Source: Anaerolineae bacterium
GTDB lineage: Bacteria; Chloroflexota; Anaerolineae; Aggregatilineales; Phototrophicaceae
Reading direction: 5' to 3'
DNA length: 64,000 nucleotides
Assembly (NCBI GenBank): GCA_025055175.1
Contig: JANWYT010000006.1
Location: 62,001 to 126,000 of the forward strand
Below are positions 1-64,000 of the stretch, in pieces. The notes under the pieces are model-generated. The model was not told the origin of the DNA. It made no database searches and saw only the letters and a program-made list of their open reading frames with translations. How positions within the stretch are numbered: the stretch's first letter is position 1; the number at the start of each line of letters is the position of its first letter. Both the position numbers and the translations under genes were made by a program.

Positions 1-1
1 G

Positions 2-697
2 AGCGGTCAAGGAGTAGACATTGTGCTAGCCATCGACATCTCTAACAGCATGGCCACGCGCGACTTTGACGACTTAGATAGGCTGAGCGCCGCCAAGCGT
101 GTTAGCGCTAACTTCATCCTGGGCCGCGAATTCGACCGCGTGGGCTTAGTCGTCTTCTCTGAAGATGCACTATATCAAGCGCCGCCTACGCTGGACTACC
201 GCTTGCTGCTTGAGTCGCTGGCTCAGGTCACGTTTGCAGAAGACCTGGGCCTGAGCAACCGCACAGCGCTCGGCATGGGGATTGGCATGGGCCTCAATAT
301 GCTCAGCAGCAGCCAGTCCAACAGTCGAGTCATCATCCTGGTGACGGACGGCGCGAACAACACTGGCAGGATTGATCCCATCACCGCTGCGGAGATGGCG
401 GCAGCTTTGGGAGTGCGCATTTACACGATAGGCGTGGGTACGCCCGCCAGTGGAGACTTGGATTTACTCACCCTGGAAAGGATCGCCAGTATCAGCCGAG
501 GCCGCAGCTTCAACGCTGCTCAACTCAACGATCTGAGCGCTGTCTACGCTGAAATTGACCGTCTGGAGCCTTCTCCTGTGGAGCGTTTGCTCTACACTCA
601 ATGGCAAGAACAGGCTCACCTACCGCTGCTGCTGGCCCTGATTCTGCTCATCGCTGAACGCTTCCTACGTCATACCATCTTTCAGAGTTTGCCATGA
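2..697 (+). CDS. batA: BatA-like VWA-domain membrane protein (5' truncated)
   Basis: The reading frame is open to the left edge, so the N-terminus with its first membrane segments lies outside the window; the first visible residues (SGQGVDIVLAIDISNSM) are already the VWA core. The metal-ion-dependent adhesion site is visible as DISNS, a later NRTALG threonine and LVTDG. A hydrophobic segment (LPLLLALILLIAERFL) near the end is a C-terminal membrane helix, as in BatA/BatB of the aerotolerance operon. The stop overlaps the next start (ATGA). Family members are thought to act in the membrane together with a MoxR ATPase, which would be expected upstream but cannot be seen. Naming it BatA rather than BatB rests only on gene order. 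Confidence 0.85.
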   Translation, partial: SGQGVDIVLAIDISNSMATRDFDDLDRLSAAKRVSANFILGREFDRVGLVVFSEDALYQAPPTLDYRLLLESLAQVTFAEDLGLSNRTALGMGIGMGLNMLSSSQSNSRVIILVTDGANNTGRIDPITAAEMAAALGVRIYTIGVGTPASGDLDLLTLERIASISRGRSFNAAQLNDLSAVYAEIDRLEPSPVERLLYTQWQEQAHLPLLLALILLIAERFLRHTIFQSLP

Positions 698-1725
698 GCT
701 TCTCTCAACCCGCCTACCTCACCCTGCTCGTCTTGATACCGCTGGGAGTGCTGTTCTTTCTTTGGCGTAATTTGGCTCGTCAGCAAGCCCTGCGCCAAAT
801 GGGTGACGAAGCGCTCGTGGGTCTGCTGATCCAGCGCATTAGCCCAGCGCGTCGCCGCCTGCGCGAATTGCTGTGGCTGATTGCCCTGGCTTCAACTATC
901 CTGGCGTTAGCTCGCCCTACCTGGGGAGTTGAGGCCGAGACGCAGGTCATGCAAGGCGTAGAAGTCGTGCTGGCCATTGACGTGAGTCTGAGCATGGACG
1001 CCCAGGACGTTGCTCCGAGCCGCTTGCGCCGCGCTTTGCTGGTCGCCCGTGATCTGCTGGAGGCTTTGACGCAAGCTCATGTCGGTGTGCTGATCTTCAC
1101 GCGCCAGGCTCAGCCTATCCTGCCCATCACTTATGACCGCAGTGCTGCTGCTTTGTTGCTAGATAGCCTGAATAGCGGCGCGATCAGCCAGCAAGGGACT
1201 TCGCTGGCAGCAGCCATCCGCCGAGCCTTGCCGATGTTCGACGAGCGCAGTGGCGCACAGCGCTTCCTCATCCTGCTGACCGATGGCGAAGACCACGAGG
1301 GGGACGTGCTAGCCGCTGCCCGCGAAGCTCAGTCGCGCAACGTCCGCATCGACGCTGTTGGCTTTGGTACACTTCTGGGGGGCATCATCCCCATCTATGA
1401 TGCCCAGGGAATTGTTGTTGACTACAAGAAAGATTCGTCGGGTAGCTTGGTTGAGACGCGCCGCGACGACGCCACGTTGAGCGCCCTCAGCCAAACAGCA
1501 GGCGGCACATACATCCCCTACGAACCTGGAACGTCGCTCCAGCCCCTCATCGACGCCATCAACGGCGGCCAGCAGGGGGAGCGCATGGGCCGCTTGGTGG
1601 TGCGCCCGATTGAGCGCTTCGGCTTCTTCGCTGCTCTGGCCATTCTGGCCCTAGGCTTGGAAGTATTCTTGCCCGACTCGCGCCCCAGCTCATCACGGAG
1701 GCCTAACTATGCGTCGCGCTCTTAA
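694..1725 (+). CDS. batB: BatB-like VWA-domain membrane protein
   Basis: 343 residues. Membrane helices are visible at about residues 7-25 and 58-73, followed by a VWA domain whose MIDAS begins DVSLS at 96-100 and continues with a QGTS threonine and LLTDGEDH. A last helix (FGFFAALAILALGLEVFL) sits near the C-terminus. The helix-helix-VWA-helix order is that of BatA/BatB proteins, so the VWA domain faces outside the cytoplasm. It overlaps the preceding VWA gene by 4 bases and the following TPR gene by 17, which implies translational coupling. The role in oxygen or stress tolerance is family knowledge from Bacteroides and spirochaetes, not shown here. Confidence 0.88.
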   Translation: MSFSQPAYLTLLVLIPLGVLFFLWRNLARQQALRQMGDEALVGLLIQRISPARRRLRELLWLIALASTILALARPTWGVEAETQVMQGVEVVLAIDVSLSMDAQDVAPSRLRRALLVARDLLEALTQAHVGVLIFTRQAQPILPITYDRSAAALLLDSLNSGAISQQGTSLAAAIRRALPMFDERSGAQRFLILLTDGEDHEGDVLAAAREAQSRNVRIDAVGFGTLLGGIIPIYDAQGIVVDYKKDSSGSLVETRRDDATLSALSQTAGGTYIPYEPGTSLQPLIDAINGGQQGERMGRLVVRPIERFGFFAALAILALGLEVFLPDSRPSSSRRPNYASRS

Positions 1726-2452
1726 ACTGCTGGCACTGCTGCTTACTGCTTGCAGCCCCAGCCCCCAAGCCAGCAACAACGCCGCCAATGAGCTGTTGCG
1801 CCAGGGACGCGCCCAGGAAGCCCTGCGCGCTTACCAAGCCGCTCAAGTCGTCCAGCCCGACCAGCCCGTTTACTATTTCAACGCTGCTGCTGCTCTGGCA
1901 GAGCTAGGTCAGTCGGAGACAGCAGCTCTGGCCTTGCGTCAGGCCATCCAGCGCGGTGATGAGGCACTGCAAGCCAATGCTCACTACAACTTGGGCAACC
2001 TCTACCTGGCTCAAGCCGACTACCCATCCGCCATTCAAGCCTACCAGCAGGCTATCCTGCTGCGCCCCGATTTTGAAGACGCCCGCTTCAACCTAGAGCT
2101 GGCTCTCAGCTACTTGGATCGGCCCACGCCGACGCCGATGGAGATGAACACTCGTCCCGATGAGCAGCAGGCCGATACCAGCGCCACGCCCACGCCCAAC
2201 CCCAGCGGCATGAACGCCCCCAGTCCTACTCCGCCGCGCGTCGATCCTGGCGCCAACGAGAGAGAGCGTCTGCTCGGTGAACCAGGTGGACTGCCTGGCG
2301 GAGACAAGTTGGATGAAGATACTGAAGGCAACTTGAACATAGAAAGCGCTCGCCGCCTCCTGGAAGAAATCCCCAGACCAGCTCCTGGCTTAGGTGGATT
2401 ACGCCCCACCACGACACCTTTGCCCATCGCTCCTACATGGAAAGATTGGTGA
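1709..2452 (+). CDS. batC: BatC-like TPR lipoprotein
   Basis: 247 residues. It begins with a short hydrophobic leader and lipobox (LLTAC, Cys 15), so it should be a lipoprotein anchored on the outer face of the membrane. Tetratricopeptide repeats follow from about residue 25 to 130 (ANELLRQGRAQEALRAYQAA; NAHYNLGNLYLAQADYPSAI). The second half is a low-complexity Pro/Thr/Glu-rich tail. The arrangement VWA-VWA-TPR is that of batA-batB-batC. The start overlaps batB by 17 bases and the stop overlaps the next start (TGATG). It probably scaffolds the VWA proteins (inference). Confidence 0.78.
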   Translation: MRRALKLLALLLTACSPSPQASNNAANELLRQGRAQEALRAYQAAQVVQPDQPVYYFNAAAALAELGQSETAALALRQAIQRGDEALQANAHYNLGNLYLAQADYPSAIQAYQQAILLRPDFEDARFNLELALSYLDRPTPTPMEMNTRPDEQQADTSATPTPNPSGMNAPSPTPPRVDPGANERERLLGEPGGLPGGDKLDEDTEGNLNIESARRLLEEIPRPAPGLGGLRPTTTPLPIAPTWKDW

Positions 2453-3753
2453 TGGCCCGCTTGAATTTGCTGTGCGGCCTGCTGACCCTGCTGACTGCCG
2501 CCGCCTTTGCCCAGACGAGCGCCCTACCTTCAGATCGCTTGGTGGCGCGCTTGGATCAGATGCGGCCATTCGTCGGGCAGCCCATCGCTTACACTGTCGA
2601 AATCTACGATGCAGGCTACGCCACAGGCCGCGTTTACACGCCGCCCAGCTTCATCGGCTTTGGCCAACAGCCCCAGGCTGTACCACCTGCACGCCCCGTC
2701 TTGGTGGATGGCCAAAGCTACACGCTGCTCAGCCAGACGACGCTCTTGTACCCTCTGTACCCCGGCCTGGTCACGATTGAACCGGCCCAACTAGACGTGC
2801 CAGGAGACAGTCAGCGGCCGTCTCTGAACCTGCGCAGCGAAGCCTTCACCCTAGAAGTACGACCGCTGCCCCCTGATCCGCCATCCACCTTCAGAAACGC
2901 CATCGGCACATTTAGCTTGCAAGCCAGCCTCAGCCGCGCAGAAATTCGCATCGGCTCAGATGTAGCCCTGAGCCTAGTCGTGCAGGGGACGGGCAATTTA
3001 GAGCGTCTCTTGCCCCCTGAGCTGAACCTACCTGAAGGTTGGCGCGCCGTCCTCGGCAACCAGAGCGTCAATAAGTTGGACATCTACAGTGGGCGCAAGA
3101 CATTCACTTGGACGCTTTACCCCGATCCGAGAAGCGCTGGGCTTGTGACGCTGCCTCCCATCCTGTTCAGTGCCTTCAATCCACAGACTGAGCATTACGA
3201 GACTCGCAGCACCGATCCATTGACGCTGACCATCGTTGGACGACCTGTCAGCACTGCCGCACCCCTGCCCACGCTCAGCGCTGTGCTGTCTGTCTTCAGC
3301 TTAGATGCACAAGAGGCAGTAGATGTGGAGGCACCAGCCAGAGCTAGCGAGCCGCTCTGGCTGGCCCTGCTCGCGCCACCACCCTTGCTCTTCGCCCTGG
3401 TCGTCTTGCTCACGCGCCGCGGAGTCAAAGCGCCTGGCGCGCCGCGCGCAGCACGTGCTGTGCGTGCTGCTCCAGCAGACCAGCGCTCGCGCCTGCAAGC
3501 CGCTCGCGTCCTGCCTCCACTCCAAGCCTGCGCCGAAGTCGCTCAGGTCTTGCAGGCGCTCCAAGCTGACGCAGCCTTCCAGGCCTGGCCAGACGCCGCC
3601 AAGCGCCGTCTGCTGACCTTGCTCAAGACGGCTCAAGCCGCACCTTACGCCCCGCTCAAAGCTGCAGACTCTGCTGCGCTCGTTGACGAGACGCTGACTC
3701 TGCTGGACGCGCTCAGCAGACGCACCACGACCAAGTCCAAAGGCCAACCATGA
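2452..3753 (+). CDS. batD: BatD-like protein (oxygen-tolerance family)
   Basis: 433 residues from the ATG at 2452, which overlaps the batC stop as TGATG; an in-frame ATG at 2437 inside batC is less likely. A signal peptide (LLCGLLTLLTAAAFAQ) precedes a large extracytoplasmic beta-rich region containing the family-like stretch RLDQMRPFVGQPIAYTVEIY. One membrane helix (LWLALLAPPPLLFALVVLL) lies at about residue 295, followed by a basic Ala/Arg-rich cytoplasmic tail of roughly 120 residues. The extracytoplasmic half has only two lysines, whereas lysines reappear in the tail. The BatD call rests on architecture, position in the operon and this N-terminal motif; the sequence is divergent. Confidence 0.72.
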   Translation: MARLNLLCGLLTLLTAAAFAQTSALPSDRLVARLDQMRPFVGQPIAYTVEIYDAGYATGRVYTPPSFIGFGQQPQAVPPARPVLVDGQSYTLLSQTTLLYPLYPGLVTIEPAQLDVPGDSQRPSLNLRSEAFTLEVRPLPPDPPSTFRNAIGTFSLQASLSRAEIRIGSDVALSLVVQGTGNLERLLPPELNLPEGWRAVLGNQSVNKLDIYSGRKTFTWTLYPDPRSAGLVTLPPILFSAFNPQTEHYETRSTDPLTLTIVGRPVSTAAPLPTLSAVLSVFSLDAQEAVDVEAPARASEPLWLALLAPPPLLFALVVLLTRRGVKAPGAPRAARAVRAAPADQRSRLQAARVLPPLQACAEVAQVLQALQADAAFQAWPDAAKRRLLTLLKTAQAAPYAPLKAADSAALVDETLTLLDALSRRTTTKSKGQP

Positions 3754-4466
3754 AGCGTCTGTCCTGGCTTATCTTGGCTTTGCTGTGCTGCGGGCTGGCC
3801 TATGCCCAAGACGCCCCCGACCTGAGGCAACAGGCCATCGACCGCTACGAACAGGCAGTTGCCCAGGGGGTGCGCAACGCACGCGCCTTAGCTCAGCTAG
3901 GTCGGTTGTACGCCCAAGCCGAAGACTGGCCGCGCGCTGCCCTGCGCTTCGCCCAAGCTCTAGCTTACGCCCCGCGCGATGCGTCGATCAGCGCTGCCCT
4001 GCTGGAAGCCCAGCAACGCAGCGGCGCGTTGGTCGCGCCCCAGTCTGATCCCTGGCTGAGCATGGTCGAAGCTATGCAAAGCATGCTCAGCCGCGAAGAG
4101 TCACTGTGGTTAGCCGTCGCGTTGTGGTGGACTGTTTGGCTGCTAGCCAGCGCTATCCGTCTGCGCTCTGCTTGGCGGTCGTGGCTCTATCCTACCCTTG
4201 TCTCGCTCATCTTGTTGACCAGCTTCTACTTCAGCCTGCTGAGCCTGCGTTTATGGGCCGAGACACAGCGTCCTCAGGTCATGCTCGTGCGGCCTAGCGC
4301 AGGCTACACTGGCCCTGGCGAAGACTTTCTGGCTTTGGGCGATTTTCCGCCTGCCACCCTGGCCCACCAAATCGAAGTGCGCGACGGTTGGGCCAGGGTG
4401 CAGTGGTCAGATGGCGGGCAGGCTTGGGTACGCAGCGAAGCGTTGGCCCTGATTGCGCTGCCCTAG
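3750..4466 (+). CDS. batE: BatE-like TPR / SH3-domain membrane protein
   Basis: 238 residues with a signal peptide ending LAYAQ, TPR helices at about 25-95 ([20 protein letters not shown]), two membrane helices at about 115-160 and a C-terminal SH3-like beta domain ([19 protein letters not shown]). TPR plus membrane plus SH3 is the usual BatE layout. It overlaps batD by 4 bases and ends inside the stop region of the convergent sucD (4-base overlap). After residue 2 there is no lysine at all, in line with the other exported proteins in this window. Confidence 0.72.
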
Positions 4467-5323
4467 CTGGCCAGCAAGTCTGGAATCTGCTCTGGATTGG
4501 CGGCCACGCGCACGCCTGCCGCTTCCAGCGCCGCAATCTTCTCTTCCGCCGAGCCTTCGCTACCTTCGACGATGGCGCCAGCGTGGCCCATGCGCCGCCC
4601 TGGAGGCGCGCTGCGTCCGGCGATGAAGGCTGCGACCGGCTTCGTCATGTGGTTCTTGATATATTCGGCAGCATCAATCTCGGCGCGTCCGCCAATTTCG
4701 CCCAGCAGCACGACGCTGGACGTGTCCGGATCGTTCTCAAACATCTGCAACACGTCGATGAACGTCGTGCCGATGACTGGGTCGCCGCCAATGCCGACGA
4801 ACGTCGTCTGGCCCATGCCACGCCGCGACAGCGCGAAGCCCACTTCGTAGGTCAGCGTACCGCTCTTGGACACCACGCCAATGTGGCCGGGCATGCCGAT
4901 CATGCCAGGGATAATACCGATCTTAGCCTGGCCAGGCGTCATGACGCCAGGACAATTCGGGCCAATCAGGCGCGCACCCTTGAGTTTAACGTAGGCCACC
5001 GCCTTCATCATCTCCGACACAGGGATATGCTCTGTTAGGCAGACGATGAGCTTAATGCCGCCGTCCACTGCTTCGTAAATCGCCTCAGCGGCGAAAGCTG
5101 CCGGCACAGCAATTAAGCTGTGGGTGGCGCCAGTGGCTTCGACAGCCTTGCTCACCGTGTCGAAGACAGGCTTGCCTTCAAACCATTCACCGCCACGCCC
5201 TGGTGTTACGCCGCCAACGACGTTCGTCCCGTACTCCATCATCAACTTGGCATGAAAGCCGCCCTGCTTGCCAGTAATGCCCTGCACGATGACAGGGCTT
5301 TGTTTGTCCACCAGGATCGCCAT
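4463..5323 (-). CDS. sucD: Succinyl-CoA ligase (ADP/GDP-forming) subunit alpha
   Basis: 286 residues, the usual length. SucD catalyses, with SucC, the reversible conversion of succinyl-CoA, phosphate and NDP to succinate, CoA and NTP in the TCA cycle. Visible hallmarks are the CoA-binding N-terminus ([18 protein letters not shown]), the GGVTPGRGG loop, the GPNCPG motif, and the phosphohistidine in GHAGAI (His 247). The ATG at 5323 lies one base after the sucC stop, so the two are co-translated. It converges with batE, overlapping by 4 bases. Confidence 0.97.
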
Positions 5324-5324
5324 C

Positions 5325-6485
5325 TCACATCGCCTTCTTCGCAGCTTCGACGGCCTTTTGCGCCGCCTCAGTCAAGGTCTCTGCACTCACCACGTTAGGA
5401 ATCTGCGCCGCGTCGATCAGCGCGCGGCCCTCTGCGGCATTCGTCCCCTGCAGGCGGATGATGATCGGCACGCTAGGCTTGACCTCATCGTAAGCAACTA
5501 GAATGCCGCGCGCCACGTCATCGCAACGGGTAATGCCGCCGAAGATGTTGATGAGGACGGACTTCACGTTGCTATCGGAGAGGATAATGCGCAGCGCGGC
5601 TGCCACCTGATCGCTGCTTGCGCCACCGCCAATGTCCAGGAAGTTGGCTGGGCCAATGCCATCAGCCTCGCCATAGAGCTTGGTCATGTCCATCGTAGTC
5701 ATGGCCAGGCCGGCGCCATTGACCATGCAGCCAATTTGGCCGTCCAACTTGATGAAGGTAATCTCCGCTTCGCGAGCCTTCGTCTCGCTCTCTGGTTCTT
5801 CGCTTAAATCGCGCATGGCAGCTAGCTTGGGCTGGCGATAGAGTGCGTTGTCATCGATGATGACCTTGCCATCTAGGGCCAGCAGCTTGCCCTCGGTGGT
5901 GATGACCAGCGGGTTAATCTCAGCCAGCTCAGCGTCGCTCTTGATGTAGCATTCGTAGAGTTGTTGAACAATCTGGACAAAGGCGCGGTAATGCTCGCGC
6001 GGCACGCCCATCGCGCTCACGACGTTGTTGGCGTGGTAGACCTTGAGGCCCACTAGCGGATCGATATGTAAGCGGACGATGGCCGAGGGTTTCTTGACGG
6101 CCAATTCCTCAATATCCATGCCACCTTCGGCAGAAGCGATGATGAGTGCGCGCCCTGCCTGGCGGTCGTTAGTGATGGCCAAGTAGATTTCTTGCTGGAT
6201 GTTGGCAGCAGGATCGACCAAGACTTGGCGCACTGTCAGGCCTTTGATGGTCATGCCCAGGATTTTGCTGGCCACTTCGCGGGCTTCTTCGGGTGACTTA
6301 GCCAGCTTGACGCCGCCGGCCTTGCCACGCCCGCCCACATGAACCTGAGCTTTGACGACGACCGCGCCGCCAATCTCGGCTGCAATGGCATAGGCTTCAT
6401 CCGACGTGGTGGCGACTTTGCCACGCGGCACGGGGATGCCGTACTCCCCAAATAAAGCCTTCGACTGAAATTCGTGGAGTTTCAA
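5325..6485 (-). CDS. sucC: Succinyl-CoA ligase subunit beta (TTG start)
   Basis: 386 residues from a TTG at 6485, read as [12 protein letters not shown], which matches the canonical SucC N-terminus and length. A strong GGAGGT lies 5 bases upstream of the TTG, deciding the start against the long upstream extension of the frame. The ATP-grasp domain shows [16 protein letters not shown] and the C-terminal part shows [12 protein letters not shown] and [10 protein letters not shown]. It forms an operon with sucD. A -10 element (TATAAT, minus strand, 6538-6543) lies about 50 bases upstream. Confidence 0.97.
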
Positions 6486-6537
6486 CGCTGACCTCCAAAA
6501 GAGATGGGTATGTATTGAAGGCGAATATTTCGGGCCG

Positions 6538-6543
6538 ATTATA
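6538..6543 (-). promoter_or_regulatory. Putative -10 element of sucCD
   Basis: A perfect TATAAT on the minus strand, followed about 46 bases later by the GGAGGT and TTG start of sucC. I could not find a convincing -35 at 16-18 bases, so the promoter call rests on the -10 and its position in the divergent gap. Confidence 0.5.
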
Positions 6544-6618
6544 ACCCAGGCCTTTGTCTGCTCACACACCCAACAAGAGGAAGACAGGCCATTTGCTATC
6601 CCGCGCCTAAGCTTCAAG

Positions 6619-6646
6619 TTGTGGATTTTCCAACCTGCGCTATACT
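6619..6646 (+). promoter_or_regulatory. Putative sigma-70 promoter of the LysM gene
   Basis: TTGTGG (6619-6624) and TATACT (6641-6646) are separated by 16 bases, and the ATG at 6685 follows with a GGAG ribosome-binding site. It sits in the divergent gap with sucC. Confidence 0.55.
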
Positions 6647-6684
6647 TCACAGCAGATACAGCCGCGCAACGGTCAGGAGTGGAC

Positions 6685-8652
6685 ATGGAATCGCCACGTT
6701 TACACGGCATCCTCAGCATATGGTTGGCCCTCTGCTTGGCTCTGACGGGCTTCGTGCAGGCGCAAGAGACGAATCTGCTCAACAACCCTGGCTTTGAAGG
6801 GGGCTTCACCCAGTACAGCGGCGAACAACCGCGTTCGGTTGCCAACGGCTGGACGCCCTGGAACGTGGCTCGCGATCCTGGCATGCCCTCTTTTCAGAAC
6901 ACGCCGCCCAAATATTTGGCTGCTTCTGCGGCCTCCGCCGCTGGCATCACGCCGCGCATTCGTAGCGGCAGCAACGCCCAAATTTACTATTCGTTCTTCG
7001 AGACGCACGACGGCGGCATTTATCAGCAGGTGAGCGGGATTACGCCTGGCACAGAGCTGCGCTTTAGTCTGTATGCCTATGTCTGGTCGTCCACCTTCAG
7101 CGACCAGGACAGGAGCGACGATCCTGGCGACGTCGCCCTGCGCGTCGGCATTGACCCGACTGGCGGCACAGACGCCACCGCCAGCCGCGTCGTCTACTCC
7201 ACCCCCCTCATCGCCTATGACACTTTCCGCGAATACTCGGTGATCGCCACCGCGCAGTCCAGCACGGTCACTGTCTTCGTGCGCTCCACCGTCGGCCTAC
7301 CCGTACAGTCCACCTACATTTACCTCGACGATGCCGTCCTGGCCCAGACGACAGACAGCAGCGCGACGCTGCCCACCAGCACGCCACCTTTGCCACAGGC
7401 CACCGTCACCAATACCCCTCTGTCGGCAACGAATACGCCGCAACTGCCCACTAGCACGCCCATCCTACCCACAGCCACTCCCATCCTACCGACGGTGACC
7501 CCTGTCGTTGTGCAGCCGACCAACACCAGCGCACCAATCATCATCCCAAGCGAAACGCCGCTCCTGCCCACTGTTACCCCCGCCATCGTGCAACCGCCGA
7601 CAGCGACTTCGGCCATCATCATCGCAGCTAGCGACACACCGCGCCCTGCCACCAATACGCCTGTGCCACCGACGCCTATCCTGCCAACGGCCACCCTGCC
7701 CGTCATCATCGTCGCCAGCGACACGCCGCGCCCTGCCACCAACACGCCTGTGCCACCGACAGCTACGCCCATCTTGCCAACGGCCACCCTGCCCGTCATC
7801 ATCGTCGCCAGCGACACACCGCGTCCCAGCCCAGAGCCGCCTACGCCCACCCGTGAAGTCTTGGTGACTCTGCCGCCTGCCACCAACACGCCTCCGTCTA
7901 GCTTCGCTGAGTTCCCTGGCACGCTGACTCACGTCGTACGCAGTGGCGACAGCATCGCCTCGCTGGCTTCACTCTATGGCAGCTCCATCGCTGCCATCCT
8001 AGCTGCCAACGGTTTACCGCCCAACGCCGAGCTGGCCAGTGGACAAACGCTCTTCATCCCTGTTGCTATCGCCAACGTCATTCCGCCCACGCGCCCGCCC
8101 GTCATCGTGGCTACGCCAACAGCGGTCATCCCACCCATCGGCGGGTTCAACACCCCTGTGCTGCCCCAGCCTGTTCCAACGAATGCTCCTAGCATCGTCG
8201 CCTTCGAGTACACTGTGCAGCGCAGCGACTCACTGTGGTTGATCGCCCAACGCTTCCGCACCACCATAGCGACGCTAGTGCAGATTAACGGCATTGCTAA
8301 CCCGAACAGTTTGCGGCCCGGCCAACGCATCTTCGTGCCTGTCAGCGAAGGGATTGGCGGCCCAATCGCGCCTCTGCCACCTGCTCCCACGCCCACGCCG
8401 CGCATAGTCGTCGTCACTAACACGCCACCGCCGGTAGTGATCGTCGTCACTAACACCCCTGCACCAGTGGTCGTGACGCCCAGCAGGCCACCGACAGCCA
8501 TCGGCACATACATCGTCCGACCTGGTGACAGCCTCTACCTGATCGCAGTGCGCTTCGGCGTATCCATCGTCGATCTTGGTCGCCTGAACAACATCAGCAA
8601 CTACAACCTGATCTTCGTCGGACAACGACTGCTCATCCCAGGACGGCGCTGA
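6685..8652 (+). CDS. Secreted triple-LysM protein with N-terminal carbohydrate-binding-like domain
   Basis: 655 residues from the ATG at 6685 (GGAG upstream; the in-frame codons before it lie in the promoter). A signal peptide ends FVQAQ. Residues of about 28-220 (NLLNNPGFEGGF ... YIYLDDAVL) resemble a galactose-binding or carbohydrate-binding beta-sandwich. A Thr/Pro linker of about 190 residues follows, with repeated SDTPRPATNTPVPPT units. Three LysM domains come last: THVVRSGDSIASLA, YTVQRSDSLWLIA and YIVRPGDSLYLIA, each ending in a GQ-x-L/I-x-(I/V)P motif. LysM domains bind peptidoglycan or chitin-type glycans, so the protein probably attaches to the cell wall. It has a single lysine in 655 residues. 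No catalytic domain is visible. Confidence 0.85.
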   Translation: MESPRLHGILSIWLALCLALTGFVQAQETNLLNNPGFEGGFTQYSGEQPRSVANGWTPWNVARDPGMPSFQNTPPKYLAASAASAAGITPRIRSGSNAQIYYSFFETHDGGIYQQVSGITPGTELRFSLYAYVWSSTFSDQDRSDDPGDVALRVGIDPTGGTDATASRVVYSTPLIAYDTFREYSVIATAQSSTVTVFVRSTVGLPVQSTYIYLDDAVLAQTTDSSATLPTSTPPLPQATVTNTPLSATNTPQLPTSTPILPTATPILPTVTPVVVQPTNTSAPIIIPSETPLLPTVTPAIVQPPTATSAIIIAASDTPRPATNTPVPPTPILPTATLPVIIVASDTPRPATNTPVPPTATPILPTATLPVIIVASDTPRPSPEPPTPTREVLVTLPPATNTPPSSFAEFPGTLTHVVRSGDSIASLASLYGSSIAAILAANGLPPNAELASGQTLFIPVAIANVIPPTRPPVIVATPTAVIPPIGGFNTPVLPQPVPTNAPSIVAFEYTVQRSDSLWLIAQRFRTTIATLVQINGIANPNSLRPGQRIFVPVSEGIGGPIAPLPPAPTPTPRIVVVTNTPPPVVIVVTNTPAPVVVTPSRPPTAIGTYIVRPGDSLYLIAVRFGVSIVDLGRLNNISNYNLIFVGQRLLIPGRR

Positions 8653-8655
8653 GTC

Positions 8656-9033
8656 ATGCCGCAGTATCGCGTTGTGCGCAATCAGCGCAATGGTCAGGTG
8701 GTCTTGCAGCGGGCCAGATGGTGCGCCAGCGCCTGGTGTCACTTTCGCGGCCTGCAATTCGTCCGCTACTTGCCCGAAGGCGAAGGCCTGCTCTTCGTCC
8801 GCAGCGGCGAATCCATCGCTGGAACGACGATCCATATGTTCTTCATGGCTTTCCCGATAGCCGTCGTCTGGCTGAATAAGCATGGCCAGGTCATCGATAA
8901 GCAGTACGCCAAAGTTTGGCGACCCGCCTATGCGCCGCACAGCAAGGCCCAGTACTACATTGAAGCCAATCCTTCTTTGCTAGATCACGTGGAGATTGGC
9001 GACACCCTGACCTTTGACGAGGTCGTGCCTTGA
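8656..9033 (+). CDS. DUF192 family protein
   Basis: 125 residues. The pattern LPEGEGLLFV ... IHMFFMAFPIAVVWLNKHGQVI ... WRPAYAP ... LDHVEIGDTLTFDEV matches the DUF192 family, a small beta-rich domain often found exported in bacteria and archaea and without an assigned activity. No signal peptide is seen in this copy. It starts 3 bases after the LysM gene and overlaps the next LysM gene by 4 bases, so the three are one transcript and it may work at the cell envelope (inference). Confidence 0.82.
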   Translation: MPQYRVVRNQRNGQVVLQRARWCASAWCHFRGLQFVRYLPEGEGLLFVRSGESIAGTTIHMFFMAFPIAVVWLNKHGQVIDKQYAKVWRPAYAPHSKAQYYIEANPSLLDHVEIGDTLTFDEVVP

Positions 9034-10442
9034 AACATCGCTTTATCATCCTGATGATCCTCTGCTTGAGCTTGATTGGGAGGTCGAACAGTCAAGCCAC
9101 GCCCACCCCTGCTCCGCTCGGCTTGACAATCCACGTCCTCCAGCGTGGCGAAACGCTGGAAGGCCTAGCCCAGGCTTATGGCCTGAGCCTGGCTGATCTG
9201 CTGCGCCTCAACAGTTTGAGTGACGCGCAGTCTGTCCAGGTGGGTCAACGTTTGCTCGTGCCAGCTCAGATCATCGCTGACAGCCCCACCCAGCCCTACA
9301 TCGTCCAGCCCGGTGAGACGTTGGACAGCCTCGCCAACCGTTTCGGCTTGGCCATAGCAGAGCTGATCCAAATCAATGGCATCACCGATCCCAACCAAGT
9401 CTACAGCGGCCAGGTGATCCAGCTACCCAGCAGCGTTCAGCTGCCTGATGAAGTCACCAACGCAGGCACGCCCATCCTGCACACTGTTCAGCGCGGCGAG
9501 ACGCTCTTCCAGATTGCCCTGGCCTACGGCTCAACTGTCAGCGACTTGGTGAACGCCAATAGCATTGCCGACCCGACTCGTATCTTCGTTGGGCAACAGC
9601 TCATCATCCCTGTCCAGACGCGCGGCAGCGCGGCACAGGCTCTGCCCGCCCCGCTCACCAGTCTGCAAGTCGTCCCGCTGGCTTTCGTTGAAGGCGAGAC
9701 GGGAGTGCTGCGCTTCAGCACCAGCCAGCCTACGCAGATCAGCGGCACATTCCTAGAGCGCGAGCTACGCATCATCAGCGATGACGGCCTTCAGCACCTT
9801 GCTATCATCGGCGTGCCGCTGCTGACACCAGCGGGCATTTATCGTGTCTCGCTCCGCCTAGCTTCAAATAGCACAACAATCCCTTTCGCCTTCAACCTGC
9901 GCGTGCTAAGTGGCAGCTACGCCACCAGCAACTTGAACCTGTCACAGGAACAAATGGCCCTGCTTGCGCCAGCCGTTGAAGAATTCGAGCTTGGACTACT
10001 CACTAGAGTCACCACACCGTTCAACATTCGGCGTCTATACACGGCGCCCTTCAGCCTGCCGGCGGCGGCAGCCATGAACGCGCCTTTCGGCACGCGCCGC
10101 TCCTACAACGGTGGCGAAGTCAACCGCATCCACAATGGCGCCGACTTCGCCAGCGCGCCAGGCGCTCCTGTCTATGCTGCTGCTGCTGGTCGCGTCGTCC
10201 TGGCTGATTTGCTCAACATACGTGGCAATACCATCGTCCTCGATCACGGCTGGGGGGTATACAGCGTCTACGCCCATCTCAGCAGCATGAGCGTACAGCT
10301 CGGTGACAGTGTGCGCGTAGGACAGATCATCGGCGCTGCCGGCGCAACGGGCCGCGTCACAGGCCCACATTTGCATTGGGAAGTGTGGGTCAATGGAGTC
10401 TCGGTTAATCCTTTGCAATGGACACATCAAACGATCCCTTGA
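9030..10442 (+). CDS. Secreted LysM x3 / M23 metallopeptidase
   Basis: 470 residues with a signal peptide (FIILMILCLSLIGRSNSQA), then three LysM domains (IHVLQRGETLEGLA, YIVQPGETLDSLA, HTVQRGETLFQIA), a beta-rich middle part, and a C-terminal M23 (LytM/lysostaphin) domain. The zinc ligands and catalytic residues are visible in HNGADF (HxxxD) and HLHWE (HxH). M23 enzymes cut peptide cross-links of peptidoglycan, or act as activators if degenerate; the motifs here look intact. The only lysine is residue 2 in the signal peptide, so the mature protein has none. It is translationally coupled to the DUF192 gene. Confidence 0.92.
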   Translation: MKHRFIILMILCLSLIGRSNSQATPTPAPLGLTIHVLQRGETLEGLAQAYGLSLADLLRLNSLSDAQSVQVGQRLLVPAQIIADSPTQPYIVQPGETLDSLANRFGLAIAELIQINGITDPNQVYSGQVIQLPSSVQLPDEVTNAGTPILHTVQRGETLFQIALAYGSTVSDLVNANSIADPTRIFVGQQLIIPVQTRGSAAQALPAPLTSLQVVPLAFVEGETGVLRFSTSQPTQISGTFLERELRIISDDGLQHLAIIGVPLLTPAGIYRVSLRLASNSTTIPFAFNLRVLSGSYATSNLNLSQEQMALLAPAVEEFELGLLTRVTTPFNIRRLYTAPFSLPAAAAMNAPFGTRRSYNGGEVNRIHNGADFASAPGAPVYAAAAGRVVLADLLNIRGNTIVLDHGWGVYSVYAHLSSMSVQLGDSVRVGQIIGAAGATGRVTGPHLHWEVWVNGVSVNPLQWTHQTIP

Positions 10443-10449
10443 CGTTCCA

Positions 10450-10821
10450 TCAGCTTGCGTGCAAGAAACTTTCTATCGTCTCAAGCAATTCTTTGCGACT
10501 CACTGGCTTAGCCAGATAACCATCGCAACCAGCTTCCAAAAAGCGCTCACGGTCACCAAACATAGCATTCGCCGTGAGAGCGATCACCGGGATGTGCCGC
10601 AGAGCGGGATTAGCCTTAATCATCGAAGTCACCTGTACGCCGTCGATGTCGGGTAGGTTGATGTCCATCAGAATCAGATCAGGACGCCTCGTCCGAGCCA
10701 TCTCCAACCCAGTCGTGCCGTCCATTGCTTCCAGCATGTCGTAGCCTGCTGCGCTGAGCATTTTACGCACTAGACGCATGTTCTGAGGATTGTCGTCAAC
10801 ATAAAGGATGACAGCAGACAT
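10450..10821 (-). CDS. Stand-alone CheY/DivK-like response regulator receiver
   Basis: 123 residues consisting of a receiver domain only. The acidic pocket (YVDDN), phosphorylation aspartate (LILMDINLP), T/S position (IALTANAM) and KP motif (GYLAKPVS) are all present. There is no output domain, so it acts by protein contact, as DivK or CheY does, or within a phosphorelay. No histidine kinase lies nearby. It converges with the M23 gene. Confidence 0.93.
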   Translation of the reverse strand: MSAVILYVDDNPQNMRLVRKMLSAAGYDMLEAMDGTTGLEMARTRRPDLILMDINLPDIDGVQVTSMIKANPALRHIPVIALTANAMFGDRERFLEAGCDGYLAKPVSRKELLETIESFLHAS

Positions 10822-10896
10822 AGCTAACGATCTTTGGGTGGTGGTTCTTCTCTGATGACCATTATCTCCTTCGTGTGGTGTTAAGACAAGTTAAGG

Positions 10897-12090
10897 TTAA
10901 CGATTTTTGTCCGACCTTTGCCTGGCGCGCCACTGACGCCATAGACGACCTGGTGAGAAACGTCGCCAAAGTTGGCGTAACCCGCGCTGCCAGCGCACCA
11001 GGCGCGCGCGCCAGCGCGCCAATGTGTATTCCAGGACGCGCCGCTGCTTGACCAGGGTCGGCGCTTGCTTTAGGCGAGCGGGGATACCCCAGCGCAGCAC
11101 CAACGCTGCCCAAGCCAGGCCGCCGCCGAAGCCTACCATCACCAGGTGATCGCCCTCTTTCACGCGCCCCTGTTCGATGGCTTCACACAGGGCTATTGGG
11201 ATAGAGGCTGCCGAGGTGTTGCCATACTTGTCGACGTTGCTCATGAAGCGCGACTCGTCCAGCCTGAGCTTCTTGGCAACGCTAGCGATAATGCGCTGGT
11301 TCGCCTGATGCGGCACGATGAGACTCACGTCGTCTAGCGTCAGGCCAGCCTCTTCCACCGCTTGACGAATGCTTTCATCGACGACGCGCGTGGCAAATTT
11401 GAAGACTTCGCTGCCCGCCATGTACATGCGGTTGATCCTGTGGCCCTGTGCATCGCGCACGTTGTGCGTGGGGATCAACAGCACATCACAGCCTGCCCCA
11501 TCAGAGCGCAAGACGCTAGATAGTACACCACCTTCGTCTTCGCCTGCGCTCAGGACGACAGCCCCTGCCCCATCGCCGAAAAGAATGCACGTCCCGCGAT
11601 CTTGCCAATCTAGTACGCGGCTCATTGTCTCTGCGCCGATCACCAGCACATTTTGCGCGCTGCCGCTGCGAATGGCTTGCGTTGCCACGTCCAGGGCGTA
11701 GACGAAGCCGCTGCACGCTGCGCTCAGATCAAAAGCGCCTGCCCGCGTCGCCCCAAGCCAGTCTTGCACCAGGCTGGCAGTGCTGGGGAAGACGTGTTCA
11801 GGGGTAGAGGTCGCCACGATGATGAGGTCAAGTTCGCTGGCCAGCATGTTGGCCACCTCCAGCGCTGCTAGCGCTGCTTTGTGGGCTAGCGTCGCCGTCG
11901 ATTCGCTTTCGTTGGCAATGCGCCGCTCACGAATCCCGGTACGATCGCGGATCCATTCGTCACTAGTCTCCACCAGCGCAGCCAGATCATCGTTGGTCAT
12001 AACTCCAGACGGTACAGCCATGCCCCAACCGACGATATGGGCCGAGAGGCCCGTGCTGCGCCAAGCAGAGGGGCGTTTAGGCATAGCCAT
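10897..12090 (-). CDS. fabH: Beta-ketoacyl-ACP synthase III with basic C-terminal extension
   Basis: 397 residues; typical FabH is about 320-335. It condenses acetyl-CoA or a branched acyl-CoA with malonyl-ACP to begin fatty acid synthesis. The Cys-His-Asn triad is visible: Cys 126 in SAACSGF, His 261 in PHQANQR and Asn 291 in KYGNTSAAS. After the normal end near residue 340 comes a tail of about 55 residues very rich in Arg and Trp (LARWRARLVRW ... RLWRQWRARQR). Its reading frame begins inside fabF (14-base overlap), so the two are coupled. Confidence 0.93.
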   Translation of the reverse strand: MAMPKRPSAWRSTGLSAHIVGWGMAVPSGVMTNDDLAALVETSDEWIRDRTGIRERRIANESESTATLAHKAALAALEVANMLASELDLIIVATSTPEHVFPSTASLVQDWLGATRAGAFDLSAACSGFVYALDVATQAIRSGSAQNVLVIGAETMSRVLDWQDRGTCILFGDGAGAVVLSAGEDEGGVLSSVLRSDGAGCDVLLIPTHNVRDAQGHRINRMYMAGSEVFKFATRVVDESIRQAVEEAGLTLDDVSLIVPHQANQRIIASVAKKLRLDESRFMSNVDKYGNTSAASIPIALCEAIEQGRVKEGDHLVMVGFGGGLAWAALVLRWGIPARLKQAPTLVKQRRVLEYTLARWRARLVRWQRGLRQLWRRFSPGRLWRQWRARQRSDKNR

Positions 12091-13333
12091 CGTCCGTGTA
12101 GCGCCCTAGGATGATCGTCGCGTTGTGGCCGCCAAAGCCGAAGCCGTTGCTCATCACAACATCTACTCGGCGGGCAACGCCCACGTTCGGCGTATAATTC
12201 AAATCACAAGACGGATCAGGTGTGTCTAAGTTGATCGTGGGCGGGATGAAGTTGTCGCGGATGGCCATGATGCTGAAGATGGCTTCGATGGCGCCTGCCG
12301 CACCCAATAGATGACCCGTCATCGACTTGGTGGAGCTGATGGGAATGCTGTAAGCTACTTCGCCCAGAGCTAGCTTGATTGCTGTCGTCTCAGAGGTATC
12401 GTTGAGCGGCGTGCCTGTGCCGTGTGCGTTGATATAATCGAGGTCTTCAGGCTTCAATCTAGCTTCTTCAAGGGCCATCGTCATCGCGCGCGCTGCGCCT
12501 TCACCCGTCTCCATCGGAGCGGTAGGGTGGTAGGCATCGGAAGTGTGACCGTAGCCCAAGACCTCGGCGTAAATGCGCGCGCCGCGCGCCAGGGCATGTT
12601 CCAGGTCTTCCAGCACCAGCACCGCTGCGCCCTCGCCAGCCACGAAGCCATCGCGATCTGCGTCGAAGGGCCGCGAAGCTTTCTCTGGCTCATCGTTGCG
12701 CAGCGACAGGGCGCGCATGTTGTTGAAGCCTGCCATGCAAATCGCCACGATAGCTGCTTCGGTCGCGCCAGCCAGCATGACCTTCGCTTGACCGCGCCGA
12801 ATCACTTCCGCGGCTTCGCCAATGCAGTTGTTGCCGGTGGCGCAAGCGGTCGTCAGGCAGAAGTTAGGCCCGCGCAGGCCCAAATCCATCGACACGCGCC
12901 CGCTGCTGCTGTCGATGAGAATTTTGTTAATGGAGAAAGGGCTAATGGCCTTGTGGCCCTTGTCGATGAAAGTGCGCACCGCTTCATCCAACGACGCAAT
13001 GCCGCCCACGCCACTACCTATCACGCAGCCCACATCATCCCGATTGTGTGGTGTGATTGTCAGGCCGCTGTCCTCCAGCGCCTGGCGCGCCGCCACCATC
13101 GCAAACTGAGTTACGCGGTCGGTGCGGCGCGCTTCCCGATGCCCCAACAGAGCGTCAGCGTCGAAGCCCTTGACTTCTCCAGCAATTTTGTTAGCGATAA
13201 TAGACGTGTCAATCATCGTGATTAGGCCAATGCCGCTTTTGCCCGCGCGGGCATTTTGCCAGGACTCTTCTGGGGTGTTGCCCAACGGCGACACAGCTCC
13301 CAGGCCTGTAATCACAATCCGTCGTCTCTGCAT
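12077..13333 (-). CDS. fabF: Beta-ketoacyl-ACP synthase II
   Basis: 418 residues, the family length. It elongates acyl-ACP chains with malonyl-ACP. The Cys-His-His triad is visible: Cys 164 in TTACATGNN, then NAHGTGTPLND and TGHLLGAAG. The N-terminus RRRIVITGLGAVSPLG is canonical. A GAGGGAG ribosome-binding site precedes the ATG. Its end overlaps fabH by 14 bases; acpP and fabD are not next to it. Confidence 0.97.
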   Translation of the reverse strand: MQRRRIVITGLGAVSPLGNTPEESWQNARAGKSGIGLITMIDTSIIANKIAGEVKGFDADALLGHREARRTDRVTQFAMVAARQALEDSGLTITPHNRDDVGCVIGSGVGGIASLDEAVRTFIDKGHKAISPFSINKILIDSSSGRVSMDLGLRGPNFCLTTACATGNNCIGEAAEVIRRGQAKVMLAGATEAAIVAICMAGFNNMRALSLRNDEPEKASRPFDADRDGFVAGEGAAVLVLEDLEHALARGARIYAEVLGYGHTSDAYHPTAPMETGEGAARAMTMALEEARLKPEDLDYINAHGTGTPLNDTSETTAIKLALGEVAYSIPISSTKSMTGHLLGAAGAIEAIFSIMAIRDNFIPPTINLDTPDPSCDLNYTPNVGVARRVDVVMSNGFGFGGHNATIILGRYTDDGYA

Positions 13334-13440
13334 GGTTTTTCTCCCTCATGGTGTTCGAGTCGTCTGCCAACGCACAGCTCGCCCCCGACGACTCACTCTT
13401 TCAGCTAAAACCCAGGCAAGCCCAGGATGTTGCCATCTTA

Positions 13441-13449
13441 TGCTATAAT
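13441..13449 (+). promoter_or_regulatory. Extended -10 promoter element
   Basis: TGCTATAAT is a perfect extended -10 (TGn plus TATAAT) about 65 bases upstream of the ATG at 13514. The region at the -35 distance is poor, as is common for extended -10 promoters. Confidence 0.6.
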
Positions 13450-13513
13450 CGCTTCCGCGCAGTCCAAAGCGCAGCGCTCAACCTTCTTCTCGTCCTCTGC
13501 TCACCAGATTACG

Positions 13514-14473
13514 ATGATCCTCATCACCGGCGCAAGCGGTTTTATCGGACGACACGTCGTGCAGGCCCTGATGGCCGAGGGCTTGCCTTGCCGCGTTTAT
13601 CTGCCACCCTGGCGGCAGAGGCGGCTACCCTGGGATACTAATCACCCCAACGCACCAGCCATCGTCACAGGGACAATCCTGAATGAAGAAACCCTATTCC
13701 AAGCCACGAGTGGCGTTCACACCATCATCCATCTGGAAAATGCTTTGTGGTGGGGACGCCTGCGCGACTTAGAGCGCATTGAAGTCGCTGGCACGCGCCA
13801 GTTGTTGACAGCTGCGCGCTCGGCGCGCGTGGGCCGCATTGTCTACTTGAGCCAGCTAGGTGCTTCGCCCTCTTCAGCCTATGCGCTGCACCGTATCAAA
13901 GGCCAAGCCGAAGAGATTGTGCGTGGCAGTGGTCTAGCCTATACGATCCTACGACCTGGTATTGTCTACGGTCTAAACGACGCCTTCATCAGTCACATTG
14001 CGATGATGTTCAGCATCAACCCTTTTCTGTTCGCCATGCCAGGCGAAGGCGAAGTGGTGCTGCACCCTCTCTACATTGATGACTTGGTGCGGGCCATCCT
14101 AATAAGCCTGGAGTCGCTAGACGTGGTAGATCGCACTATCGAATTCGGCGGTATGGAGACTATCAGCTTGTTCGACTTGCTGCAAACGATCATGCGCGTG
14201 ACCAACATGCCGCGCCTGATCCTGCCTGTGCCGCCCTATCTGCTGCGCATCATCACTCGCTTATACAACCTGCTACTGCCTCGCACCCTGATGACGCCAC
14301 AGTGGTTGGACATTCTAGCGACCAACCGTACCGCCAAGCTGTCCAACACCTACGACTATTTCGGCTTTCAGCCGCGTCGTTTAGAAGATACCCTGCTCAC
14401 TTATCTTCCACGCCAGCGCCATTTTCTCAATCTGTTGCGCTATACTTTTCGCCGCCGTCCACGCGGCATTTGA
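13514..14473 (+). CDS. NAD(P)-dependent epimerase/dehydratase (atypical SDR, NDUFA9-like)
   Basis: 319 residues from ATG 13514. The Rossmann NAD(P) motif ITGASGFIGRHV is at the very N-terminus, which fixes the start. There is no classical YxxxK; SAYALHRIKGQAEEIV sits at that place, followed by YTILRPGIVYG, a pattern of atypical SDRs such as NDUFA9-like and NmrA-like proteins. The substrate cannot be deduced. It is the first gene after the extended -10 promoter and precedes the GNAT/MenC pair, with which it may be co-transcribed. Confidence 0.82.
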   Translation: MILITGASGFIGRHVVQALMAEGLPCRVYLPPWRQRRLPWDTNHPNAPAIVTGTILNEETLFQATSGVHTIIHLENALWWGRLRDLERIEVAGTRQLLTAARSARVGRIVYLSQLGASPSSAYALHRIKGQAEEIVRGSGLAYTILRPGIVYGLNDAFISHIAMMFSINPFLFAMPGEGEVVLHPLYIDDLVRAILISLESLDVVDRTIEFGGMETISLFDLLQTIMRVTNMPRLILPVPPYLLRIITRLYNLLLPRTLMTPQWLDILATNRTAKLSNTYDYFGFQPRRLEDTLLTYLPRQRHFLNLLRYTFRRRPRGI

Positions 14474-14490
14474 GAGGACATGACCGACAT

Positions 14491-15336
14491 ATGGGCGAAA
14501 TTCTCTACCGTACTCTGCGCTCTCCCGCTGAGATGGAGCAAGTCGTTGAATTGCAGAAGGGCTATTGGGGTGATGACGGCTTAGCGCTCGTCCCCTCTCA
14601 CATGCTGCTGTCCATCGCCAACTACGGTGGCCAGGTTGTCGGCGCATACGACGGAGATGAGCTGGTCGGCGTCCTGATCGGCTTCCTGGGAGCAGATATC
14701 GACGCCGACGATGCTCAGAGCGCTGCTGCGCGCCTACTGGTCATGAGCAAGCGCATGATCGTCCTACCCCAGTACCGCAGCCAAAAGATCGGAGAACATC
14801 TCAAGTGGCTTCAGCGCGACTATGCCCTACGACATGGCGTCCAGCTCATCACCTGGACGTTTGATCCACTCCTGGCGCGCAACGCCTATCTCAACCTGCA
14901 CAAGCTTGGTGCTGTTGGTCAGCGTTACCAGATCGACTACTTCGGGGCAAGCGCCTCTCATCCTACGCTCAGCGCGGATCGCCTAGTGGCCAACTGGTGG
15001 GTGCGTCATCCTCACGCCCAGCCCAACGCGCCGCGCCCCCTGCCCGACAACGCACAGTCTTTCAATCGTGTTCGGCCCTTCGGCGATTTCTCTGCACCAA
15101 GTGAGCTAGAAGGCCTGCAACGGCCCTGCTCTGCCTGGCTAGTCGAAATTCCTGCCGATTTTCCTGCTCTACAAAGCGTTGATCCCATGCTGGCGGCTGA
15201 TTGGCGCGCCCATATTCGCCAAGCGTTCACCGCGCTGTTGGAAGCAGGCTATCTGGCCAGCGACTTCCTGCGCCGCGATAACCGCACCTTCTACGTGTTC
15301 ACACCCGATGACGGCACATTCACACTGACCCCTTGA
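14491..15336 (+). CDS. GNAT-superfamily acetyltransferase-like protein (COG3375 type)
   Basis: 281 residues from ATG 14491, preceded by GAGAGGA about 12 bases away. The N-terminal part (RTLRSPAEMEQVVELQKGYWG ... GGQVVGAYDGDELVGVLIGF) and YRSQKIGEHLKWLQRDYAL look like a GNAT fold with its acetyl-CoA loop. To my knowledge this family often sits beside menC/N-acylamino-acid racemase genes, as here (12 bases apart). It may N-acylate an amino-acid-like substrate that the racemase then handles (inference). Confidence 0.78.
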   Translation: MGEILYRTLRSPAEMEQVVELQKGYWGDDGLALVPSHMLLSIANYGGQVVGAYDGDELVGVLIGFLGADIDADDAQSAAARLLVMSKRMIVLPQYRSQKIGEHLKWLQRDYALRHGVQLITWTFDPLLARNAYLNLHKLGAVGQRYQIDYFGASASHPTLSADRLVANWWVRHPHAQPNAPRPLPDNAQSFNRVRPFGDFSAPSELEGLQRPCSAWLVEIPADFPALQSVDPMLAADWRAHIRQAFTALLEAGYLASDFLRRDNRTFYVFTPDDGTFTLTP

Positions 15337-15348
15337 AGGACAACCCCT

Positions 15349-16497
15349 ATGCAACCCATCACCATCCAGGCTGTTCACTTGCACCCTGTCGCTCTGCCGC
15401 TGGTCGAACCGCTGCGCACCAGCTTCGGCGTCGAGCCGTTCAAATCTGCTATATTGTGCGAAGTCGTCACCAAAGAAGGCGTCATCGGCTGGGGCGAGTC
15501 CGCCGTTGCGCCCGCGCCTGGCTACGCCGGGGAGACGATGGCCACTGCCTATCATCTGCTCAAGCACTTCCTCGCTCCGTTGCTAATTAACAAGACGCTG
15601 TCCAGCCCCTACGATGCTCGCCCCATCTTGGCTTTCATCCGCGATAACAAGCACGCTCGCGCTGGCCTAGAGATGGCCGTTTGGGACGCTTTCGCCAAAG
15701 CCAACGGCTTGCGGTTAGCTGACCTATTCGCTCATTACCTGGGCCAGCCCTCCACCAACCGCGCTGTCGTCGGCGTGAGCATCGGTATTCAGCCCAGCGT
15801 TGAGGACACGCTCAAGATCATCCGCAAGCGCCTAGACCAGGGCTACAAGCGTATCAAGCTCAAGATTGAGCCAGGCTGGGACATAGAGCTGGCGCGAGGC
15901 GTCCGCGCCGTGCTACCCGACACCATGCTTATGCTAGACGCCAACAGCGCCTACAGACTAGAAGATGCTGATCATCTGGCCCAATTGGACGCCTTCAACC
16001 TCATCATGATCGAACAGCCCCTAGCCCACGACGACATTTACGAACACAGCAAATTGCAACCGCGCCTCAAGACGCCCATTTGCCTGGATGAGAGCGTCAA
16101 ATCAGCCAATGACCTGCGCTTGGCCCTGGAGCTGGGGGCAATCGGCGTCCTCAACCTGAAGCCAGCGCGCGTGGGTGGCTTCGCCGAGAGCCTAGACATG
16201 ATGGCCATCTGCGCTGAACGCGCCCTGCCGCTGTGGATCGGTGGCATGTTGGAGACGGGCATTGGACGCGCCGCCAACGTCGCCCTGGCTTCTTTGCCCC
16301 CTGTCACTCTGCCCTGCGACATCAGCGCCACCGATCGCTATTTCGCCCAAGACATCACCGAGCCGCCCTTCGTCCTGCAAGCCGACAGCACGCTCTCCGT
16401 CCCCGACGGCCTGGGAATCGGCGTCGAAGTACAGCGTGAACGCCTAGAAGCCGCCGTCGCGCTCTGGCAGGCCGAAGCCGACTATCCACTGGGTTAG
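15349..16497 (+). CDS. menC: o-Succinylbenzoate synthase / N-acylamino-acid racemase (enolase superfamily)
   Basis: 382 residues. The enolase-superfamily pattern is complete: KLKIEPGWD carries the first catalytic lysines (KxK), LMLDANSAY and IEQPL carry metal ligands, and CLDESVKS carries the second lysine and the third ligand region. The closest pattern is the MenC/NAAAR subgroup rather than dipeptide epimerase. With the adjacent acetyltransferase, an N-acylamino-acid racemase role is as likely as menaquinone synthesis; no other men genes are present. AAGGA lies 8 bases before the ATG. Confidence 0.85.
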   Translation: MQPITIQAVHLHPVALPLVEPLRTSFGVEPFKSAILCEVVTKEGVIGWGESAVAPAPGYAGETMATAYHLLKHFLAPLLINKTLSSPYDARPILAFIRDNKHARAGLEMAVWDAFAKANGLRLADLFAHYLGQPSTNRAVVGVSIGIQPSVEDTLKIIRKRLDQGYKRIKLKIEPGWDIELARGVRAVLPDTMLMLDANSAYRLEDADHLAQLDAFNLIMIEQPLAHDDIYEHSKLQPRLKTPICLDESVKSANDLRLALELGAIGVLNLKPARVGGFAESLDMMAICAERALPLWIGGMLETGIGRAANVALASLPPVTLPCDISATDRYFAQDITEPPFVLQADSTLSVPDGLGIGVEVQRERLEAAVALWQAEADYPLG

Positions 16498-16513
16498 CCT
16501 AGAGAGGTGCAAG

Positions 16514-17338
16514 ATGTTGTTTGAAGACGTTACCCTGGGTTTCATCGGCGCAGGCGTGATGGGATCAGCCATGATTCATGGCCTACTGGCCAAAGAACTG
16601 ATTCGGCCAGAGAACATCATTGCCTCTGATCCACACACTGAGAAGGCCGAAGAAATCGCCAACAAGTACGGCATTCGCGTCACCGAAGACAACTACGAAG
16701 CTGCTTCCCACGCCGATATTCTCGTCCTAGCCGTTAAGCCGCAAACGCTACACAAAGTCATGCAGCCTCTGCGCGGCAAAGTCGATCACTGCGCACTGAT
16801 CGTGAGCATCGTCGCCAGCATTAAAATGCAGACCATTGTCAATGAACTGCTCAATAGCCGCGTGGTGCGCAGTATGCCCAACACGCCGGCCCAGATTGGC
16901 GAAGGCATGACCGTCTGGACAGCCACCCGCGAAGTCGCAGAGCGCCAGCACCGCCAGGCAGCTGCCTTGTTAGGCGGATTCGGCGAACAGCTCTACGTAG
17001 ATGACGAACGCCTCTTGGACATGGCAACAGCCCTGAGCGGCTCTGGCCCGGCCTACGTCTTCCTGTTCATGGAGGCAATGATCGACGCTGGTGTACGCAT
17101 GGGCTTCAGCCACCGTGACGCCACTAAACTGGTGTTGCAGACGCTCAAGGGCTCAGCCGACTATGCCTTGAAGTCAGGTCAGCACCCAGCTATCTTGCGC
17201 AATCAGGTGACCAGTCCTGGCGGCACGACCGCTGCTGCACTCTACGAACTGGAGCGCACCCAGTTCCGCACCTCCATCGCCGAAGGTATTTGGGCAGCGT
17301 ATCAGCGCAGCCTAGCTCTGGGGCGCGATCAGGACTGA
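16514..17338 (+). CDS. proC: Pyrroline-5-carboxylate reductase
   Basis: 274 residues, the usual length. It reduces 1-pyrroline-5-carboxylate to proline with NAD(P)H. The Rossmann motif FIGAGVMGSAM is at residues 10-20, LAVKPQ and SMPNTPAQIGEG are family signatures, and the C-terminal VTSPGGTTAAALYELE is diagnostic of ProC. A GAGAGG lies just before the ATG. The last 10 bases overlap the convergent yqeC-mocA gene. Confidence 0.96.
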   Translation: MLFEDVTLGFIGAGVMGSAMIHGLLAKELIRPENIIASDPHTEKAEEIANKYGIRVTEDNYEAASHADILVLAVKPQTLHKVMQPLRGKVDHCALIVSIVASIKMQTIVNELLNSRVVRSMPNTPAQIGEGMTVWTATREVAERQHRQAAALLGGFGEQLYVDDERLLDMATALSGSGPAYVFLFMEAMIDAGVRMGFSHRDATKLVLQTLKGSADYALKSGQHPAILRNQVTSPGGTTAAALYELERTQFRTSIAEGIWAAYQRSLALGRDQD

Positions 17339-18711
17339 TCCTGGGGCGGCGTGGGCAGGTGAGGATTTAAGCCTGCCCGCTCTCGTTCCTCGCGATAGTC
17401 TTGAGGCGTGTCGATGTCGCACAAAATGCTGTCGTTGCTCACTTCCACATAGGCAATCGCAGCTTCGTTAGCGTTCATCACTTCGCGCGCGGATTGGCCC
17501 GTTTTCAAAGCCAGGATGTCTTGCCAGTAACACCGATCCAGCAGATAGGGATGGCCACGCCGCCTTTGGTAGCTGGGCATGACGATGTCTCCCTGACCTT
17601 CGGCGTAGGCCTTCAACACCTTGTAAATCGTGCGCGGCTCCATGCGCGGCTGATCGCCCAAGACGATCAGCGCCGCCGCCATGCGCGGACTGAGCGCCTT
17701 CAGGCCCGTCTGCATAGAGACTAGCATTTCACCGTTCTTGTAAGCCTTGTTGATGACACAAGTCACGCCATAGGGCTTGAGTAGGCGCTTCACTGCGTCA
17801 GCTTGGTGGCCCAAGACGACGACAATTTCTTCTAAGCGAGAGCGCACCAACTGTTCGACGATGTGTTCAATGATCGTCTTGCCGTCCTGCCAGGGCAGCA
17901 AAATTTTATGCTGACCCATGCGCGACGATAGGCCAGCGGCCAGCACCACCGCCCCTATCGGCTTCTGCACTTCGTAGATCGGATCAGCGGCGCGCACTGA
18001 GCCGATGGCTACAGCGTCAATTCGCGAGGCTTTAAGCGTCAGCCTAGCGATGGTACGAGCGCGCTGACGGCTGTGCTGGCCAAGCGGTACTTGGTTCAAA
18101 AAAGTGATGATGCGGGCCTGCGATGGCGCACCGCGCCAGCCCAACTCCTCATCGCGCAGAATTTGCGCCACCCAGGGCGCTTGGATCGGCGTCTCTGGAA
18201 AGAAGCCGTACTTTTCGTGCATAGCCTGGGGATTGTAGACATACTGTTCATTGAGCGGCTTGTCCAGCACAGACAGGGCCGCCATCTGCACGACCAGCGT
18301 CGCTTCCGACGGGATCATCGGCTCATGCGGCTTGAGAGCCTTAAATAGGCGTCCACGCGCCCCATCGGCCTCCACTAACAAAACATCGCTGTCTACGGCG
18401 TCCAGCAAGCGCCTAATCCAGTCGCCGTCTCCGCCAAAGACCTTGTTCTGACGAATTGAGTCGTACAGGAAGACAAAACGATGGTCGCTGAGAGCCTGAG
18501 ACATGATGATAGGGCTAGCGTCGTAGCGCATAGCAAAAGGCATCAGATCGAGCTGATCGACTCCAATGCGCGTCGTCGTCGTCGCCAACACGCGCCAGCC
18601 TTGCTCCATCAGCTCATAGCCTAGGCCCACCAACGCCGAGGTCTTCCCCCCTGCCCCGATGAAGGCCACTACTTCGCCCTTGCTCAGCCCGAAGGCCCGC
18701 GCTAGCTTCAC
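17329..18711 (-). CDS. YqeC-MocA fusion: molybdenum hydroxylase accessory protein / molybdenum cofactor cytidylyltransferase
   Basis: 460 residues with two domains. Residues 1 to about 250 resemble YqeC, the putative accessory factor of selenium-dependent molybdenum hydroxylases, with a P-loop-like FIGAGGKTSALVGL and TTTTRIG. From about 265, IGAVVLAAGLSSRMGQHKILL is the nucleotidyltransferase signature of MocA, which joins CMP to molybdopterin to make the MCD cofactor of xanthine-dehydrogenase-type enzymes. These are usually separate neighbouring genes; here they form one chain. It is the last gene of the long minus-strand block, 37 bases after the molybdopterin subunit, which is its likely client. 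Confidence 0.88.
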   Translation of the reverse strand: MKLARAFGLSKGEVVAFIGAGGKTSALVGLGYELMEQGWRVLATTTTRIGVDQLDLMPFAMRYDASPIIMSQALSDHRFVFLYDSIRQNKVFGGDGDWIRRLLDAVDSDVLLVEADGARGRLFKALKPHEPMIPSEATLVVQMAALSVLDKPLNEQYVYNPQAMHEKYGFFPETPIQAPWVAQILRDEELGWRGAPSQARIITFLNQVPLGQHSRQRARTIARLTLKASRIDAVAIGSVRAADPIYEVQKPIGAVVLAAGLSSRMGQHKILLPWQDGKTIIEHIVEQLVRSRLEEIVVVLGHQADAVKRLLKPYGVTCVINKAYKNGEMLVSMQTGLKALSPRMAAALIVLGDQPRMEPRTIYKVLKAYAEGQGDIVMPSYQRRRGHPYLLDRCYWQDILALKTGQSAREVMNANEAAIAYVEVSNDSILCDIDTPQDYREERERAGLNPHLPTPPQDQS

Positions 18712-18748
18712 GACTCACGCTCCCCTGTCGGCGTCCCAAGCGCAGACA

Positions 18749-20971
18749 CTAGACGACGCCCAAACCTTGACGACGCAAGGCTTCGACCACCTTGTCAGGG
18801 GTGAAGGGTTGGCTGGTCAGCCAGATGCCTGTCGCGTCGTGGACGGCCGCTGCCAACGCCGGCGTGAAGGGTAGCATGGGCATCTCAGCCATGCCGCGCG
18901 CTCCCCAGGGGCCAATTGGATCAGGATACTCTAAGATGACGCTGCGCACTTCCAGTGGCATATCCAATACCGTCGGGATGAGGTAAGTAGACAGGTAGGG
19001 ATTCAGCACCCGTCCCTCTTTGACGACCAGGCGCTCCATCAGAGCGTAGCCTAGCGCCTGGGCCACCGCGCCTTCGATCTGGCCGCGCACTTGCTGTGGA
19101 TTGATAGCTTTGCCCACGTCGTTCACAGCTACCACGCGCAGCACTTGGATGAGGCCCGTCTCCAAGTCAACTTCCACCTCAACGGCCTGCGCCGCATAAC
19201 CGTAGGCGAAGTTAGGTTCGCTGCGTCCAGTCATCGGATCATAAGGCGTGGTCTTGGGCGGACGATAGGTGAATTCGGCTTTGGCCGGGCGTTCTTCGTT
19301 GTGCCAGGCTTGCAGAGCTAGTTCAACAGCGCCGCGTATGGCGTTGCCCGCCATGAAGGTCAGGCGCGAAGCTGAGGCGCTGCCCGACGAACCCGTCTCA
19401 GCGCTATCAGAAGCGATCAAGCGCACGCGCTCCATCGGCACGCCAACAGCTTCGGCTGCCATCTGCACAAAGACCGTGTGCGCGCCCTGGCCGACGTCGG
19501 CGCCACCTTGGCGCACAATCACCTCTTCAATCTCGCGACCGCCGCGCAGCTCCACGCCAGCCCAACAGCGTTCCGGGAAGCCAAAGCTGTAACCCACGTT
19601 CTTGAAGCCAACAGCCATGCCGATTCCGCGTCGTCTGTTGGCTTCCTTAGGCTGAGTCGGGCTAGGTTTGCGCCAAGTCTCACCTTCTTGCACCCAGCCC
19701 GCTTCGCGCGCGCAGGCTTCAATGACCTGTGGTACGCTTACGCCGACAGGGAGGGGTGTGCCAGTGGACAGAATGCTGCCCTCGCGGAAGCAATTCTTCA
19801 GACGCAGGGTGACCGAGTCTATGTCTAGAGCTAAGGCCAGGCGTTCAATCATGCCCTCGGCCGCAAACAGAGCTTGCGGCGCACCAAAGCCGCGAAACGC
19901 GCCTGTGGGGATGTTGTTGGTGTAGACAGCATAGGTGTCTACGTAGATGTTGTCTACGTCGTATGCGCCGCTCACGGTCAGGTTGGCGTTGCCCAGCACC
20001 TTGTTGGAGGTGTAGTTGTAGCCGCCAGCATCGCCAATTACGCGCGCCTGGATGGCGACGATTCGGCCATCGCGCATAGCGCCCCACCTGGCGCGCACGC
20101 TGATGGGGTGGCGCTTGTGGTGATAGAGGATAGATTCTTCGCGCGACCAGACAATCTTCACCGGACGTTGCAGTTTCCAGGCCGCCAAAGCCAGCACAAT
20201 CTGCACCGACATATCTTCGCGCCCCCCGAACGCACCGCCAATCGCAGGATAAACCACACGCACCTGTTCGGGTGGCAAATTCAGCGCATGATAGATTTGT
20301 TCCTGGTCTTCATGCGTCCACTGGCCAGCCACCAGCACCGTCACCCGCCCTTGCTCGTCGATATAGCCCAGACCCGCTTCTGGCTGCAAATAGGCGTGTT
20401 CCTGCCAACTTGTGTGAAATTCATCTTCGACGATCACGTCCGCCTGGGCAAAGGCCGCTTCAACATCGCCCTTGCGAATGCGGTAGTGGGCGACGATGTT
20501 GTTGGGCGTATCAGGATGAAGCTGAGGCGCGCCATCCTGCATAGCCTCCTCAGGATCGAAGACCGCAGGCAAGTCTTCATAATCAACGCGCACCAGCCCC
20601 ACCGCCTGAGCAGCGATGGCTTCCGTCTGGGCTACCACGACGGCCACTACATCCATGTAACAGCGCACAATATCCGTGCCGAGTTTGTCACCGCCCGGCC
20701 CGCAGATGACGGGTTGATCCTTGATGACTAGGCCGTATTCGTTGACAGGAACATCTAGAGAGGTGAAGACAGCCACCACCCCAGGCAGAGCAAGGGCTGC
20801 GCTGACGTCCACGCCACGCACGCGGGCATGGGCGCGCTCGCTCCATTTCAGCTTCATCCAAAGCTGGCCTTCGATGTTCACATCGCTGGGATAGGGCGTC
20901 TCGCCCGTCACTTTGCCCAGGGCGTCCAAACGCTTGACGGATTGGCCAATGACGAGGTGTTTATCAGCCAT
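18749..20971 (-). CDS. Xanthine-dehydrogenase-type molybdopterin-binding subunit
   Basis: 740 residues, normal for the large subunit of the xanthine oxidase family. Visible signatures are GKVTGETPYPSDVNIEG, AIGGAFGGREDMSVQ, AFRGFGAPQALFA, the VGQGAHT glutamine loop near the molybdenum, and GARGMAE, where Glu 696 is the catalytic base. It hydroxylates an N-heterocycle such as a purine at the Mo centre and passes electrons to the Fe-S/FAD subunit encoded just upstream. It could instead be a CO-dehydrogenase-like or aldehyde oxidase, but the AYRCSFR loop of CoxL is absent. The neighbours YgeW, SsnA, YqeC and MocA favour a purine substrate. Confidence 0.9.
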   Translation of the reverse strand: MADKHLVIGQSVKRLDALGKVTGETPYPSDVNIEGQLWMKLKWSERAHARVRGVDVSAALALPGVVAVFTSLDVPVNEYGLVIKDQPVICGPGGDKLGTDIVRCYMDVVAVVVAQTEAIAAQAVGLVRVDYEDLPAVFDPEEAMQDGAPQLHPDTPNNIVAHYRIRKGDVEAAFAQADVIVEDEFHTSWQEHAYLQPEAGLGYIDEQGRVTVLVAGQWTHEDQEQIYHALNLPPEQVRVVYPAIGGAFGGREDMSVQIVLALAAWKLQRPVKIVWSREESILYHHKRHPISVRARWGAMRDGRIVAIQARVIGDAGGYNYTSNKVLGNANLTVSGAYDVDNIYVDTYAVYTNNIPTGAFRGFGAPQALFAAEGMIERLALALDIDSVTLRLKNCFREGSILSTGTPLPVGVSVPQVIEACAREAGWVQEGETWRKPSPTQPKEANRRRGIGMAVGFKNVGYSFGFPERCWAGVELRGGREIEEVIVRQGGADVGQGAHTVFVQMAAEAVGVPMERVRLIASDSAETGSSGSASASRLTFMAGNAIRGAVELALQAWHNEERPAKAEFTYRPPKTTPYDPMTGRSEPNFAYGYAAQAVEVEVDLETGLIQVLRVVAVNDVGKAINPQQVRGQIEGAVAQALGYALMERLVVKEGRVLNPYLSTYLIPTVLDMPLEVRSVILEYPDPIGPWGARGMAEMPMLPFTPALAAAVHDATGIWLTSQPFTPDKVVEALRRQGLGVV

Positions 20972-20998
20972 AAAACGTACTCCGTGCCAGCGGCAGAC

Positions 20999-21400
20999 TC
21001 ATCGCCCTCCGCCTTCTTTGTTGCGAGCGCGCATTTTAGCCTGCATTTCTTTCTTGCGGCGCTTGGCAGCTTCCATCTCCTTTTGGCGTTCGCGCTTCTC
21101 GCGATCTAGGTCACGCTCAGTGACGCCCTTGGGCATGCGCGGTTGGAAGGCTGCGTAGGCCATAGACAGCACCATAATGAAGATGAGGAAGATAGCGCCT
21201 GCGACGACGAAGCGCACCTCTGGCTGACTAGGGAAGCCGCTGATACGCAGCCTCAGCTCGCGGAAGGCCGGCTCGCTCAGGAAATATGAGGCTGCGCCGA
21301 CCACCAGGACGATGATGAAGCCTAGAGCGTACAGGAAAGGCTGCCATCTACTTCTGGGTCTGGCGGCTTTTTTCGCTGAATATTCGTCTTCAAAACTCAT
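20999..21400 (-). CDS. Small two-helix membrane protein within the xdh genes
   Basis: 133 residues, not recognised. Two membrane helices are visible (FLYALGFIIVLVVGAASYFL and VVAGAIFLIFIMVLSMAYAAF), with a long, highly charged Lys/Arg/Glu tail (DREKRERQKEMEAAKRRKKEMQ) that should form a cytoplasmic coiled coil. It overlaps the FAD/Fe-S subunit gene by 4 bases and sits 27 bases before the molybdopterin subunit. Its position between the two subunits suggests a membrane anchor or assembly factor for the enzyme (inference only). Confidence 0.75.
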   Translation of the reverse strand: MSFEDEYSAKKAARPRSRWQPFLYALGFIIVLVVGAASYFLSEPAFRELRLRISGFPSQPEVRFVVAGAIFLIFIMVLSMAYAAFQPRMPKGVTERDLDREKRERQKEMEAAKRRKKEMQAKMRARNKEGGGR

Positions 21401-22836
21401 GATGATGTCTCCTTCGGTTGAGCCACTTTGCGACGGCTCGCTTCGATGAACGCCTGGATGATATTATAATATCCTGTGCAGCGGCACAAATTCCCACTCA
21501 TGCTTTGCTGGATTTGCTCTTGGCTGGGCTGAGGTATCTCCTCCAGCAACTTTGCGCCACTCATCAAGAAGCCTGGCGTGCAGAAGCCGCACTGTACAGC
21601 GTCTGCCTGTACAAAAGCCGCTTGAATGGGGTGCAGCTCCTCGCCCTTCAGACCTTCCACTGTGATGATGTGCGCTCCATGCGCGCGCGGCGCCGCCACC
21701 ATGCAGCTCATGACCGCCGCGCCATCCAAGAAGACAGTACAAGCCCCGCACTCGCCTTCGGCGCAACCCTCTTTCGTACCAGGCAGGCCCACATCATCGC
21801 GCAGCCAGTGCAGCAGCGTCTTGTGCTGGCCTGTCGCTATGCGCACCGCCTGGCCGTTGATCGTCGCCTCAATCGGCGTTTCGGCATCGTGCTGCTGAGC
21901 CGTCGCCAGCGCTTGGCTGTTCACGCGAGCCTGGTGTTCACCCCAGAGCATGGGCGGGTTGTGCGGGTAAGACTCAGCTTCACGGCCCTCGGCCAGCAGG
22001 CGAAGCGCACGCGCCACCAGCACCTTGACCATCTCGGTGCGATAGGCTGCCGTGCTGCGCACGTCATCGATGGGGCTTGGGGCAGCGCCTGCTAGGCGCG
22101 CCACTTCGCGGATGGTGGTGTCATCCAACGTGCGGCCTATCAAAGCCGACTCGGCTACCGCCGCGCGGATGATCGTTGGTGCGACGCTGCCCAAAGCAAT
22201 GGCAGCGCGCGTCACCGTCGGCCCATCGAATGCCAACACGACGGCGCAGTTTACGACGCTGATGGCTTGCGCGCGGCGCAAACCCAGCTTGAGGAAGACA
22301 CCACGTTCATGAGGCTGGAGGGCAGCAAATTGGACAGAGGTCAGCACTTCGTTGGGCTGCATGACTGTGCGCCGCAGGCCTATGTAGAAGTCCTTCAATT
22401 CAACGGTGCGCTCGCCCTCGGTGCTAGCCAGGGTCACGCTGGCGGAGAGGGCCATCAGCGGCGTGATGGTGTCGTTGGCTGCCGAGCCTGTGATGAGGTT
22501 GCCGGCCACCGTCGCGCGATTGCGAATCTGAGGCGCGCCTACTTCCCAACTAGCCTGGGCTAGGGGCAATGCCCGCTGGCGAATCAGATCGCTGGCGACG
22601 ACGTGGTTGTGATTGACCAGCGCCCCCAGGCGAATTTCATCGCCATGCTGGCTGATAGCGTCCAGGCCAGGCACGCGCGTAATGTCGATCAAGGCTTTGA
22701 CGTCGGGACGCTTGCCTTGTTCCAGCTCCAACAGCAAATCGGTGCCGCCGGCGATGATGCGCGCCTGCGCGCCATACATGCTCAACAATTCTAACGCTTC
22801 AACCAAGTTGCTTACGCTGTGATACTTCTCCCACAT
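21397..22836 (-). CDS. Fused FAD-binding and 2Fe-2S subunit of a xanthine-dehydrogenase-type enzyme
   Basis: 479 residues. Residues 1-290 form a CoxM/XdhB-type FAD domain (ARIIAGGTDLLLELE; GAPQIRNRATVAGNLITGSAANDT). Residues of about 320-479 form the CoxS/XdhC-type iron-sulfur domain with two clusters: CAEGECGAC plus a later SCMV cysteine for the plant-type centre, and CGFC ... CRC for the second. The order FAD then Fe-S in one chain is reversed relative to eukaryotic xanthine dehydrogenase, where Fe-S comes first. It passes electrons from the Mo subunit to NAD or another acceptor. Gap to the next upstream gene is 12 bases. Confidence 0.92.
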   Translation of the reverse strand: MWEKYHSVSNLVEALELLSMYGAQARIIAGGTDLLLELEQGKRPDVKALIDITRVPGLDAISQHGDEIRLGALVNHNHVVASDLIRQRALPLAQASWEVGAPQIRNRATVAGNLITGSAANDTITPLMALSASVTLASTEGERTVELKDFYIGLRRTVMQPNEVLTSVQFAALQPHERGVFLKLGLRRAQAISVVNCAVVLAFDGPTVTRAAIALGSVAPTIIRAAVAESALIGRTLDDTTIREVARLAGAAPSPIDDVRSTAAYRTEMVKVLVARALRLLAEGREAESYPHNPPMLWGEHQARVNSQALATAQQHDAETPIEATINGQAVRIATGQHKTLLHWLRDDVGLPGTKEGCAEGECGACTVFLDGAAVMSCMVAAPRAHGAHIITVEGLKGEELHPIQAAFVQADAVQCGFCTPGFLMSGAKLLEEIPQPSQEQIQQSMSGNLCRCTGYYNIIQAFIEASRRKVAQPKETSS

Positions 22837-22848
22837 GGCCTGCCATCT

Positions 22849-23466
22849 CTACTTCAACGGTTCAATATCTATGACGGTATACGGGTTGACGTTGACGATT
22901 CGCGTCTGGTGATAGTCCGTCTGCACGACCTGTCGCCGATCCCAGGTGTGGACGTGACCATGCACCATGTAGCGCGGATGATACCACTCCATGAAGCGCA
23001 GGAATGACTCGAAGCCATTGTGCGGATAATCTGCTGCGTCGTGGATGCCCTTCGGCGGGGCATGGGTCACGAATACATCGACGCCTGCGCCGCGCCGCCA
23101 GCGATTATAGCGCAGACGTGGCGCTAACTTCAGAACGTTCACGCGCATTTCTGCAGGCGTGTATTGAATTGTACCGCGATTATAGCGTATTGAGCCTTCC
23201 AGGCCCACGAACGACAAGCCCATGTACTCAAAATAGTTCATGTGCAGATTAATCCCGCCTGGTGGTTCTTGCTCGTACATCTCGTCGTGGTTGCCGCGCA
23301 CATACAGCAACGGCACACTGAGGATAGTTGAGATGAAGTCCAGGTAAGCCGCCGGCATGTCGCCACAGCTGACGACGACGTCGACGTCGGCGTGGCGCCT
23401 GCGCAGATTGGCGGCATTCTCTAATTGGGGCATGACCGTATCGCTCACGAATAGAATCTTAGCCAT
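22849..23466 (-). CDS. Calcineurin-like metallophosphoesterase
   Basis: 205 residues from ATG 23466; an in-frame GTG two codons upstream is the alternative. Motifs visible are SCGDMP (GD), RGNHDE (GNHD), VTHAPPKG and HGHVHTW (GHxH). The first motif, normally DxH, reads SDTV, so one metal-ligand histidine is missing or shifted, as in a subset of this superfamily. The substrate is unknown. It lies between xdhC and the FAD/Fe-S subunit with 12-base gaps on both sides, which hints at a nucleotide or cofactor substrate (inference). Confidence 0.85.
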   Translation of the reverse strand: MAKILFVSDTVMPQLENAANLRRRHADVDVVVSCGDMPAAYLDFISTILSVPLLYVRGNHDEMYEQEPPGGINLHMNYFEYMGLSFVGLEGSIRYNRGTIQYTPAEMRVNVLKLAPRLRYNRWRRGAGVDVFVTHAPPKGIHDAADYPHNGFESFLRFMEWYHPRYMVHGHVHTWDRRQVVQTDYHQTRIVNVNPYTVIDIEPLK

Positions 23467-23478
23467 GCCCACGCACTT

Positions 23479-24291
23479 TCAAGCGTCTAGCCAGCGCATG
23501 GGAGCGCCACTCCCCCCACGCCGCACCATGACAATCTCAGCCAAAATGCTCAGGGCAATTTCGCGCGGCGACTCGGCCTCCAACTCCAAGCCGATTGGGG
23601 CATGCACGCGCCTGATTTGCTCCTCGCTCATGCCCACCTCGCGTAGGGCTTTCACCGTCAAGGCCCAGCGGCGCTTGCTGCCGATCAGGCCCACGTAGCG
23701 CGCCGACGTGCTAGCCAGAGCAGGCAAAAGCTGCACATCGACAGGCAGACCGCGCGTCAGGCAGGCGATGTAGGTGTTGCTCGTAATCGTCGTATGCTGT
23801 GGAACTTCGTGCGGCTTGCAGATGACGTAGCCATCTAGGCCAGGCGCATAGCCTGGATTGGCGAATTCGGGCCGATCATCGCATAGCACTACGCGAAAGC
23901 CTAGCCATTTGCCCAGTTCGGCAACGGCCTTGCCAGTGTGTCCCCCACCAATCACCAGCAACGTGGGGGCAACCTCCAACGGCTCGATGAAGATGCGGGC
24001 CGTGCCGCCGCAAACGCCGGGGTCGCCGTCTTCCAGATTATTCAGAGTGTAAGTCTCAAGGCGAGCTTGGCCATCCACCAGCGCTGCCAGCGCCGCCTGG
24101 ATGACGCGCGCTTCCATTGAGCCACCACCTACTGTGCCGACGATACGGCCATCGGCGTAGACCAGCATTTTGCTGCCCACGTGGCGCGGCATACTCCCCT
24201 GAGTCTCGATCACTGTCGCCAAAGCAGCGCTCTGACCACGCTGGTGGACTTCCAGCAGCGCGGCGTAGACAGCTTCATGGTCATCGGCCAA
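23479..24291 (-). CDS. xdhC: XdhC/CoxI-family molybdenum hydroxylase maturation protein
   Basis: 270 residues. The XdhC/CoxI N-terminal signature (VIETQGSMPRHVGSKMLV ... GTVGGGSMEARV) and the Rossmann-like second domain (LLVIGGGHTGKAVAELG ... VGLIGSKRR) are both clear. Family members bind the molybdenum cofactor and insert its sulfurated form into xanthine-dehydrogenase-like apoenzymes. It is separated from the Fe-S/FAD subunit only by the phosphoesterase gene and overlaps the upstream membrane protein gene by 11 bases. Confidence 0.92.
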   Translation of the reverse strand: MADDHEAVYAALLEVHQRGQSAALATVIETQGSMPRHVGSKMLVYADGRIVGTVGGGSMEARVIQAALAALVDGQARLETYTLNNLEDGDPGVCGGTARIFIEPLEVAPTLLVIGGGHTGKAVAELGKWLGFRVVLCDDRPEFANPGYAPGLDGYVICKPHEVPQHTTITSNTYIACLTRGLPVDVQLLPALASTSARYVGLIGSKRRWALTVKALREVGMSEEQIRRVHAPIGLELEAESPREIALSILAEIVMVRRGGSGAPMRWLDA

Positions 24292-26746
24292 TGCGAACCT
24301 CTCCTAAGAACAAGCGCCCGTCTTCAGAAGTGGCTAAAGTATGGCTGTTAGCTATGAGTCTTTTATGAGAACGCGCATCGTAGAAACCGATAGCCAGGCG
24401 GTACAGGCCAGGTGGCAACGAGTCGATGTCTAGCTCGGTCACCTCTGACCAGGCCGAGGGAAGAAGGTTACCCAGGGCCGCTCCACCCTGTAAATAGCCA
24501 TCCCATTGAACAGGCGGCGGCTTATCCTGAGCAGCAGACGGGTAGAGATGAATGAAGCCGCGCACATCGCCGTGTGCGTTACCATTCGACCACCAATCCA
24601 GCGACACTTGCAAGCCGTCTGCCAGACGTTGGCTAGCCCAGCCTCGCAGGACGAGCGCGCCGTCTTGAAAGCTGGCTAGCTCTGCGGAGGCGCGTGGCAG
24701 CGGCGCGAGCGGACTACCGTCCTCTGTCTGGATGAGCCAATGCCAGCCTGCTTCGTAGCGCGCCCCACCCAAGCCGACCTCCAAGCGCTCCGTCACTCTG
24801 TCAGCAGGGATGAGGGTGGTCAACTCTAGCCATTGGCCGCCTATGCCAGACAGAATGCGCGTCTCCAGCGCTTCACCGTTGACTTGTATCAACAGATCGC
24901 CAGGCGCGTCGGCGTGCAGGCGCGTCACTAGGGCTGCTTCTTGGCCTGGCCTAGCCTGCATGATGAACGTCTCACCGTTCACAGGACGCACGCCATCCAG
25001 CAAAGGACGATTGTTCAGCGGCAGTTGGCGCGGCAGAGTGAGAAAGCCAGCGCTGCCATCGACGCGCCGCCATTGGTAGCCGTGAGCCTGCTCGTCACGC
25101 CAATCTGCTACGTTCAGGCTATCTACGATTCGCGCCTGCTCGCTCAGCCAGCGCAAGGCCGCGCGCGGCTCATGCCTGTCTTGCGCCGCTAGCGCCGACC
25201 AGTCAGGCCGATAGATGGCCTGTCGCGGGCCAGCCAACGCCACGTTGTAAACAGGCAAAGCTTGGCCTACGTCAAAGACTGCCAGTGGCTCAGCGTACAA
25301 AGCCGTATTGGCCAGCAGGCCCAAGCCGTAGCCATGCCCCTGCCCATAGCTGGCGATGAAGTTGGGCTGTTCGCGCAGCAGCAGTTCCGCCACGCTGCCC
25401 ACACCATTGCGCCAGTACTGGGCCGCTTGTGGCGTGGTCAGGCCCACCATGTCCAGAGTCGTCCGTCCGCCCAGGTAGCGAATCAGCCCTACGTCGTGGA
25501 CGGCAACGACGCTATCCTCTGGTGTATTCTCAGCGACCCAACGAGCCATCGCGTAGGGCTGGGCGCGCACATAAGCCACGTTGGCAGCGTAGAAGACCAG
25601 GTACTGGCTCGTCAGCAGCAGGCAAGCTACCAGGCTGATTGCAGCGTACAAACGGGCGGCGTGACGGCCCACGCGCAGGGCATAACGCGGCACATCAGCC
25701 AGAGCGAAGGCTACTAGCGGTACGAACAGGGCCACCAGCGGCATTTGATAGCGCTTGAAGTGCCAAAAAGCGTTATCCAGCGTGGCCACCGCTCCGCTGA
25801 GCAGCAGCGCCCAAACTAGCACCAACAGCGCCACCGGCCGACCCTGTGACCGCGTCCACAAGCTGCCCCAACCTACCAGGGCCACCCCCAACAGCAACGG
25901 CGGCAGCTGACCGCCGTCGCGGCCTTCGCCGCTCAGGAACTCTGCCCAAGTGCGCAGGAAATTCTCAGCGATTCGACTGGCTATGTCGAGCGGATCGGCG
26001 TAGGGGCTGGCCAAAATAGACTTAGCTTGGTTGCCACTGGCCACCCAAGAACCTGTCAAAGCTGTATTCACCAGAGGCTGGAGAGCCAGCGCTGCCAAAG
26101 GCAGCAGAGCCAAGCTCTGGGCGCGCCAGCCTACCCCGCGCAAGCGCAGCAGCAGGGCTATCCCCGCTGAAGCCGCCAAAAAACCGCCTTCAGGCCGCAT
26201 GAGCGCCAACAGCACGCCAAACAGGGCGAAAGAGGCGACGCGCTCCTGAGCATAGGCCCACAGCGTCCACAGGGTCAGGGCCATCACCAGGGTCGTCTCC
26301 ATGCCACTGAAGGCGTGCCAGCTCGTCGCGCCCAGCAGCACAAACAGGAAGGGAGCAACGCTCTGCACCCAAGCAGGCGCGCCCCACCACAGCGCTAAGC
26401 AGCGCACCACCCAAGCTGAAGCCAGCAGTCCACCAACTCCAACGAGTATGGCCCACAGTCCCAGGCTGAGGCCTTGCCAACCCAGCGTATGACCCAGAGC
26501 CAGCAGCAACGGATACAAGAAGCTGGTCGCGCCACTGGTGGGAGGCTGTCCAGGATTGTAAACGTTGAACTGGCCCAGGGCCGCCTGGCGCGCATACTGG
26601 AGATGAATGTAGGCGTCGTCCAGAGGCAGCAAGCCCTGGCCATCGCCTGCCGACACATACAGGACGGCCAGCAGACCTGTTAAGCTGCACAGCCCCGCCC
26701 AGGTCAGCAATGCCGTACAGCGCACGGACGGCGTCTGCGTCGTCAA
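24281..26746 (-). CDS. Polytopic GT-C-like glycosyltransferase-type membrane protein
   Basis: 821 residues. The N-terminal two thirds hold roughly ten hydrophobic segments, with an acidic motif after the first helix (LPLDDAYIHLQYARQ) that is typical of GT-C lipid-linked sugar transferases. The last 300 residues are soluble and beta-rich, presumably outside the membrane. Only four lysines occur. No donor or acceptor can be named. It overlaps xdhC by 11 bases and lies 39 bases after the LLM oxidoreductase gene; a functional link with those genes is not obvious. Confidence 0.75.
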   Translation of the reverse strand: MTTQTPSVRCTALLTWAGLCSLTGLLAVLYVSAGDGQGLLPLDDAYIHLQYARQAALGQFNVYNPGQPPTSGATSFLYPLLLALGHTLGWQGLSLGLWAILVGVGGLLASAWVVRCLALWWGAPAWVQSVAPFLFVLLGATSWHAFSGMETTLVMALTLWTLWAYAQERVASFALFGVLLALMRPEGGFLAASAGIALLLRLRGVGWRAQSLALLPLAALALQPLVNTALTGSWVASGNQAKSILASPYADPLDIASRIAENFLRTWAEFLSGEGRDGGQLPPLLLGVALVGWGSLWTRSQGRPVALLVLVWALLLSGAVATLDNAFWHFKRYQMPLVALFVPLVAFALADVPRYALRVGRHAARLYAAISLVACLLLTSQYLVFYAANVAYVRAQPYAMARWVAENTPEDSVVAVHDVGLIRYLGGRTTLDMVGLTTPQAAQYWRNGVGSVAELLLREQPNFIASYGQGHGYGLGLLANTALYAEPLAVFDVGQALPVYNVALAGPRQAIYRPDWSALAAQDRHEPRAALRWLSEQARIVDSLNVADWRDEQAHGYQWRRVDGSAGFLTLPRQLPLNNRPLLDGVRPVNGETFIMQARPGQEAALVTRLHADAPGDLLIQVNGEALETRILSGIGGQWLELTTLIPADRVTERLEVGLGGARYEAGWHWLIQTEDGSPLAPLPRASAELASFQDGALVLRGWASQRLADGLQVSLDWWSNGNAHGDVRGFIHLYPSAAQDKPPPVQWDGYLQGGAALGNLLPSAWSEVTELDIDSLPPGLYRLAIGFYDARSHKRLIANSHTLATSEDGRLFLGEVRIGR

Positions 26747-26785
26747 GCCTGCCCTCCTGCTCTCAAGTTGGGAAGACCAGGCCTC

Positions 26786-27790
26786 CTAGTTATAGCCATT
26801 GGCGAAAGTGTCGATCATCAACTTCACGTCTGGCCCTAGCGGATAGAGAATGGGGCAGGTAGCGCCGCTGGCCACGTATTCGCGCACTTTGCGCTTGACC
26901 TCGTCGGGCGTGCCGCTGGCCGTAATCATCTGCACCACGTCATCTGGCACGAGTTCCATCGCGCGCAAAATTTGCTCTTCGGTAGCAGGCCAAGTTAGCA
27001 CGCGGCCGATTTCGTCTAGTAGCTCTTGGCTCACGCCGCTGGCTTTCATGATGTGCGGCTGCTGGCCCAGATATTGCGTCACCAGTTTGCGCGCCCCGTC
27101 CAGCGCTTTCTTGCGGTCATTGTCCACCGAGCAGACGACGAGCTGCGGACGGTCAATCTGGTCAATGGTCTTGCCCACCTTCTTCGCGCCTTCCTCAAGC
27201 TGCGACACAGCAGCCTCGTTGTACTTGGGCGAGACTAGGTAGTTCAGCACCGCACCGTCGGCAATTTCGCCCGTCAGCGTCATCATCTGCGGGCCGGTCG
27301 CACCAATGTAGATGGGGACGTTGCGCGGCGTCTTGCGTCCATGCACCACGTCCAGCTCAACATCATCTAAATGGACGAACTGCCCGTGAAAGGTGACGCG
27401 CTCACGGGCTAGCAGACGGCGCGTCACCTCCACGACTTCGCGCATGGCCGTGAGAGGTTTATCGCGCTTGATGCCTACTTTCGCCGCCAACGGATCCCAC
27501 CAAGCGCCAATCCCCAAGATGATCCGATCCTCTGCCAGGTCATCGAGCGTGAGGAAGGTGGCTGCAATCACCGCCGCGTTGCGCGTCCAGTTGTTGATGA
27601 CGCCAGAGCCAATTTTAATGCGCGTCGTGGTAGCCGCAAACGCCGCCATCGGCACGATAGCGTCGCGCACCAGGCGACTCTCGGCCTGCCAGACGGCTTC
27701 AAAGTTGTTGGCTTCGGCGTACTGCACGTACTCAATGGCATCGCGCAGAGGGTGAGCGTCCTGTAAATAGAGAGCCACGCGGTCGGTCAT
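26786..27790 (-). CDS. LLM-class (F420-type) oxidoreductase, Mer-like
   Basis: 334 residues from ATG 27790, which has GGAG at 8 bases; ATG 27796 is too close to that site. The luciferase-like TIM barrel is recognisable by [13 protein letters not shown]-type sequence ([20 protein letters not shown]), [13 protein letters not shown] and [13 protein letters not shown]. The closest pattern I know is the F420-dependent methylenetetrahydromethanopterin reductase group. Because cofC lies 61 bases upstream in the same block, coenzyme F420 rather than FMN is the likely cofactor (inference). The substrate is unknown. Confidence 0.85.
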
Positions 27791-27851
27791 GAACATTACT
27801 CCGTTCCAGATATTGGTCAAACACAGACGAAAGTGCGCCCGATTGTAACGC

Positions 27852-28496
27852 TCAAATCAAATCAGGCAAAAAAGGCGTGAGGCTGCTGTATTGGCCGCTT
27901 GTGACCATCTGATTGTAGCGCCCCAAGTCCTGCGGTACGTCAACGTCCAGGGCAATCGTCGGCGACTCGTAAACTTTGACGTAAGCGCGCGCCGCCAGTG
28001 CAGCCTCCATGTGCTTGCGAAAGCTACCATCACCATAGGCATAATCAAACAGACCAGGCGGGCGCACCAACATAGCGTTCGTCCCGTCCTGTTCTGGATC
28101 AGTGGCGATCACCACCGAGACTGCGCCCAGGGCCATCTCGATCATCTTGAAGATGTCGTCTTCAGTCACAAATGGCAAATCCGCCGGCAGGATCAGCACA
28201 GCGCTGCCGCGCCAGGCGCGCACCAATTCTGTCGCGCGGCGCAGGGCCAGGTTGAGGTCAGAGTTAGAACCCTCCTGAATAGTGCGCGCGCCCATCTCAC
28301 GGGCTATCGCCAGGGCTTTTGTGTCGCGACTGATGACGACTGTGCCAGCCAATTGCTTGACGTTCGTCACCACACCCAGCACATGCCGATAGATGAGCGT
28401 CGCGAATTCGTAGCGCTGGTTGGCCGACAAGACGCTGGCCAGACGGCTCTTAGCTCGATTCAAAGGTTTCACAGGAATAATGGCCCAAATGCTCAT
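27852..28496 (-). CDS. cofC: 2-Phospholactate / phosphoenolpyruvate guanylyltransferase (F420 biosynthesis)
   Basis: 214 residues. The nucleotidyltransferase signature [17 protein letters not shown] is the hallmark of CofC/FbiD, followed by [10 protein letters not shown] and the metal-binding LDVDVPQDL near the end. It activates 2-phospholactate or PEP with GTP so that CofD can transfer the moiety to Fo. It lies between cofD (13-base gap) and the LLM oxidoreductase. Confidence 0.93.
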
Positions 28497-28509
28497 AAGT
28501 ATGTCTTCC

Positions 28510-29451
28510 TCACCACTCAGCCAACCAGCTCAGGATATCTTGCGCCAGCCGCACTTTGGCATTGTTATCTACCATCATTGTATCAAAGGCGGCGCTGCGC
28601 TTGTCATGAGGTTGAACTTGGGCATCGCGCAGATCATAGACGAAGCCGTTAATCAACGCGCCGTAGTAGTCGCGCACTGCTTGCGGACTCGGCTCAAGGC
28701 CCAGTTCGCGCATGAGCTTGGCCGTCGGGCCTTTGATAGCCTGGCCCTGGACGATGGGCGTCACTGCCACGCGCGGCAGTTCGCGGGCCAGCAGCGCTTG
28801 GCGGAAAGCCGTCATGTGCAGCATAGGCGCAATCGACAACCAGGGATTGGACGGCGCAATGACGACAGCACTAGCCCAAGCCAGCGCTTCCGCGACGGCC
28901 TGGCTCAGGCGAGCAGTCTCTGCGCCTTGATAGCGCAGGCTGCGCAGCGTCGGTTGCCAGCGGTAGCGCACAAAATACTCTTGGAACTCCAGCCAACCGT
29001 GTTCCACCGTCTCCACTAGCGTCGGCACGTCATCATCGCTCATGGGCATGACTTGCAGGCTAATGCCCATCTGCGCCGCCAAATGCGCCGCCACTTGGCT
29101 CAGCGTCCAACCGCGCCGCAGACGATCTGTGCGCAGCAGGTGCGTGGCAATGTCTTTGTCCCCCAGGCGAAACCAAGCGTCTTCGCCATAGGCACGCAGC
29201 GCCTCCAGCGCGGTCGTGCTGTCGTTGGCCACGCCCCAGCCCTGGCTGCGCTCCACCCGTCCTGATAGGGTGTACAGCACCGTATCCAAGTCGGGGCAAA
29301 TCTTCAGACCATAGTGCCAAAAGTCATCGCCCGTGTTGACAACGATCCGCAGGCGCTCAGGAGGCAGGATAGCCTGCATACCCAGGGCTAACTTTGCCCC
29401 GCCCACCCCGCCCACCAGCAGCAGAATGTTCTGTTCGGTGTTCAGCGCCAC
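28510..29451 (-). CDS. cofD: 2-Phospho-L-lactate transferase (F420 biosynthesis)
   Basis: 313 residues, family length. Signatures LLVGGVGGAKLALGMQ at the N-terminus, VNTGDDFWHYGLKICPDLDT and VIAPSNPWLSI are those of CofD/FbiA. The enzyme joins the lactyl- or enolpyruvyl-diphosphate guanosine to Fo, giving F420-0 or dehydro-F420-0. The start overlaps the upstream nitroreductase by 10 bases. Confidence 0.96.
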   Translation of the reverse strand: MALNTEQNILLLVGGVGGAKLALGMQAILPPERLRIVVNTGDDFWHYGLKICPDLDTVLYTLSGRVERSQGWGVANDSTTALEALRAYGEDAWFRLGDKDIATHLLRTDRLRRGWTLSQVAAHLAAQMGISLQVMPMSDDDVPTLVETVEHGWLEFQEYFVRYRWQPTLRSLRYQGAETARLSQAVAEALAWASAVVIAPSNPWLSIAPMLHMTAFRQALLARELPRVAVTPIVQGQAIKGPTAKLMRELGLEPSPQAVRDYYGALINGFVYDLRDAQVQPHDKRSAAFDTMMVDNNAKVRLAQDILSWLAEW

Positions 29452-30059
29452 AGCGTCCTCGTCTCCTGAGAATGACGCGTCTTGTCGCGCACCTGGTCGG
29501 GATAACCCAGGGTGATGAGTCCTTGGGCTTGCCAGTCGGCGGGCAGAGCCAGCGCTTCACGCACGACATCAGGGCAAAAGAGCGGCGCACACATCCAACA
29601 TGCTCCCAGGCCTGCTTCATGCGCCGCCAGCAGGATGTTTTGACCAGCCATCGCCACGCTTTGGACGGCCATCAGGAATTCGTTGGCGCTGCGCCACTCA
29701 TCGGGGTAGGCGTCCATATCGACCATGCTCAGGCACAAGACGATCAGCACGGGCGCACCTGTTAGACGCTCATAGGAACGGTTGGCATCAGCATCGATAA
29801 CTTCCTGGGCTACGCCGTCCGCCGCCAAATCTCGACGCAGACGCGCACCCATCGCGCGGGCTAGCGCCTCTTTAGCCTGAGCCGTCTCCACGATGACGAA
29901 GCGCCAGGGCTGGCGGTTGTGAGCGCTGGGCGACCAGATGGCCGCTTCTAATAGGCGCTCCAGCAGAGCGCGCGGCACAGGCTCAGGCCTATAGCGGCGC
30001 AGAGAGCGGCGCGTCTTGATGAGGTGCAGCAGCGACGTTTCGGAAGTCATAACTGACAT
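29442..30059 (-). CDS. Nitroreductase-family protein, probable dehydro-F420-0 reductase (FbiB C-terminal type)
   Basis: 205 residues. The nitroreductase FMN signature IKTRRSLRRYRPEPVPRALL and SPSAHNRQPWRFVIVE is clear, and GLGACWMCAPLF is typical of the subgroup that forms the C-terminal half of mycobacterial FbiB. In that protein this domain reduces dehydro-F420-0 made from PEP. Here it is a separate gene beginning directly after the cofE stop (TAGATG), so cofE plus this gene equal a split FbiB. A generic nitroreductase is possible but the position makes the F420 role likely. Confidence 0.85.
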   Translation of the reverse strand: MSVMTSETSLLHLIKTRRSLRRYRPEPVPRALLERLLEAAIWSPSAHNRQPWRFVIVETAQAKEALARAMGARLRRDLAADGVAQEVIDADANRSYERLTGAPVLIVLCLSMVDMDAYPDEWRSANEFLMAVQSVAMAGQNILLAAHEAGLGACWMCAPLFCPDVVREALALPADWQAQGLITLGYPDQVRDKTRHSQETRTLWR

Positions 30060-30812
30060 CTAGCGATACATGTCTTGCTCAAGTGGACGATACAAATCGC
30101 TGGCGCGCCCTGCGCCCTGAGGTAACTCCAGGCCGCGCAGCACGACCACCGGGCGGCCCTCGGCAGCTTCTCCGCACAGCAAATGGGCGGCCGAAGCGAT
30201 CAGATCGGCATAGCCCTGCTGGGTAATTTTCAGCACACGCCCGAACAAGTCGGGCAGGCCGCGCATGTCCACTAGGGCAGGCAAGCCAGCCACGCCTATG
30301 GCTACGCCCACGTTGCCCAGGCGGAAGGGTCGGCCATGCGTGTCGCTGATGACGACGGCCAGCGGTACGCCCACGAGTTGGCCCAGAGAAACGCGCAGCT
30401 TTTCAGCGCTAGTATCGGGGTCTTGGGGAAGCAGCAGGGCCACTTCGTCTCCACCCTCTACGTTGGACTGGTCAATCCCAGCATTGGCCGAGACGAAGCC
30501 CAGGCGGTGCTGCGTCACCAGCACGCCTCGTCCTGCTCGTGACACAGCCACGCTCTCGCGCAGCACCAGCTCTACCAGGCGCGGGTCTTTGCCCGTCACT
30601 TCGGCGTAGTGCAGCGCCTCGGCACTGGGAATGACATCGCTCAGGGCTACGCGGCGGCCCTCGGCCTTGCTGACGATCTTAGACGACACTACCAGCACAT
30701 CACCTGCTTGCAGCGGCCTGTAGGCTTCCGCCGCCCAATGGATGAGCGTCGCCAAGTCGTCTCCTGCCTGGATCAGAGGCATACCAGGCAGGGCAAAGGC
30801 ACAAAATTCCAC
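30060..30812 (-). CDS. cofE: Coenzyme F420-0:L-glutamate ligase
   Basis: 250 residues. Family motifs VVSSKIVSKAEGR, GLVSANAGIDQSN-type (GFVSANAGIDQSN) and VVISDTHGRPFRLGNVGVAIG are diagnostic of CofE. It adds one or more glutamates to F420-0 with GTP. It is followed without a gap by the nitroreductase gene and preceded at 12 bases by npdG. Confidence 0.96.
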   Translation of the reverse strand: MEFCAFALPGMPLIQAGDDLATLIHWAAEAYRPLQAGDVLVVSSKIVSKAEGRRVALSDVIPSAEALHYAEVTGKDPRLVELVLRESVAVSRAGRGVLVTQHRLGFVSANAGIDQSNVEGGDEVALLLPQDPDTSAEKLRVSLGQLVGVPLAVVISDTHGRPFRLGNVGVAIGVAGLPALVDMRGLPDLFGRVLKITQQGYADLIASAAHLLCGEAAEGRPVVVLRGLELPQGAGRASDLYRPLEQDMYR

Positions 30813-30824
30813 GTCTGTTCAGCC

Positions 30825-31496
30825 CTAATCTGCTAGGCCAGTGATACGAATGCCTGCACCCTTGACCTTATACTTCTTGTTGATCCACAGCAGGACGGGG
30901 GTCAAAGCCTCGGCAGCAACGGCATTGGCCAGCGGGCCAGCATCAATGCCGCGCAGGCCAGCGGCTGCCACCAACGCGATGACATCGGCTTTGGCCTCAT
31001 CATCATCGGCGCACACCAACACGTCGCAATCGACAACGTTGTTCGGGTCTTTGAGCTTGACCGCGCTCACATTTTGGAAAGCAGCGACGACGCGCACACC
31101 ACTGCCCAACAAGGTCTGGGCCTCCAGACAAGCCGATTTTCCTTCAGGGATATGGACTTTCGTAATGGACGGCGGCGCCAAAGGCACAGTCAAATCAACC
31201 AAGACTTTGCCCTCTAGGTGCGGCTTGACCGACTCTAGGGTGGTCTTGTGGGCGTCGTAAGGCACGCTCAGGACGACTATACTGGCCTGTGCGGCGGCGT
31301 CTGCGTTGCTCATGCCCAACAAAATCTCGCCTTCAACGAGCTGAGTGTTCAGTTCAGCAGCAGTAGCCTGCGCTTTTTCGGCGCTACGCGAGCCGACGAT
31401 AACTTTATAGCCTTTGAGCGCCCAGCGCAGGGCCAAAGCCGAGCCTTCTTTGCCCGTGCCACCCAAGACAGCAATCGTCTGAATTAAATCCGACAT
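30825..31496 (-). CDS. npdG: F420-dependent NADP reductase
   Basis: 223 residues. The N-terminus TIAVLGGTGKEGSALALRWA is the Rossmann motif characteristic of NpdG/Fno, followed by VIVGSRSAEKA, VPYDAHKTTLESV and DAGPLANAVAAEALTPVLL. The enzyme exchanges hydride between F420H2 and NADP. It connects any F420-reducing step encoded in this block with the NADPH pool. Gap to cofE is 12 bases. Confidence 0.94.
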   Translation of the reverse strand: MSDLIQTIAVLGGTGKEGSALALRWALKGYKVIVGSRSAEKAQATAAELNTQLVEGEILLGMSNADAAAQASIVVLSVPYDAHKTTLESVKPHLEGKVLVDLTVPLAPPSITKVHIPEGKSACLEAQTLLGSGVRVVAAFQNVSAVKLKDPNNVVDCDVLVCADDDEAKADVIALVAAAGLRGIDAGPLANAVAAEALTPVLLWINKKYKVKGAGIRITGLAD

Positions 31497-31527
31497 GATA
31501 CCCTTCTTCCAGATGAGTTAGGCGAGA

Positions 31528-32892
31528 TTATGTTTCACTTTGCAGGTAACGCTCCACGTAGCGACGGTAATTAGCCCAAACCTGCGGCGCATGAGCCAGC
31601 GCTTCCCGCAGGATGGCACGTTCGTCCAGAGTCTGTAGGCGTCGATCCTTCATCAGGATTTTACCGTCCACCAGCGTCCCCGTCACCATCGAAGTCTCAA
31701 ACCCGAAGATGACATGCCAGGGCGCATTCTCACCCGTGAACGGTGTGAAGGGCCGATAGTCCACTAGGATCAGGTCGGCCTGCGCGCCGACTTCTAGCAC
31801 GCCCAAGCGCTGCCCAGGGAAGAGGGTTTCGGCCAGGCGCGCGTTGTTCACAGTGGCCATGCGCGCAATGTCTGCGCCGTTGGCTTGGCGCGCGTCGCGG
31901 TGGACGACCTTATGCAGAAAATAGGCGGCGCGCCATTCCGCCCATAGGTCGTTGCTGAAGCCATCCGTCCCCAGGCATAACTTGACGCCTGAATTGAGCA
32001 TAGCCTGCAAGTCCATCGCGCCGACGGCGTTGTTCATGTTGCTGCGCGGCTGGTGCGTCACCCAGACGCCTCGCTCCACCAGCAAACGGCGCTCGGCGTC
32101 ATCGATGTGGACGCAGTGAGCTGCAATGCTGTTCGCTCGCCATAAACCAAACGAGTCCAAGCGCTGGACGACGCGCTGACCGCTGCGCCGCAGGCTGTCG
32201 TCTTCATCAGCTTCGTGTTCTGCCACGTGGACGTGGATGCCCACGCCCTCAGGCAGTGCGTCAGCACACGCCCGCAGCGAACCGTCGGACAGGCTGAGGC
32301 TAGCGTGCAGGCCGAAAGTCCCCGCTAAACGCGGCTCGCCCTGGCAAGCCCTCAGCCAACGCAGATTTTCGTCAATACCAGCTTGCATTCTGTCCAGGCC
32401 GTCCCGATCTGTGACTTCATAGCACAAAACAGCGCGCAGGCCCGCCTGCTCCACCGCCTGGCCGATCAGGTCTAGACTGCCAGAGATGATGTTGGGACTG
32501 GCGTGATGGTCAAAGAGCGTGGTCACGCCATGCTTGATGGCGTCGACCAGCATGACCAGGGCGCTGAGTCGCACCGCGTCAGCATCCAGGGCTTTGTCAA
32601 GCTGCCACCACAGACGACGCAAAATCTCAGGAAACTCGGCCATCGGCGCGCCAGGGATAGCCATGCCGCGCGCATATGCGCCGTAAAAGTGGGTGTGGGC
32701 CACAATCCCACCCGGCATAACGATCTGGCCATCAGCGTCCCAGCGCTCCGCTTGGGGATAGCTGGATCGCAGGTCAGCACTCGCGCCGATGGCGACGATT
32801 CGACCATCGACGATATAAACAGACTGATCGGGGGTCACCTGAGGATCGTCGCCCCAATTCAGCAAGGTGGCATTCTCAATCAACAAGCTCAT
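31528..32892 (-). CDS. ssnA: SsnA-like amidohydrolase
   Basis: 454 residues. The amidohydrolase metal site is visible: VAHTHFYGAYARGM (HxH), later HVHVAEH, HCVHID and LGTDGFSND. The pattern around HFYGAYARGMAIPG and FGFETSMVTGTLVDGK is that of SsnA, the putative aminohydrolase found with YgeW, YgeY and selenium-dependent molybdenum hydroxylases in purine-utilisation clusters. It probably deaminates or opens a purine-derived ring (inference). It overlaps the small upstream gene by 4 bases. Confidence 0.88.
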   Translation of the reverse strand: MSLLIENATLLNWGDDPQVTPDQSVYIVDGRIVAIGASADLRSSYPQAERWDADGQIVMPGGIVAHTHFYGAYARGMAIPGAPMAEFPEILRRLWWQLDKALDADAVRLSALVMLVDAIKHGVTTLFDHHASPNIISGSLDLIGQAVEQAGLRAVLCYEVTDRDGLDRMQAGIDENLRWLRACQGEPRLAGTFGLHASLSLSDGSLRACADALPEGVGIHVHVAEHEADEDDSLRRSGQRVVQRLDSFGLWRANSIAAHCVHIDDAERRLLVERGVWVTHQPRSNMNNAVGAMDLQAMLNSGVKLCLGTDGFSNDLWAEWRAAYFLHKVVHRDARQANGADIARMATVNNARLAETLFPGQRLGVLEVGAQADLILVDYRPFTPFTGENAPWHVIFGFETSMVTGTLVDGKILMKDRRLQTLDERAILREALAHAPQVWANYRRYVERYLQSET

Positions 32893-33329
32893 AGGTCTCT
32901 CTCGGTGGTTTGTAGTGGACGAGGACGAGCTAACTCGCTGATGTCTTGGGCAGCCAAGAAGCGCTCCCCCGTCGTCCAGATGAAGCTCACGCGCCGCCCC
33001 AGGCGGTTGAGGATTGGCGGAGTCTTGTTCAACAGGGCCTCTAGGTGCAGCCTATAGTAAGCTTCGTCAGCGCGCGGATGGTCGGCCTCTTGAGGTAGCA
33101 AGTGGCGGCGCAAGTGTAGCTCCACGCCGCGCAACCGCCCGAAGTAGTAAATGCCGCTCACACCGTAGGGCCGCGCCGCCTGCCCGCTGAAGAACAGGGC
33201 CAGGTACTCTGCTCCAAAGCCATTCGGCATACGCCAGAGTGGAATACGATACCAAAGGTCGCGCAGCAGGCTCTCGGCGTCGCGCTGGCGATTGACGACG
33301 CCCACCAGCACGCGATCCTCTGGGTACAT
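32889..33329 (-). CDS. Conserved protein of unknown function
   Basis: 146 residues, soluble, no signal peptide. The N-terminal part VLVGVVNRQRDAESLLRDLW and YRIPLWRMPNGF, and the stretch LRRHLLPQEADHPRADEAYY, look like a conserved family without an assigned role that I have seen in related genomes. A late SFIWTTGERFLAAQDI is also conserved-looking. It is wedged between the PLP enzyme (12-base gap) and ssnA (4-base overlap), so it is expressed with them. Confidence 0.78.
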   Translation of the reverse strand: MYPEDRVLVGVVNRQRDAESLLRDLWYRIPLWRMPNGFGAEYLALFFSGQAARPYGVSGIYYFGRLRGVELHLRRHLLPQEADHPRADEAYYRLHLEALLNKTPPILNRLGRRVSFIWTTGERFLAAQDISELARPRPLQTTERDL

Positions 33330-33341
33330 GATCGCTCGTCT

Positions 33342-34739
33342 TCAGTCGCCCACGACGGGCTGGCGTTCGCGAGTGGCGATCAGCATGTCGTCAATTTCGG
33401 CCACCATCTGTTGATGGCGAATCCACCACTGCGGGTTGCGCTGCGCATCAAGCTCATCGACTGTCTTGCCCTGCTGCTCCACCCAGGTGTAGTACTTGAG
33501 GTTGTGCCAGCGCTGGCGCGCATCAGACGTGCCGTCCATCACCCAATCGGTGCGCGCTCCATGAAAAATGCGTTCGATGTAGCCGATGGCCTGAGTTTCG
33601 GTGATGGGGCCGTGCTTGGCCTCCATGTGTTGCATAACGCTGTAGTAGCGTTCTAGTGAATCAGTGGCGACGGTGACGATCACGTCGCCTGCGCCGAGAC
33701 GGTAGTGCCTGGCCGTCTTGATCGCGCCGATGATGTTGCACATGCCGCTGATCCCGAACAGGTTGCCGTAGAAGTCGATCTGACCATCGCCAAAGCCGTA
33801 GTGGCGCTCCAAGACCTGACGGCCAACAGGACTGGCGAAGACGCGCAGCGCGTTCACCGAGTCCATGTCGTCAATGCACATGAGCGCGTCCATGTTCAGC
33901 ACGTTGTGAATCCAGGTGACGTGCTTGTCGCCAATGCCCTGAATTTCGTGCGCGCCGTAGCCGTTGTTGTAGAGCGTCGGGCATTGAATCGGCTCTAGCC
34001 CGACGATCTTATGCTCTGGGAAGAGTTGCTTGAGCCGATCACCAGCGGCGATTGTGCCAGCGCTGCCCATGCTGCTCACGTAAGCCGCTACGCGCCCATT
34101 GCCGATGCCGCGCGCATGCAGCTCTGCCGCCAGTTCCGCCACCGTGTTGCCGGTGACGTAATAGTGGAAGCGGTAGTTGCCCATCACCTCAAACTGGTTG
34201 AGGATGCGAGCATTTGGGTTCTCGCGGCGGATGCGATTCACCTCATCGTAAATCTCTTTGACGTTGCTCTCGCTGCCTGGCGTGCGGATGATCCGCGCGC
34301 CGTAGCTCTCAATGCGTTGGAAGCGTTCCTTGCTCATGTCAGCGGGCAGGACGACCACGCTGTCATACCCCATGCGGCAGCCAATAAACGCGCCACCAAT
34401 GCCATAATTGCCCGTCGAAGGCCAGACTAGCGTGTGTTTGCTGGGGTCAACCTCTCCCAAGAGTTGCTTTTCGATCAGGACGCTGTAAGCTGCGCCGACC
34501 TTGTGGCTGCCTGACGGGAAGGCCATGCCATAAATCACGACGATGTTGGTATCAACGCCAGTCAGGGCTTTGGGCAATACCACGTGGTAGACCTGATTTT
34601 CGCCATCGCGCCAAGTGACGTTGTAAAGGTTGATCGGGTCTAGAGGTGCTTCGTGGCGCGCGCGCAAGGCTTTGGCGCGCACTTCAGGATCAATTTTGTG
34701 CGGATGAAGCATTTCTTCGAACGTTGGGCCAGTAACCAT
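33342..34739 (-). CDS. Fold-type II PLP-dependent lyase/synthase, specific function unknown
   Basis: 465 residues. The PLP lysine is in PSGSHKVGAAYSVL (about residue 78) and the substrate/phosphate loop in PSTGNYGIGGAFIG; SSMGSAGTIAAGD is the Gly-rich phosphate site. This is the cysteine synthase/threonine dehydratase fold, but about 100 residues longer than those enzymes. In anaerobic purine clusters a 2,3-diaminopropionate ammonia-lyase (YgeX) occupies this place; the present protein does not show the YgeX signature I know, so it may be a functional replacement (inference) or act on another amino acid. Confidence 0.8.
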   Translation of the reverse strand: MVTGPTFEEMLHPHKIDPEVRAKALRARHEAPLDPINLYNVTWRDGENQVYHVVLPKALTGVDTNIVVIYGMAFPSGSHKVGAAYSVLIEKQLLGEVDPSKHTLVWPSTGNYGIGGAFIGCRMGYDSVVVLPADMSKERFQRIESYGARIIRTPGSESNVKEIYDEVNRIRRENPNARILNQFEVMGNYRFHYYVTGNTVAELAAELHARGIGNGRVAAYVSSMGSAGTIAAGDRLKQLFPEHKIVGLEPIQCPTLYNNGYGAHEIQGIGDKHVTWIHNVLNMDALMCIDDMDSVNALRVFASPVGRQVLERHYGFGDGQIDFYGNLFGISGMCNIIGAIKTARHYRLGAGDVIVTVATDSLERYYSVMQHMEAKHGPITETQAIGYIERIFHGARTDWVMDGTSDARQRWHNLKYYTWVEQQGKTVDELDAQRNPQWWIRHQQMVAEIDDMLIATRERQPVVGD

Positions 34740-34779
34740 CTTCTCTTCCCTCGACTGTGGCCGAATTTAAGCCTGCCAA

Positions 34780-35010
34780 TTATCCTTCGTCATCCATCGC
34801 CAACTGCTGCTCCAGCGCACGAATCTCGCTGAACAGATCGTCGCGGCGGCGCGCCCAAGCGCGGTAGCGCTCCAAATCCTGAGGCGAGAGACGGTCATTA
34901 TGCCCGCCATGCACGCTCAGCAAGCCATCAATCTGTCGATCTAGCGCATGATAATCCGCCACCAGGGCCTGGTAGCGCACCAAGAGCGACTTGAGTTCCT
35001 CACTGGCCAT
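34780..35010 (-). CDS. Small coiled-coil protein
   Basis: 76 residues from ATG 35010, overlapping the end of the glycosyltransferase gene by 11 bases. The sequence is almost entirely helical and charged (LVRYQALVADYHALDRQID; YRAWARRRDDLFSEIRAL), suggesting a short antiparallel coiled coil. The function is not known. Coupling to the GT2 gene and the fit in the block support it being real. Confidence 0.6.
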   Translation of the reverse strand: MASEELKSLLVRYQALVADYHALDRQIDGLLSVHGGHNDRLSPQDLERYRAWARRRDDLFSEIRALEQQLAMDDEG

Positions 35011-36022
35011 TGCGGCTGCGCTCCACACTCTCGCGGGTAGCAATCGGCGGCACGCGCTGCGAACGCTCCACGTTGGGAAACTCATCGAAGTTGCGCGTCG
35101 AAGCTACCACGTACAATGGACGATCACGTGTTTCGTCGTAAATGCGAGCAATATACTGGCCCACGATGAACAGGAAGAACAATTGGAAGGCGCTGAGCAG
35201 CATGAGCAGAATGATCGTCGTCGCCTGGCCACCGAAGAAATCTGGCCCTTGTGTCAGGCGCAAAACAGCCACTACGATCCCTACGATGACCGCCAGCACC
35301 GCCAAGCCCAGGCTGAGGTAGATCATCACCTGGAGGGGGAAGTACGAGAAGCCAGTGACGGCGTCCCAGGCGAAGCGAATCATCTTGCGCAAGGGATATT
35401 TGGTCTCGCCGGCTACGCGCGCCCTGCGCACATAGCCCACGCCAGTCTGCTTAAAGCCAGCCCAGCTGGTCATGCCGCGTATGAAGCGGTTGTGTTCGCG
35501 CATGTGGCGCAGCACATCGGCGACCTTGCGATCCATCAGACGAAAGTCGCCAGTGTCAACGGGAATGTTGACATCAGTAATGCGATAGATGAGGCGGTAG
35601 AAGAGCTTAGCTGTCGTCAGCTTGAACCAGCTCTCACCTTCGCGCTGAGTGCGCACGGCGTACACCACATCGTAACCTTCGCGCCACTTGGCCACCAGCT
35701 CTGGGATCACCTCTGGTGGGTCTTGCAGGTCAGTATCGATCAGGACGACGGCGTCGCCGCTGGCGTGGTCAATGCCAGCGGTGACAGCCACCTGATGGCC
35801 AAAGTTGCGGGCAAAGTTGACGACGCGCACCCGTGAGTCGGACTCGGCCAGCCGCTCCATAATGGCCAGCGAGCCGTCACGGCTGCCATCGTTAATCATG
35901 ATGAGTTCCCAGGGTTGCCCTAGACCTTCCATGACAGCCCGCACGCGCTCATAGAAAGCGGGCAGAATTTCTTCTTCATCGTAAACCGGCGCAACAATGG
36001 AAAAAGTCGGTCTGTTGTTCAT
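35000..36022 (-). CDS. GT2-family glycosyltransferase with two C-terminal membrane helices (GtrB/DPM1-like)
   Basis: 340 residues. The GT-A catalytic domain shows IVAPVYDEEEILPAFY, the DGSRDGS motif, LIDTDLQDPPE (DxD) and GDFRLMDRK. Two membrane helices follow at about 235-300 (VMIYLSLGLAVLAVIVGIVV; ILLMLLSAFQLFFLFIVG). This is the undecaprenyl-phosphate glucose/dolichol-phosphate mannose synthase type, so it likely charges polyprenyl phosphate with a sugar for envelope glycans. It overlaps the threonine-synthase-like gene by 4 bases. Confidence 0.93.
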   Translation of the reverse strand: MNNRPTFSIVAPVYDEEEILPAFYERVRAVMEGLGQPWELIMINDGSRDGSLAIMERLAESDSRVRVVNFARNFGHQVAVTAGIDHASGDAVVLIDTDLQDPPEVIPELVAKWREGYDVVYAVRTQREGESWFKLTTAKLFYRLIYRITDVNIPVDTGDFRLMDRKVADVLRHMREHNRFIRGMTSWAGFKQTGVGYVRRARVAGETKYPLRKMIRFAWDAVTGFSYFPLQVMIYLSLGLAVLAVIVGIVVAVLRLTQGPDFFGGQATTIILLMLLSAFQLFFLFIVGQYIARIYDETRDRPLYVVASTRNFDEFPNVERSQRVPPIATRESVERSRNGQ

Positions 36023-37281
36023 GGAGTTTCTATCTTGTTGAGCAGCGCTTGGCGGATGATGGCCAGATCAGGCGGGACGCGCAGGCCGCCGCTTACAGCT
36101 TGCTGAGCGCGCTTGATGTCTTTCAAGCCATTGCCAGTGAGCATAAGCAGAACACGCTCTTCTGAATGAATATACCCCGATTCTACTGCAATCTGCGCAC
36201 CCGCAAAAGCGGCGGCTGAGGCCGGCTCGGCGAAGACGCCGCTCAGACGCGCCAATTGGGGGATTGCAGCGAGGATTTGCTCATCGCTGACGGCGACATA
36301 TGCACCATTAGTCTGGCGCACAGCGCGCAGCGCCTTCACGCGGTCGCGCGGCAAGCCCGCCGAAATGCTGTCGGCGATGGTCTCCGCAGGAGCGGGTTGC
36401 ATGTCCTGACCGGCTATGCCAAGACGCCAAGCTTGCACTAACGCTGAGCTGCCCTCAGCCTGCACACCAATGATACGCGGCATACGATCTGTCCAGCCTA
36501 GTTGGTACAAATCCCAAAAACCTTTGTACAACCCGCTGATGATACTGCCATCCCCCACGCTGACGACGACGACATCCGGCACTCGCCAACCAAGCTGTTC
36601 GGCAATCTCCAGGCTGGCGCTCTTCTTGCCCTCGGTCGTGAAGGGATTCACGCCGGTGTTGCGGCAATACCAGTTGGCTTCCAGGCTTATCTGCATACAC
36701 AGATCGAAAGCCACGTCGTAGCTGTCTTCGATGAGGATCACCTGCGCGCCGTAGACCAGCAGTTGGGCAATCTTGGCTTCTGGCGCAGTAGCAGGCACGA
36801 AGATGATGGTCTGCATGTGTGGCACAGACGCCATGACCCCAGCAAGCGCGGCGGCAGCGTTGCCCGTGCTGGCGGCGCTCACAGTGCGTATACCAAGCTC
36901 CATCGCGCGCGTCACCACGACGACGCTGGCGCGGTCTTTGTAAGAGGCGGTTGGGTTACGTCCATCGTCTTTGAGCCAGACCTGGCGTAGGCCCAGGCTC
37001 TCGGCCACGCGCGGCGCATTATAGAGTGGCGTCCAGCCTACCGACAGAGATGGCACAGGCGACTCGTCCGCGATGGGTAGAAGCGCTTTGTAACGCCAGA
37101 CGTTCATGAGTGAGCTGTGGCCGATGGCATCACGGTCTACGCTGGCGCGCAGGGCAGCGTAGTCGTAGAGGATATCCAACGTACCCGCTTCGCCGCAATC
37201 AGGGCAGGTGTAGGTAACTTCGCTCAGGCCGTACTGCCTGCCGCAGATAACGCACTGAAGGAACATCGATTTACTCATCAA
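36019..37281 (-). CDS. thrC: Threonine synthase-like PLP enzyme
   Basis: 420 residues. An N-terminal zinc ribbon (CVICG ... CPDCG) precedes a fold-type II PLP domain with the lysine in PTASYKDRASVVV and the substrate loop in AASTGNAAAALAG, plus LLMLTGNGLKD at the end. These are features of threonine synthase (O-phosphohomoserine to threonine). No other threonine genes are nearby; lying between carbamate kinase and the GT2 gene, it could also serve another beta- or gamma-elimination in this catabolic block. It overlaps arcC by 11 bases. Confidence 0.85.
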   Translation of the reverse strand: MMSKSMFLQCVICGRQYGLSEVTYTCPDCGEAGTLDILYDYAALRASVDRDAIGHSSLMNVWRYKALLPIADESPVPSLSVGWTPLYNAPRVAESLGLRQVWLKDDGRNPTASYKDRASVVVVTRAMELGIRTVSAASTGNAAAALAGVMASVPHMQTIIFVPATAPEAKIAQLLVYGAQVILIEDSYDVAFDLCMQISLEANWYCRNTGVNPFTTEGKKSASLEIAEQLGWRVPDVVVVSVGDGSIISGLYKGFWDLYQLGWTDRMPRIIGVQAEGSSALVQAWRLGIAGQDMQPAPAETIADSISAGLPRDRVKALRAVRQTNGAYVAVSDEQILAAIPQLARLSGVFAEPASAAAFAGAQIAVESGYIHSEERVLLMLTGNGLKDIKRAQQAVSGGLRVPPDLAIIRQALLNKIETP

Positions 37282-38242
37282 AGTCGCTCCGTCGTCCGGG
37301 GATGATGCGTGTGCCGCTCTCGCCGCGCATAGCGCGCGTCAGGTTTTCAGGATTGGTGATGATGGCCTGTGGGCCACCGTGCTGCACAAACTCCACCGCC
37401 GCTTCGATCTTGGGCAGCATACTGCCCACCCCGAAGTGGCCTTCGCTGATGTAGCTGCGCGCTTCTTGCAAGGTCATCTCGTCCAAATCGCGCTGTTGTG
37501 GCTTGTTGAAGTACAAGCAGACCTTCTCAACGCCAGTGGAGATCATGAGCAGATCAGCGCGCAGAGTTTGTGCTAGCAGGCTGGCTGTGCGGTCTTTGTC
37601 GACGACAGCAAACACGCCGCGCAGGCTGCCATACTCGTTGCGCACCACGGGTATGCCTCCTCCGCCCGCTGCGATGACGACGTAGCCACTGAGCATGAGA
37701 GCTTGGATGGCGTTGATTTCGTGGATAGCACGCGGGACGGGTGAAGCGACGACGCGCCGCCAACCGCGACCGCTGTCTTCCATCACCTGCCAGCCCTCGG
37801 CTTCGAATTTGCGCGCCTCTTCTTCTGTCATGAAGCCACCGACGGGCTTGGTGGGAGTCTGGAAAGCAGGATCGTCGGCGTCGACGCGCACTTGAGTGAT
37901 GACGGTGACGCAAGTGCGATTGATCCCACGCCGACGCAAGGCGTTGTCCAGCGACTGGCTGAGCATGTAACCAATACTGCCCTGGGTGTCTGCTACGACC
38001 AGATCGAGCGGCACGTCATGAATGCCCCCATGCTTGACAGCAATTTCACCGCGCCGCATGATATAGCCCACCTGTGGGCCGTTGCCATGCGTCACTACCA
38101 CGTGCCAATTGTCAGCGATCATGTCGGCGATGTGGTTGCAGGTCTTGCGCACCGCCTCCCATTGGCGCGCAATGCCGGGGTCTTTGGGATTCTCTATTAA
38201 CGAGTTGCCGCCGATAGCGATGACCGCCAATTTTTCTATCAT
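37271..38242 (-). CDS. arcC: Carbamate kinase
   Basis: 323 residues. The amino-acid-kinase signatures AVIAIGGNSLI, VVTHGNGPQVGYIMRRGE, AAGGGGIPVV and FGVGSMLPKIEAAVEFV are those of ArcC/YqeA. It makes ATP from carbamoyl phosphate and ADP during catabolism. With YgeW two genes upstream, carbamoyl phosphate released from a purine-derived ureido compound would give substrate-level phosphorylation. Gap to mug is 6 bases. Confidence 0.96.
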   Translation of the reverse strand: MIEKLAVIAIGGNSLIENPKDPGIARQWEAVRKTCNHIADMIADNWHVVVTHGNGPQVGYIMRRGEIAVKHGGIHDVPLDLVVADTQGSIGYMLSQSLDNALRRRGINRTCVTVITQVRVDADDPAFQTPTKPVGGFMTEEEARKFEAEGWQVMEDSGRGWRRVVASPVPRAIHEINAIQALMLSGYVVIAAGGGGIPVVRNEYGSLRGVFAVVDKDRTASLLAQTLRADLLMISTGVEKVCLYFNKPQQRDLDEMTLQEARSYISEGHFGVGSMLPKIEAAVEFVQHGGPQAIITNPENLTRAMRGESGTRIIPGRRSDFDE

Positions 38243-38248
38243 AGTCTT

Positions 38249-38821
38249 CTATGCCTGCGCCTGGCTCAGGCGCGCCAACAAGTGCCAATGGCTAATGTCC
38301 CAATACACCTGAGCCTGGGCTGAAGGCGAAGGCAGGACGAACAGGCGCGTTGCGCCGCGCGCTGTGTCCTGTGGGCCATAGGCGATTTGCCCCGTCGTCA
38401 AGCCTAGCGCGACAGCTGCGGCCTTTTTGCTTGTGAAAGCCAACCAGCGCGGCTGGTAGCGGTCAATCTTGGCCCACAGAGCTTCAGCGTCAAAATCCCC
38501 AGGTTTTAGCGCCGAATCGACGCCTTTGGCATGTTTGGCTAGGTCAGTTAGGCCCAGGCCATACTCTGGTAAACGAGGAAAATCGCGCGGCAAGAGCGGG
38601 ACAGGCAGCAGTCCGACAGCATATAGCGCAGGCCAGAAGCGGTTACTGGGGTTGGCGTAATAAGCTCCCAGGCGCGCCGAAACATCACTCGGCGCAGTGC
38701 CACAGAAGACCACGCGCAGCCCGTGCGCCAGAACATCCGCCAGGATGACTTGCTTTGTCACAGCGTCCTGCTCCTCTCCGCTTGCCACAGCCACCACGAG
38801 GCTCAGCCTTCCAGCAGACAA
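38249..38821 (-). CDS. mug: Mismatch-specific (G:T/U) DNA glycosylase, Mug/TDG family
   Basis: 190 residues. The family motifs LRVVFCGTAPSDVSARLG, YYANPSNRFWPAL and a C-terminal LPSPSAQAQ are visible. The first motif reads GTAPS instead of the GINPG of E. coli Mug, as in the subgroup that includes plant-like Mug proteins. It removes deaminated or mispaired pyrimidines from DNA. The ATG follows the ygeW stop by 5 bases, an odd place for a repair gene. Confidence 0.88.
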   Translation of the reverse strand: MSAGRLSLVVAVASGEEQDAVTKQVILADVLAHGLRVVFCGTAPSDVSARLGAYYANPSNRFWPALYAVGLLPVPLLPRDFPRLPEYGLGLTDLAKHAKGVDSALKPGDFDAEALWAKIDRYQPRWLAFTSKKAAAVALGLTTGQIAYGPQDTARGATRLFVLPSPSAQAQVYWDISHWHLLARLSQAQA

Positions 38822-38826
38822 AAACC

Positions 38827-39810
38827 TTAGCGCAAAGTGAGCGCCATCGCCGCCTTCTGGACGTGCAGGCGGTTTTCAGCTTCCTGATAAACAATGCTCT
38901 GCGGCCCGTCGATGACTTCGTCGGTCACTTCAATGTTACGATCCGCTGGCAGACAATGCATGTATACCGCGCCTTCGTTGGCCAAAGCCATGCGGCGGCT
39001 GTCCGCGATCCAATCGGTGTACTGCCTGCCGATGACCGCCGACTCCTCCTTGTCTTCAGTGGTCATCCAGCAGCCCCAGCTCTTGGCGTAGATGATGTCT
39101 GCACCTTTGAAGCCTTCATCGAAGTCGTGAAGCACCTCAAAAGAGCCGCGCGAACGCTTGGCGTTCTCGCGAGCTTGCTCCACGATATCAGGCATGAGGC
39201 TGAATTCTTTAGGATGGGTCAGGCGCACGTTCATGCCGTAGCGCGTCATCAGCAGGATGAGGCTCTGCGGCACGCTGAGCGGCTTCTGGTAGCTGCTGGC
39301 GTAAGCGTAGGAGACGTTGATCGTCTTGCCGCGCACATCACGGCCAAAGTGTTCCATGATGGTCATCATGTCGGCCAAAATCTGGAAAGGATGGAAGATG
39401 TCGTCCTGCATATTCAGGACAGGCACGCGGCTGGCCTCGGCTACTTCGCGAATGTACTTGTTGCCAAATTTCCAATCGCACTGGCGGATGGCGATCCCAT
39501 CGGTGTAGCGTCCAATGATCTCGCCAATCTCTTTGGCAGTGTCGCCGTGCGAGATTTGCGTTGTCTCGCTGTCAATGAACATGGCGTGACCGCCGAGTTG
39601 AGCCATACCGGCTTCAAAGCTGGCGCGAGTGCGCGTGCTGGTGAAGAAGAACAGCAGACCAAGCACCTTGTCGCGTAGATAAGCGTGGGGTTCACCGACG
39701 GCGCGCTTGCGCTTCAAGTCAAAAGCGACATCCAATAGGGTGTCAATTTCATCCCGCGTCCATTCCAATTCGGGGGCAATCGTATCACGCCCACGCAGGT
39801 CAGTTTGCAT
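38827..39810 (-). CDS. ygeW: Knotted carbamoyltransferase YgeW family
   Basis: 327 residues. The carbamoyl-phosphate loop STRTR is at residues 58-62 (FFTSTRTRASFE), and the C-terminal HCLPADRN motif begins at 285. The stretch HMFID-type (GGHAMFIDSETTQISHGDTAKE), with QDDIFHPFQILADM, matches the YgeW branch rather than ornithine or aspartate transcarbamylase. In purine-degradation clusters it is thought to transfer the carbamoyl group of a ureido intermediate to phosphate. It is the first gene of the 22-gene block and has its own extended -10 promoter and an AGGA ribosome-binding site. Confidence 0.93.
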   Translation of the reverse strand: MQTDLRGRDTIAPELEWTRDEIDTLLDVAFDLKRKRAVGEPHAYLRDKVLGLLFFFTSTRTRASFEAGMAQLGGHAMFIDSETTQISHGDTAKEIGEIIGRYTDGIAIRQCDWKFGNKYIREVAEASRVPVLNMQDDIFHPFQILADMMTIMEHFGRDVRGKTINVSYAYASSYQKPLSVPQSLILLMTRYGMNVRLTHPKEFSLMPDIVEQARENAKRSRGSFEVLHDFDEGFKGADIIYAKSWGCWMTTEDKEESAVIGRQYTDWIADSRRMALANEGAVYMHCLPADRNIEVTDEVIDGPQSIVYQEAENRLHVQKAAMALTLR

Positions 39811-39848
39811 GAACTTCTTCCTTTAGCCAATGAGTAACTCGTGAAGCC

Positions 39849-39857
39849 ATTCTAGCA
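39849..39857 (-). promoter_or_regulatory. Extended -10 promoter of the ygeW-led block
   Basis: On the minus strand this reads TGCTAGAAT, an extended -10, about 40 bases before the ygeW ATG at 39810. An imperfectly spaced inverted repeat GCCCTG/CAGGGC (39861-39883) lies just upstream and could be an operator. Confidence 0.6.
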
Positions 39858-39860
39858 CAA

Positions 39861-39883
39861 GCCCTGCAAGAAACGAACAGGGC
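39861..39883. repeat. Inverted repeat upstream of the ygeW promoter
   Basis: GCCCTG (39861-39866) and CAGGGC (39878-39883) are perfect 6-base arms around an 11-base spacer, directly upstream of the -10 of the ygeW block. It may be a regulator site; chance is possible for so short an arm. Confidence 0.35.
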
Positions 39884-39927
39884 TGAGACGCGCAGGCTAG
39901 CGCGCAGAAAAATATCGCGCAATGGGC

Positions 39928-39933
39928 TATAAT
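39928..39933 (+). promoter_or_regulatory. Putative -10 element of the GH31 gene
   Basis: A perfect TATAAT 37 bases upstream of the ATG at 39971. No good -35 is seen at 16-18 bases. Confidence 0.45.
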
Positions 39934-39970
39934 TTGCTTGAATTATCTCCACGAAGGCTTCGTCTATCTC

Positions 39971-42340
39971 ATGCCCAAGCGCAAAAAGTCCCCTCAAGAT
40001 TGGTTTTCAGCGACATTCGGCCCGCTCATCGACCAGCAGAAAGCTACTTTTGCTCACTACGCTAAGGTCTATGCCGAGCCTCGCGCCACTCAAGGTAGTT
40101 GGCACACGCTCATGGGCGAACCTGAAGCCAGCTTGGAGGGCCAGCGACTGCGCCTCAACTACGCCAACGCGCGCCTGTATGTGGACTTCCTGACGCCGAG
40201 CATAGTGCGCGTCTGGCTGGTACGACCAGGAGAGGACGACGCGCCGCCCTTCTCCTACGCGCTGCTAGAGTCGCTGCCTCGCGAGTCGCTCCGCCTACAA
40301 TCTGAGGAACAGACCATCCTCGCCCCTCTTGGCTCGCAGCGCTCACTGGCATCCCACGCGCTGCACCATCAGGGCCAGATTTTGTTCCGCTACAGCGCCG
40401 ACGCAGCGACGTCCGTCATCGACTGTCTGTATCAACCGATAGACATCGCCTGGCACGACGGTGGTCGGCTGCGCCTAAAGTTCCTCAATCAGGGCATAAG
40501 CGGCGCCTACGGTACAGGTGAGCGCACCTTCGACACCAACCTCCTGGGGCGCCGACTAACCTTCTGGAACACTGACGCTGGCTCGTATGTGCGCGGCTTT
40601 GAACCGATCAATACTACCGTGCCGCTGCTCATCCTTCACAACTCTGAAGCCTATTGGGGCATTTTTCTCGACAACAGCCACCGCAGCGTCTTGGACATGC
40701 AGTCGCGCCAGACCACCACTGCCAACCATTTAGAATGGGAGATAGCAGGTGGCAGACTGAGCTTTGTGTGCATGAGCGGCCCAACGCTGCAATCCATCGT
40801 CGAACAGTTCACCGCGCTCACAGGTCGTATGCCTATGCCACCGTTGTGGGCTTTGGGTTACCATCAATCGCGTTACAGTTACGCCACTCAAGCAGAAGTC
40901 TTGGAAGTCGCGCGCGAGCTGCGTCAGCGAGCCATCCCTTGTGACGTGATCCACCTAGACATTCACTACATGGACGGCTACCGCGTCTTTACCTGGGACG
41001 CGCAAGCTTTTCCCGACCCGCGCGGTATGAGTGAGACGTTGCACGCAATGGGCTTCAAGCTGGTGACGATCCTCGACCCAGGCGTGAAGATCGATCCTGA
41101 GTATGCTGTTTACCAGAGTGGAGTCGCGCAAGACGTTTTCATGAAGTGGCCCGACGGTCAGCCAGTCGCTGGTGTGGTATGGCCTGGGATGACGCACCAT
41201 CCCGATTTCACCAAGCCTAGCGCACGCGCCTGGTGGACAGAGCAAGTACGCAGCTTCGTGCAGAATTACGGGATTGATGGCCTATGGAACGACATGAATG
41301 AGCCGCTCTACTTCAGCAATGGCGAAGCCATCAGCCCGCCTGACATTGTGCGGCACGACTGGGAAGGCCGAGGGACAACCCATGCAGAGGCTCACAATCT
41401 GTATGGCACGCTGATGGCGCGCGCTTCCCGCGAGGGCCTAGAAGCGGCTCAGCCTCAGCGCCGTCCCTTCAACATCACGCGCGCCGGCTGGGCCGGGGCG
41501 CAGCGCTACGCTTCTTCGTGGACAGGGGACAATCAGGCCACTTGGGACGATCTGCGCCTGAGCATTGCCATGAACATCCACATGGCCCTGAGCGGCCAGT
41601 CGTTCACTGGGCCTGATGTGGGCGGCTTCGCTGGAGATACCAACGGCGAGCTGTTGGCGCGCTGGACACAAGCTGCCTGCCTGCTGCCCTTCTTCCGCAA
41701 TCACAGCGCCGTAGACACCATCCGCCAAGAACCCTGGCGCTTCGGCCCAGAGGTTGAGCGCGTTTGCCGCGAAGCTATCGCCTTGCGTTATCGCCTCATG
41801 CCCTACTTGTACACTGCCTTCGCGCGTTGCCATTTCTACGGCACGCCCATCATCAAACCTGTGCTGCTGGACGAGGGCACCCTAGACGATTGCTTCATCT
41901 TGGGCGATGATATACTCGTCGCGCCAGTCCTGATGCCGCATACTCTGCGCCGCGTTGTCTTTTTGCCACAAGACGACGAGCGGGGTTGGGTAGATTTCTG
42001 GACAGGCCAGCTCTACCCTGGCGGACACGCCTTTGTTCAGTCCGCTCCACTAGACTGCCTGCCTCTCTTCGTCCGCAGCGGCGCGCTGATTCCTATGTGG
42101 CAGGAGGACTTACAAAACCTAAGCCAATGGCCACAATCAGGCACGCTCGTGTTGTATGGCCAAGCTTCCGACAGGATGAGCGTCGTTTACGAAGATGATG
42201 GGGAAGGCCCAGAGTATCGGCTGGGCAAGTACCTTTGGCGCAGCTTCCGCGTCAACGACCAGGGTAAGAGCTTGGAACTCGTGGAAACACGCCAGGGACA
42301 GGACAGAGCGCGTACACACTATCGACTCCAACGTCGCTAG
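39971..42340 (+). CDS. GH31 family alpha-glucosidase
   Basis: 789 residues from ATG 39971; a TTG at 39938 would lie at the probable transcription start. The GH31 nucleophile is Asp 441 in WNDMNEP and the acid/base is Asp 549 in GPDVGGFAGD. The N-terminal beta-sandwich (GTGERTFDTNLLGRRLTFWN) and C-terminal domains are complete. No signal peptide is present, so it acts in the cytoplasm, releasing glucose from alpha-glucosides or oligosaccharides. It is divergent from ygeW. Confidence 0.95.
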   Translation: MPKRKKSPQDWFSATFGPLIDQQKATFAHYAKVYAEPRATQGSWHTLMGEPEASLEGQRLRLNYANARLYVDFLTPSIVRVWLVRPGEDDAPPFSYALLESLPRESLRLQSEEQTILAPLGSQRSLASHALHHQGQILFRYSADAATSVIDCLYQPIDIAWHDGGRLRLKFLNQGISGAYGTGERTFDTNLLGRRLTFWNTDAGSYVRGFEPINTTVPLLILHNSEAYWGIFLDNSHRSVLDMQSRQTTTANHLEWEIAGGRLSFVCMSGPTLQSIVEQFTALTGRMPMPPLWALGYHQSRYSYATQAEVLEVARELRQRAIPCDVIHLDIHYMDGYRVFTWDAQAFPDPRGMSETLHAMGFKLVTILDPGVKIDPEYAVYQSGVAQDVFMKWPDGQPVAGVVWPGMTHHPDFTKPSARAWWTEQVRSFVQNYGIDGLWNDMNEPLYFSNGEAISPPDIVRHDWEGRGTTHAEAHNLYGTLMARASREGLEAAQPQRRPFNITRAGWAGAQRYASSWTGDNQATWDDLRLSIAMNIHMALSGQSFTGPDVGGFAGDTNGELLARWTQAACLLPFFRNHSAVDTIRQEPWRFGPEVERVCREAIALRYRLMPYLYTAFARCHFYGTPIIKPVLLDEGTLDDCFILGDDILVAPVLMPHTLRRVVFLPQDDERGWVDFWTGQLYPGGHAFVQSAPLDCLPLFVRSGALIPMWQEDLQNLSQWPQSGTLVLYGQASDRMSVVYEDDGEGPEYRLGKYLWRSFRVNDQGKSLELVETRQGQDRARTHYRLQRR

Positions 42341-42342
42341 GG

Positions 42343-42361
42343 CTGGACTTGGCCAGTCCAG
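42343..42361 (+). other. Hairpin after the GH31 gene
   Basis: CTGGACT and AGTCCAG are perfect 7-base arms around a TGGCC loop, starting 2 bases after the GH31 stop. There is no T-run behind it, so it may be a weak terminator or an mRNA 3'-end stabiliser. Confidence 0.4.
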
Positions 42362-42423
42362 CGGACTGTTGCGAGTAGCTGAACCTGCATCGTCTACAGA
42401 AAGCGATCCCATCGACTGGCGCC

Positions 42424-45400
42424 ATGTTCATCCTTCATGGTTCATTCAACCCTGACCACCACCATTTCCTAATTTGGGCCGAGACGGATAACCCCCAAAT
42501 GTCCAAGCGCAGCAAGAAGCGCAAGATCGGGCCATCCCCCCAAGAACGTCCCAAGCACCCACACCACCCTTTCGGAGCTTCGCAAGCGCAGCTGATGGCA
42601 TGGCGCGAGTCGTGCATTCCGCACCTGAAGGCTTCGCCTTCGGGCGCCATCGTCTTCTTGCCAGGCAGCGCCGACATGCCCCACCCCTCCATCGATTGGC
42701 AAGAGACGGGTCTTCAGCACCATCCCTTGTCTGAAGCGCCTGAACTCTACCATTGGCACGTCTTCGGCCTAGCCCTGCCTCTCAGTGCAGCCGTCGAATT
42801 CCTGCTTACTCCCAACAAATCTCTGGGGCGCGACCTACTCTTCTGGCGCATGGCCATTCTAGAGAGCCTAGCCTTCATCGCAGGCCAGCAAATCTTGCCT
42901 GGCCTGGTGCGCGACGGGATGTTCCTGCGAGCAGATTGGCTGATCGCCTCTGAAGCTGCCGAACGGATGGAAGCATTAGCTCAGCAAATGCCGCCCTTCT
43001 GCCGTGCTTACGCCACCAGTGAGGAGCTTCTGCCCAGCGCCAACCATATAATGAACGAGTTCACCCATGCGATGGCTCGCATGATTGTGCGCAGCGCTGC
43101 TTCTCAACTGCGGCTGCCAGGTGGTCGTTCGCACGGGCAAATCTGGCTCTACGCCCTGACGACGTCCGACACCCGTCTCAAGCTCCCTCCCAACCAGGTC
43201 GAAGATTTCTATACCACCTGGCAAACCTGGAGTCAGCAGAACGACGCTGCTGGCAACCGTCACTTTCGCATCGCCTTGCGCCTGAACCCTCCAGAAGGCG
43301 ACGACCAAGAATGGACGCTGGAGTACCTGCTGCAATCAGTGGAAAATCCCGCGCTGATGATCACGGCGGCCCAAGTTTGGCGCGGCCAGAACGACATTCT
43401 GCGCCAGCGCTTCGACCAAGCTCAGGAACGACTGCTACGCGGCTTAGCGTTTGCAGGACGCCTCTTCCCACCCATCCTGGAGAGCCTGCGCGACAAGACG
43501 CCGCAGCAAGCTGTTTTCGACACCGCTCAGGCAGCGGCTTTCCTGCAAGAAGCTGTCCCTTACCTCCAGGCTATCGGTTATCGTGTACTGCTGCCTGAGT
43601 CCTGGTCGAGCAAGAAGACGCGCTTGTGCGCAACAGCGCGTATCAAGCCACGGAATGGCAAGGGTCTTCTCAATCTGTCCAGCATCGTAGATTTCGAATA
43701 CGAAATTTCGCTGGGCGGCGAGATCATTGAACAGGAAGAATTCATGCGTCTGGCGGCGCTCAAGCAGCCGCTGGTGCGCGTGCGTGGGCAGTGGGTGCTG
43801 TTGGACGCTGAGCAGGCGGCTGCTGCGCTGAACATCATCCTGCACGGCAGAGGACAAATGTCCTTCGTCGATGCTCTGCGCTTGGGCCTAGACGGAGGTG
43901 AAGCGCACGGCCTGTCTGTCGAGAAGGTTGAAGCCGAGGGTTGGCTGAGCAACTTGTTCGTCAGCTTGCGAAACCCTGAAGTGATCGTGCTGCCCAGGCC
44001 GCCACAGGGCTTGCGTGCCGATATGCGCCCCTACCAGGTGCGCGGCTTCGCTTGGTTGCTATTCTTGCGGCGCTTCGGCCTGGGAGCTTGCTTAGCAGAT
44101 GATATGGGTCTGGGAAAGACCTTGCAGGCCATTGCCTACCTTCAGCAGCTCAAGAACGACAATGCCAAGATTGCGCCGGCGCTGGTGGTCTGTCCAACCT
44201 CGGTCGTGGGTAATTGGCTGCGAGAGCTTCAACGCTTTGCCCCTGGGCTGCGAGCAGTTATTCATCAGGGAGCAGGGCGCAGCAGCGGCGAAGATTTTGC
44301 CAGACTGGCTCAGAGCGCCGATGTGGTGCTGACCAGCTACCCATTGCTAGCCCGCGATCAGGACAGCATTGTGCCAATTCAGTGGTCGGCTGTAATTTTG
44401 GATGAAGCCCAGAACATCAAGAACAGCAGCACCAAACAAGCTCAGGCCGCCCATGAGTTGAAGGCCGAACATCGTATCGCCATGACTGGCACGCCGATTG
44501 AGAATCGCCTGAGCGAGTTGTGGTCGATCTTCCACTTCATCAACCCCAATTACCTGGGCAGCGAACGCAGCTTCCGCCAGAATTTCGCCTCACCCATCGA
44601 GCGCGCCGACGATGTTCATGCCGCTCAGCGTCTCAAGCGTCTGACCGCACCCTTCATCCTGCGCCGCCTCAAGACCGACCCGACCATCATCAGTGATCTG
44701 CCCGAAAAGCTGGAAATGATCGTCCACGTCAACCTGACGCAAGAGCAGGCGACACTGTACGAAGCTGTCGTTCGGCAGTCGCTGGAACTCATCAAGGAAG
44801 CTGAGGAAAAAGGCAACGCCATGAGTCGACGCGGCCTAGTGTTGTCTTTGCTCACCCAGCTCAAGCAGGTATGCAACCATCCCGCCCACTTCATGAAGGA
44901 CGGCAGCCCATTAGCAGGACGCAGCGGCAAGCTAGAACGCCTGACAGAAATGCTGGAAGAGGTCTTTGCAGAAGGCGACAAAGCCCTCGTCTTCACACAG
45001 TTTGCAGAGATGGGCGAACTGTTGTGCCAGCACCTAGAAGCCAGCCTGGGCGAAAAGCCGCTTTGGTTGCATGGTGGCACGAAGGTCGAAGAGCGCGAAG
45101 ACCTCATTCGTCGTTTCCAAGCGCCATATGGTCCACGTCTGTTCATCCTATCGCTCAAAGTTGGTGGCGTGGGCCTCAATCTCACTCAGGCCAACCACGT
45201 CTTCCACTTCGACCGCTGGTGGAATCCTGCTGTCGAAAATCAGGCAACCGACCGTGCTTATCGTATCGGCCAAATGCGCCGTGTACAGGTACACAAATTC
45301 GTAGCCATCGGCACGCTAGAGGAGCGCATTGACGCCATGATTGAGAGCAAGAAGGCCCTGGCTGAGCGTATCGTCAGCGTCGACGAAAGTTGGTTGACGG

Positions 45401-45450
45401 AACTCAGCACTGACGATCTGCACGAATTGGTGGCCCTGCGCCCCTCTTGA
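42424..45450 (+). CDS. SNF2-family helicase-like ATPase
   Basis: 1008 residues. The N-terminus FILHGSFNPDHHHFLIWAE resembles the start of bacterial SNF2 proteins with an SNF2-associated N-terminal domain, which supports the ATG at 42424 over the in-frame ATG at 42499. The ATPase motifs begin near residue 560: DDMGLGKTLQAIAYL (Walker A), LDEAQNIKN (DEAQ box) and MTGTPIENRLSELW, followed by the second RecA-like half (KALVFTQFAEMGEL; LSLKVGGVGLNLTQANHV; QATDRAYRIGQ). It should translocate on DNA and remodel protein-DNA complexes. The SWIM-domain gene follows after 23 bases. Confidence 0.95.
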   Translation: MFILHGSFNPDHHHFLIWAETDNPQMSKRSKKRKIGPSPQERPKHPHHPFGASQAQLMAWRESCIPHLKASPSGAIVFLPGSADMPHPSIDWQETGLQHHPLSEAPELYHWHVFGLALPLSAAVEFLLTPNKSLGRDLLFWRMAILESLAFIAGQQILPGLVRDGMFLRADWLIASEAAERMEALAQQMPPFCRAYATSEELLPSANHIMNEFTHAMARMIVRSAASQLRLPGGRSHGQIWLYALTTSDTRLKLPPNQVEDFYTTWQTWSQQNDAAGNRHFRIALRLNPPEGDDQEWTLEYLLQSVENPALMITAAQVWRGQNDILRQRFDQAQERLLRGLAFAGRLFPPILESLRDKTPQQAVFDTAQAAAFLQEAVPYLQAIGYRVLLPESWSSKKTRLCATARIKPRNGKGLLNLSSIVDFEYEISLGGEIIEQEEFMRLAALKQPLVRVRGQWVLLDAEQAAAALNIILHGRGQMSFVDALRLGLDGGEAHGLSVEKVEAEGWLSNLFVSLRNPEVIVLPRPPQGLRADMRPYQVRGFAWLLFLRRFGLGACLADDMGLGKTLQAIAYLQQLKNDNAKIAPALVVCPTSVVGNWLRELQRFAPGLRAVIHQGAGRSSGEDFARLAQSADVVLTSYPLLARDQDSIVPIQWSAVILDEAQNIKNSSTKQAQAAHELKAEHRIAMTGTPIENRLSELWSIFHFINPNYLGSERSFRQNFASPIERADDVHAAQRLKRLTAPFILRRLKTDPTIISDLPEKLEMIVHVNLTQEQATLYEAVVRQSLELIKEAEEKGNAMSRRGLVLSLLTQLKQVCNHPAHFMKDGSPLAGRSGKLERLTEMLEEVFAEGDKALVFTQFAEMGELLCQHLEASLGEKPLWLHGGTKVEEREDLIRRFQAPYGPRLFILSLKVGGVGLNLTQANHVFHFDRWWNPAVENQATDRAYRIGQMRRVQVHKFVAIGTLEERIDAMIESKKALAERIVSVDESWLTELSTDDLHELVALRPS

Positions 45451-45473
45451 ACGCTCTGAAGGAGACCTGAAGC

Positions 45474-46454
45474 ATGGCCAACGCTCCCAAAACGCCATCG
45501 AAGCGCCCTAAGCCGGTCAGCGGTCATCGCAACAAGGCGCGCCCCTACCGTATCCCGCGCGTGCAGCCTGCACGACGCAGTGCTCGCGACTCACTTCAAG
45601 CAGGCATCGAATCCCACCATGACGAGACGTATAGTCCGCCGCGCCGAGCCGATGGCCTCAAGAGTCGTACGGAACATGGCGCTTTCGCTGAGAACTGGTG
45701 GGCCAAACGCTGGATTAACGTTCTAGAGAGCTATGGCCTGGGAACGCGCCTCCAGCGTGGGCAAGAGTACGCTCGCAAGGGTCAGGTTCTCAGCTTGACG
45801 ATTGAGGTCGGACGTGTGCGTGCCAAAGTGCAGGGGTCGCGGCCCAAACCCTATCAAGTCCTGATTGAGGTCAAACCGCTGACCGATGAAGAATGGGAAC
45901 GCGCCCTAGACGCCATCAGCGAGCAGGCTATCTTCACCGCCCAGCTGCTGGACGGCACTATGCCCCAGGAGATTGAGAGCGCTTTTGAACAAGCTAACGT
46001 TGGCCTCTTCCCTGACCATGTGCGCGATATAATGACGGAGTGTAACTGCCCAGACACGGCCAACCCCTGCAAGCACATCGCGGCTGTCTACTACCTGCTG
46101 GGCGAACATTTCGACCAGGATCCCTTCCTGATCTTCGCTATGCGCGGCAAAACCCGCCAGCAGGTCATCGAAGCGCTGCGTCAGCGCCGCGCAGCCGCCA
46201 CCCTGGCTGAAGCCAGCACTCAAGAAGCGCCCCTTGTCCCTGGCGGCAGCGTGCCAATTCGTCAACTGTTGGACAGCTTTTGGGGACAGGAGCTGAACTG
46301 GTCGCCAGCACCTATCCAACCTCCTGTGCGCCCTATGCCGCTCATGCGTCATTTAGGGCCAGCACCAGGCGATACCCAGGAATACTTCGAAAACCTGTAT
46401 CAGGCCATCACCGCCGTCTGCCTGAAGATGATCCGCAACGGGGAAGACGACTAA
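45474..46454 (+). CDS. SWIM zinc-finger protein, partner of SNF2
   Basis: 326 residues. The SWIM motif CxCx(n)CxH is visible as CNCPDTANPCKH at about residue 190, followed by IAAVYYLLGEHFDQDPFLIF. The N-terminus is basic and disordered-looking (KTPSKRPKPVSGHRNKARP), then comes AENWWAKRWINVLESYGLGTRLQRG, which is typical of this family. It lies directly behind the SNF2 gene, the usual arrangement in bacteria; the pair probably acts together on DNA, though its task is not established. Confidence 0.92.
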   Translation: MANAPKTPSKRPKPVSGHRNKARPYRIPRVQPARRSARDSLQAGIESHHDETYSPPRRADGLKSRTEHGAFAENWWAKRWINVLESYGLGTRLQRGQEYARKGQVLSLTIEVGRVRAKVQGSRPKPYQVLIEVKPLTDEEWERALDAISEQAIFTAQLLDGTMPQEIESAFEQANVGLFPDHVRDIMTECNCPDTANPCKHIAAVYYLLGEHFDQDPFLIFAMRGKTRQQVIEALRQRRAAATLAEASTQEAPLVPGGSVPIRQLLDSFWGQELNWSPAPIQPPVRPMPLMRHLGPAPGDTQEYFENLYQAITAVCLKMIRNGEDD

Positions 46455-46517
46455 GGCTCTCTTCAGCTGGACGCGTTATGCTCCACAAAGACACACAGAC
46501 AGGCGCGGAGACACAAA

Positions 46518-47972
46518 GTGGTTCTTCCCGAACAACTGCTCATCCTGGTGGCGCTCTTCCTCGCCCTGAGCATTATCGCTAGCAAGGTAGCCTCGCGCTC
46601 CGGCGTTCCAATTCTACTGCTGTTTCTGGCATTAGGCATGCTGGCAGGCTCAGATGGGCCTGGCGGAATCTTCTTCGACAACCCCTGGTTGGCGCAGATG
46701 GTAGGGGTAGTTGCCCTGGTGTTGATCCTGTTCTCTGGTGGTCTGGACACACAGTTGAGCGACGTACGCGCTGTGTTGCGGCCTGGCTTGTCACTGGCGA
46801 CGGTGGGAGTGGTAGTGACGGCGTGTAGCGTGGGCATCTTTATGCATCTGACCTTCAGCTTTACGCTTTATGAAGGGATTCTACTAGGGGCGATCATCTC
46901 CTCTACTGATGCTGCCGCCGTCTTGACGTTGCTGCGCGGACGAGGCGTTCACCTCAAATCACGTCTCAAGCCGCTGCTGGAACTAGAGTCGGGTAGCAAT
47001 GACCCGATGGCCGTCTTCCTGACCGTCGGCATGATCCAACTCATCCAAAAACCCGATACATCGCCGCTGGTGTTGATCCCGCTGTTCGTGATACAGATGA
47101 GCTTAGGGGGGATGGCTGGCTTCATCATTGGGCGCGGCAGCGCCTGGCTCATCAACCGTCTGCGGCTGGAATACGACGGGTTGTACCCCGTTGTCACTCT
47201 GACGGCAGCTCTGCTGGCTTATTCAGCTACGACCCTCATCGGAGGCAACGGCTTCTTAGCAGTCTACCTAGCTGGTCTACTGATCGGGGATCGCAAGATC
47301 ATCCACCGCAACAGCTTGCGCCGCTTCCACGATGGTTTGGCCTGGCTGGCACAGATTGCCATGTTCCTCACGTTAGGTTTGCAGGTCTACCCCTCGCGCC
47401 TGCCACCCGTTGTTGAGGAAGGACTGATCGTGGCTCTATTTCTCATTTTCGTGGCTCGCCCCCTGAGCATTGGCGTGGCGCTGCTGGCTTCGCGTCGCCT
47501 GAACTGGCGCAAGCGTCTATTTGTGGCCTGGGTAGGACTGCGTGGCGCTGCCCCTATCATCCTGGCCACCTTCCCCCTGCTAGCCGGCTTACAGCGCGCC
47601 GATGAAATCTTCCATTTGGTGTTCTTCATCGTCTTGACATCTGTCACCATTCAGGGGATGAGCCTGAGTTGGGTGGCGCGCCTGCTGCGCGTCCACGCCC
47701 CAGCGCCACCTCCTACCGCCAGCCTGGCCAAAGCCCTGGAAGACGAGCGCTTGACCGACAACATTCTAGAATTAGTCGTGCGGCCCAACTGCAGCGTGGT
47801 AGGCAAGCAGCTCTTGGACTTGAAGCTGCCCAGAGGAGTACTGGTCGTGCTGATCGGCCGAGGCCGCGAGACTATCATCCCCAACGGTGGCACGCTGCTA
47901 GAGGCAGGCGACCTGGTGCTGTTGGTCGCCCAAGTGGAGGAGCGAGCCAAAGTCGAGGCGCTGTTCTCCTGA
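46518..47972 (+). CDS. CPA1-family K+(Na+)/H+ antiporter with TrkA-C domain (NhaP2/CvrA-like)
   Basis: 484 residues from a GTG at 46518 with GGAG 7 bases upstream. About twelve membrane helices are visible, with the CPA1 ion site ISSTDAAAVLTLL and ELESGSNDPMAVFLT. The last 70 residues (NCSVVGKQLLDLKLPRGVLVVLIGRG) are a TrkA-C/RCK-C regulatory domain. It exchanges K+ or Na+ for protons. It converges with arginase, leaving a 2-base gap. Confidence 0.92.
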   Translation: MVLPEQLLILVALFLALSIIASKVASRSGVPILLLFLALGMLAGSDGPGGIFFDNPWLAQMVGVVALVLILFSGGLDTQLSDVRAVLRPGLSLATVGVVVTACSVGIFMHLTFSFTLYEGILLGAIISSTDAAAVLTLLRGRGVHLKSRLKPLLELESGSNDPMAVFLTVGMIQLIQKPDTSPLVLIPLFVIQMSLGGMAGFIIGRGSAWLINRLRLEYDGLYPVVTLTAALLAYSATTLIGGNGFLAVYLAGLLIGDRKIIHRNSLRRFHDGLAWLAQIAMFLTLGLQVYPSRLPPVVEEGLIVALFLIFVARPLSIGVALLASRRLNWRKRLFVAWVGLRGAAPIILATFPLLAGLQRADEIFHLVFFIVLTSVTIQGMSLSWVARLLRVHAPAPPPTASLAKALEDERLTDNILELVVRPNCSVVGKQLLDLKLPRGVLVVLIGRGRETIIPNGGTLLEAGDLVLLVAQVEERAKVEALFS

Positions 47973-47974
47973 AG

Positions 47975-48877
47975 TTAAAGGATGCGCTTGCCCAGCAGGC
48001 TGGCCAACAGCTCCGCCGCAATGATGGCAGTACGATTGGCCACGTCCAGGATGGGATTGATCTCTACCACGTCCACGCTGCCCACCTTGCCGCTATCGGC
48101 TAGAATTTCCATCAGCAGATGAGCTTCGCGGTAGCTTAGGCCGCCGTCCACTGGCGTCCCCACGCCAGGGGCAATCTGCGGCTCACACGAGTCCAAGTCC
48201 AGGCTGACGTGCAAATAATCACAATCGGCAAATTGAGCCAAGATGTTGTGAGCGACGCTGCTCATGCCGTGTTCGTCTACCGTACGGATTGTGTGGACGT
48301 TGATGCCGCTATCCAGCAGACGCAGGCGTTCATGCGGGTCAACATCGCGCACCCCCACCATCGCCACCTGGCATGGCTTGAGCTTAGGCTGCGAGCCGCC
48401 AATGACGGTCAGCTCATGCGGGCCGTCGCCTAGCAGCACTGCAAGCACCATGCCATGAATGTTGCCACTGGGCGACGTTTCGGGCGTGTTGAAATCGGCA
48501 TGAGCATCCACCCACAGCACACCAATCTTGCCACGCTGATGAATAGCGCTCACGGTGCCAATGCTTATGCTGTGATCGCCTCCCAGAAAGACGCCAATTT
48601 CATCGGGCTGAAGCTGCTGGTGAATGCGGTCGTAGGCTGCGCGACAAATCTGAGCCACTTGAGGCAAATAATGCACGCGAACGGAGTCGTTGTAACTGTC
48701 GAGGACTTCTTCCTGCTGAGACACTTCCACATTGCCGCTGTCGCAGACGGCATAGCCTAAGCTCTCCAGTTTTTCTTGGAGGCCCGCATAGCGAATGGCG
48801 CTCGGCCCCATGTCCACGCCACGCCGCTTCTGCCCCATGTCCATCGGCACGCCGAAGATACGTATCTTGTTGCGCAT
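47975..48877 (-). CDS. rocF: Arginase (ureohydrolase family)
   Basis: 300 residues. The binuclear manganese ligands are visible in GGDHS, DAHADFN and SLDLDS. GNIHGMVLAVLLG and GVGTPVDGGLSYREAHLLME are typical of RocF. The third motif ends SCEP where arginases usually have xLDP, but the metal-binding D-x-D is kept. It splits arginine to ornithine and urea. It is a single minus-strand gene between convergent and divergent neighbours. Confidence 0.92.
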   Translation of the reverse strand: MRNKIRIFGVPMDMGQKRRGVDMGPSAIRYAGLQEKLESLGYAVCDSGNVEVSQQEEVLDSYNDSVRVHYLPQVAQICRAAYDRIHQQLQPDEIGVFLGGDHSISIGTVSAIHQRGKIGVLWVDAHADFNTPETSPSGNIHGMVLAVLLGDGPHELTVIGGSQPKLKPCQVAMVGVRDVDPHERLRLLDSGINVHTIRTVDEHGMSSVAHNILAQFADCDYLHVSLDLDSCEPQIAPGVGTPVDGGLSYREAHLLMEILADSGKVGSVDVVEINPILDVANRTAIIAAELLASLLGKRIL

Positions 48878-49102
48878 AAGCTAGCAACCTTTCAGCACGG
48901 AGAAGATGATCTCTAGTTGTGCCTATCATGTGCTGAGAGAGAGGCTTTGGCAAGCAGCAGATGCTCTTTGTACTCTCGCATAATATACTCCGCACAGGTG
49001 GGTTTAGAGAAGCTCAAAGATGATGAGCGGTTAGGCAATTTTGGTCGTCTGGCCCTCAAACCATCAGGCGACAAATCCAACTCAGCGTAAAAATCACATT
49101 AG

Positions 49103-49122
49103 AAACGGACATCAGTCCGTTT
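49103..49122. promoter_or_regulatory. Perfect palindromic operator candidate upstream of mhqO-mhqD
   Basis: AAACGGAC and GTCCGTTT are perfect 8-base arms around ATCA. The right arm overlaps the first two bases of the -35 element at 49121. Size and symmetry are those of TetR- or MarR-family operators, and MhqO/MhqD of Bacillus are under a MarR-type quinone sensor, so a similar repressor may act here (inference). Confidence 0.6.
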
Positions 49123-49148
49123 GTGAGGTAACGGCCCGCGTGTAGAAT
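49121..49148 (+). promoter_or_regulatory. Sigma-70-like promoter of mhqO-mhqD
   Basis: TTGTGA (49121-49126) and TAGAAT (49143-49148) are 16 bases apart, about 50 bases before the ATG at 49200, and the -35 overlaps a palindrome. Confidence 0.55.
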
Positions 49149-49199
49149 GCGTCTATAGGCACGAATGACCTATCAACTACCACATGAGGGCAAACGACC

Positions 49200-50294
49200 A
49201 TGAACATCCTGGGACTGCACCACATCACGCTGGTGAGCAGCGACGCCCAGCGCACCACTAATTTTTACGTGGGCATGCTAGGCCTGCGCATGATTAAGCA
49301 GACAGTCAACTTCGATGACCCCGGCTCGTATCACATCTATTTTGGCGACGACAACGGCACGCCTGGCAGCGCCATCACCTTCTTTGAATGGCGCAATGCA
49401 CCTAAAGGACGCGATGGTATTGGCGGGACACACCACTTTGCCCTGACAGTAGCCGACGAGGTGGGCCTGCTGAAGTGGAAGCGCCGCCTGAACGACTTGG
49501 GAATCAAAGCCGATGGGCCATATGATCGGCACTACTTCAAGAGCATTTACTTCCGCGACCCTGATGGCGTGCTGGTGGAGATTGCCACCAGCGGGCCAGG
49601 CTGGACGGTGGACGAAGCCGCTGACGCACTAGGCCTTGTCCACCAAATCCCTCCTGCTCAGATGCTGCGCGCCAACCGCGACGCTGAGGCCATCGCGCGC
49701 ACCACTTGGGCTGAGCCTGTGCCAACGATCACTGCCGACATGAAGCTAGCTTTCGGCATACATCACATCACCGCCATCAGCTCCGATATTGGCCGCACCC
49801 ACGACTTTTTCGGGAATGTACTAGGCATGCGCCGCGTCAAAATGACCGACAACTTCGACATGCCCGACTCAGCTCATTGGTACTGGGGCATCGGCGAAGG
49901 TAAGCCTGGCACGCTCATCACCTACTTTGATTGGGGTAATTTTCCCAACGCGCGCCGCGCCCAGATAGGTGCCGGTCTGACGCACCATTTCGCCCTAGCT
50001 GTGCAGGACGAGGCCGAACAGGCTCAGTGGCGCACGCGCCTGAGCGATGCTGGCTATCGCGTGTCGCCCATCATGAACCGTATGTACTTCCGCAGCATTT
50101 ACACCAACGATCCAGACGGCCACATCGTTGAACTTGCTACGATGGGGCCGGGCTTCAGTTGGGATGAAGGTGACGAGTCGATGGGGACAGCGCTCATGCT
50201 GCCACCCTGGTTAGAACAGCACCGCGCGCTGATCGCACAGAACCTCAGGCCGCTGACTATCCCCCAGCCCTATGTAGTCGGCGAAGACCGCTGA
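49200..50294 (+). CDS. mhqO: Ring-cleaving dioxygenase of the VOC superfamily (MhqO-like)
   Basis: 364 residues made of two vicinal-oxygen-chelate (glyoxalase-like) halves, each opening with a HHIT metal-ligand motif (LGLHHITLVSSDAQRTTNFY and FGIHHITAISSDIGRTHDFF). Each half repeats GLTHHFAL-type and VEIAT/VELAT glutamate motifs. This pattern is that of MhqO/MhqE/MhqA-type hydroquinone dioxygenases. It likely opens or detoxifies quinones or catechol-like compounds. A hydrolase of the MhqD type follows after 13 bases. Confidence 0.87.
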   Translation: MNILGLHHITLVSSDAQRTTNFYVGMLGLRMIKQTVNFDDPGSYHIYFGDDNGTPGSAITFFEWRNAPKGRDGIGGTHHFALTVADEVGLLKWKRRLNDLGIKADGPYDRHYFKSIYFRDPDGVLVEIATSGPGWTVDEAADALGLVHQIPPAQMLRANRDAEAIARTTWAEPVPTITADMKLAFGIHHITAISSDIGRTHDFFGNVLGMRRVKMTDNFDMPDSAHWYWGIGEGKPGTLITYFDWGNFPNARRAQIGAGLTHHFALAVQDEAEQAQWRTRLSDAGYRVSPIMNRMYFRSIYTNDPDGHIVELATMGPGFSWDEGDESMGTALMLPPWLEQHRALIAQNLRPLTIPQPYVVGEDR

Positions 50295-50307
50295 AGGAGA
50301 AGCTGAG

Positions 50308-50949
50308 ATGGCAACGCCGATGATTCATCAGACCATGCCCGTACTGCACATAGGGGCGCCGCTGGAACAGGCTAAGCATGTCATGATCCTGGTACATGGA
50401 CGCGGTGCAGGTGCTGGCAGCATGATCCCGCTTGCAGAGTATCTGTCACAAAAAGATTGGGCTTTCCTTGTGCCACAGGCTGCTGAGAATACCTGGTATC
50501 CGCAGCGCTTCATCATGCCGCGCCGCAGTAACGAGCCTTATCTGTCTTCGGCCCTGGCAATCCTCGATCAGACAGTTCAAAAGGCGCAGGCCTTTGTTGG
50601 ATTGGAGCATATCATGCTGCTAGGCTTTTCACAGGGAGCATGCTTAACCCTCGAATACGCTGCGCGCCACCCGCAACCTTATGGCGGGGTGGTAGCGCTC
50701 AGCGGTGGCCTCATCGGCACAGATGAGGAACTAACAGGGTATGAGGACAATGCACTGGCAGGCGTGCCAATCTTCCTGGGTTGCAGCGACACCGATTGGC
50801 ATATTCCACTAGAGCGCGTGCAGCGCTCCACCCAAATTTTACGACAGATGGGCGCAAAAGTGGATGAGCGCATCTACCCTGGCATGGATCACACCATCAA
50901 CCGAGATGAGGTAGACGCCGTGCGCGCCATCATGACCAGTCTGCGCTGA
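50308..50949 (+). CDS. mhqD: MhqD-like alpha/beta-hydrolase (phospholipase/carboxylesterase family)
   Basis: 213 residues. The catalytic triad can be placed: Ser in LGFSQGACL, Asp in GCSDTDWHIP and His in YPGMDHTIN; the oxyanion region is LVHGRGAGAGSM. This is the phospholipase/carboxylesterase family that includes B. subtilis MhqD. GGAGAAG precedes the ATG. Pairing with the MhqO-like dioxygenase and the shared operator suggests a quinone-stress operon. Confidence 0.87.
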   Translation: MATPMIHQTMPVLHIGAPLEQAKHVMILVHGRGAGAGSMIPLAEYLSQKDWAFLVPQAAENTWYPQRFIMPRRSNEPYLSSALAILDQTVQKAQAFVGLEHIMLLGFSQGACLTLEYAARHPQPYGGVVALSGGLIGTDEELTGYEDNALAGVPIFLGCSDTDWHIPLERVQRSTQILRQMGAKVDERIYPGMDHTINRDEVDAVRAIMTSLR

Positions 50950-50976
50950 AGCCAGACAGGGACTTGCGTCCCTACC

Positions 50977-51005
50977 TGCACAACCAGGCCAGAGTGCTGT
51001 ATAAT
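50977..51005 (+). promoter_or_regulatory. Putative promoter of the DivIC-like gene
   Basis: TGCACA (50977-50982) and a perfect TATAAT (51000-51005) are 17 bases apart, 70 bases upstream of the ATG at 51075. A small hairpin AGGGAC/GTCCCT (50958-50973) precedes it, perhaps the end of the mhqD transcript. Confidence 0.5.
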
Positions 51006-51074
51006 TTCGAGCGATGGCAGTCCGCACGACAGAGACTTATGCAGCCCTCTCGGCCTGACTCTACTCAAGGTTAA

Positions 51075-51512
51075 ATGCCCTTCACTACAGACGAGCAACC
51101 CGCTCGTACCATCAGCGGCACACAAGTCATGTTCGCAGTCATCGTGGCGCTGGCCCTCATGCTGACCGTCAACTTCAGCGGGCGCGTGTCCGCAGATCGT
51201 CAGCTGCGCGCCATTCGCGACACGGTGCTACGCGAGATCGACCTGCTCAAGCGCGAACAAGGTGAACTCATCGCACGCCTGGCTTACGTTCAGAGCGATG
51301 CTTATGTGAGCGATTGGGCGCGCAGCGAAGCTAAAATGGTGCGCGACGGTGAAGTGCTGATCCTGCCTGTCCCCATGAGCGCAACTTCAGCAGAGGATGA
51401 CCAGCCTGCTGTGACTGAGTTTGCACCACCGCAAACGCGCCAGCAACAGCCAGAAAACTGGCAACTATGGTGGGCGTTGTTCTTCGACAGCCCGCCCCCC
51501 GTCCTCAATTAA
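51075..51512 (+). CDS. DivIC/FtsL-type septum formation initiator
   Basis: 145 residues. One membrane helix (VMFAVIVALALMLTVNF) at about 18-35 is followed by a coiled coil (RQLRAIRDTVLREIDLLKREQGEL) and the family motif YVQSDAYVSDWARSEAKMVRDGEVLILPV. The C-terminal 40 residues are low-complexity and Gln/Pro-rich. DivIC/FtsB-like proteins bridge FtsQ and FtsL in the divisome. It converges with ygfZ, with a 6-base gap. Confidence 0.85.
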   Translation: MPFTTDEQPARTISGTQVMFAVIVALALMLTVNFSGRVSADRQLRAIRDTVLREIDLLKREQGELIARLAYVQSDAYVSDWARSEAKMVRDGEVLILPVPMSATSAEDDQPAVTEFAPPQTRQQQPENWQLWWALFFDSPPPVLN

Positions 51513-51518
51513 GCAAGC

Positions 51519-52598
51519 TTAATCACTGGGTAACTCATCGCGCAGAAAACGGGGCTGTGCGCCTAGCAGCTCACCCACGTGCGCCGTCGTACGCGCCTCC
51601 CCCACCAGCACAACAGACGCTTCCTGGCTCAGCAGGCTCGTCTTGACGACACCCATCGCGTAAATCTGGCCATCGGGGGCTGTGACAGCGCTTGTCAGCG
51701 TCCCAACAGACTGACCCTCTGGCGTAGACAGGGCGGCAGGCGCTTGGACAGGCGCTTCAGGATGAAGACGCACCAGAGTGCGCGCTAGCTTGGCGCGGCT
51801 CTCCATGCGCGCAATGACCTCCTGCCCCGTGTAGCAACCCTTGTGGAAGCTCACTTCGTCCCACAGGCCCAGCTCTAGCGGAATGTACTCTTCATTGAGT
51901 TCTGGCAGGCCAGGCACGCCAGCGCGAATGCGCAACACATTGTAGAGTAGCGAGCCGGAGGGACGCGCGCCAGCTTCTTGCAAAGCTTCAAAGACGGAAG
52001 CCGCACCCTCAGCGGGACAGATAATCAGCCAATGTGCGCCACTTAGGGGTTTATTGCGCGCTGCATAGATAACCTGCCCTGCCAGGGTGGTATTCATCCC
52101 CCCCAGAGGCGGCAGAGCAGCGCTATCAGGCAGCAAGCGCGCCATGAGGTCATCAGCTTGTGGGCCGTGCAGGCTGAACTGATGAGTCGTGGAGGTAATG
52201 TCTTGAACCTGAACGTCATCGTTGAAGAAGATATTGCGCTGGAGATAGCGGGCAAATAGTGCGCCATGCCCCGGCAGAGTCACGCACAGCAGACCGTCAG
52301 AGCGATTGTAAGCCGTCACTCGCTCTAGAATGCGCGCAGTGGGCGTGGTGAACAACGTAGGTTGGCCCTGGTCAGGCGCGAGTTTGAGCATATGGTTGGT
52401 GGACATGCGGTTGAGCAGCTCGTGACGCTGGCTGCCCATCACCAGCACGCGACCCTCGTGACTGCGATCCAGCAGCACTACTGCGCTCAGCGCGGTTTGA
52501 TATTCGACTGCCAAATCGCCAAAATCCAGCGGAATGCCGTCTTGTGCCAAGCGCGCACCGTGCTGCTGATACCGTTCTCTGAGCAAACTTTGAGACAT
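51519..52598 (-). CDS. ygfZ: YgfZ/GcvT-like folate-binding protein (iron-sulfur cluster assembly)
   Basis: 359 residues. The YgfZ signature KGCYTGQEVIARM is present at about residue 260, and the N-terminal half has the GcvT-like fold (LLDRSHEGRVLVMGSQRHELLNRM). YgfZ proteins use tetrahydrofolate to assist radical-SAM Fe-S enzyme maturation. It follows gmk by 22 bases on the same strand. Confidence 0.92.
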   Translation of the reverse strand: MSQSLLRERYQQHGARLAQDGIPLDFGDLAVEYQTALSAVVLLDRSHEGRVLVMGSQRHELLNRMSTNHMLKLAPDQGQPTLFTTPTARILERVTAYNRSDGLLCVTLPGHGALFARYLQRNIFFNDDVQVQDITSTTHQFSLHGPQADDLMARLLPDSAALPPLGGMNTTLAGQVIYAARNKPLSGAHWLIICPAEGAASVFEALQEAGARPSGSLLYNVLRIRAGVPGLPELNEEYIPLELGLWDEVSFHKGCYTGQEVIARMESRAKLARTLVRLHPEAPVQAPAALSTPEGQSVGTLTSAVTAPDGQIYAMGVVKTSLLSQEASVVLVGEARTTAHVGELLGAQPRFLRDELPSD

Positions 52599-52620
52599 AA
52601 GCGCCGTTCTCGCTATGAAC

Positions 52621-53265
52621 TTAGAGGGTCTGGTGCAGGCGCGCGGTCATGCGCTCCATCACCAAATCGTAAAGGGCTTGTTCGGCGCGCTGGCGGTCGT
52701 CGTTGACGATCACGTAATCGCAGGAGTCAGCGAAGGGCAGTTCAATCTCTTTGGCGCGCTGCAGGCGAGCTTCTACTCGCGCAGCGTCCATGTCTCCGCG
52801 CTTCTCCATGCGCTGGCGCAAGAGGGCCAGGCGCTCTTCATCGCCGCTGCCAGGCACGGTGATGAAGATCGTCACCGAGTCCTGAGGATAGAATTGGCGC
52901 AGAGCCTTCGTGCCAAATACATCAATGTCCAGGATCAGGTTGCGGCCCTCTGCCAGCAACGGCTCTATGCTGGCGCGCGGCGTCCCGTAGTAATCCCCAC
53001 TAGTCACTTCCACGTGTTCAAACAACTCGTCATCATCGATCATCTGGCGGAAGCGCTCGCGGCTGATGAAGTGGTAGTTAACGCCATCCGTCTCGCCCTG
53101 GCGCATGGGACGCGTGGTAGCCGTGACGACGGGTAGGAGCGCGTGCTGGGGGTCGTCGTGCAAGCGTTCAATCACAGCCTGCATAAGGGTATCTTTGCCC
53201 GCTCCACCAGGGCCAACGATGAGGAAGAGAAGTCCACGAGGTGCAACGTTGGGCGTTGTCATCAT
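52621..53265 (-). CDS. gmk: Guanylate kinase
   Basis: 214 residues from ATG 53265; a second ATG at 53262 and a TTG at 53268 are alternatives. The P-loop is VGPGGAGKDTLM, in which the usual GPSGxGK serine is glycine and GKS/T is GKDT. TATTRPMRQGETDGVNYHF is the GMP-binding signature. It phosphorylates GMP to GDP. The glycine-for-serine and GKD substitutions are uncommon but do not remove the P-loop lysine. Confidence 0.93.
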   Translation of the reverse strand: MMTTPNVAPRGLLFLIVGPGGAGKDTLMQAVIERLHDDPQHALLPVVTATTRPMRQGETDGVNYHFISRERFRQMIDDDELFEHVEVTSGDYYGTPRASIEPLLAEGRNLILDIDVFGTKALRQFYPQDSVTIFITVPGSGDEERLALLRQRMEKRGDMDAARVEARLQRAKEIELPFADSCDYVIVNDDRQRAEQALYDLVMERMTARLHQTL

Positions 53266-53300
53266 CAAATACTCGGTTTTCGCTTGCCGATGCCTGCGTT

Positions 53301-53309
53301 AGTGTAGCA
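53301..53309 (-). promoter_or_regulatory. Extended -10 promoter of gmk-ygfZ
   Basis: On the minus strand this reads TGCTACACT, an extended -10 about 36 bases before the gmk start. No clear -35 is seen. Confidence 0.45.
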
Positions 53310-53346
53310 AGTTTGGCTGCACCAGAACAGGCAAAAGGAGGTCTGC

Positions 53347-53377
53347 AAAAACGAAGCCCCTCTAATTGAGGGGCTTC
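53347..53377 (-). terminator. Rho-independent terminator of the giant surface protein gene
   Basis: A perfect 10-base stem (GAAGCCCCTC/GAGGGGCTTC) with a 5-base loop lies at 53353-53377. On the minus strand it is followed by GTTTTT. It is 45 bases beyond the stop of the giant gene. Confidence 0.9.
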
Positions 53378-53422
53378 ATCAAGTTCTACCTCCGAATTGT
53401 CAGGCCTAAAAGGCCGCGTGCT

Positions 53423-56400
53423 TTACGGATCGACGACCTGGATGTCGGTGAGCCACCAGCTCACCCGATAGTCGAAGTTTGCGCCAGCCGTGTTGTTGGG
53501 GTGGACGCTGGCCGTCTCTTCGGAGAGGCGATCAATGCGGAAGCGCAGCAGCAACGGCACTGAGCCAGGCCCAGCGTACGCCGACAGGTCGTGAGTACGC
53601 AGCTGCCAGTCGCCCATGTCAGGGGTGTAGGTTGTGCCGCTGATGCGCGGAGAGCTGAAATTGCCTTGTGTCATGCTGAAGCTGATGCGGTTAGGCTGGC
53701 CGCCAGCGAAGTAGTCGAGCTGCAAGACGTGGTGGCCAGGCGGCAGGGTACGGGTGACCGTATGCGTATTCGTACCCTGGAATTCCCAGTCGTCGATTAG
53801 CAGACAGCTCGTGCGTTGCCAGACGGCGCTGGTATCGCCGCGCGTATGGTTGACTTGACCGTTGTTCGGGCCACCGCTGAAGATGTACGTGCCAACAGGA
53901 TTGTTGTTGTCGCGCCACGCGCAGCCTGGTGTGTAGTTGATCCACAGACGGAAGCCATCGTCGCCAGAGACCGTGAACTGATAGGTCGTGTTCACCTGGC
54001 TTGGATCAATGAAGATGCTCTTGAGCCAGCGCACGCTGTAGTTGCTGCTGTTGATCGGCGAGAAAGGATTGGTACTCGACCAGTCGAAGTTCAAGCCAGA
54101 TTGCAAGCCATCATTACGATAACCATTGACGCTGTTGAACGTCGTAATACCAGTCGTTGCTGTCGCGTTCACCGCTAAATTAGGCGTGCCTGTCGGCCTC
54201 CAGCCAGCAGACTGCGTCGGCGCGGTATTCGAGTTATCTGGGAGTGGCGTGTACGCCTTGTAGCCACCCGTCACGCTGAAGTCCAGGCTCGTGTTGTTCC
54301 AGTAGTAGCCGTGCCAGGGGCTAGTAAAGATGCTGGCCGGACGCAGCGCCGTCGTACTGATCGGCCTACCTGACAAGAAGTCCGTCGTCCAGGTGAAGCC
54401 GCCATCGACCGATACTTCAACCTGAACCGCCCCGCCCAACTCGTAGTAGGTATAGTAGTTGAGGACGGGCGCGACGGCCTGCGACAGATCGAGGGCGCTG
54501 TTGAGCATCATCGAGTAGCTGGCGCGTGCCTCTGCGGGGCGCTGCTCGCTGGCCAAGCGACCAGAGCCGACAGGTTGAGCCGCCGTGAACGAGAAGCTGA
54601 ACGAACCGAGGGAGAGCTGGACGGAGGCATCGCCGCTGTTTTCGTAGTATTCCATGACGAAGGTATACTGCGTAAAGGCTTCAATGCGCGCCGAGCTGAC
54701 CGTCGTGGTGCGGGCCTGATCCTGCCAGTTGTTGACGATGTTCCAGGGCGGGTTGCTGTAGGCCGGCGGATCATCAGGCAGGGCTGGCGGCATGGGCGAG
54801 CCATTCGTCTTGAAGTAGCGCAGGCGCACGCCATCATCCGCGCTGGTGATGAAGCTGTAGCGGCCAGGATTGATGCCGCTGACGGGCGTCGTCAGCGTCC
54901 AGCGGTAGGCGAAACGGTCGGTAATGCGCTCGCCATCGCTGCGGCGCGGGCCGCTGCTGCCCCAGTTCTCGCGAATTTCGGTCACAACACCAGTGTCCCA
55001 GCGGTTGGCATTCGTGAAGTTGTTACCCGACAGAGTGCCGTCTAGCGCGCGGCCAATGCAGACGTTGGTAGCCAAGCTACCGCAGCTCAGCGAGACGCGG
55101 TTGGAGCCGCTCGTACCCCAGTTCCAAATGCTGTACGTCCAGGTGCTGTTCAAGCTGCTCGGACCGCCGCCGCTGCCTCTGAAGACTGCTGGCGTGAGAC
55201 CCCAATGGCCTTCGCGCATCCAGTTGAGGGTATTGCGCGCAGCATCGAAGAAAGTCGTCGTGCCAGTCACCTTGCCAATGCGGATGGTGTTTGGATTGTA
55301 GAGCGTCACCTGAACGCCGTCGATGTACCAACCATCGCGGCGTGCGCCACCGTCCAAAGCATCGGCGATGAAGCGGATACGAATGCGCTGACCATCACGC
55401 GTTGTGGTGCGCGCATAGGGGCTGAGGTCGATCTGTTGGCGCGTCCAGGCATAGTTGCGGCTGTTGGTCGCCTGCCAGACCGTCGTCCATGGCCCCCAGC
55501 CCAACTGGCGCTCGTAGCACTGGCGCATATTGGGGTCGACCACGCTGTTAATCGTGCAACTGATGGGTGCAGGATCTTCAACCGAGATTTGCACCTGGAA
55601 GTAATCGGCGTTGCCTGCGAAGTGGCGCGACCAGAAGTATAAAATGGGACGATCCGTGTTCATCGTGCCGCGCAAGTCGATAATGGTGCGCAGTTGCAGC
55701 ACATTGAACGTATCCAAGCGTAGGTCGCCGTTGTTGCCCATCATTGGGCTGGGAATGCTGGCGTTGATGCTGGGCGCGCGGTTGTTCAGATCAGTCGGGA
55801 CAGTGGACGCCACGTGGAAGGAATACAGGCCATCGCGCTGCTCCCAGGTGATTGCTTCCCAGTCGCCACCCATCGACCACAGGTTGGGAAACAGAGCAGC
55901 GTTGTCGGGGTCTAGGAACTCTGTGCCATTGCCCAACGTGTTCGCCGTGTTGTAACGGTTGCGATAGGGCGTGCCGGCAATGCTGTTGCGTGTCTGGCCC
56001 GTCGTCCACAAGGCATGGCTCAGCTCATCGCGCTCTGCAATGCGGATGTTGTCCAAGAAGACACCTTCGTTGCGCGCCGCGCCGTTATTGACCGTCATGC
56101 GGAAGCGCAGCATGATGTCGTCATCAGTGCGGTCGGCGTTGGTACGTGCGTTGGGCGGCAGAGCGTTGAAGATAGGACGCAGATCGACTTCGACCTCTTC
56201 CCAGCCAATGCTGAAACGCGCGCGATCGCCGTTGGCAGGGATGTTGTTGGCCACTGGCGAGCTGCTGCCCGTGATTGGATTGCCCTGGGCAACGCGCATA
56301 CCGTCGGCATAAGCCCACAAGCCACGCCACTGTGTGCTTGGCTCGCTGCGTAGCTTCCATTCGACTGCCAGCGTCACGCCATTGGAGAACAAGCGCTGGT

Positions 56401-59062
56401 GCTGGAAGGTCAACACAGGATCATTGAGCGGCGTGAGCGGCGTCTGGCACAGCGACGAAGGAACGAGATTGCAGCTGGGCGAACGCGGATTCTGCGGCGT
56501 ATCCAGGAACAGGTCGATGGCGTTCTTCAGCTCAAGGATGGCCGTGCTGGGCGAGAGGTACTGGCCAGTGGGCGTATCCGTGTAAGAGAAACCTGTTGTG
56601 TTGGGCAGGGGACGATGACCACCCTCCACGCGCCCCCACGTGCCAATGGGAATCCAATTGGTCAGCAGGTTGTTCTCGTTCTCTACGTCGTCCAAGAACG
56701 GTAGATCGGTGAAGCGCAGGCGGTCAGCGCGCTCTAGACGAATTTGGTCAATCCACCAACCCGGCGTATTCCAGCTCTCATAGTTGCGATGGACGAACAT
56801 AGCGAAGCGGACGCGCACTGGCTGAGCAAAGGGCGTGTCGTTGGCGTTGCGCAGACGGATGGTGACGCGCTCCATGATGGGCAGCTGGCTGCGCGTCGTG
56901 TTGTTGCGATTCACCAGCACGCCATCGGCGAAGGTCGTCCAGGTGGGGTTAAGATTGGTGAACGGATCGGTCGTGTACTGGACTTCCAGGCCCACGAAGC
57001 GGCTCACGTCGTAGGAGTGGTAGAAGGTGAGGATGGGGTCGCCCTGGTCGCCCTCTTCGTCAGTTGCGCCGCGCGGGTCGGCCACGTCAATGAAGCCATT
57101 CCACTCAATCGTGTGAGCGCGCAGGTTGGTCGTGTCGAGCTGGCCTGGTCGGCTCATGTTGTTGTCAGAGAAACGGTCGTCGTAGAAGCTGTGCGTTGTG
57201 CGGTTGGGGCTTTCGTGGAAGCTCGTGCCGCTGCCAAAGGTGCGCTCTGTCGTCAGCTGCCAGTTGCCGCTGGTGACGAAGTCCCTGAGCTGATCGGGGC
57301 TGTCTAGATTCCAGGTCTGGGCTGTGTAGTAAGTCTGACGCTGGACATTGTCAATCCGCATGGAGTCGATATACCAATGGTGGTTACCGCTCGTGCCTTC
57401 ATTGCGCTCAATGACGAAGCGGAACGTCAAGCGGCGGCTCTGGCCTGGCAAAAGGTAGGGCGACAGATCAATCGTGTTGTACGTCCAGTTGAAGTTCCAC
57501 GTGTTGCCAGTGCGCAGCGGGATGGTCTGCCAATTCAGACGGCTACGATCCGCTGGGGAACTGATGAGTGTACCAGTGTTAGCAGGATCGTAGTTGGCAA
57601 CTTGCAGATAGGCGCGCGCACCTGGCGAAGAACCTAAGTTCCAAACATCCCAGAAGGTAAGAGCAGGGTTGGTTATGGTCGGCGGAATCTCAACCGCGCC
57701 GCGCAGTTCTAGGTGGCAACGGTTGCCAGCAGGGATACTGTCCCAGATACCGGCAGCGATGTACTCCTTCCATCCATGATCCAACGTGTCGGTGCGAGCA
57801 TCTGCGAAGTTTCTCCAGCGGCAGTCTATTATACCGCTGGTAGGCAGACCAGCTGAGTTGACGCGCGTGTCATCAGGGTTTGTGCTGCGGTTGGGCGTAG
57901 CGTCAAAGATTTCCAGCCGCACTCGCGCAGTGTTCACGCGCTCCGCAAAATCGAGTTGCAAGGTGTACTGACCCGGCGGCACAGTGCGGGTGAAGTGGAT
58001 GCTACGGCTGACTGGCAAATCTTGGCTCGTCCAGTTCTCCGCCAGCAAACACTCTGTGGGAATCTGATTGCCAGGCCCTACAGGATTGTTCGGGTCGAAC
58101 CCCAAGCCCAGATTGTTGTACAGTTGCCAATGATTGTTGTTTGTGGTACGGTTAGCAGGCGTTGTGTAGGGGTTTCCACCAAAGCCTGCGCTGTCCAAGC
58201 CACTGTAGAGAGGCCCGCCGCTAGTCACCCTGACCGACGTATTGTCGCGGCGTACGGCGTTAGAACAGTTGCCGGGGCCGCCGTTGATGACGCTGGGGTT
58301 GCCGCCGTAAATGCCGCCCAAAATCCACAAGCGCACTGCATCCTCAACGTTAGATAGCTGGAAGCGCAGCGTCGTGTTGCCCATCTCTGGAGTGATGGTG
58401 ATGGTGCGCCGCCAAACCACGCCGAAGTTATCGGTCTGCCAACCAGCAATCGGCGAATTCGTACCCCAGTTGAAATCGATAATGCCCGTGAAGGCCGGAT
58501 CAATCTCCTGATTGTAGAGACTGTGGGCCGCAGCTCCTGTGAGTTGCGTGTTGGGATAGTACAGCCCGTACCAATCCGCAGAACCTAAGAACAGCGCGTT
58601 GTCGACGCGCCAATGCCTGACTGTCTCTGGGTTGCCTGTGTCTGTCCAGGGCGCCATGTGGATGATATCTTGCGGCGTCGGCGACGGTGACGGCGTGAAC
58701 GTCGGCGTCCAGGTCGGAGAGGGTGTAATGGGCGTGTTCGTGGGCGAGGGACCTGATGTCGGTGGCAGGGTAGGCGGTGCGAGCGTGCGCGTGGCCAGCG
58801 GAGTCTCTTGAGGCGTCTGCGTTGCTACCCAAGTCACTGTCAGCCAGAATTGCTCCACGCCAGGCAGTTGAGCAATCGTGCGCGGGTCTGCGCCAACTAA
58901 ATTGACGACCGTATTGCTGAAGACATTGCCAATTGCTGGCCCAGTAGCAGCCAGAGCAAAGCCAAAGGCCAGGATCGCCAGCACAACAATCAGCGTGTAT
59001 TCTACCAGCGACTGACCGCTCTCCTGGGGACGTGGGTGTTTTAGAGGCGTCGTTTCGGCCAT
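53423..59062 (-). CDS. Giant surface protein with Flp-type prepilin leader and repeated PA14/ConA-like domains
   Basis: 1879 residues from ATG 59062, with GAGGGA 7 bases upstream; the frame stays open to 59410 but that part crosses the folD start. The N-terminus carries a class III (type IVb) prepilin leader: cleavage is expected at Gly16/Gln17 in QESGQSLVEYTL, with Glu at +5 and the EY pair, then a hydrophobic helix to about residue 55. A Pro/Thr linker (about 80-130) follows. Then come three PA14-like domains (near 150-380, about 1265-1425 and about 1600-1780) and several jelly-roll domains ending in motifs such as YIDSMRIDNV, WWIDQIRLE, FLDNIRIAE and YIDGVQVTL. It has 12 cysteines in six sequential pairs and only eight lysines. 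It probably sits outside the cell, anchored by or assembled like a pseudopilin, and binds glycans (inference). Confidence 0.85.
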   Translation of the reverse strand: MAETTPLKHPRPQESGQSLVEYTLIVVLAILAFGFALAATGPAIGNVFSNTVVNLVGADPRTIAQLPGVEQFWLTVTWVATQTPQETPLATRTLAPPTLPPTSGPSPTNTPITPSPTWTPTFTPSPSPTPQDIIHMAPWTDTGNPETVRHWRVDNALFLGSADWYGLYYPNTQLTGAAAHSLYNQEIDPAFTGIIDFNWGTNSPIAGWQTDNFGVVWRRTITITPEMGNTTLRFQLSNVEDAVRLWILGGIYGGNPSVINGGPGNCSNAVRRDNTSVRVTSGGPLYSGLDSAGFGGNPYTTPANRTTNNNHWQLYNNLGLGFDPNNPVGPGNQIPTECLLAENWTSQDLPVSRSIHFTRTVPPGQYTLQLDFAERVNTARVRLEIFDATPNRSTNPDDTRVNSAGLPTSGIIDCRWRNFADARTDTLDHGWKEYIAAGIWDSIPAGNRCHLELRGAVEIPPTITNPALTFWDVWNLGSSPGARAYLQVANYDPANTGTLISSPADRSRLNWQTIPLRTGNTWNFNWTYNTIDLSPYLLPGQSRRLTFRFVIERNEGTSGNHHWYIDSMRIDNVQRQTYYTAQTWNLDSPDQLRDFVTSGNWQLTTERTFGSGTSFHESPNRTTHSFYDDRFSDNNMSRPGQLDTTNLRAHTIEWNGFIDVADPRGATDEEGDQGDPILTFYHSYDVSRFVGLEVQYTTDPFTNLNPTWTTFADGVLVNRNNTTRSQLPIMERVTIRLRNANDTPFAQPVRVRFAMFVHRNYESWNTPGWWIDQIRLERADRLRFTDLPFLDDVENENNLLTNWIPIGTWGRVEGGHRPLPNTTGFSYTDTPTGQYLSPSTAILELKNAIDLFLDTPQNPRSPSCNLVPSSLCQTPLTPLNDPVLTFQHQRLFSNGVTLAVEWKLRSEPSTQWRGLWAYADGMRVAQGNPITGSSSPVANNIPANGDRARFSIGWEEVEVDLRPIFNALPPNARTNADRTDDDIMLRFRMTVNNGAARNEGVFLDNIRIAERDELSHALWTTGQTRNSIAGTPYRNRYNTANTLGNGTEFLDPDNAALFPNLWSMGGDWEAITWEQRDGLYSFHVASTVPTDLNNRAPSINASIPSPMMGNNGDLRLDTFNVLQLRTIIDLRGTMNTDRPILYFWSRHFAGNADYFQVQISVEDPAPISCTINSVVDPNMRQCYERQLGWGPWTTVWQATNSRNYAWTRQQIDLSPYARTTTRDGQRIRIRFIADALDGGARRDGWYIDGVQVTLYNPNTIRIGKVTGTTTFFDAARNTLNWMREGHWGLTPAVFRGSGGGPSSLNSTWTYSIWNWGTSGSNRVSLSCGSLATNVCIGRALDGTLSGNNFTNANRWDTGVVTEIRENWGSSGPRRSDGERITDRFAYRWTLTTPVSGINPGRYSFITSADDGVRLRYFKTNGSPMPPALPDDPPAYSNPPWNIVNNWQDQARTTTVSSARIEAFTQYTFVMEYYENSGDASVQLSLGSFSFSFTAAQPVGSGRLASEQRPAEARASYSMMLNSALDLSQAVAPVLNYYTYYELGGAVQVEVSVDGGFTWTTDFLSGRPISTTALRPASIFTSPWHGYYWNNTSLDFSVTGGYKAYTPLPDNSNTAPTQSAGWRPTGTPNLAVNATATTGITTFNSVNGYRNDGLQSGLNFDWSSTNPFSPINSSNYSVRWLKSIFIDPSQVNTTYQFTVSGDDGFRLWINYTPGCAWRDNNNPVGTYIFSGGPNNGQVNHTRGDTSAVWQRTSCLLIDDWEFQGTNTHTVTRTLPPGHHVLQLDYFAGGQPNRISFSMTQGNFSSPRISGTTYTPDMGDWQLRTHDLSAYAGPGSVPLLLRFRIDRLSEETASVHPNNTAGANFDYRVSWWLTDIQVVDP

Positions 59063-59218
59063 AATATTCCCTCGAAAGTATGACGGACTCTTCCGTACCC
59101 CTATGGTACTAGAGATTGGGCCGAGACGGGATTTGTAGATTGTTGTTTCTTGTTCAAATGCGTTGACAAAAAGACGACCACAAGGCGAAACCATTGAACA
59201 TCGCTGAGAGAAGGTAAG

Positions 59219-60106
59219 ATGAGCGCGCAGATACTCAACGGTCAAGACATAGCAGACCGTCTCCAGGCCCAAATTGCCCATGAGGTAGAAGCTTTCAAAG
59301 GACGCTACGGAATTGTGCCAGGGCTTGGCGTGGTCATGGCTGGCGACAACCCTGCTTCGGCGCAATACGTGCGCATGAAGCGCAAAGCCTGCGAGAAAGT
59401 TGGCATTCATTCAGTGACCCATTTGGTCAATTCTAGCACGCCGCAGGACGAGGTACTCAGCTTGGTGCGCGCGCTGAACGATGATCCACTCATTCACGGC
59501 GTCCTGGTTCAGCTCCCCTTACCTGCGCACATTGACGAAGTTGCCGTCTTGTCAGCGGTCGGTTTGGAGAAGGACGTGGACGGCTTTCACCCTCTCAACA
59601 TCGGCGCGCTGGCCATGAAGGGCCGCGAGCCGAGCTTTGTGCCGGCGACTCCTAGCGGCTGCATGGTGCTGCTGCGAGAAGCAGGCGTCGAGCTGGATGG
59701 TGCAAACGCCGTCATTCTGGGTCGCAGCAACATCGTCGGCCTGCCTATGACCCTGCTGCTCATGAAGGCCAACGCCACTGTGACCGTCTGCCACAGTCGT
59801 ACTCGTGGCCTGGCCGACGTGGTACGCCGCGCTGACGTGCTGATCGCTGCCGTTGGGCGCGCCGAGATGGTGCGTGGAGACTGGATCAAGCACGGCGCCG
59901 TCGTGATCGACGTAGGGACGAACAAGGTCGATGATCCTAGCAGTGATAAAGGCTACAAAATCGTGGGCGACGTGCATTTCCCCAGCGCAGTCGAAGTCGC
60001 CAGCGTCATCACCAAAGTCCCTGGCGGGGTCGGCCCGATGACGATCACCATGCTGCTCAGCAACACGCTCAAAGCTGCCAGACAGCACGTGGGCGAGAAA
60101 GTCTAG
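59219..60106 (+). CDS. folD: Methylenetetrahydrofolate dehydrogenase/cyclohydrolase
   Basis: 295 residues. The signatures YVRMKRKACEKVGI (catalytic Lys), VQLPLPAHID, DVDGFHPLNIG and ILGRSNIVGLPMTLLL are diagnostic of FolD. It interconverts methylene- and formyl-tetrahydrofolate with NADP. AGAAGG precedes the ATG. It is divergent from the giant surface protein gene and lies 78 bases before the 8-oxoguanine-deaminase-like gene. Confidence 0.97.
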   Translation: MSAQILNGQDIADRLQAQIAHEVEAFKGRYGIVPGLGVVMAGDNPASAQYVRMKRKACEKVGIHSVTHLVNSSTPQDEVLSLVRALNDDPLIHGVLVQLPLPAHIDEVAVLSAVGLEKDVDGFHPLNIGALAMKGREPSFVPATPSGCMVLLREAGVELDGANAVILGRSNIVGLPMTLLLMKANATVTVCHSRTRGLADVVRRADVLIAAVGRAEMVRGDWIKHGAVVIDVGTNKVDDPSSDKGYKIVGDVHFPSAVEVASVITKVPGGVGPMTITMLLSNTLKAARQHVGEKV

Positions 60107-60184
60107 AGCAGCCCTTGTGAAAAGTGGCCTTGCGCCGTATTGTTAACGCGCAATCTCGGTTATCTCCACCCAGGAAGGCTTCTT

Positions 60185-61549
60185 TTGGCGACGCTCATCT
60201 TGCGAAACATCCACACCTTAGCTACTCTAGACGACGCAGGGACGGTGATTCAGCAGGGGGCGCTGGTGGCTCGCGACGGCGTCATCGTCTGGTTAGGCTC
60301 AAGCGCTCAATTGCCTTCTGAACTGCAAGCTGAAGCAAATGAGGTCATCGAGCTGGACAAACACGTCGTCATCCCTGGCCTGGTCAACGCCCATCACCAC
60401 ATGGTGCAAAGCTTGACGCGCGTCATGGCCAAAGACCACGAGCTTTTCGACTGGCTGACGACGCTCTACCCCATCTGGCGCAACTTGCGCAGCCAACACG
60501 TCTACATCGCCGCCAAGCTGGCGATGGCTGAACTCATCCTGTCAGGTTGTACCACCTCAAGCGATCATCTCTACATTTATCCTAACGATGTGACGCTGGA
60601 GGATGAGATACGCGCTGCTCAGGAGATTGGTATACGCTTCCATGCCTCGCGCGGCAGCATGAGCCTGGGCGAGAGCAAAGGAGGCCTGCCTCCTGATAGC
60701 GTAGTGGAAGACGAAGACGAGATTCTGCGAGTGACGCGGGACGCCATCGAACGCTGGCACGATCCTCAGCGCTACAGTATGCTACGCATTGTCGTCGCAC
60801 CTTGCTCACCGTTCACCGTAACCAACGACCTCATGCGTGAAGCTGCCAACCTCGCGCGGGCCTACGGCGTGCGTCTGCATACCCATCTGGCAGAGAACGT
60901 CAAAGATATTGAATACGGCCTGGAACGCTGGGGTATGCGCCCCGGCGATTACGCTGAGTCAGTGGGCTGGCTAGGAGACGACGTTTGGCACGCCCACTGC
61001 GTCAAACTGGACGCGCACGAAATAGGCTTATTCGGGCGTACAGGGACAGGCATTTGCCACTGCCCAAGCTCCAACATGCGCCTGGCGTCTGGCATTGCGC
61101 CACTGCGCACCATGCTAGATCAGCGCGTCAGAGTTGGCCTGGGCGTAGACGGCTCGGCTTCCAACGATAGTGGTCACCTGTTGACTGAGGCGCGCCTGGC
61201 CATGCTCTTGCAGCGGGCAGCCAGTGAAAATCCCAGCCATATCACCACCGACGAAGCACTGCGCTTGGCCACGCGCGGCGGAGCTAGCGTCTTGGGGCGG
61301 GATGACGTTGGCCATCTGGCCGTCGGCATGGCCGCTGACCTAGTAGCTTACCGTCTGGATCAGATAGGGTTCGCCGGCGCCCAACATGACCCTGTAGCAG
61401 CTCTGGTGCTGTGCCAGCCTGCCAGTGTCGATTACTCCATCATTCATGGGCGGCCTGTGGTGCGCGATGGCCATCTGATGACGGTTGACCTGCCGCAACT
61501 GATCGAAGTCCACAATGCCCTCTCTAAACAGTTGATCGACGGAGCGTGA
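60185..61549 (+). CDS. 8-Oxoguanine deaminase-like amidohydrolase (TTG start)
   Basis: 454 residues from a TTG at 60185 with AGGAAGG 6 bases upstream; an earlier in-frame start would add residues that do not match the family. Metal ligands are visible in NAHHHM, HTHLAEN, HAHCVKL and GVDGSASND. The stretch QSLTRVMAKDHELFDWLTTL and YPIWRNL closely resembles the PA0142-type 8-oxoguanine deaminases, which turn 8-oxoguanine into urate. That activity would feed the purine pathway of the large minus-strand block. It is coupled to the Nudix gene. Confidence 0.88.
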   Translation: MATLILRNIHTLATLDDAGTVIQQGALVARDGVIVWLGSSAQLPSELQAEANEVIELDKHVVIPGLVNAHHHMVQSLTRVMAKDHELFDWLTTLYPIWRNLRSQHVYIAAKLAMAELILSGCTTSSDHLYIYPNDVTLEDEIRAAQEIGIRFHASRGSMSLGESKGGLPPDSVVEDEDEILRVTRDAIERWHDPQRYSMLRIVVAPCSPFTVTNDLMREAANLARAYGVRLHTHLAENVKDIEYGLERWGMRPGDYAESVGWLGDDVWHAHCVKLDAHEIGLFGRTGTGICHCPSSNMRLASGIAPLRTMLDQRVRVGLGVDGSASNDSGHLLTEARLAMLLQRAASENPSHITTDEALRLATRGGASVLGRDDVGHLAVGMAADLVAYRLDQIGFAGAQHDPVAALVLCQPASVDYSIIHGRPVVRDGHLMTVDLPQLIEVHNALSKQLIDGA

Positions 61550-61551
61550 AG

Positions 61552-62238
61552 ATGGGCCTGCATATTGGCGTCGTCTGTCTGGTGCAAGACGATCAAGAGC
61601 GCTTTCTGATCGCCAAGCGCAGCGATTTTGGCACATGGAACTTTCCGACAGGCCGACTAGATTATGGCGAGACGCTGATCGAAGCAGCAGAGCGCGAGAC
61701 CTTCGAGGAGACGGGGATTCACTGCCGCGTCTCAAGGCCCATCGGCTTGTATTACCAGCAGGGACGTGAACGCATGAACGTCGCCTTCTTGGCCAAAGCC
61801 GTAGGCGGCAGTCTTGAACCTGACTTGATCGAAACCAGCGAGTGTCGCTGGAGTGCAATAGACGAGCTTCCTCCAAACCTCTTTGGGCGCTACATGCTGG
61901 AACACGCCCTGGCAGGTGGCTTACACTGCCATATTCACCACACTCCAGAAGAAACCCTGCGCGAGTTGGAGCGTAAACTACAAGAGCGCAGACAGCGCAA
62001 CGCCGCTGAAGGTCGTCCAGAGCCTGAATGGGCCGAATTCCGAGTGACCGCCAGAGCCGACGTAGCCGGCCGCGTCTACCGCGCCATCATCAGTCCACAC
62101 ACGCCCCCCTGGGAACAATTGGCCCAAGTCATCCAGCAGCAGGGCGGCCCACAAATCGCGCTGGACTGGCTGAGCGTCGATGAGAACCTCGTCGCCCACC
62201 AGCTTGAATTCGTGTTTATCCAAGCCAGACCAAGCTGA
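61552..62238 (+). CDS. Nudix hydrolase
   Basis: 228 residues from ATG 61552 (GGAG 7 bases upstream; GTG 61546 is the alternative). The Nudix box is intact: GETLIEAAERETFEETGI with the preceding GRLDY. The N-terminus IGVVCLVQDDQERFLIAKR and FGTWNFPTG fit. A C-terminal region of about 100 residues beyond the Nudix core is not recognised. The substrate is not known; lying between the 8-oxoguanine deaminase-like gene and ygeY it may sanitise an oxidised nucleotide (inference). Confidence 0.88.
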   Translation: MGLHIGVVCLVQDDQERFLIAKRSDFGTWNFPTGRLDYGETLIEAAERETFEETGIHCRVSRPIGLYYQQGRERMNVAFLAKAVGGSLEPDLIETSECRWSAIDELPPNLFGRYMLEHALAGGLHCHIHHTPEETLRELERKLQERRQRNAAEGRPEPEWAEFRVTARADVAGRVYRAIISPHTPPWEQLAQVIQQQGGPQIALDWLSVDENLVAHQLEFVFIQARPS

Positions 62239-62252
62239 GGAAAGCTGAACTT

Positions 62253-63446
62253 ATGGTAGATCAAAGCAAGATCAACCTGTTAAAAGCTCGCGTCGCTGAA
62301 CAACGCGAAGCCATCCTAAAATTCTTCAAAGAGATCATCGCCATCCCCAGCATGGATGGCCAAATCCGCGAAGTTGGCGAGCGTGTGGCCGAAGAAATGC
62401 GCACGCTGGGCTTTGACGATGTTTGGTGGGACAAAATGGGCAACATCGTGGGCAGGGTCGGCGATGGCCCGCGCATTCTGCTTTACGACAGCCACATCGA
62501 CACAGTGGGCATTGGCGACCCCAACGCTTGGGCTTGGGACCCGTTCAAAGGCAAAGAGGAGGACGGAATCTTCTACGCGCGCGGCGCGTGCGACGAGAAG
62601 CAAAGCACGCCCGGCATGATCTACGGCCTAGCGCTGGCCAGAGAATTGGGCTTCCTGAACGGTTGGACAGCTTACTACTTCGGCAACATGGAAGAATGGA
62701 ACGACGGCCAAGCCCCCCATGCCTTCGTACAAACCGAGGGGATTAAACCAGATTTCGTCGTCATCGGTGAGCCGACTAAAATGCAGGTCTATCGCGGTCA
62801 TAAAGGCCGCGTCGAATTCGCCATCACCGCGCGCGGCAAGAGCGCTCATGCTGCCAGCAACTTCTTGGGCGATAACGCCATCTACAAGCTACTGCCCATC
62901 ATTGAGCGCCTGAGCAAGATTGAGCCAGAACTCGGCGATCACGAATTCTTGGGGCATGGCCGCCTCACCGTGACTGATATGCACGTCAAGACCCCCAGCA
63001 TTAACGCTGTACCAGACGAAGCTACCATCTACATTGATCGGCGTATCACCTTCGGCGAGACGCCAGAAGCTGAATTGCAGCGCCTCAAAGACATCGTCGG
63101 CCCGCGCGACGACATCGAGGTACGCATTCTCGTGTACGATGAACCGAGCTACACTGGCTTCGTCTTCCCGCTGGACAAGATTTATCCTGCCTGGGCTTAC
63201 GAAGAATCGCACCCTTTTGTGCAGGCTGGCGTCAAGGCCGGTGAGCTGCTCTATGGCAGCATGACGACGGGCAAATGGGACTTCAGCACCAACGGCATCT
63301 ACTGGGCAGGCAAAGCTGGCATTCCTTCCATCGGCTTCGGCCCTGGCGACGAAGTCCATGCTCATACTGTCATTGACCAAGTGAAGCTGGACGACGTGGT
63401 GCGCGCCACCGAGTGGTATGCCCTGCTGCCTGCGATGATTGAGTGA
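62253..63446 (+). CDS. ygeY: YgeY-family M20 hydrolase
   Basis: 397 residues. The M20 metallopeptidase metal site is visible in LLYDSHIDTVGIGD, the catalytic Glu in NMEEWNDG, and GPGDEVHAHTVID near the end. The pattern matches the YgeY branch associated with selenium metabolism and purine degradation clusters, where it probably hydrolyses an amide or carbamoyl intermediate rather than a peptide. It lies 14 bases after the Nudix gene, and a terminator hairpin follows. Confidence 0.92.
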   Translation: MVDQSKINLLKARVAEQREAILKFFKEIIAIPSMDGQIREVGERVAEEMRTLGFDDVWWDKMGNIVGRVGDGPRILLYDSHIDTVGIGDPNAWAWDPFKGKEEDGIFYARGACDEKQSTPGMIYGLALARELGFLNGWTAYYFGNMEEWNDGQAPHAFVQTEGIKPDFVVIGEPTKMQVYRGHKGRVEFAITARGKSAHAASNFLGDNAIYKLLPIIERLSKIEPELGDHEFLGHGRLTVTDMHVKTPSINAVPDEATIYIDRRITFGETPEAELQRLKDIVGPRDDIEVRILVYDEPSYTGFVFPLDKIYPAWAYEESHPFVQAGVKAGELLYGSMTTGKWDFSTNGIYWAGKAGIPSIGFGPGDEVHAHTVIDQVKLDDVVRATEWYALLPAMIE

Positions 63447-63470
63447 ACGTCGGGATCAACCACGAAGAAG

Positions 63471-63492
63471 GCCACCCTCAGAGGTGGCTTTT
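63471..63492 (+). terminator. Rho-independent terminator after ygeY
   Basis: GCCACC and GGTGGC pair across a 6-base loop and are followed by TTTT, 25 bases after the ygeY stop. Confidence 0.75.
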
Positions 63493-63506
63493 CGCTTCTT
63501 GTCTTG

Positions 63507-63588
<82 letters not shown>

Positions 63589-63688
63589 TCACATGCTGCA
63601 AATTTTAACAGACGCGACCTTCATGTCAAGCCTAAATCGCGCTTGGTGAACTTGGTTTCGCTCTGTGCATGGGCAGGGCCTTCCTGTG

Positions 63689-63694
63689 TATAAT
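63689..63694 (+). promoter_or_regulatory. Putative -10 element of the SH3 protein gene
   Basis: A perfect TATAAT 41 bases upstream of the ATG at 63735. The -35 region is weak. Confidence 0.45.
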
Positions 63695-63734
63695 GCCGCC
63701 AATTGTCTGGTGGCTTCATGGGAGAAAACGCCTC

Positions 63735-64000
63735 ATGCGTATCGTCCTCATCTCGCTTGCCCTGCTGATCGGAGCAAGCCTGCTGTTGGCCCAGAGCAAC
63801 GTCACAGCCGAGGCTATAGGCCAGGCCAACGTGCGAGCTAGCGTCGGCGTAGATGCCCTCAAGGTGGGCGAAATCAGCAGCGGTACGCGCTACCCTGTCA
63901 TTGGCCGCAGCGAATTCTTCCCCTGGGTGCTAATCGCTGACCCTGTCACACTGCGCCCGCTGGGCTGGGTCTTCCAGGATTTGGTGACGATCCAGGGCAA
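63735..64000 (+). CDS. Secreted SH3b-domain protein (3' truncated)
   Basis: The first 88 residues are visible before the window ends. A signal peptide (RIVLISLALLIGASLLLAQ) is followed by an SH3b-like pattern: AIGQANVRASVGVDALKVG, YPVIGRSEFFPWVLIAD and LGWVFQDLV. Bacterial SH3 domains often bind cell-wall peptides. GGGAG lies about 10 bases before the ATG. Confidence 0.75.
   Translation, partial: MRIVLISLALLIGASLLLAQSNVTAEAIGQANVRASVGVDALKVGEISSGTRYPVIGRSEFFPWVLIADPVTLRPLGWVFQDLVTIQG

Follow-up and report, generated by a model that had tools for sequence, protein, structure and literature searches.

The locus raises the question of how a protein that begins as a Flp pilin can continue for about 1,750 residues as an adhesin, and whether such a product belongs to a pilus at all. 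The original prediction, made from the letters of the window (the whole stretch of Anaerolineae DNA analysed here, 64,000 nucleotides), was a 1879-residue protein at 53423-59062, possibly a surface adhesin exported and anchored through the pilus machinery. We think it probable that this protein, here called the giant, is a modular minor pilin of unusual size in a secretin-less Tad (type IVc/Flp) pilus and that it displays a lectin-like adhesin. The predicted coordinates are right; the reading frame is encoded by the minus strand, and 53423-59062 has many stops when read on the plus strand.

53423..59062, minus strand: whole gene, 1,879 aa (209 kDa), Flp-type prepilin plus multidomain adhesin (open reading frame, 28-sequence alignment)

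The ATG start is at 59060-59062, with a GAGGG motif a few bases 5' of it. The N-terminus reads MAETTPLKHPRPQESG followed, across the predicted cleavage site, by QSLVEYTLIVVLAILAFGFALAATGPAIGNVFSNTVVNLVG: a hydrophilic leader ends in Gly and is followed by Gln, with Glu at +5 and Tyr at +6. The helix that comes next is the sole strongly hydrophobic segment of the protein, and the C-terminus, SWWLTDIQVVDP, has neither an LPXTG motif nor a membrane segment. The 12 Cys residues fall into six neighbouring pairs, one of which (C414, C449) is invariant, as expected of a protein outside the cell. Searches of the giant with Pfam and NCBIfam gave no match to a catalytic domain. The head of the protein divides as follows (arrow, predicted cleavage).

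59015..59062, minus strand: prepilin leader, residues 1-16, predicted prepilin peptidase site G16↓Q17 (sequence, 28-homologue alignment)
58889..59014, minus strand: Flp pilin helix, residues 17-58 (AlphaFold helix 18-56, conservation, PF04964 in 13/40 homologues, alignment with the genome's own Flp)
58820..58858, minus strand: short second helix, residues 69-81, with conserved F72-W73 (alignment, AlphaFold)
58673..58813, minus strand: flexible linker rich in Pro, Thr and Ser, residues 84-130 (pLDDT below 50 over most of it)

The leader is of the Flp/type IVb kind, short and hydrophilic, ending in Gly and with Glu at +5 and Tyr at +6 (G16↓QSLVEY). In the 28-homologue alignment, M1, Q17, E21, and Y22 are invariant and G16 is kept in at least 90% of sequences. 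The pattern [G/A]↓Q[AS]xxEY occurs in all 30 homologue loci with a readable N-terminus, a fair test as it was resemblance along the protein body, and not the motif, that selected them. The leader that had been read from the one sequence (G16/Q17, E+5, EY) is thus common to the group. Across 54 homologues the leader has 5-28 residues and a median charge of +3; these sequences were chosen by the motif, so conservation counts on them are circular for E+5 and Y+6. Of the 1,072 segments of 43 residues in a 40-homologue alignment, the one that begins with G16 ranks first for conservation. The mature helix is 57% identical over 37 residues to the genome's own small Flp pilin, which reads EEGQGLVEYALILVLVAVVVIVILALLGPTIGNIFSNIV. 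The giant itself has no match to PF04964 (Flp_Fap), and the 13 matches among 40 homologues are at E ≤ 0.01 (best E 1.2e-4). Since even the small Flp pilins encoded by this genome fall short of the cut-off, we regard the model as insensitive in this lineage. The pilin modules PF07811 and PF13400 likewise find no match in the giant, and a TadE-type pseudopilin was rejected because PF07811 is missing. A plain Flp pilin has about 50-80 residues and is all helical; the giant has 1,879 residues with long helices in 17-81 only and is therefore a fusion, in which a pilin module and a non-pilin functional module are kept in one chain across homologues (alignment, AlphaFold, and structure matches). The predicted Pro/Thr linker is borne out, residues 84-128 being 71% Pro, Thr, or Ser and of low confidence in AlphaFold.

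The hydrophobic stretch could in principle belong to a Sec signal peptide, with signal peptidase I cutting beyond it (for example ALA↓A near residue 39) and a product secreted with no link to a pilus. Indeed, 35/54 homologues (the set chosen by the motif) have an A-x-A rightly placed beyond the stretch. We nevertheless consider this very unlikely based on the following observations: a signal peptide needs neither the invariant Q17, E21, and Y22 nor the nearly invariant G16, the segment past the would-be cut is as conserved as it is in Flp pilins, the divergent homologues L110, L116, and L121 lose ALAAT yet keep the pilin motif, and the co-occurrence with Tad genes described below would be left without explanation.

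Beyond the linker, AlphaFold models of residues 1-800 (mean pLDDT 77) and 781-1879 (mean pLDDT 79) place a series of beta domains after the long helix (18-56), the short helix (69-81), and the disordered linker. Foldseek and VIA-align matched these to reelin, MAM, and carbohydrate-binding jelly rolls and to PA14. The domains, with approximate boundaries, are as follows.

57335..58672, minus strand: jelly roll 1, residues 131-155 plus about 396-576, with a nested PA14 domain (VIA-align to meprin MAM, Z 13.6-14 over model residues 136..574; reelin)
57878..58597, minus strand: PA14 domain 1, about residues 156-395, inside jelly roll 1 (VIA-align to 6qdi)
56723..57334, minus strand: jelly roll 2, residues about 577-780 (reelin-type match, models)
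56027..56722, minus strand: jelly roll 3, residues about 781-1012 (MAM match, from model residue 6)
55289..56026, minus strand: jelly roll 4, residues about 1013-1258, InhA-like MAM (PF20773; 4yu5 at Z 11.3, rmsd 2.0)
53426..55288, minus strand: jelly roll 5, residues about 1259-1879, split by PA14 domains 2 and 3 (alignment, models)
54590..55150, minus strand: PA14 domain 2, about residues 1305-1491, with the D1409-D1410-G pair (VIA-align to 6m8m; profile match to RsgI3)
53663..54235, minus strand: PA14 domain 3, about residues 1610-1800, with the D1701-D1702-G pair (Pfam PA14, VIA-align)

The original prediction described this body as about 1,750 residues of PA14 and ConA-like repeats. The PA14 part stands, with three copies, one recognised by Pfam and two more by structure; the ConA-like part is better described as jelly rolls of the reelin, MAM, and CBM types. 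By VIA-align, domain 1 superposes on the RsgI-type PA14 of 6qdi over 161..390 (Z 13.4, rmsd 2.2, 124 residues aligned, 25% identity) and domain 2 on the sugar-binding PA14 of an RTX adhesin, 6m8m (Z 12.9, 148 aligned). In a profile search of solved structures, domain 2 also matches the PA14 of RsgI3 at E 1.1e-21 over a region that spans the DDGVRL motif. Domain 3 is found by PF07691 at 1658-1709 (E 2.5e-6, 27.8 bits against a cut-off of 24) and aligns with sugar-bound Marinomonas PA14 structures at Z about 11.6 (VIA-align); it is present in only a minority of homologues (occupancy 0.16 in the homologue alignment). PF20773 of jelly roll 4 was found in 31/38 homologous segments. In the models, the PA14 domains seem to lie within jelly rolls as insertions. 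For the first pair this rests on meprin MAM, which aligns about 150-160 residues spread over 136..574, the 6qdi PA14 fitting inside 161..390.

The hallmark of sugar-binding PA14 lectins is an adjacent Asp pair (D-cis-D) with a calcium ion that touches the sugar. In MhPA14, the sugar is in contact with a calcium ion held in this way (PMC6650083). The giant has DDG at 1409-1410 and 1701-1702, and copy 2 was aligned with RsgI3 over this motif. Judging by the fold and the Asp pair, we suggest that the ligand is most likely a glycan, bound via calcium-loaded PA14 sites.

If the protein is a pilus subunit, there should be a pilus machine to assemble it. The statement that no tad genes are nearby is right for the 64-kb window, in which none was found, but not for the genome. 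Contig C12 carries CpaB/RcpC, TadZ, TadA, TadB, and TadC, and about 25-30 kb away from this set on the same contig are two TadE proteins, of 857 and 467 aa, and a TadG-like protein of 1,046 aa with PF13400 (L132:2966-10105). The 857-aa protein has Pro/Thr linkers and itself looks modular. Flp genes are located on C32 and C7; those on C32 (G000:C32:141105-141504) are two in tandem, and the matched frame of the first contains a stop (TAA). The giant is unlinked to the tad genes, both in its own genome and in the relatives examined.

The absence of a prepilin peptidase from the genome had been named as evidence that would refute the original prediction. No A24 prepilin peptidase was found in this assembly; the assembly, however, is 89% complete, and 93/98 genomes of the family have the enzyme, including G056 of the sister genus. 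An assembly gap therefore seems likelier than true loss. Genomes that lack TadB/TadC (e.g. G061, G066, and G078) nearly all still have an A24 peptidase. Secretin is a different matter, being absent in 97/98 family genomes; the sole matches come from a single MAG, which has one copy on each of two contigs (G014:C143 and C138), possibly a contamination. The Chloroflexota tad gene lists, in the accessible parts of two reports, name no secretin (PMC7332563, PMC13319060).

A whole-protein search detected a homologue of the giant in 56/98 genomes of the same family, with E 1e-15 as the upper limit for scoring presence; this number includes a few fragments located at contig ends as well as G053, whose match is confined to the N-terminus. 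The giant is found in 56/60 genomes with TadB/TadC and in 0/38 without (Fisher p 5e-23, 98 family genomes). As the genomes are related, we also counted by genus, where the giant occurs in 19/21 Tad-bearing groups and 0/4 Tad-less ones (p 0.0012). In the searched family, the giant is thus seen only alongside the Tad machine, and it probably rides on the Tad pilus. The four genomes with TadB/TadC and no giant (G028, G057, G096, and G097) identify it as an accessory part that the Tad machine does not need. Very large TadE-led reading frames (1,138-1,578 aa) are found in G057:C161, G028:C208, G097:C751 and C524, G030:C21, G036:C6, and G016:C67; three of these genomes bear Tad and lack the Flp-headed giant, and the TadE-led frames may be alternative giant pilins.

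The same counts bear on a simpler possibility, a membrane-anchored surface protein whose leader is cut by prepilin peptidase and whose pilin helix is an anchor only, never entering a filament. That the gene is unlinked to tad genes, that the helix is the protein's sole hydrophobic anchor, and that almost every relative has an A24 peptidase, including those that lack TadB/TadC, would all suit such a protein. It should, however, survive where Tad is missing, yet none of the 38 TadB/TadC-less genomes has it even though nearly all keep A24, and the entire Flp helix, its second half too, is conserved like a packing surface. We therefore judge anchoring alone to be unlikely.

The genomic site is fixed, in the order folD, giant, gmk, ygfZ.

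59219..60106, plus strand: folD, divergent neighbour and conserved flank, upstream of the giant in relatives (tblastn)
52621..53268, minus strand: gmk (guanylate kinase), downstream conserved flank (tblastn)
51519..52598, minus strand: ygfZ-like folate-binding protein, second downstream conserved flank (tblastn)

Using the window's neighbours as tblastn queries, we found folD beside the giant in 42/62 relative loci, gmk in 39/62, and ygfZ in 33/62, the 62 including four duplicates of others. We also looked at nine giant-less genomes, of which three have TadB/TadC and six do not. Eight have folD and gmk adjacent, with a gap of about 90-270 bp and nothing like the giant in between; the exception is G001, where folD has other neighbours and the stretch examined holds no gmk. 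Together with the fixed site, this adjacency fits an old, vertically inherited gene that may have been cleanly lost in some lineages. A recently acquired adhesin was rejected, the folD-gmk site being fixed across the family.

Among the matches listed in a wider contig search, on which the spread beyond the family rests, relatives of this architecture come almost exclusively from MAGs labelled Anaerolineae or Chloroflexi; members that seem complete have between about 1,270 and about 2,000 residues. MAGs account for nearly all of the named homologues. One homologue, L103 (JAHHHY010000019.1), is in a MAG titled Pleurocapsa minor, a cyanobacterium; its neighbour genes match Anaerolineae loci, and the bin is thus likely mislabelled or contaminated. 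A frameshift or chance fusion was rejected, as dozens of genomes have the same architecture. In sum, the checks proposed with the original prediction gave a Tad set on another contig plus Flp pilins, three PA14 copies above the Pfam cut-off or by structure match, and the same architecture in 56/98 family genomes with the pilin motif at 30/30 readable N-termini. A surface adhesin exported and anchored through the pilus machinery is the claim best supported by the computational evidence: Tad is in the genome, the helix resembles that of its Flp pilin, and in the 98 family genomes the protein is never seen without TadB/TadC.

We propose that prepilin peptidase cuts the leader after G16 and that the mature Flp-type helix would then sit in the membrane like the major Flp pilin, from where TadA and TadB/TadC would build it into the filament. 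The Pro/Thr linker would hold the jelly-roll and PA14 domains, about 1,750 residues, clear of the filament, where they would act as an adhesin, most likely for glycans, as the fold and the DD pair suggest. Arguing from absence, the lack of a detectable secretin suggests that so bulky a subunit would not need to cross a narrow outer-membrane pore. We also considered that Tad might serve as a secretion system, pushing the giant out like a pseudopilin and releasing it. Tad and type II secretion machines are related, and in its multidomain body the giant is similar to secreted carbohydrate-binding proteins; Pfam and NCBIfam, however, revealed no catalytic domain, no release site is known, and the helix looks like one from a Flp pilin that polymerises, not like one from a TadE pseudopilin. 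We give release very little credence.

For a displayed minor pilin, placement at the tip and display along the side are equally possible; the latter would be allowed by the flexible linker and by a pilin part that has no globular head. Taken further, the Anaerolineae Tad filament might be a multivalent lectin fibre, on which an adhesin of 1,300-2,000 residues is mounted via an ordinary Flp helix off the side of the shaft, in many copies per pilus and not as a tip cap, the position assumed for the modular pilins studied so far. We offer this more specific picture tentatively and think it rather doubtful.

Tad pilins are the smallest type IV pilins. If the minor pilin model is true, they can bear very large cargo, and a secretin-less filament can display about 190 kDa of folded domains. 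The giant would also be a candidate adhesin for Anaerolineae aggregation in sludge, anammox, and marine systems, for which we know of no Tad pilus adhesive molecule, and it would give a defined gene with which to ask where on a pilus, tip or shaft, modular pilins are placed.

The closest parallel is with modular type IV pilins, such as PilB (vWA) and PilC (lectin) of Streptococcus sanguinis, which, like the giant, join a functional domain to a small N-terminal pilin so that the pilus can display it; PA14-bearing forms are among the common architectures (PMC8179133). Their pilin motif is IPR012902, and the pilin head of PilB is globular (PMC8179133), whereas the giant has an all-helical Tad-type Flp and a flexible linker. 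The most extreme multi-domain pilin of that survey has 860 residues (PMC8179133), and the body of the giant is about twice that size. TadG/CpaL of Caulobacter and the KilN-type tip pilins of Myxococcus, for which tip placement has been argued or modelled (PMC12607857, PMC12075869), are also large Tad minor pilins with extra C-terminal domains. Their pilin module, however, has a beta-stranded head, whereas the giant combines a Flp helix with PA14 domains and jelly rolls and lies between folD and gmk, in a genome that has TadE and TadG-like proteins of its own besides. Flp-type minor pilins of the Tad filament are like the giant in type but are short and all-helical, are modelled as adapters under the tip, and carry no large domain. 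RTX adhesins with PA14, such as MhLap (PMC6650083), are likewise very large and share the sugar-binding PA14 fold, copies 2 and 3 matching 6m8m and 6x8d; they exit by type I secretion, whereas the predicted route and anchor of the giant are the pilin helix and the Tad machine. The Chloroflexota Tad pili (PMC7332563, PMC13319060, PMC4877987) have, as far as the accessible parts of these reports go, the same set of rcpC/cpaB, tadZ, tadA, tadB, tadC, tadE, tadG, and flp, and those parts describe no giant Flp-headed subunit. Nor did we find a description of a Flp-headed adhesin of such size in the searchable part of the literature. Modular pilins with IPR012902, including PA14-bearing ones, and large TadG-type Tad tip pilins are known; what is new is the Flp-headed giant as a variant of modular pilins.
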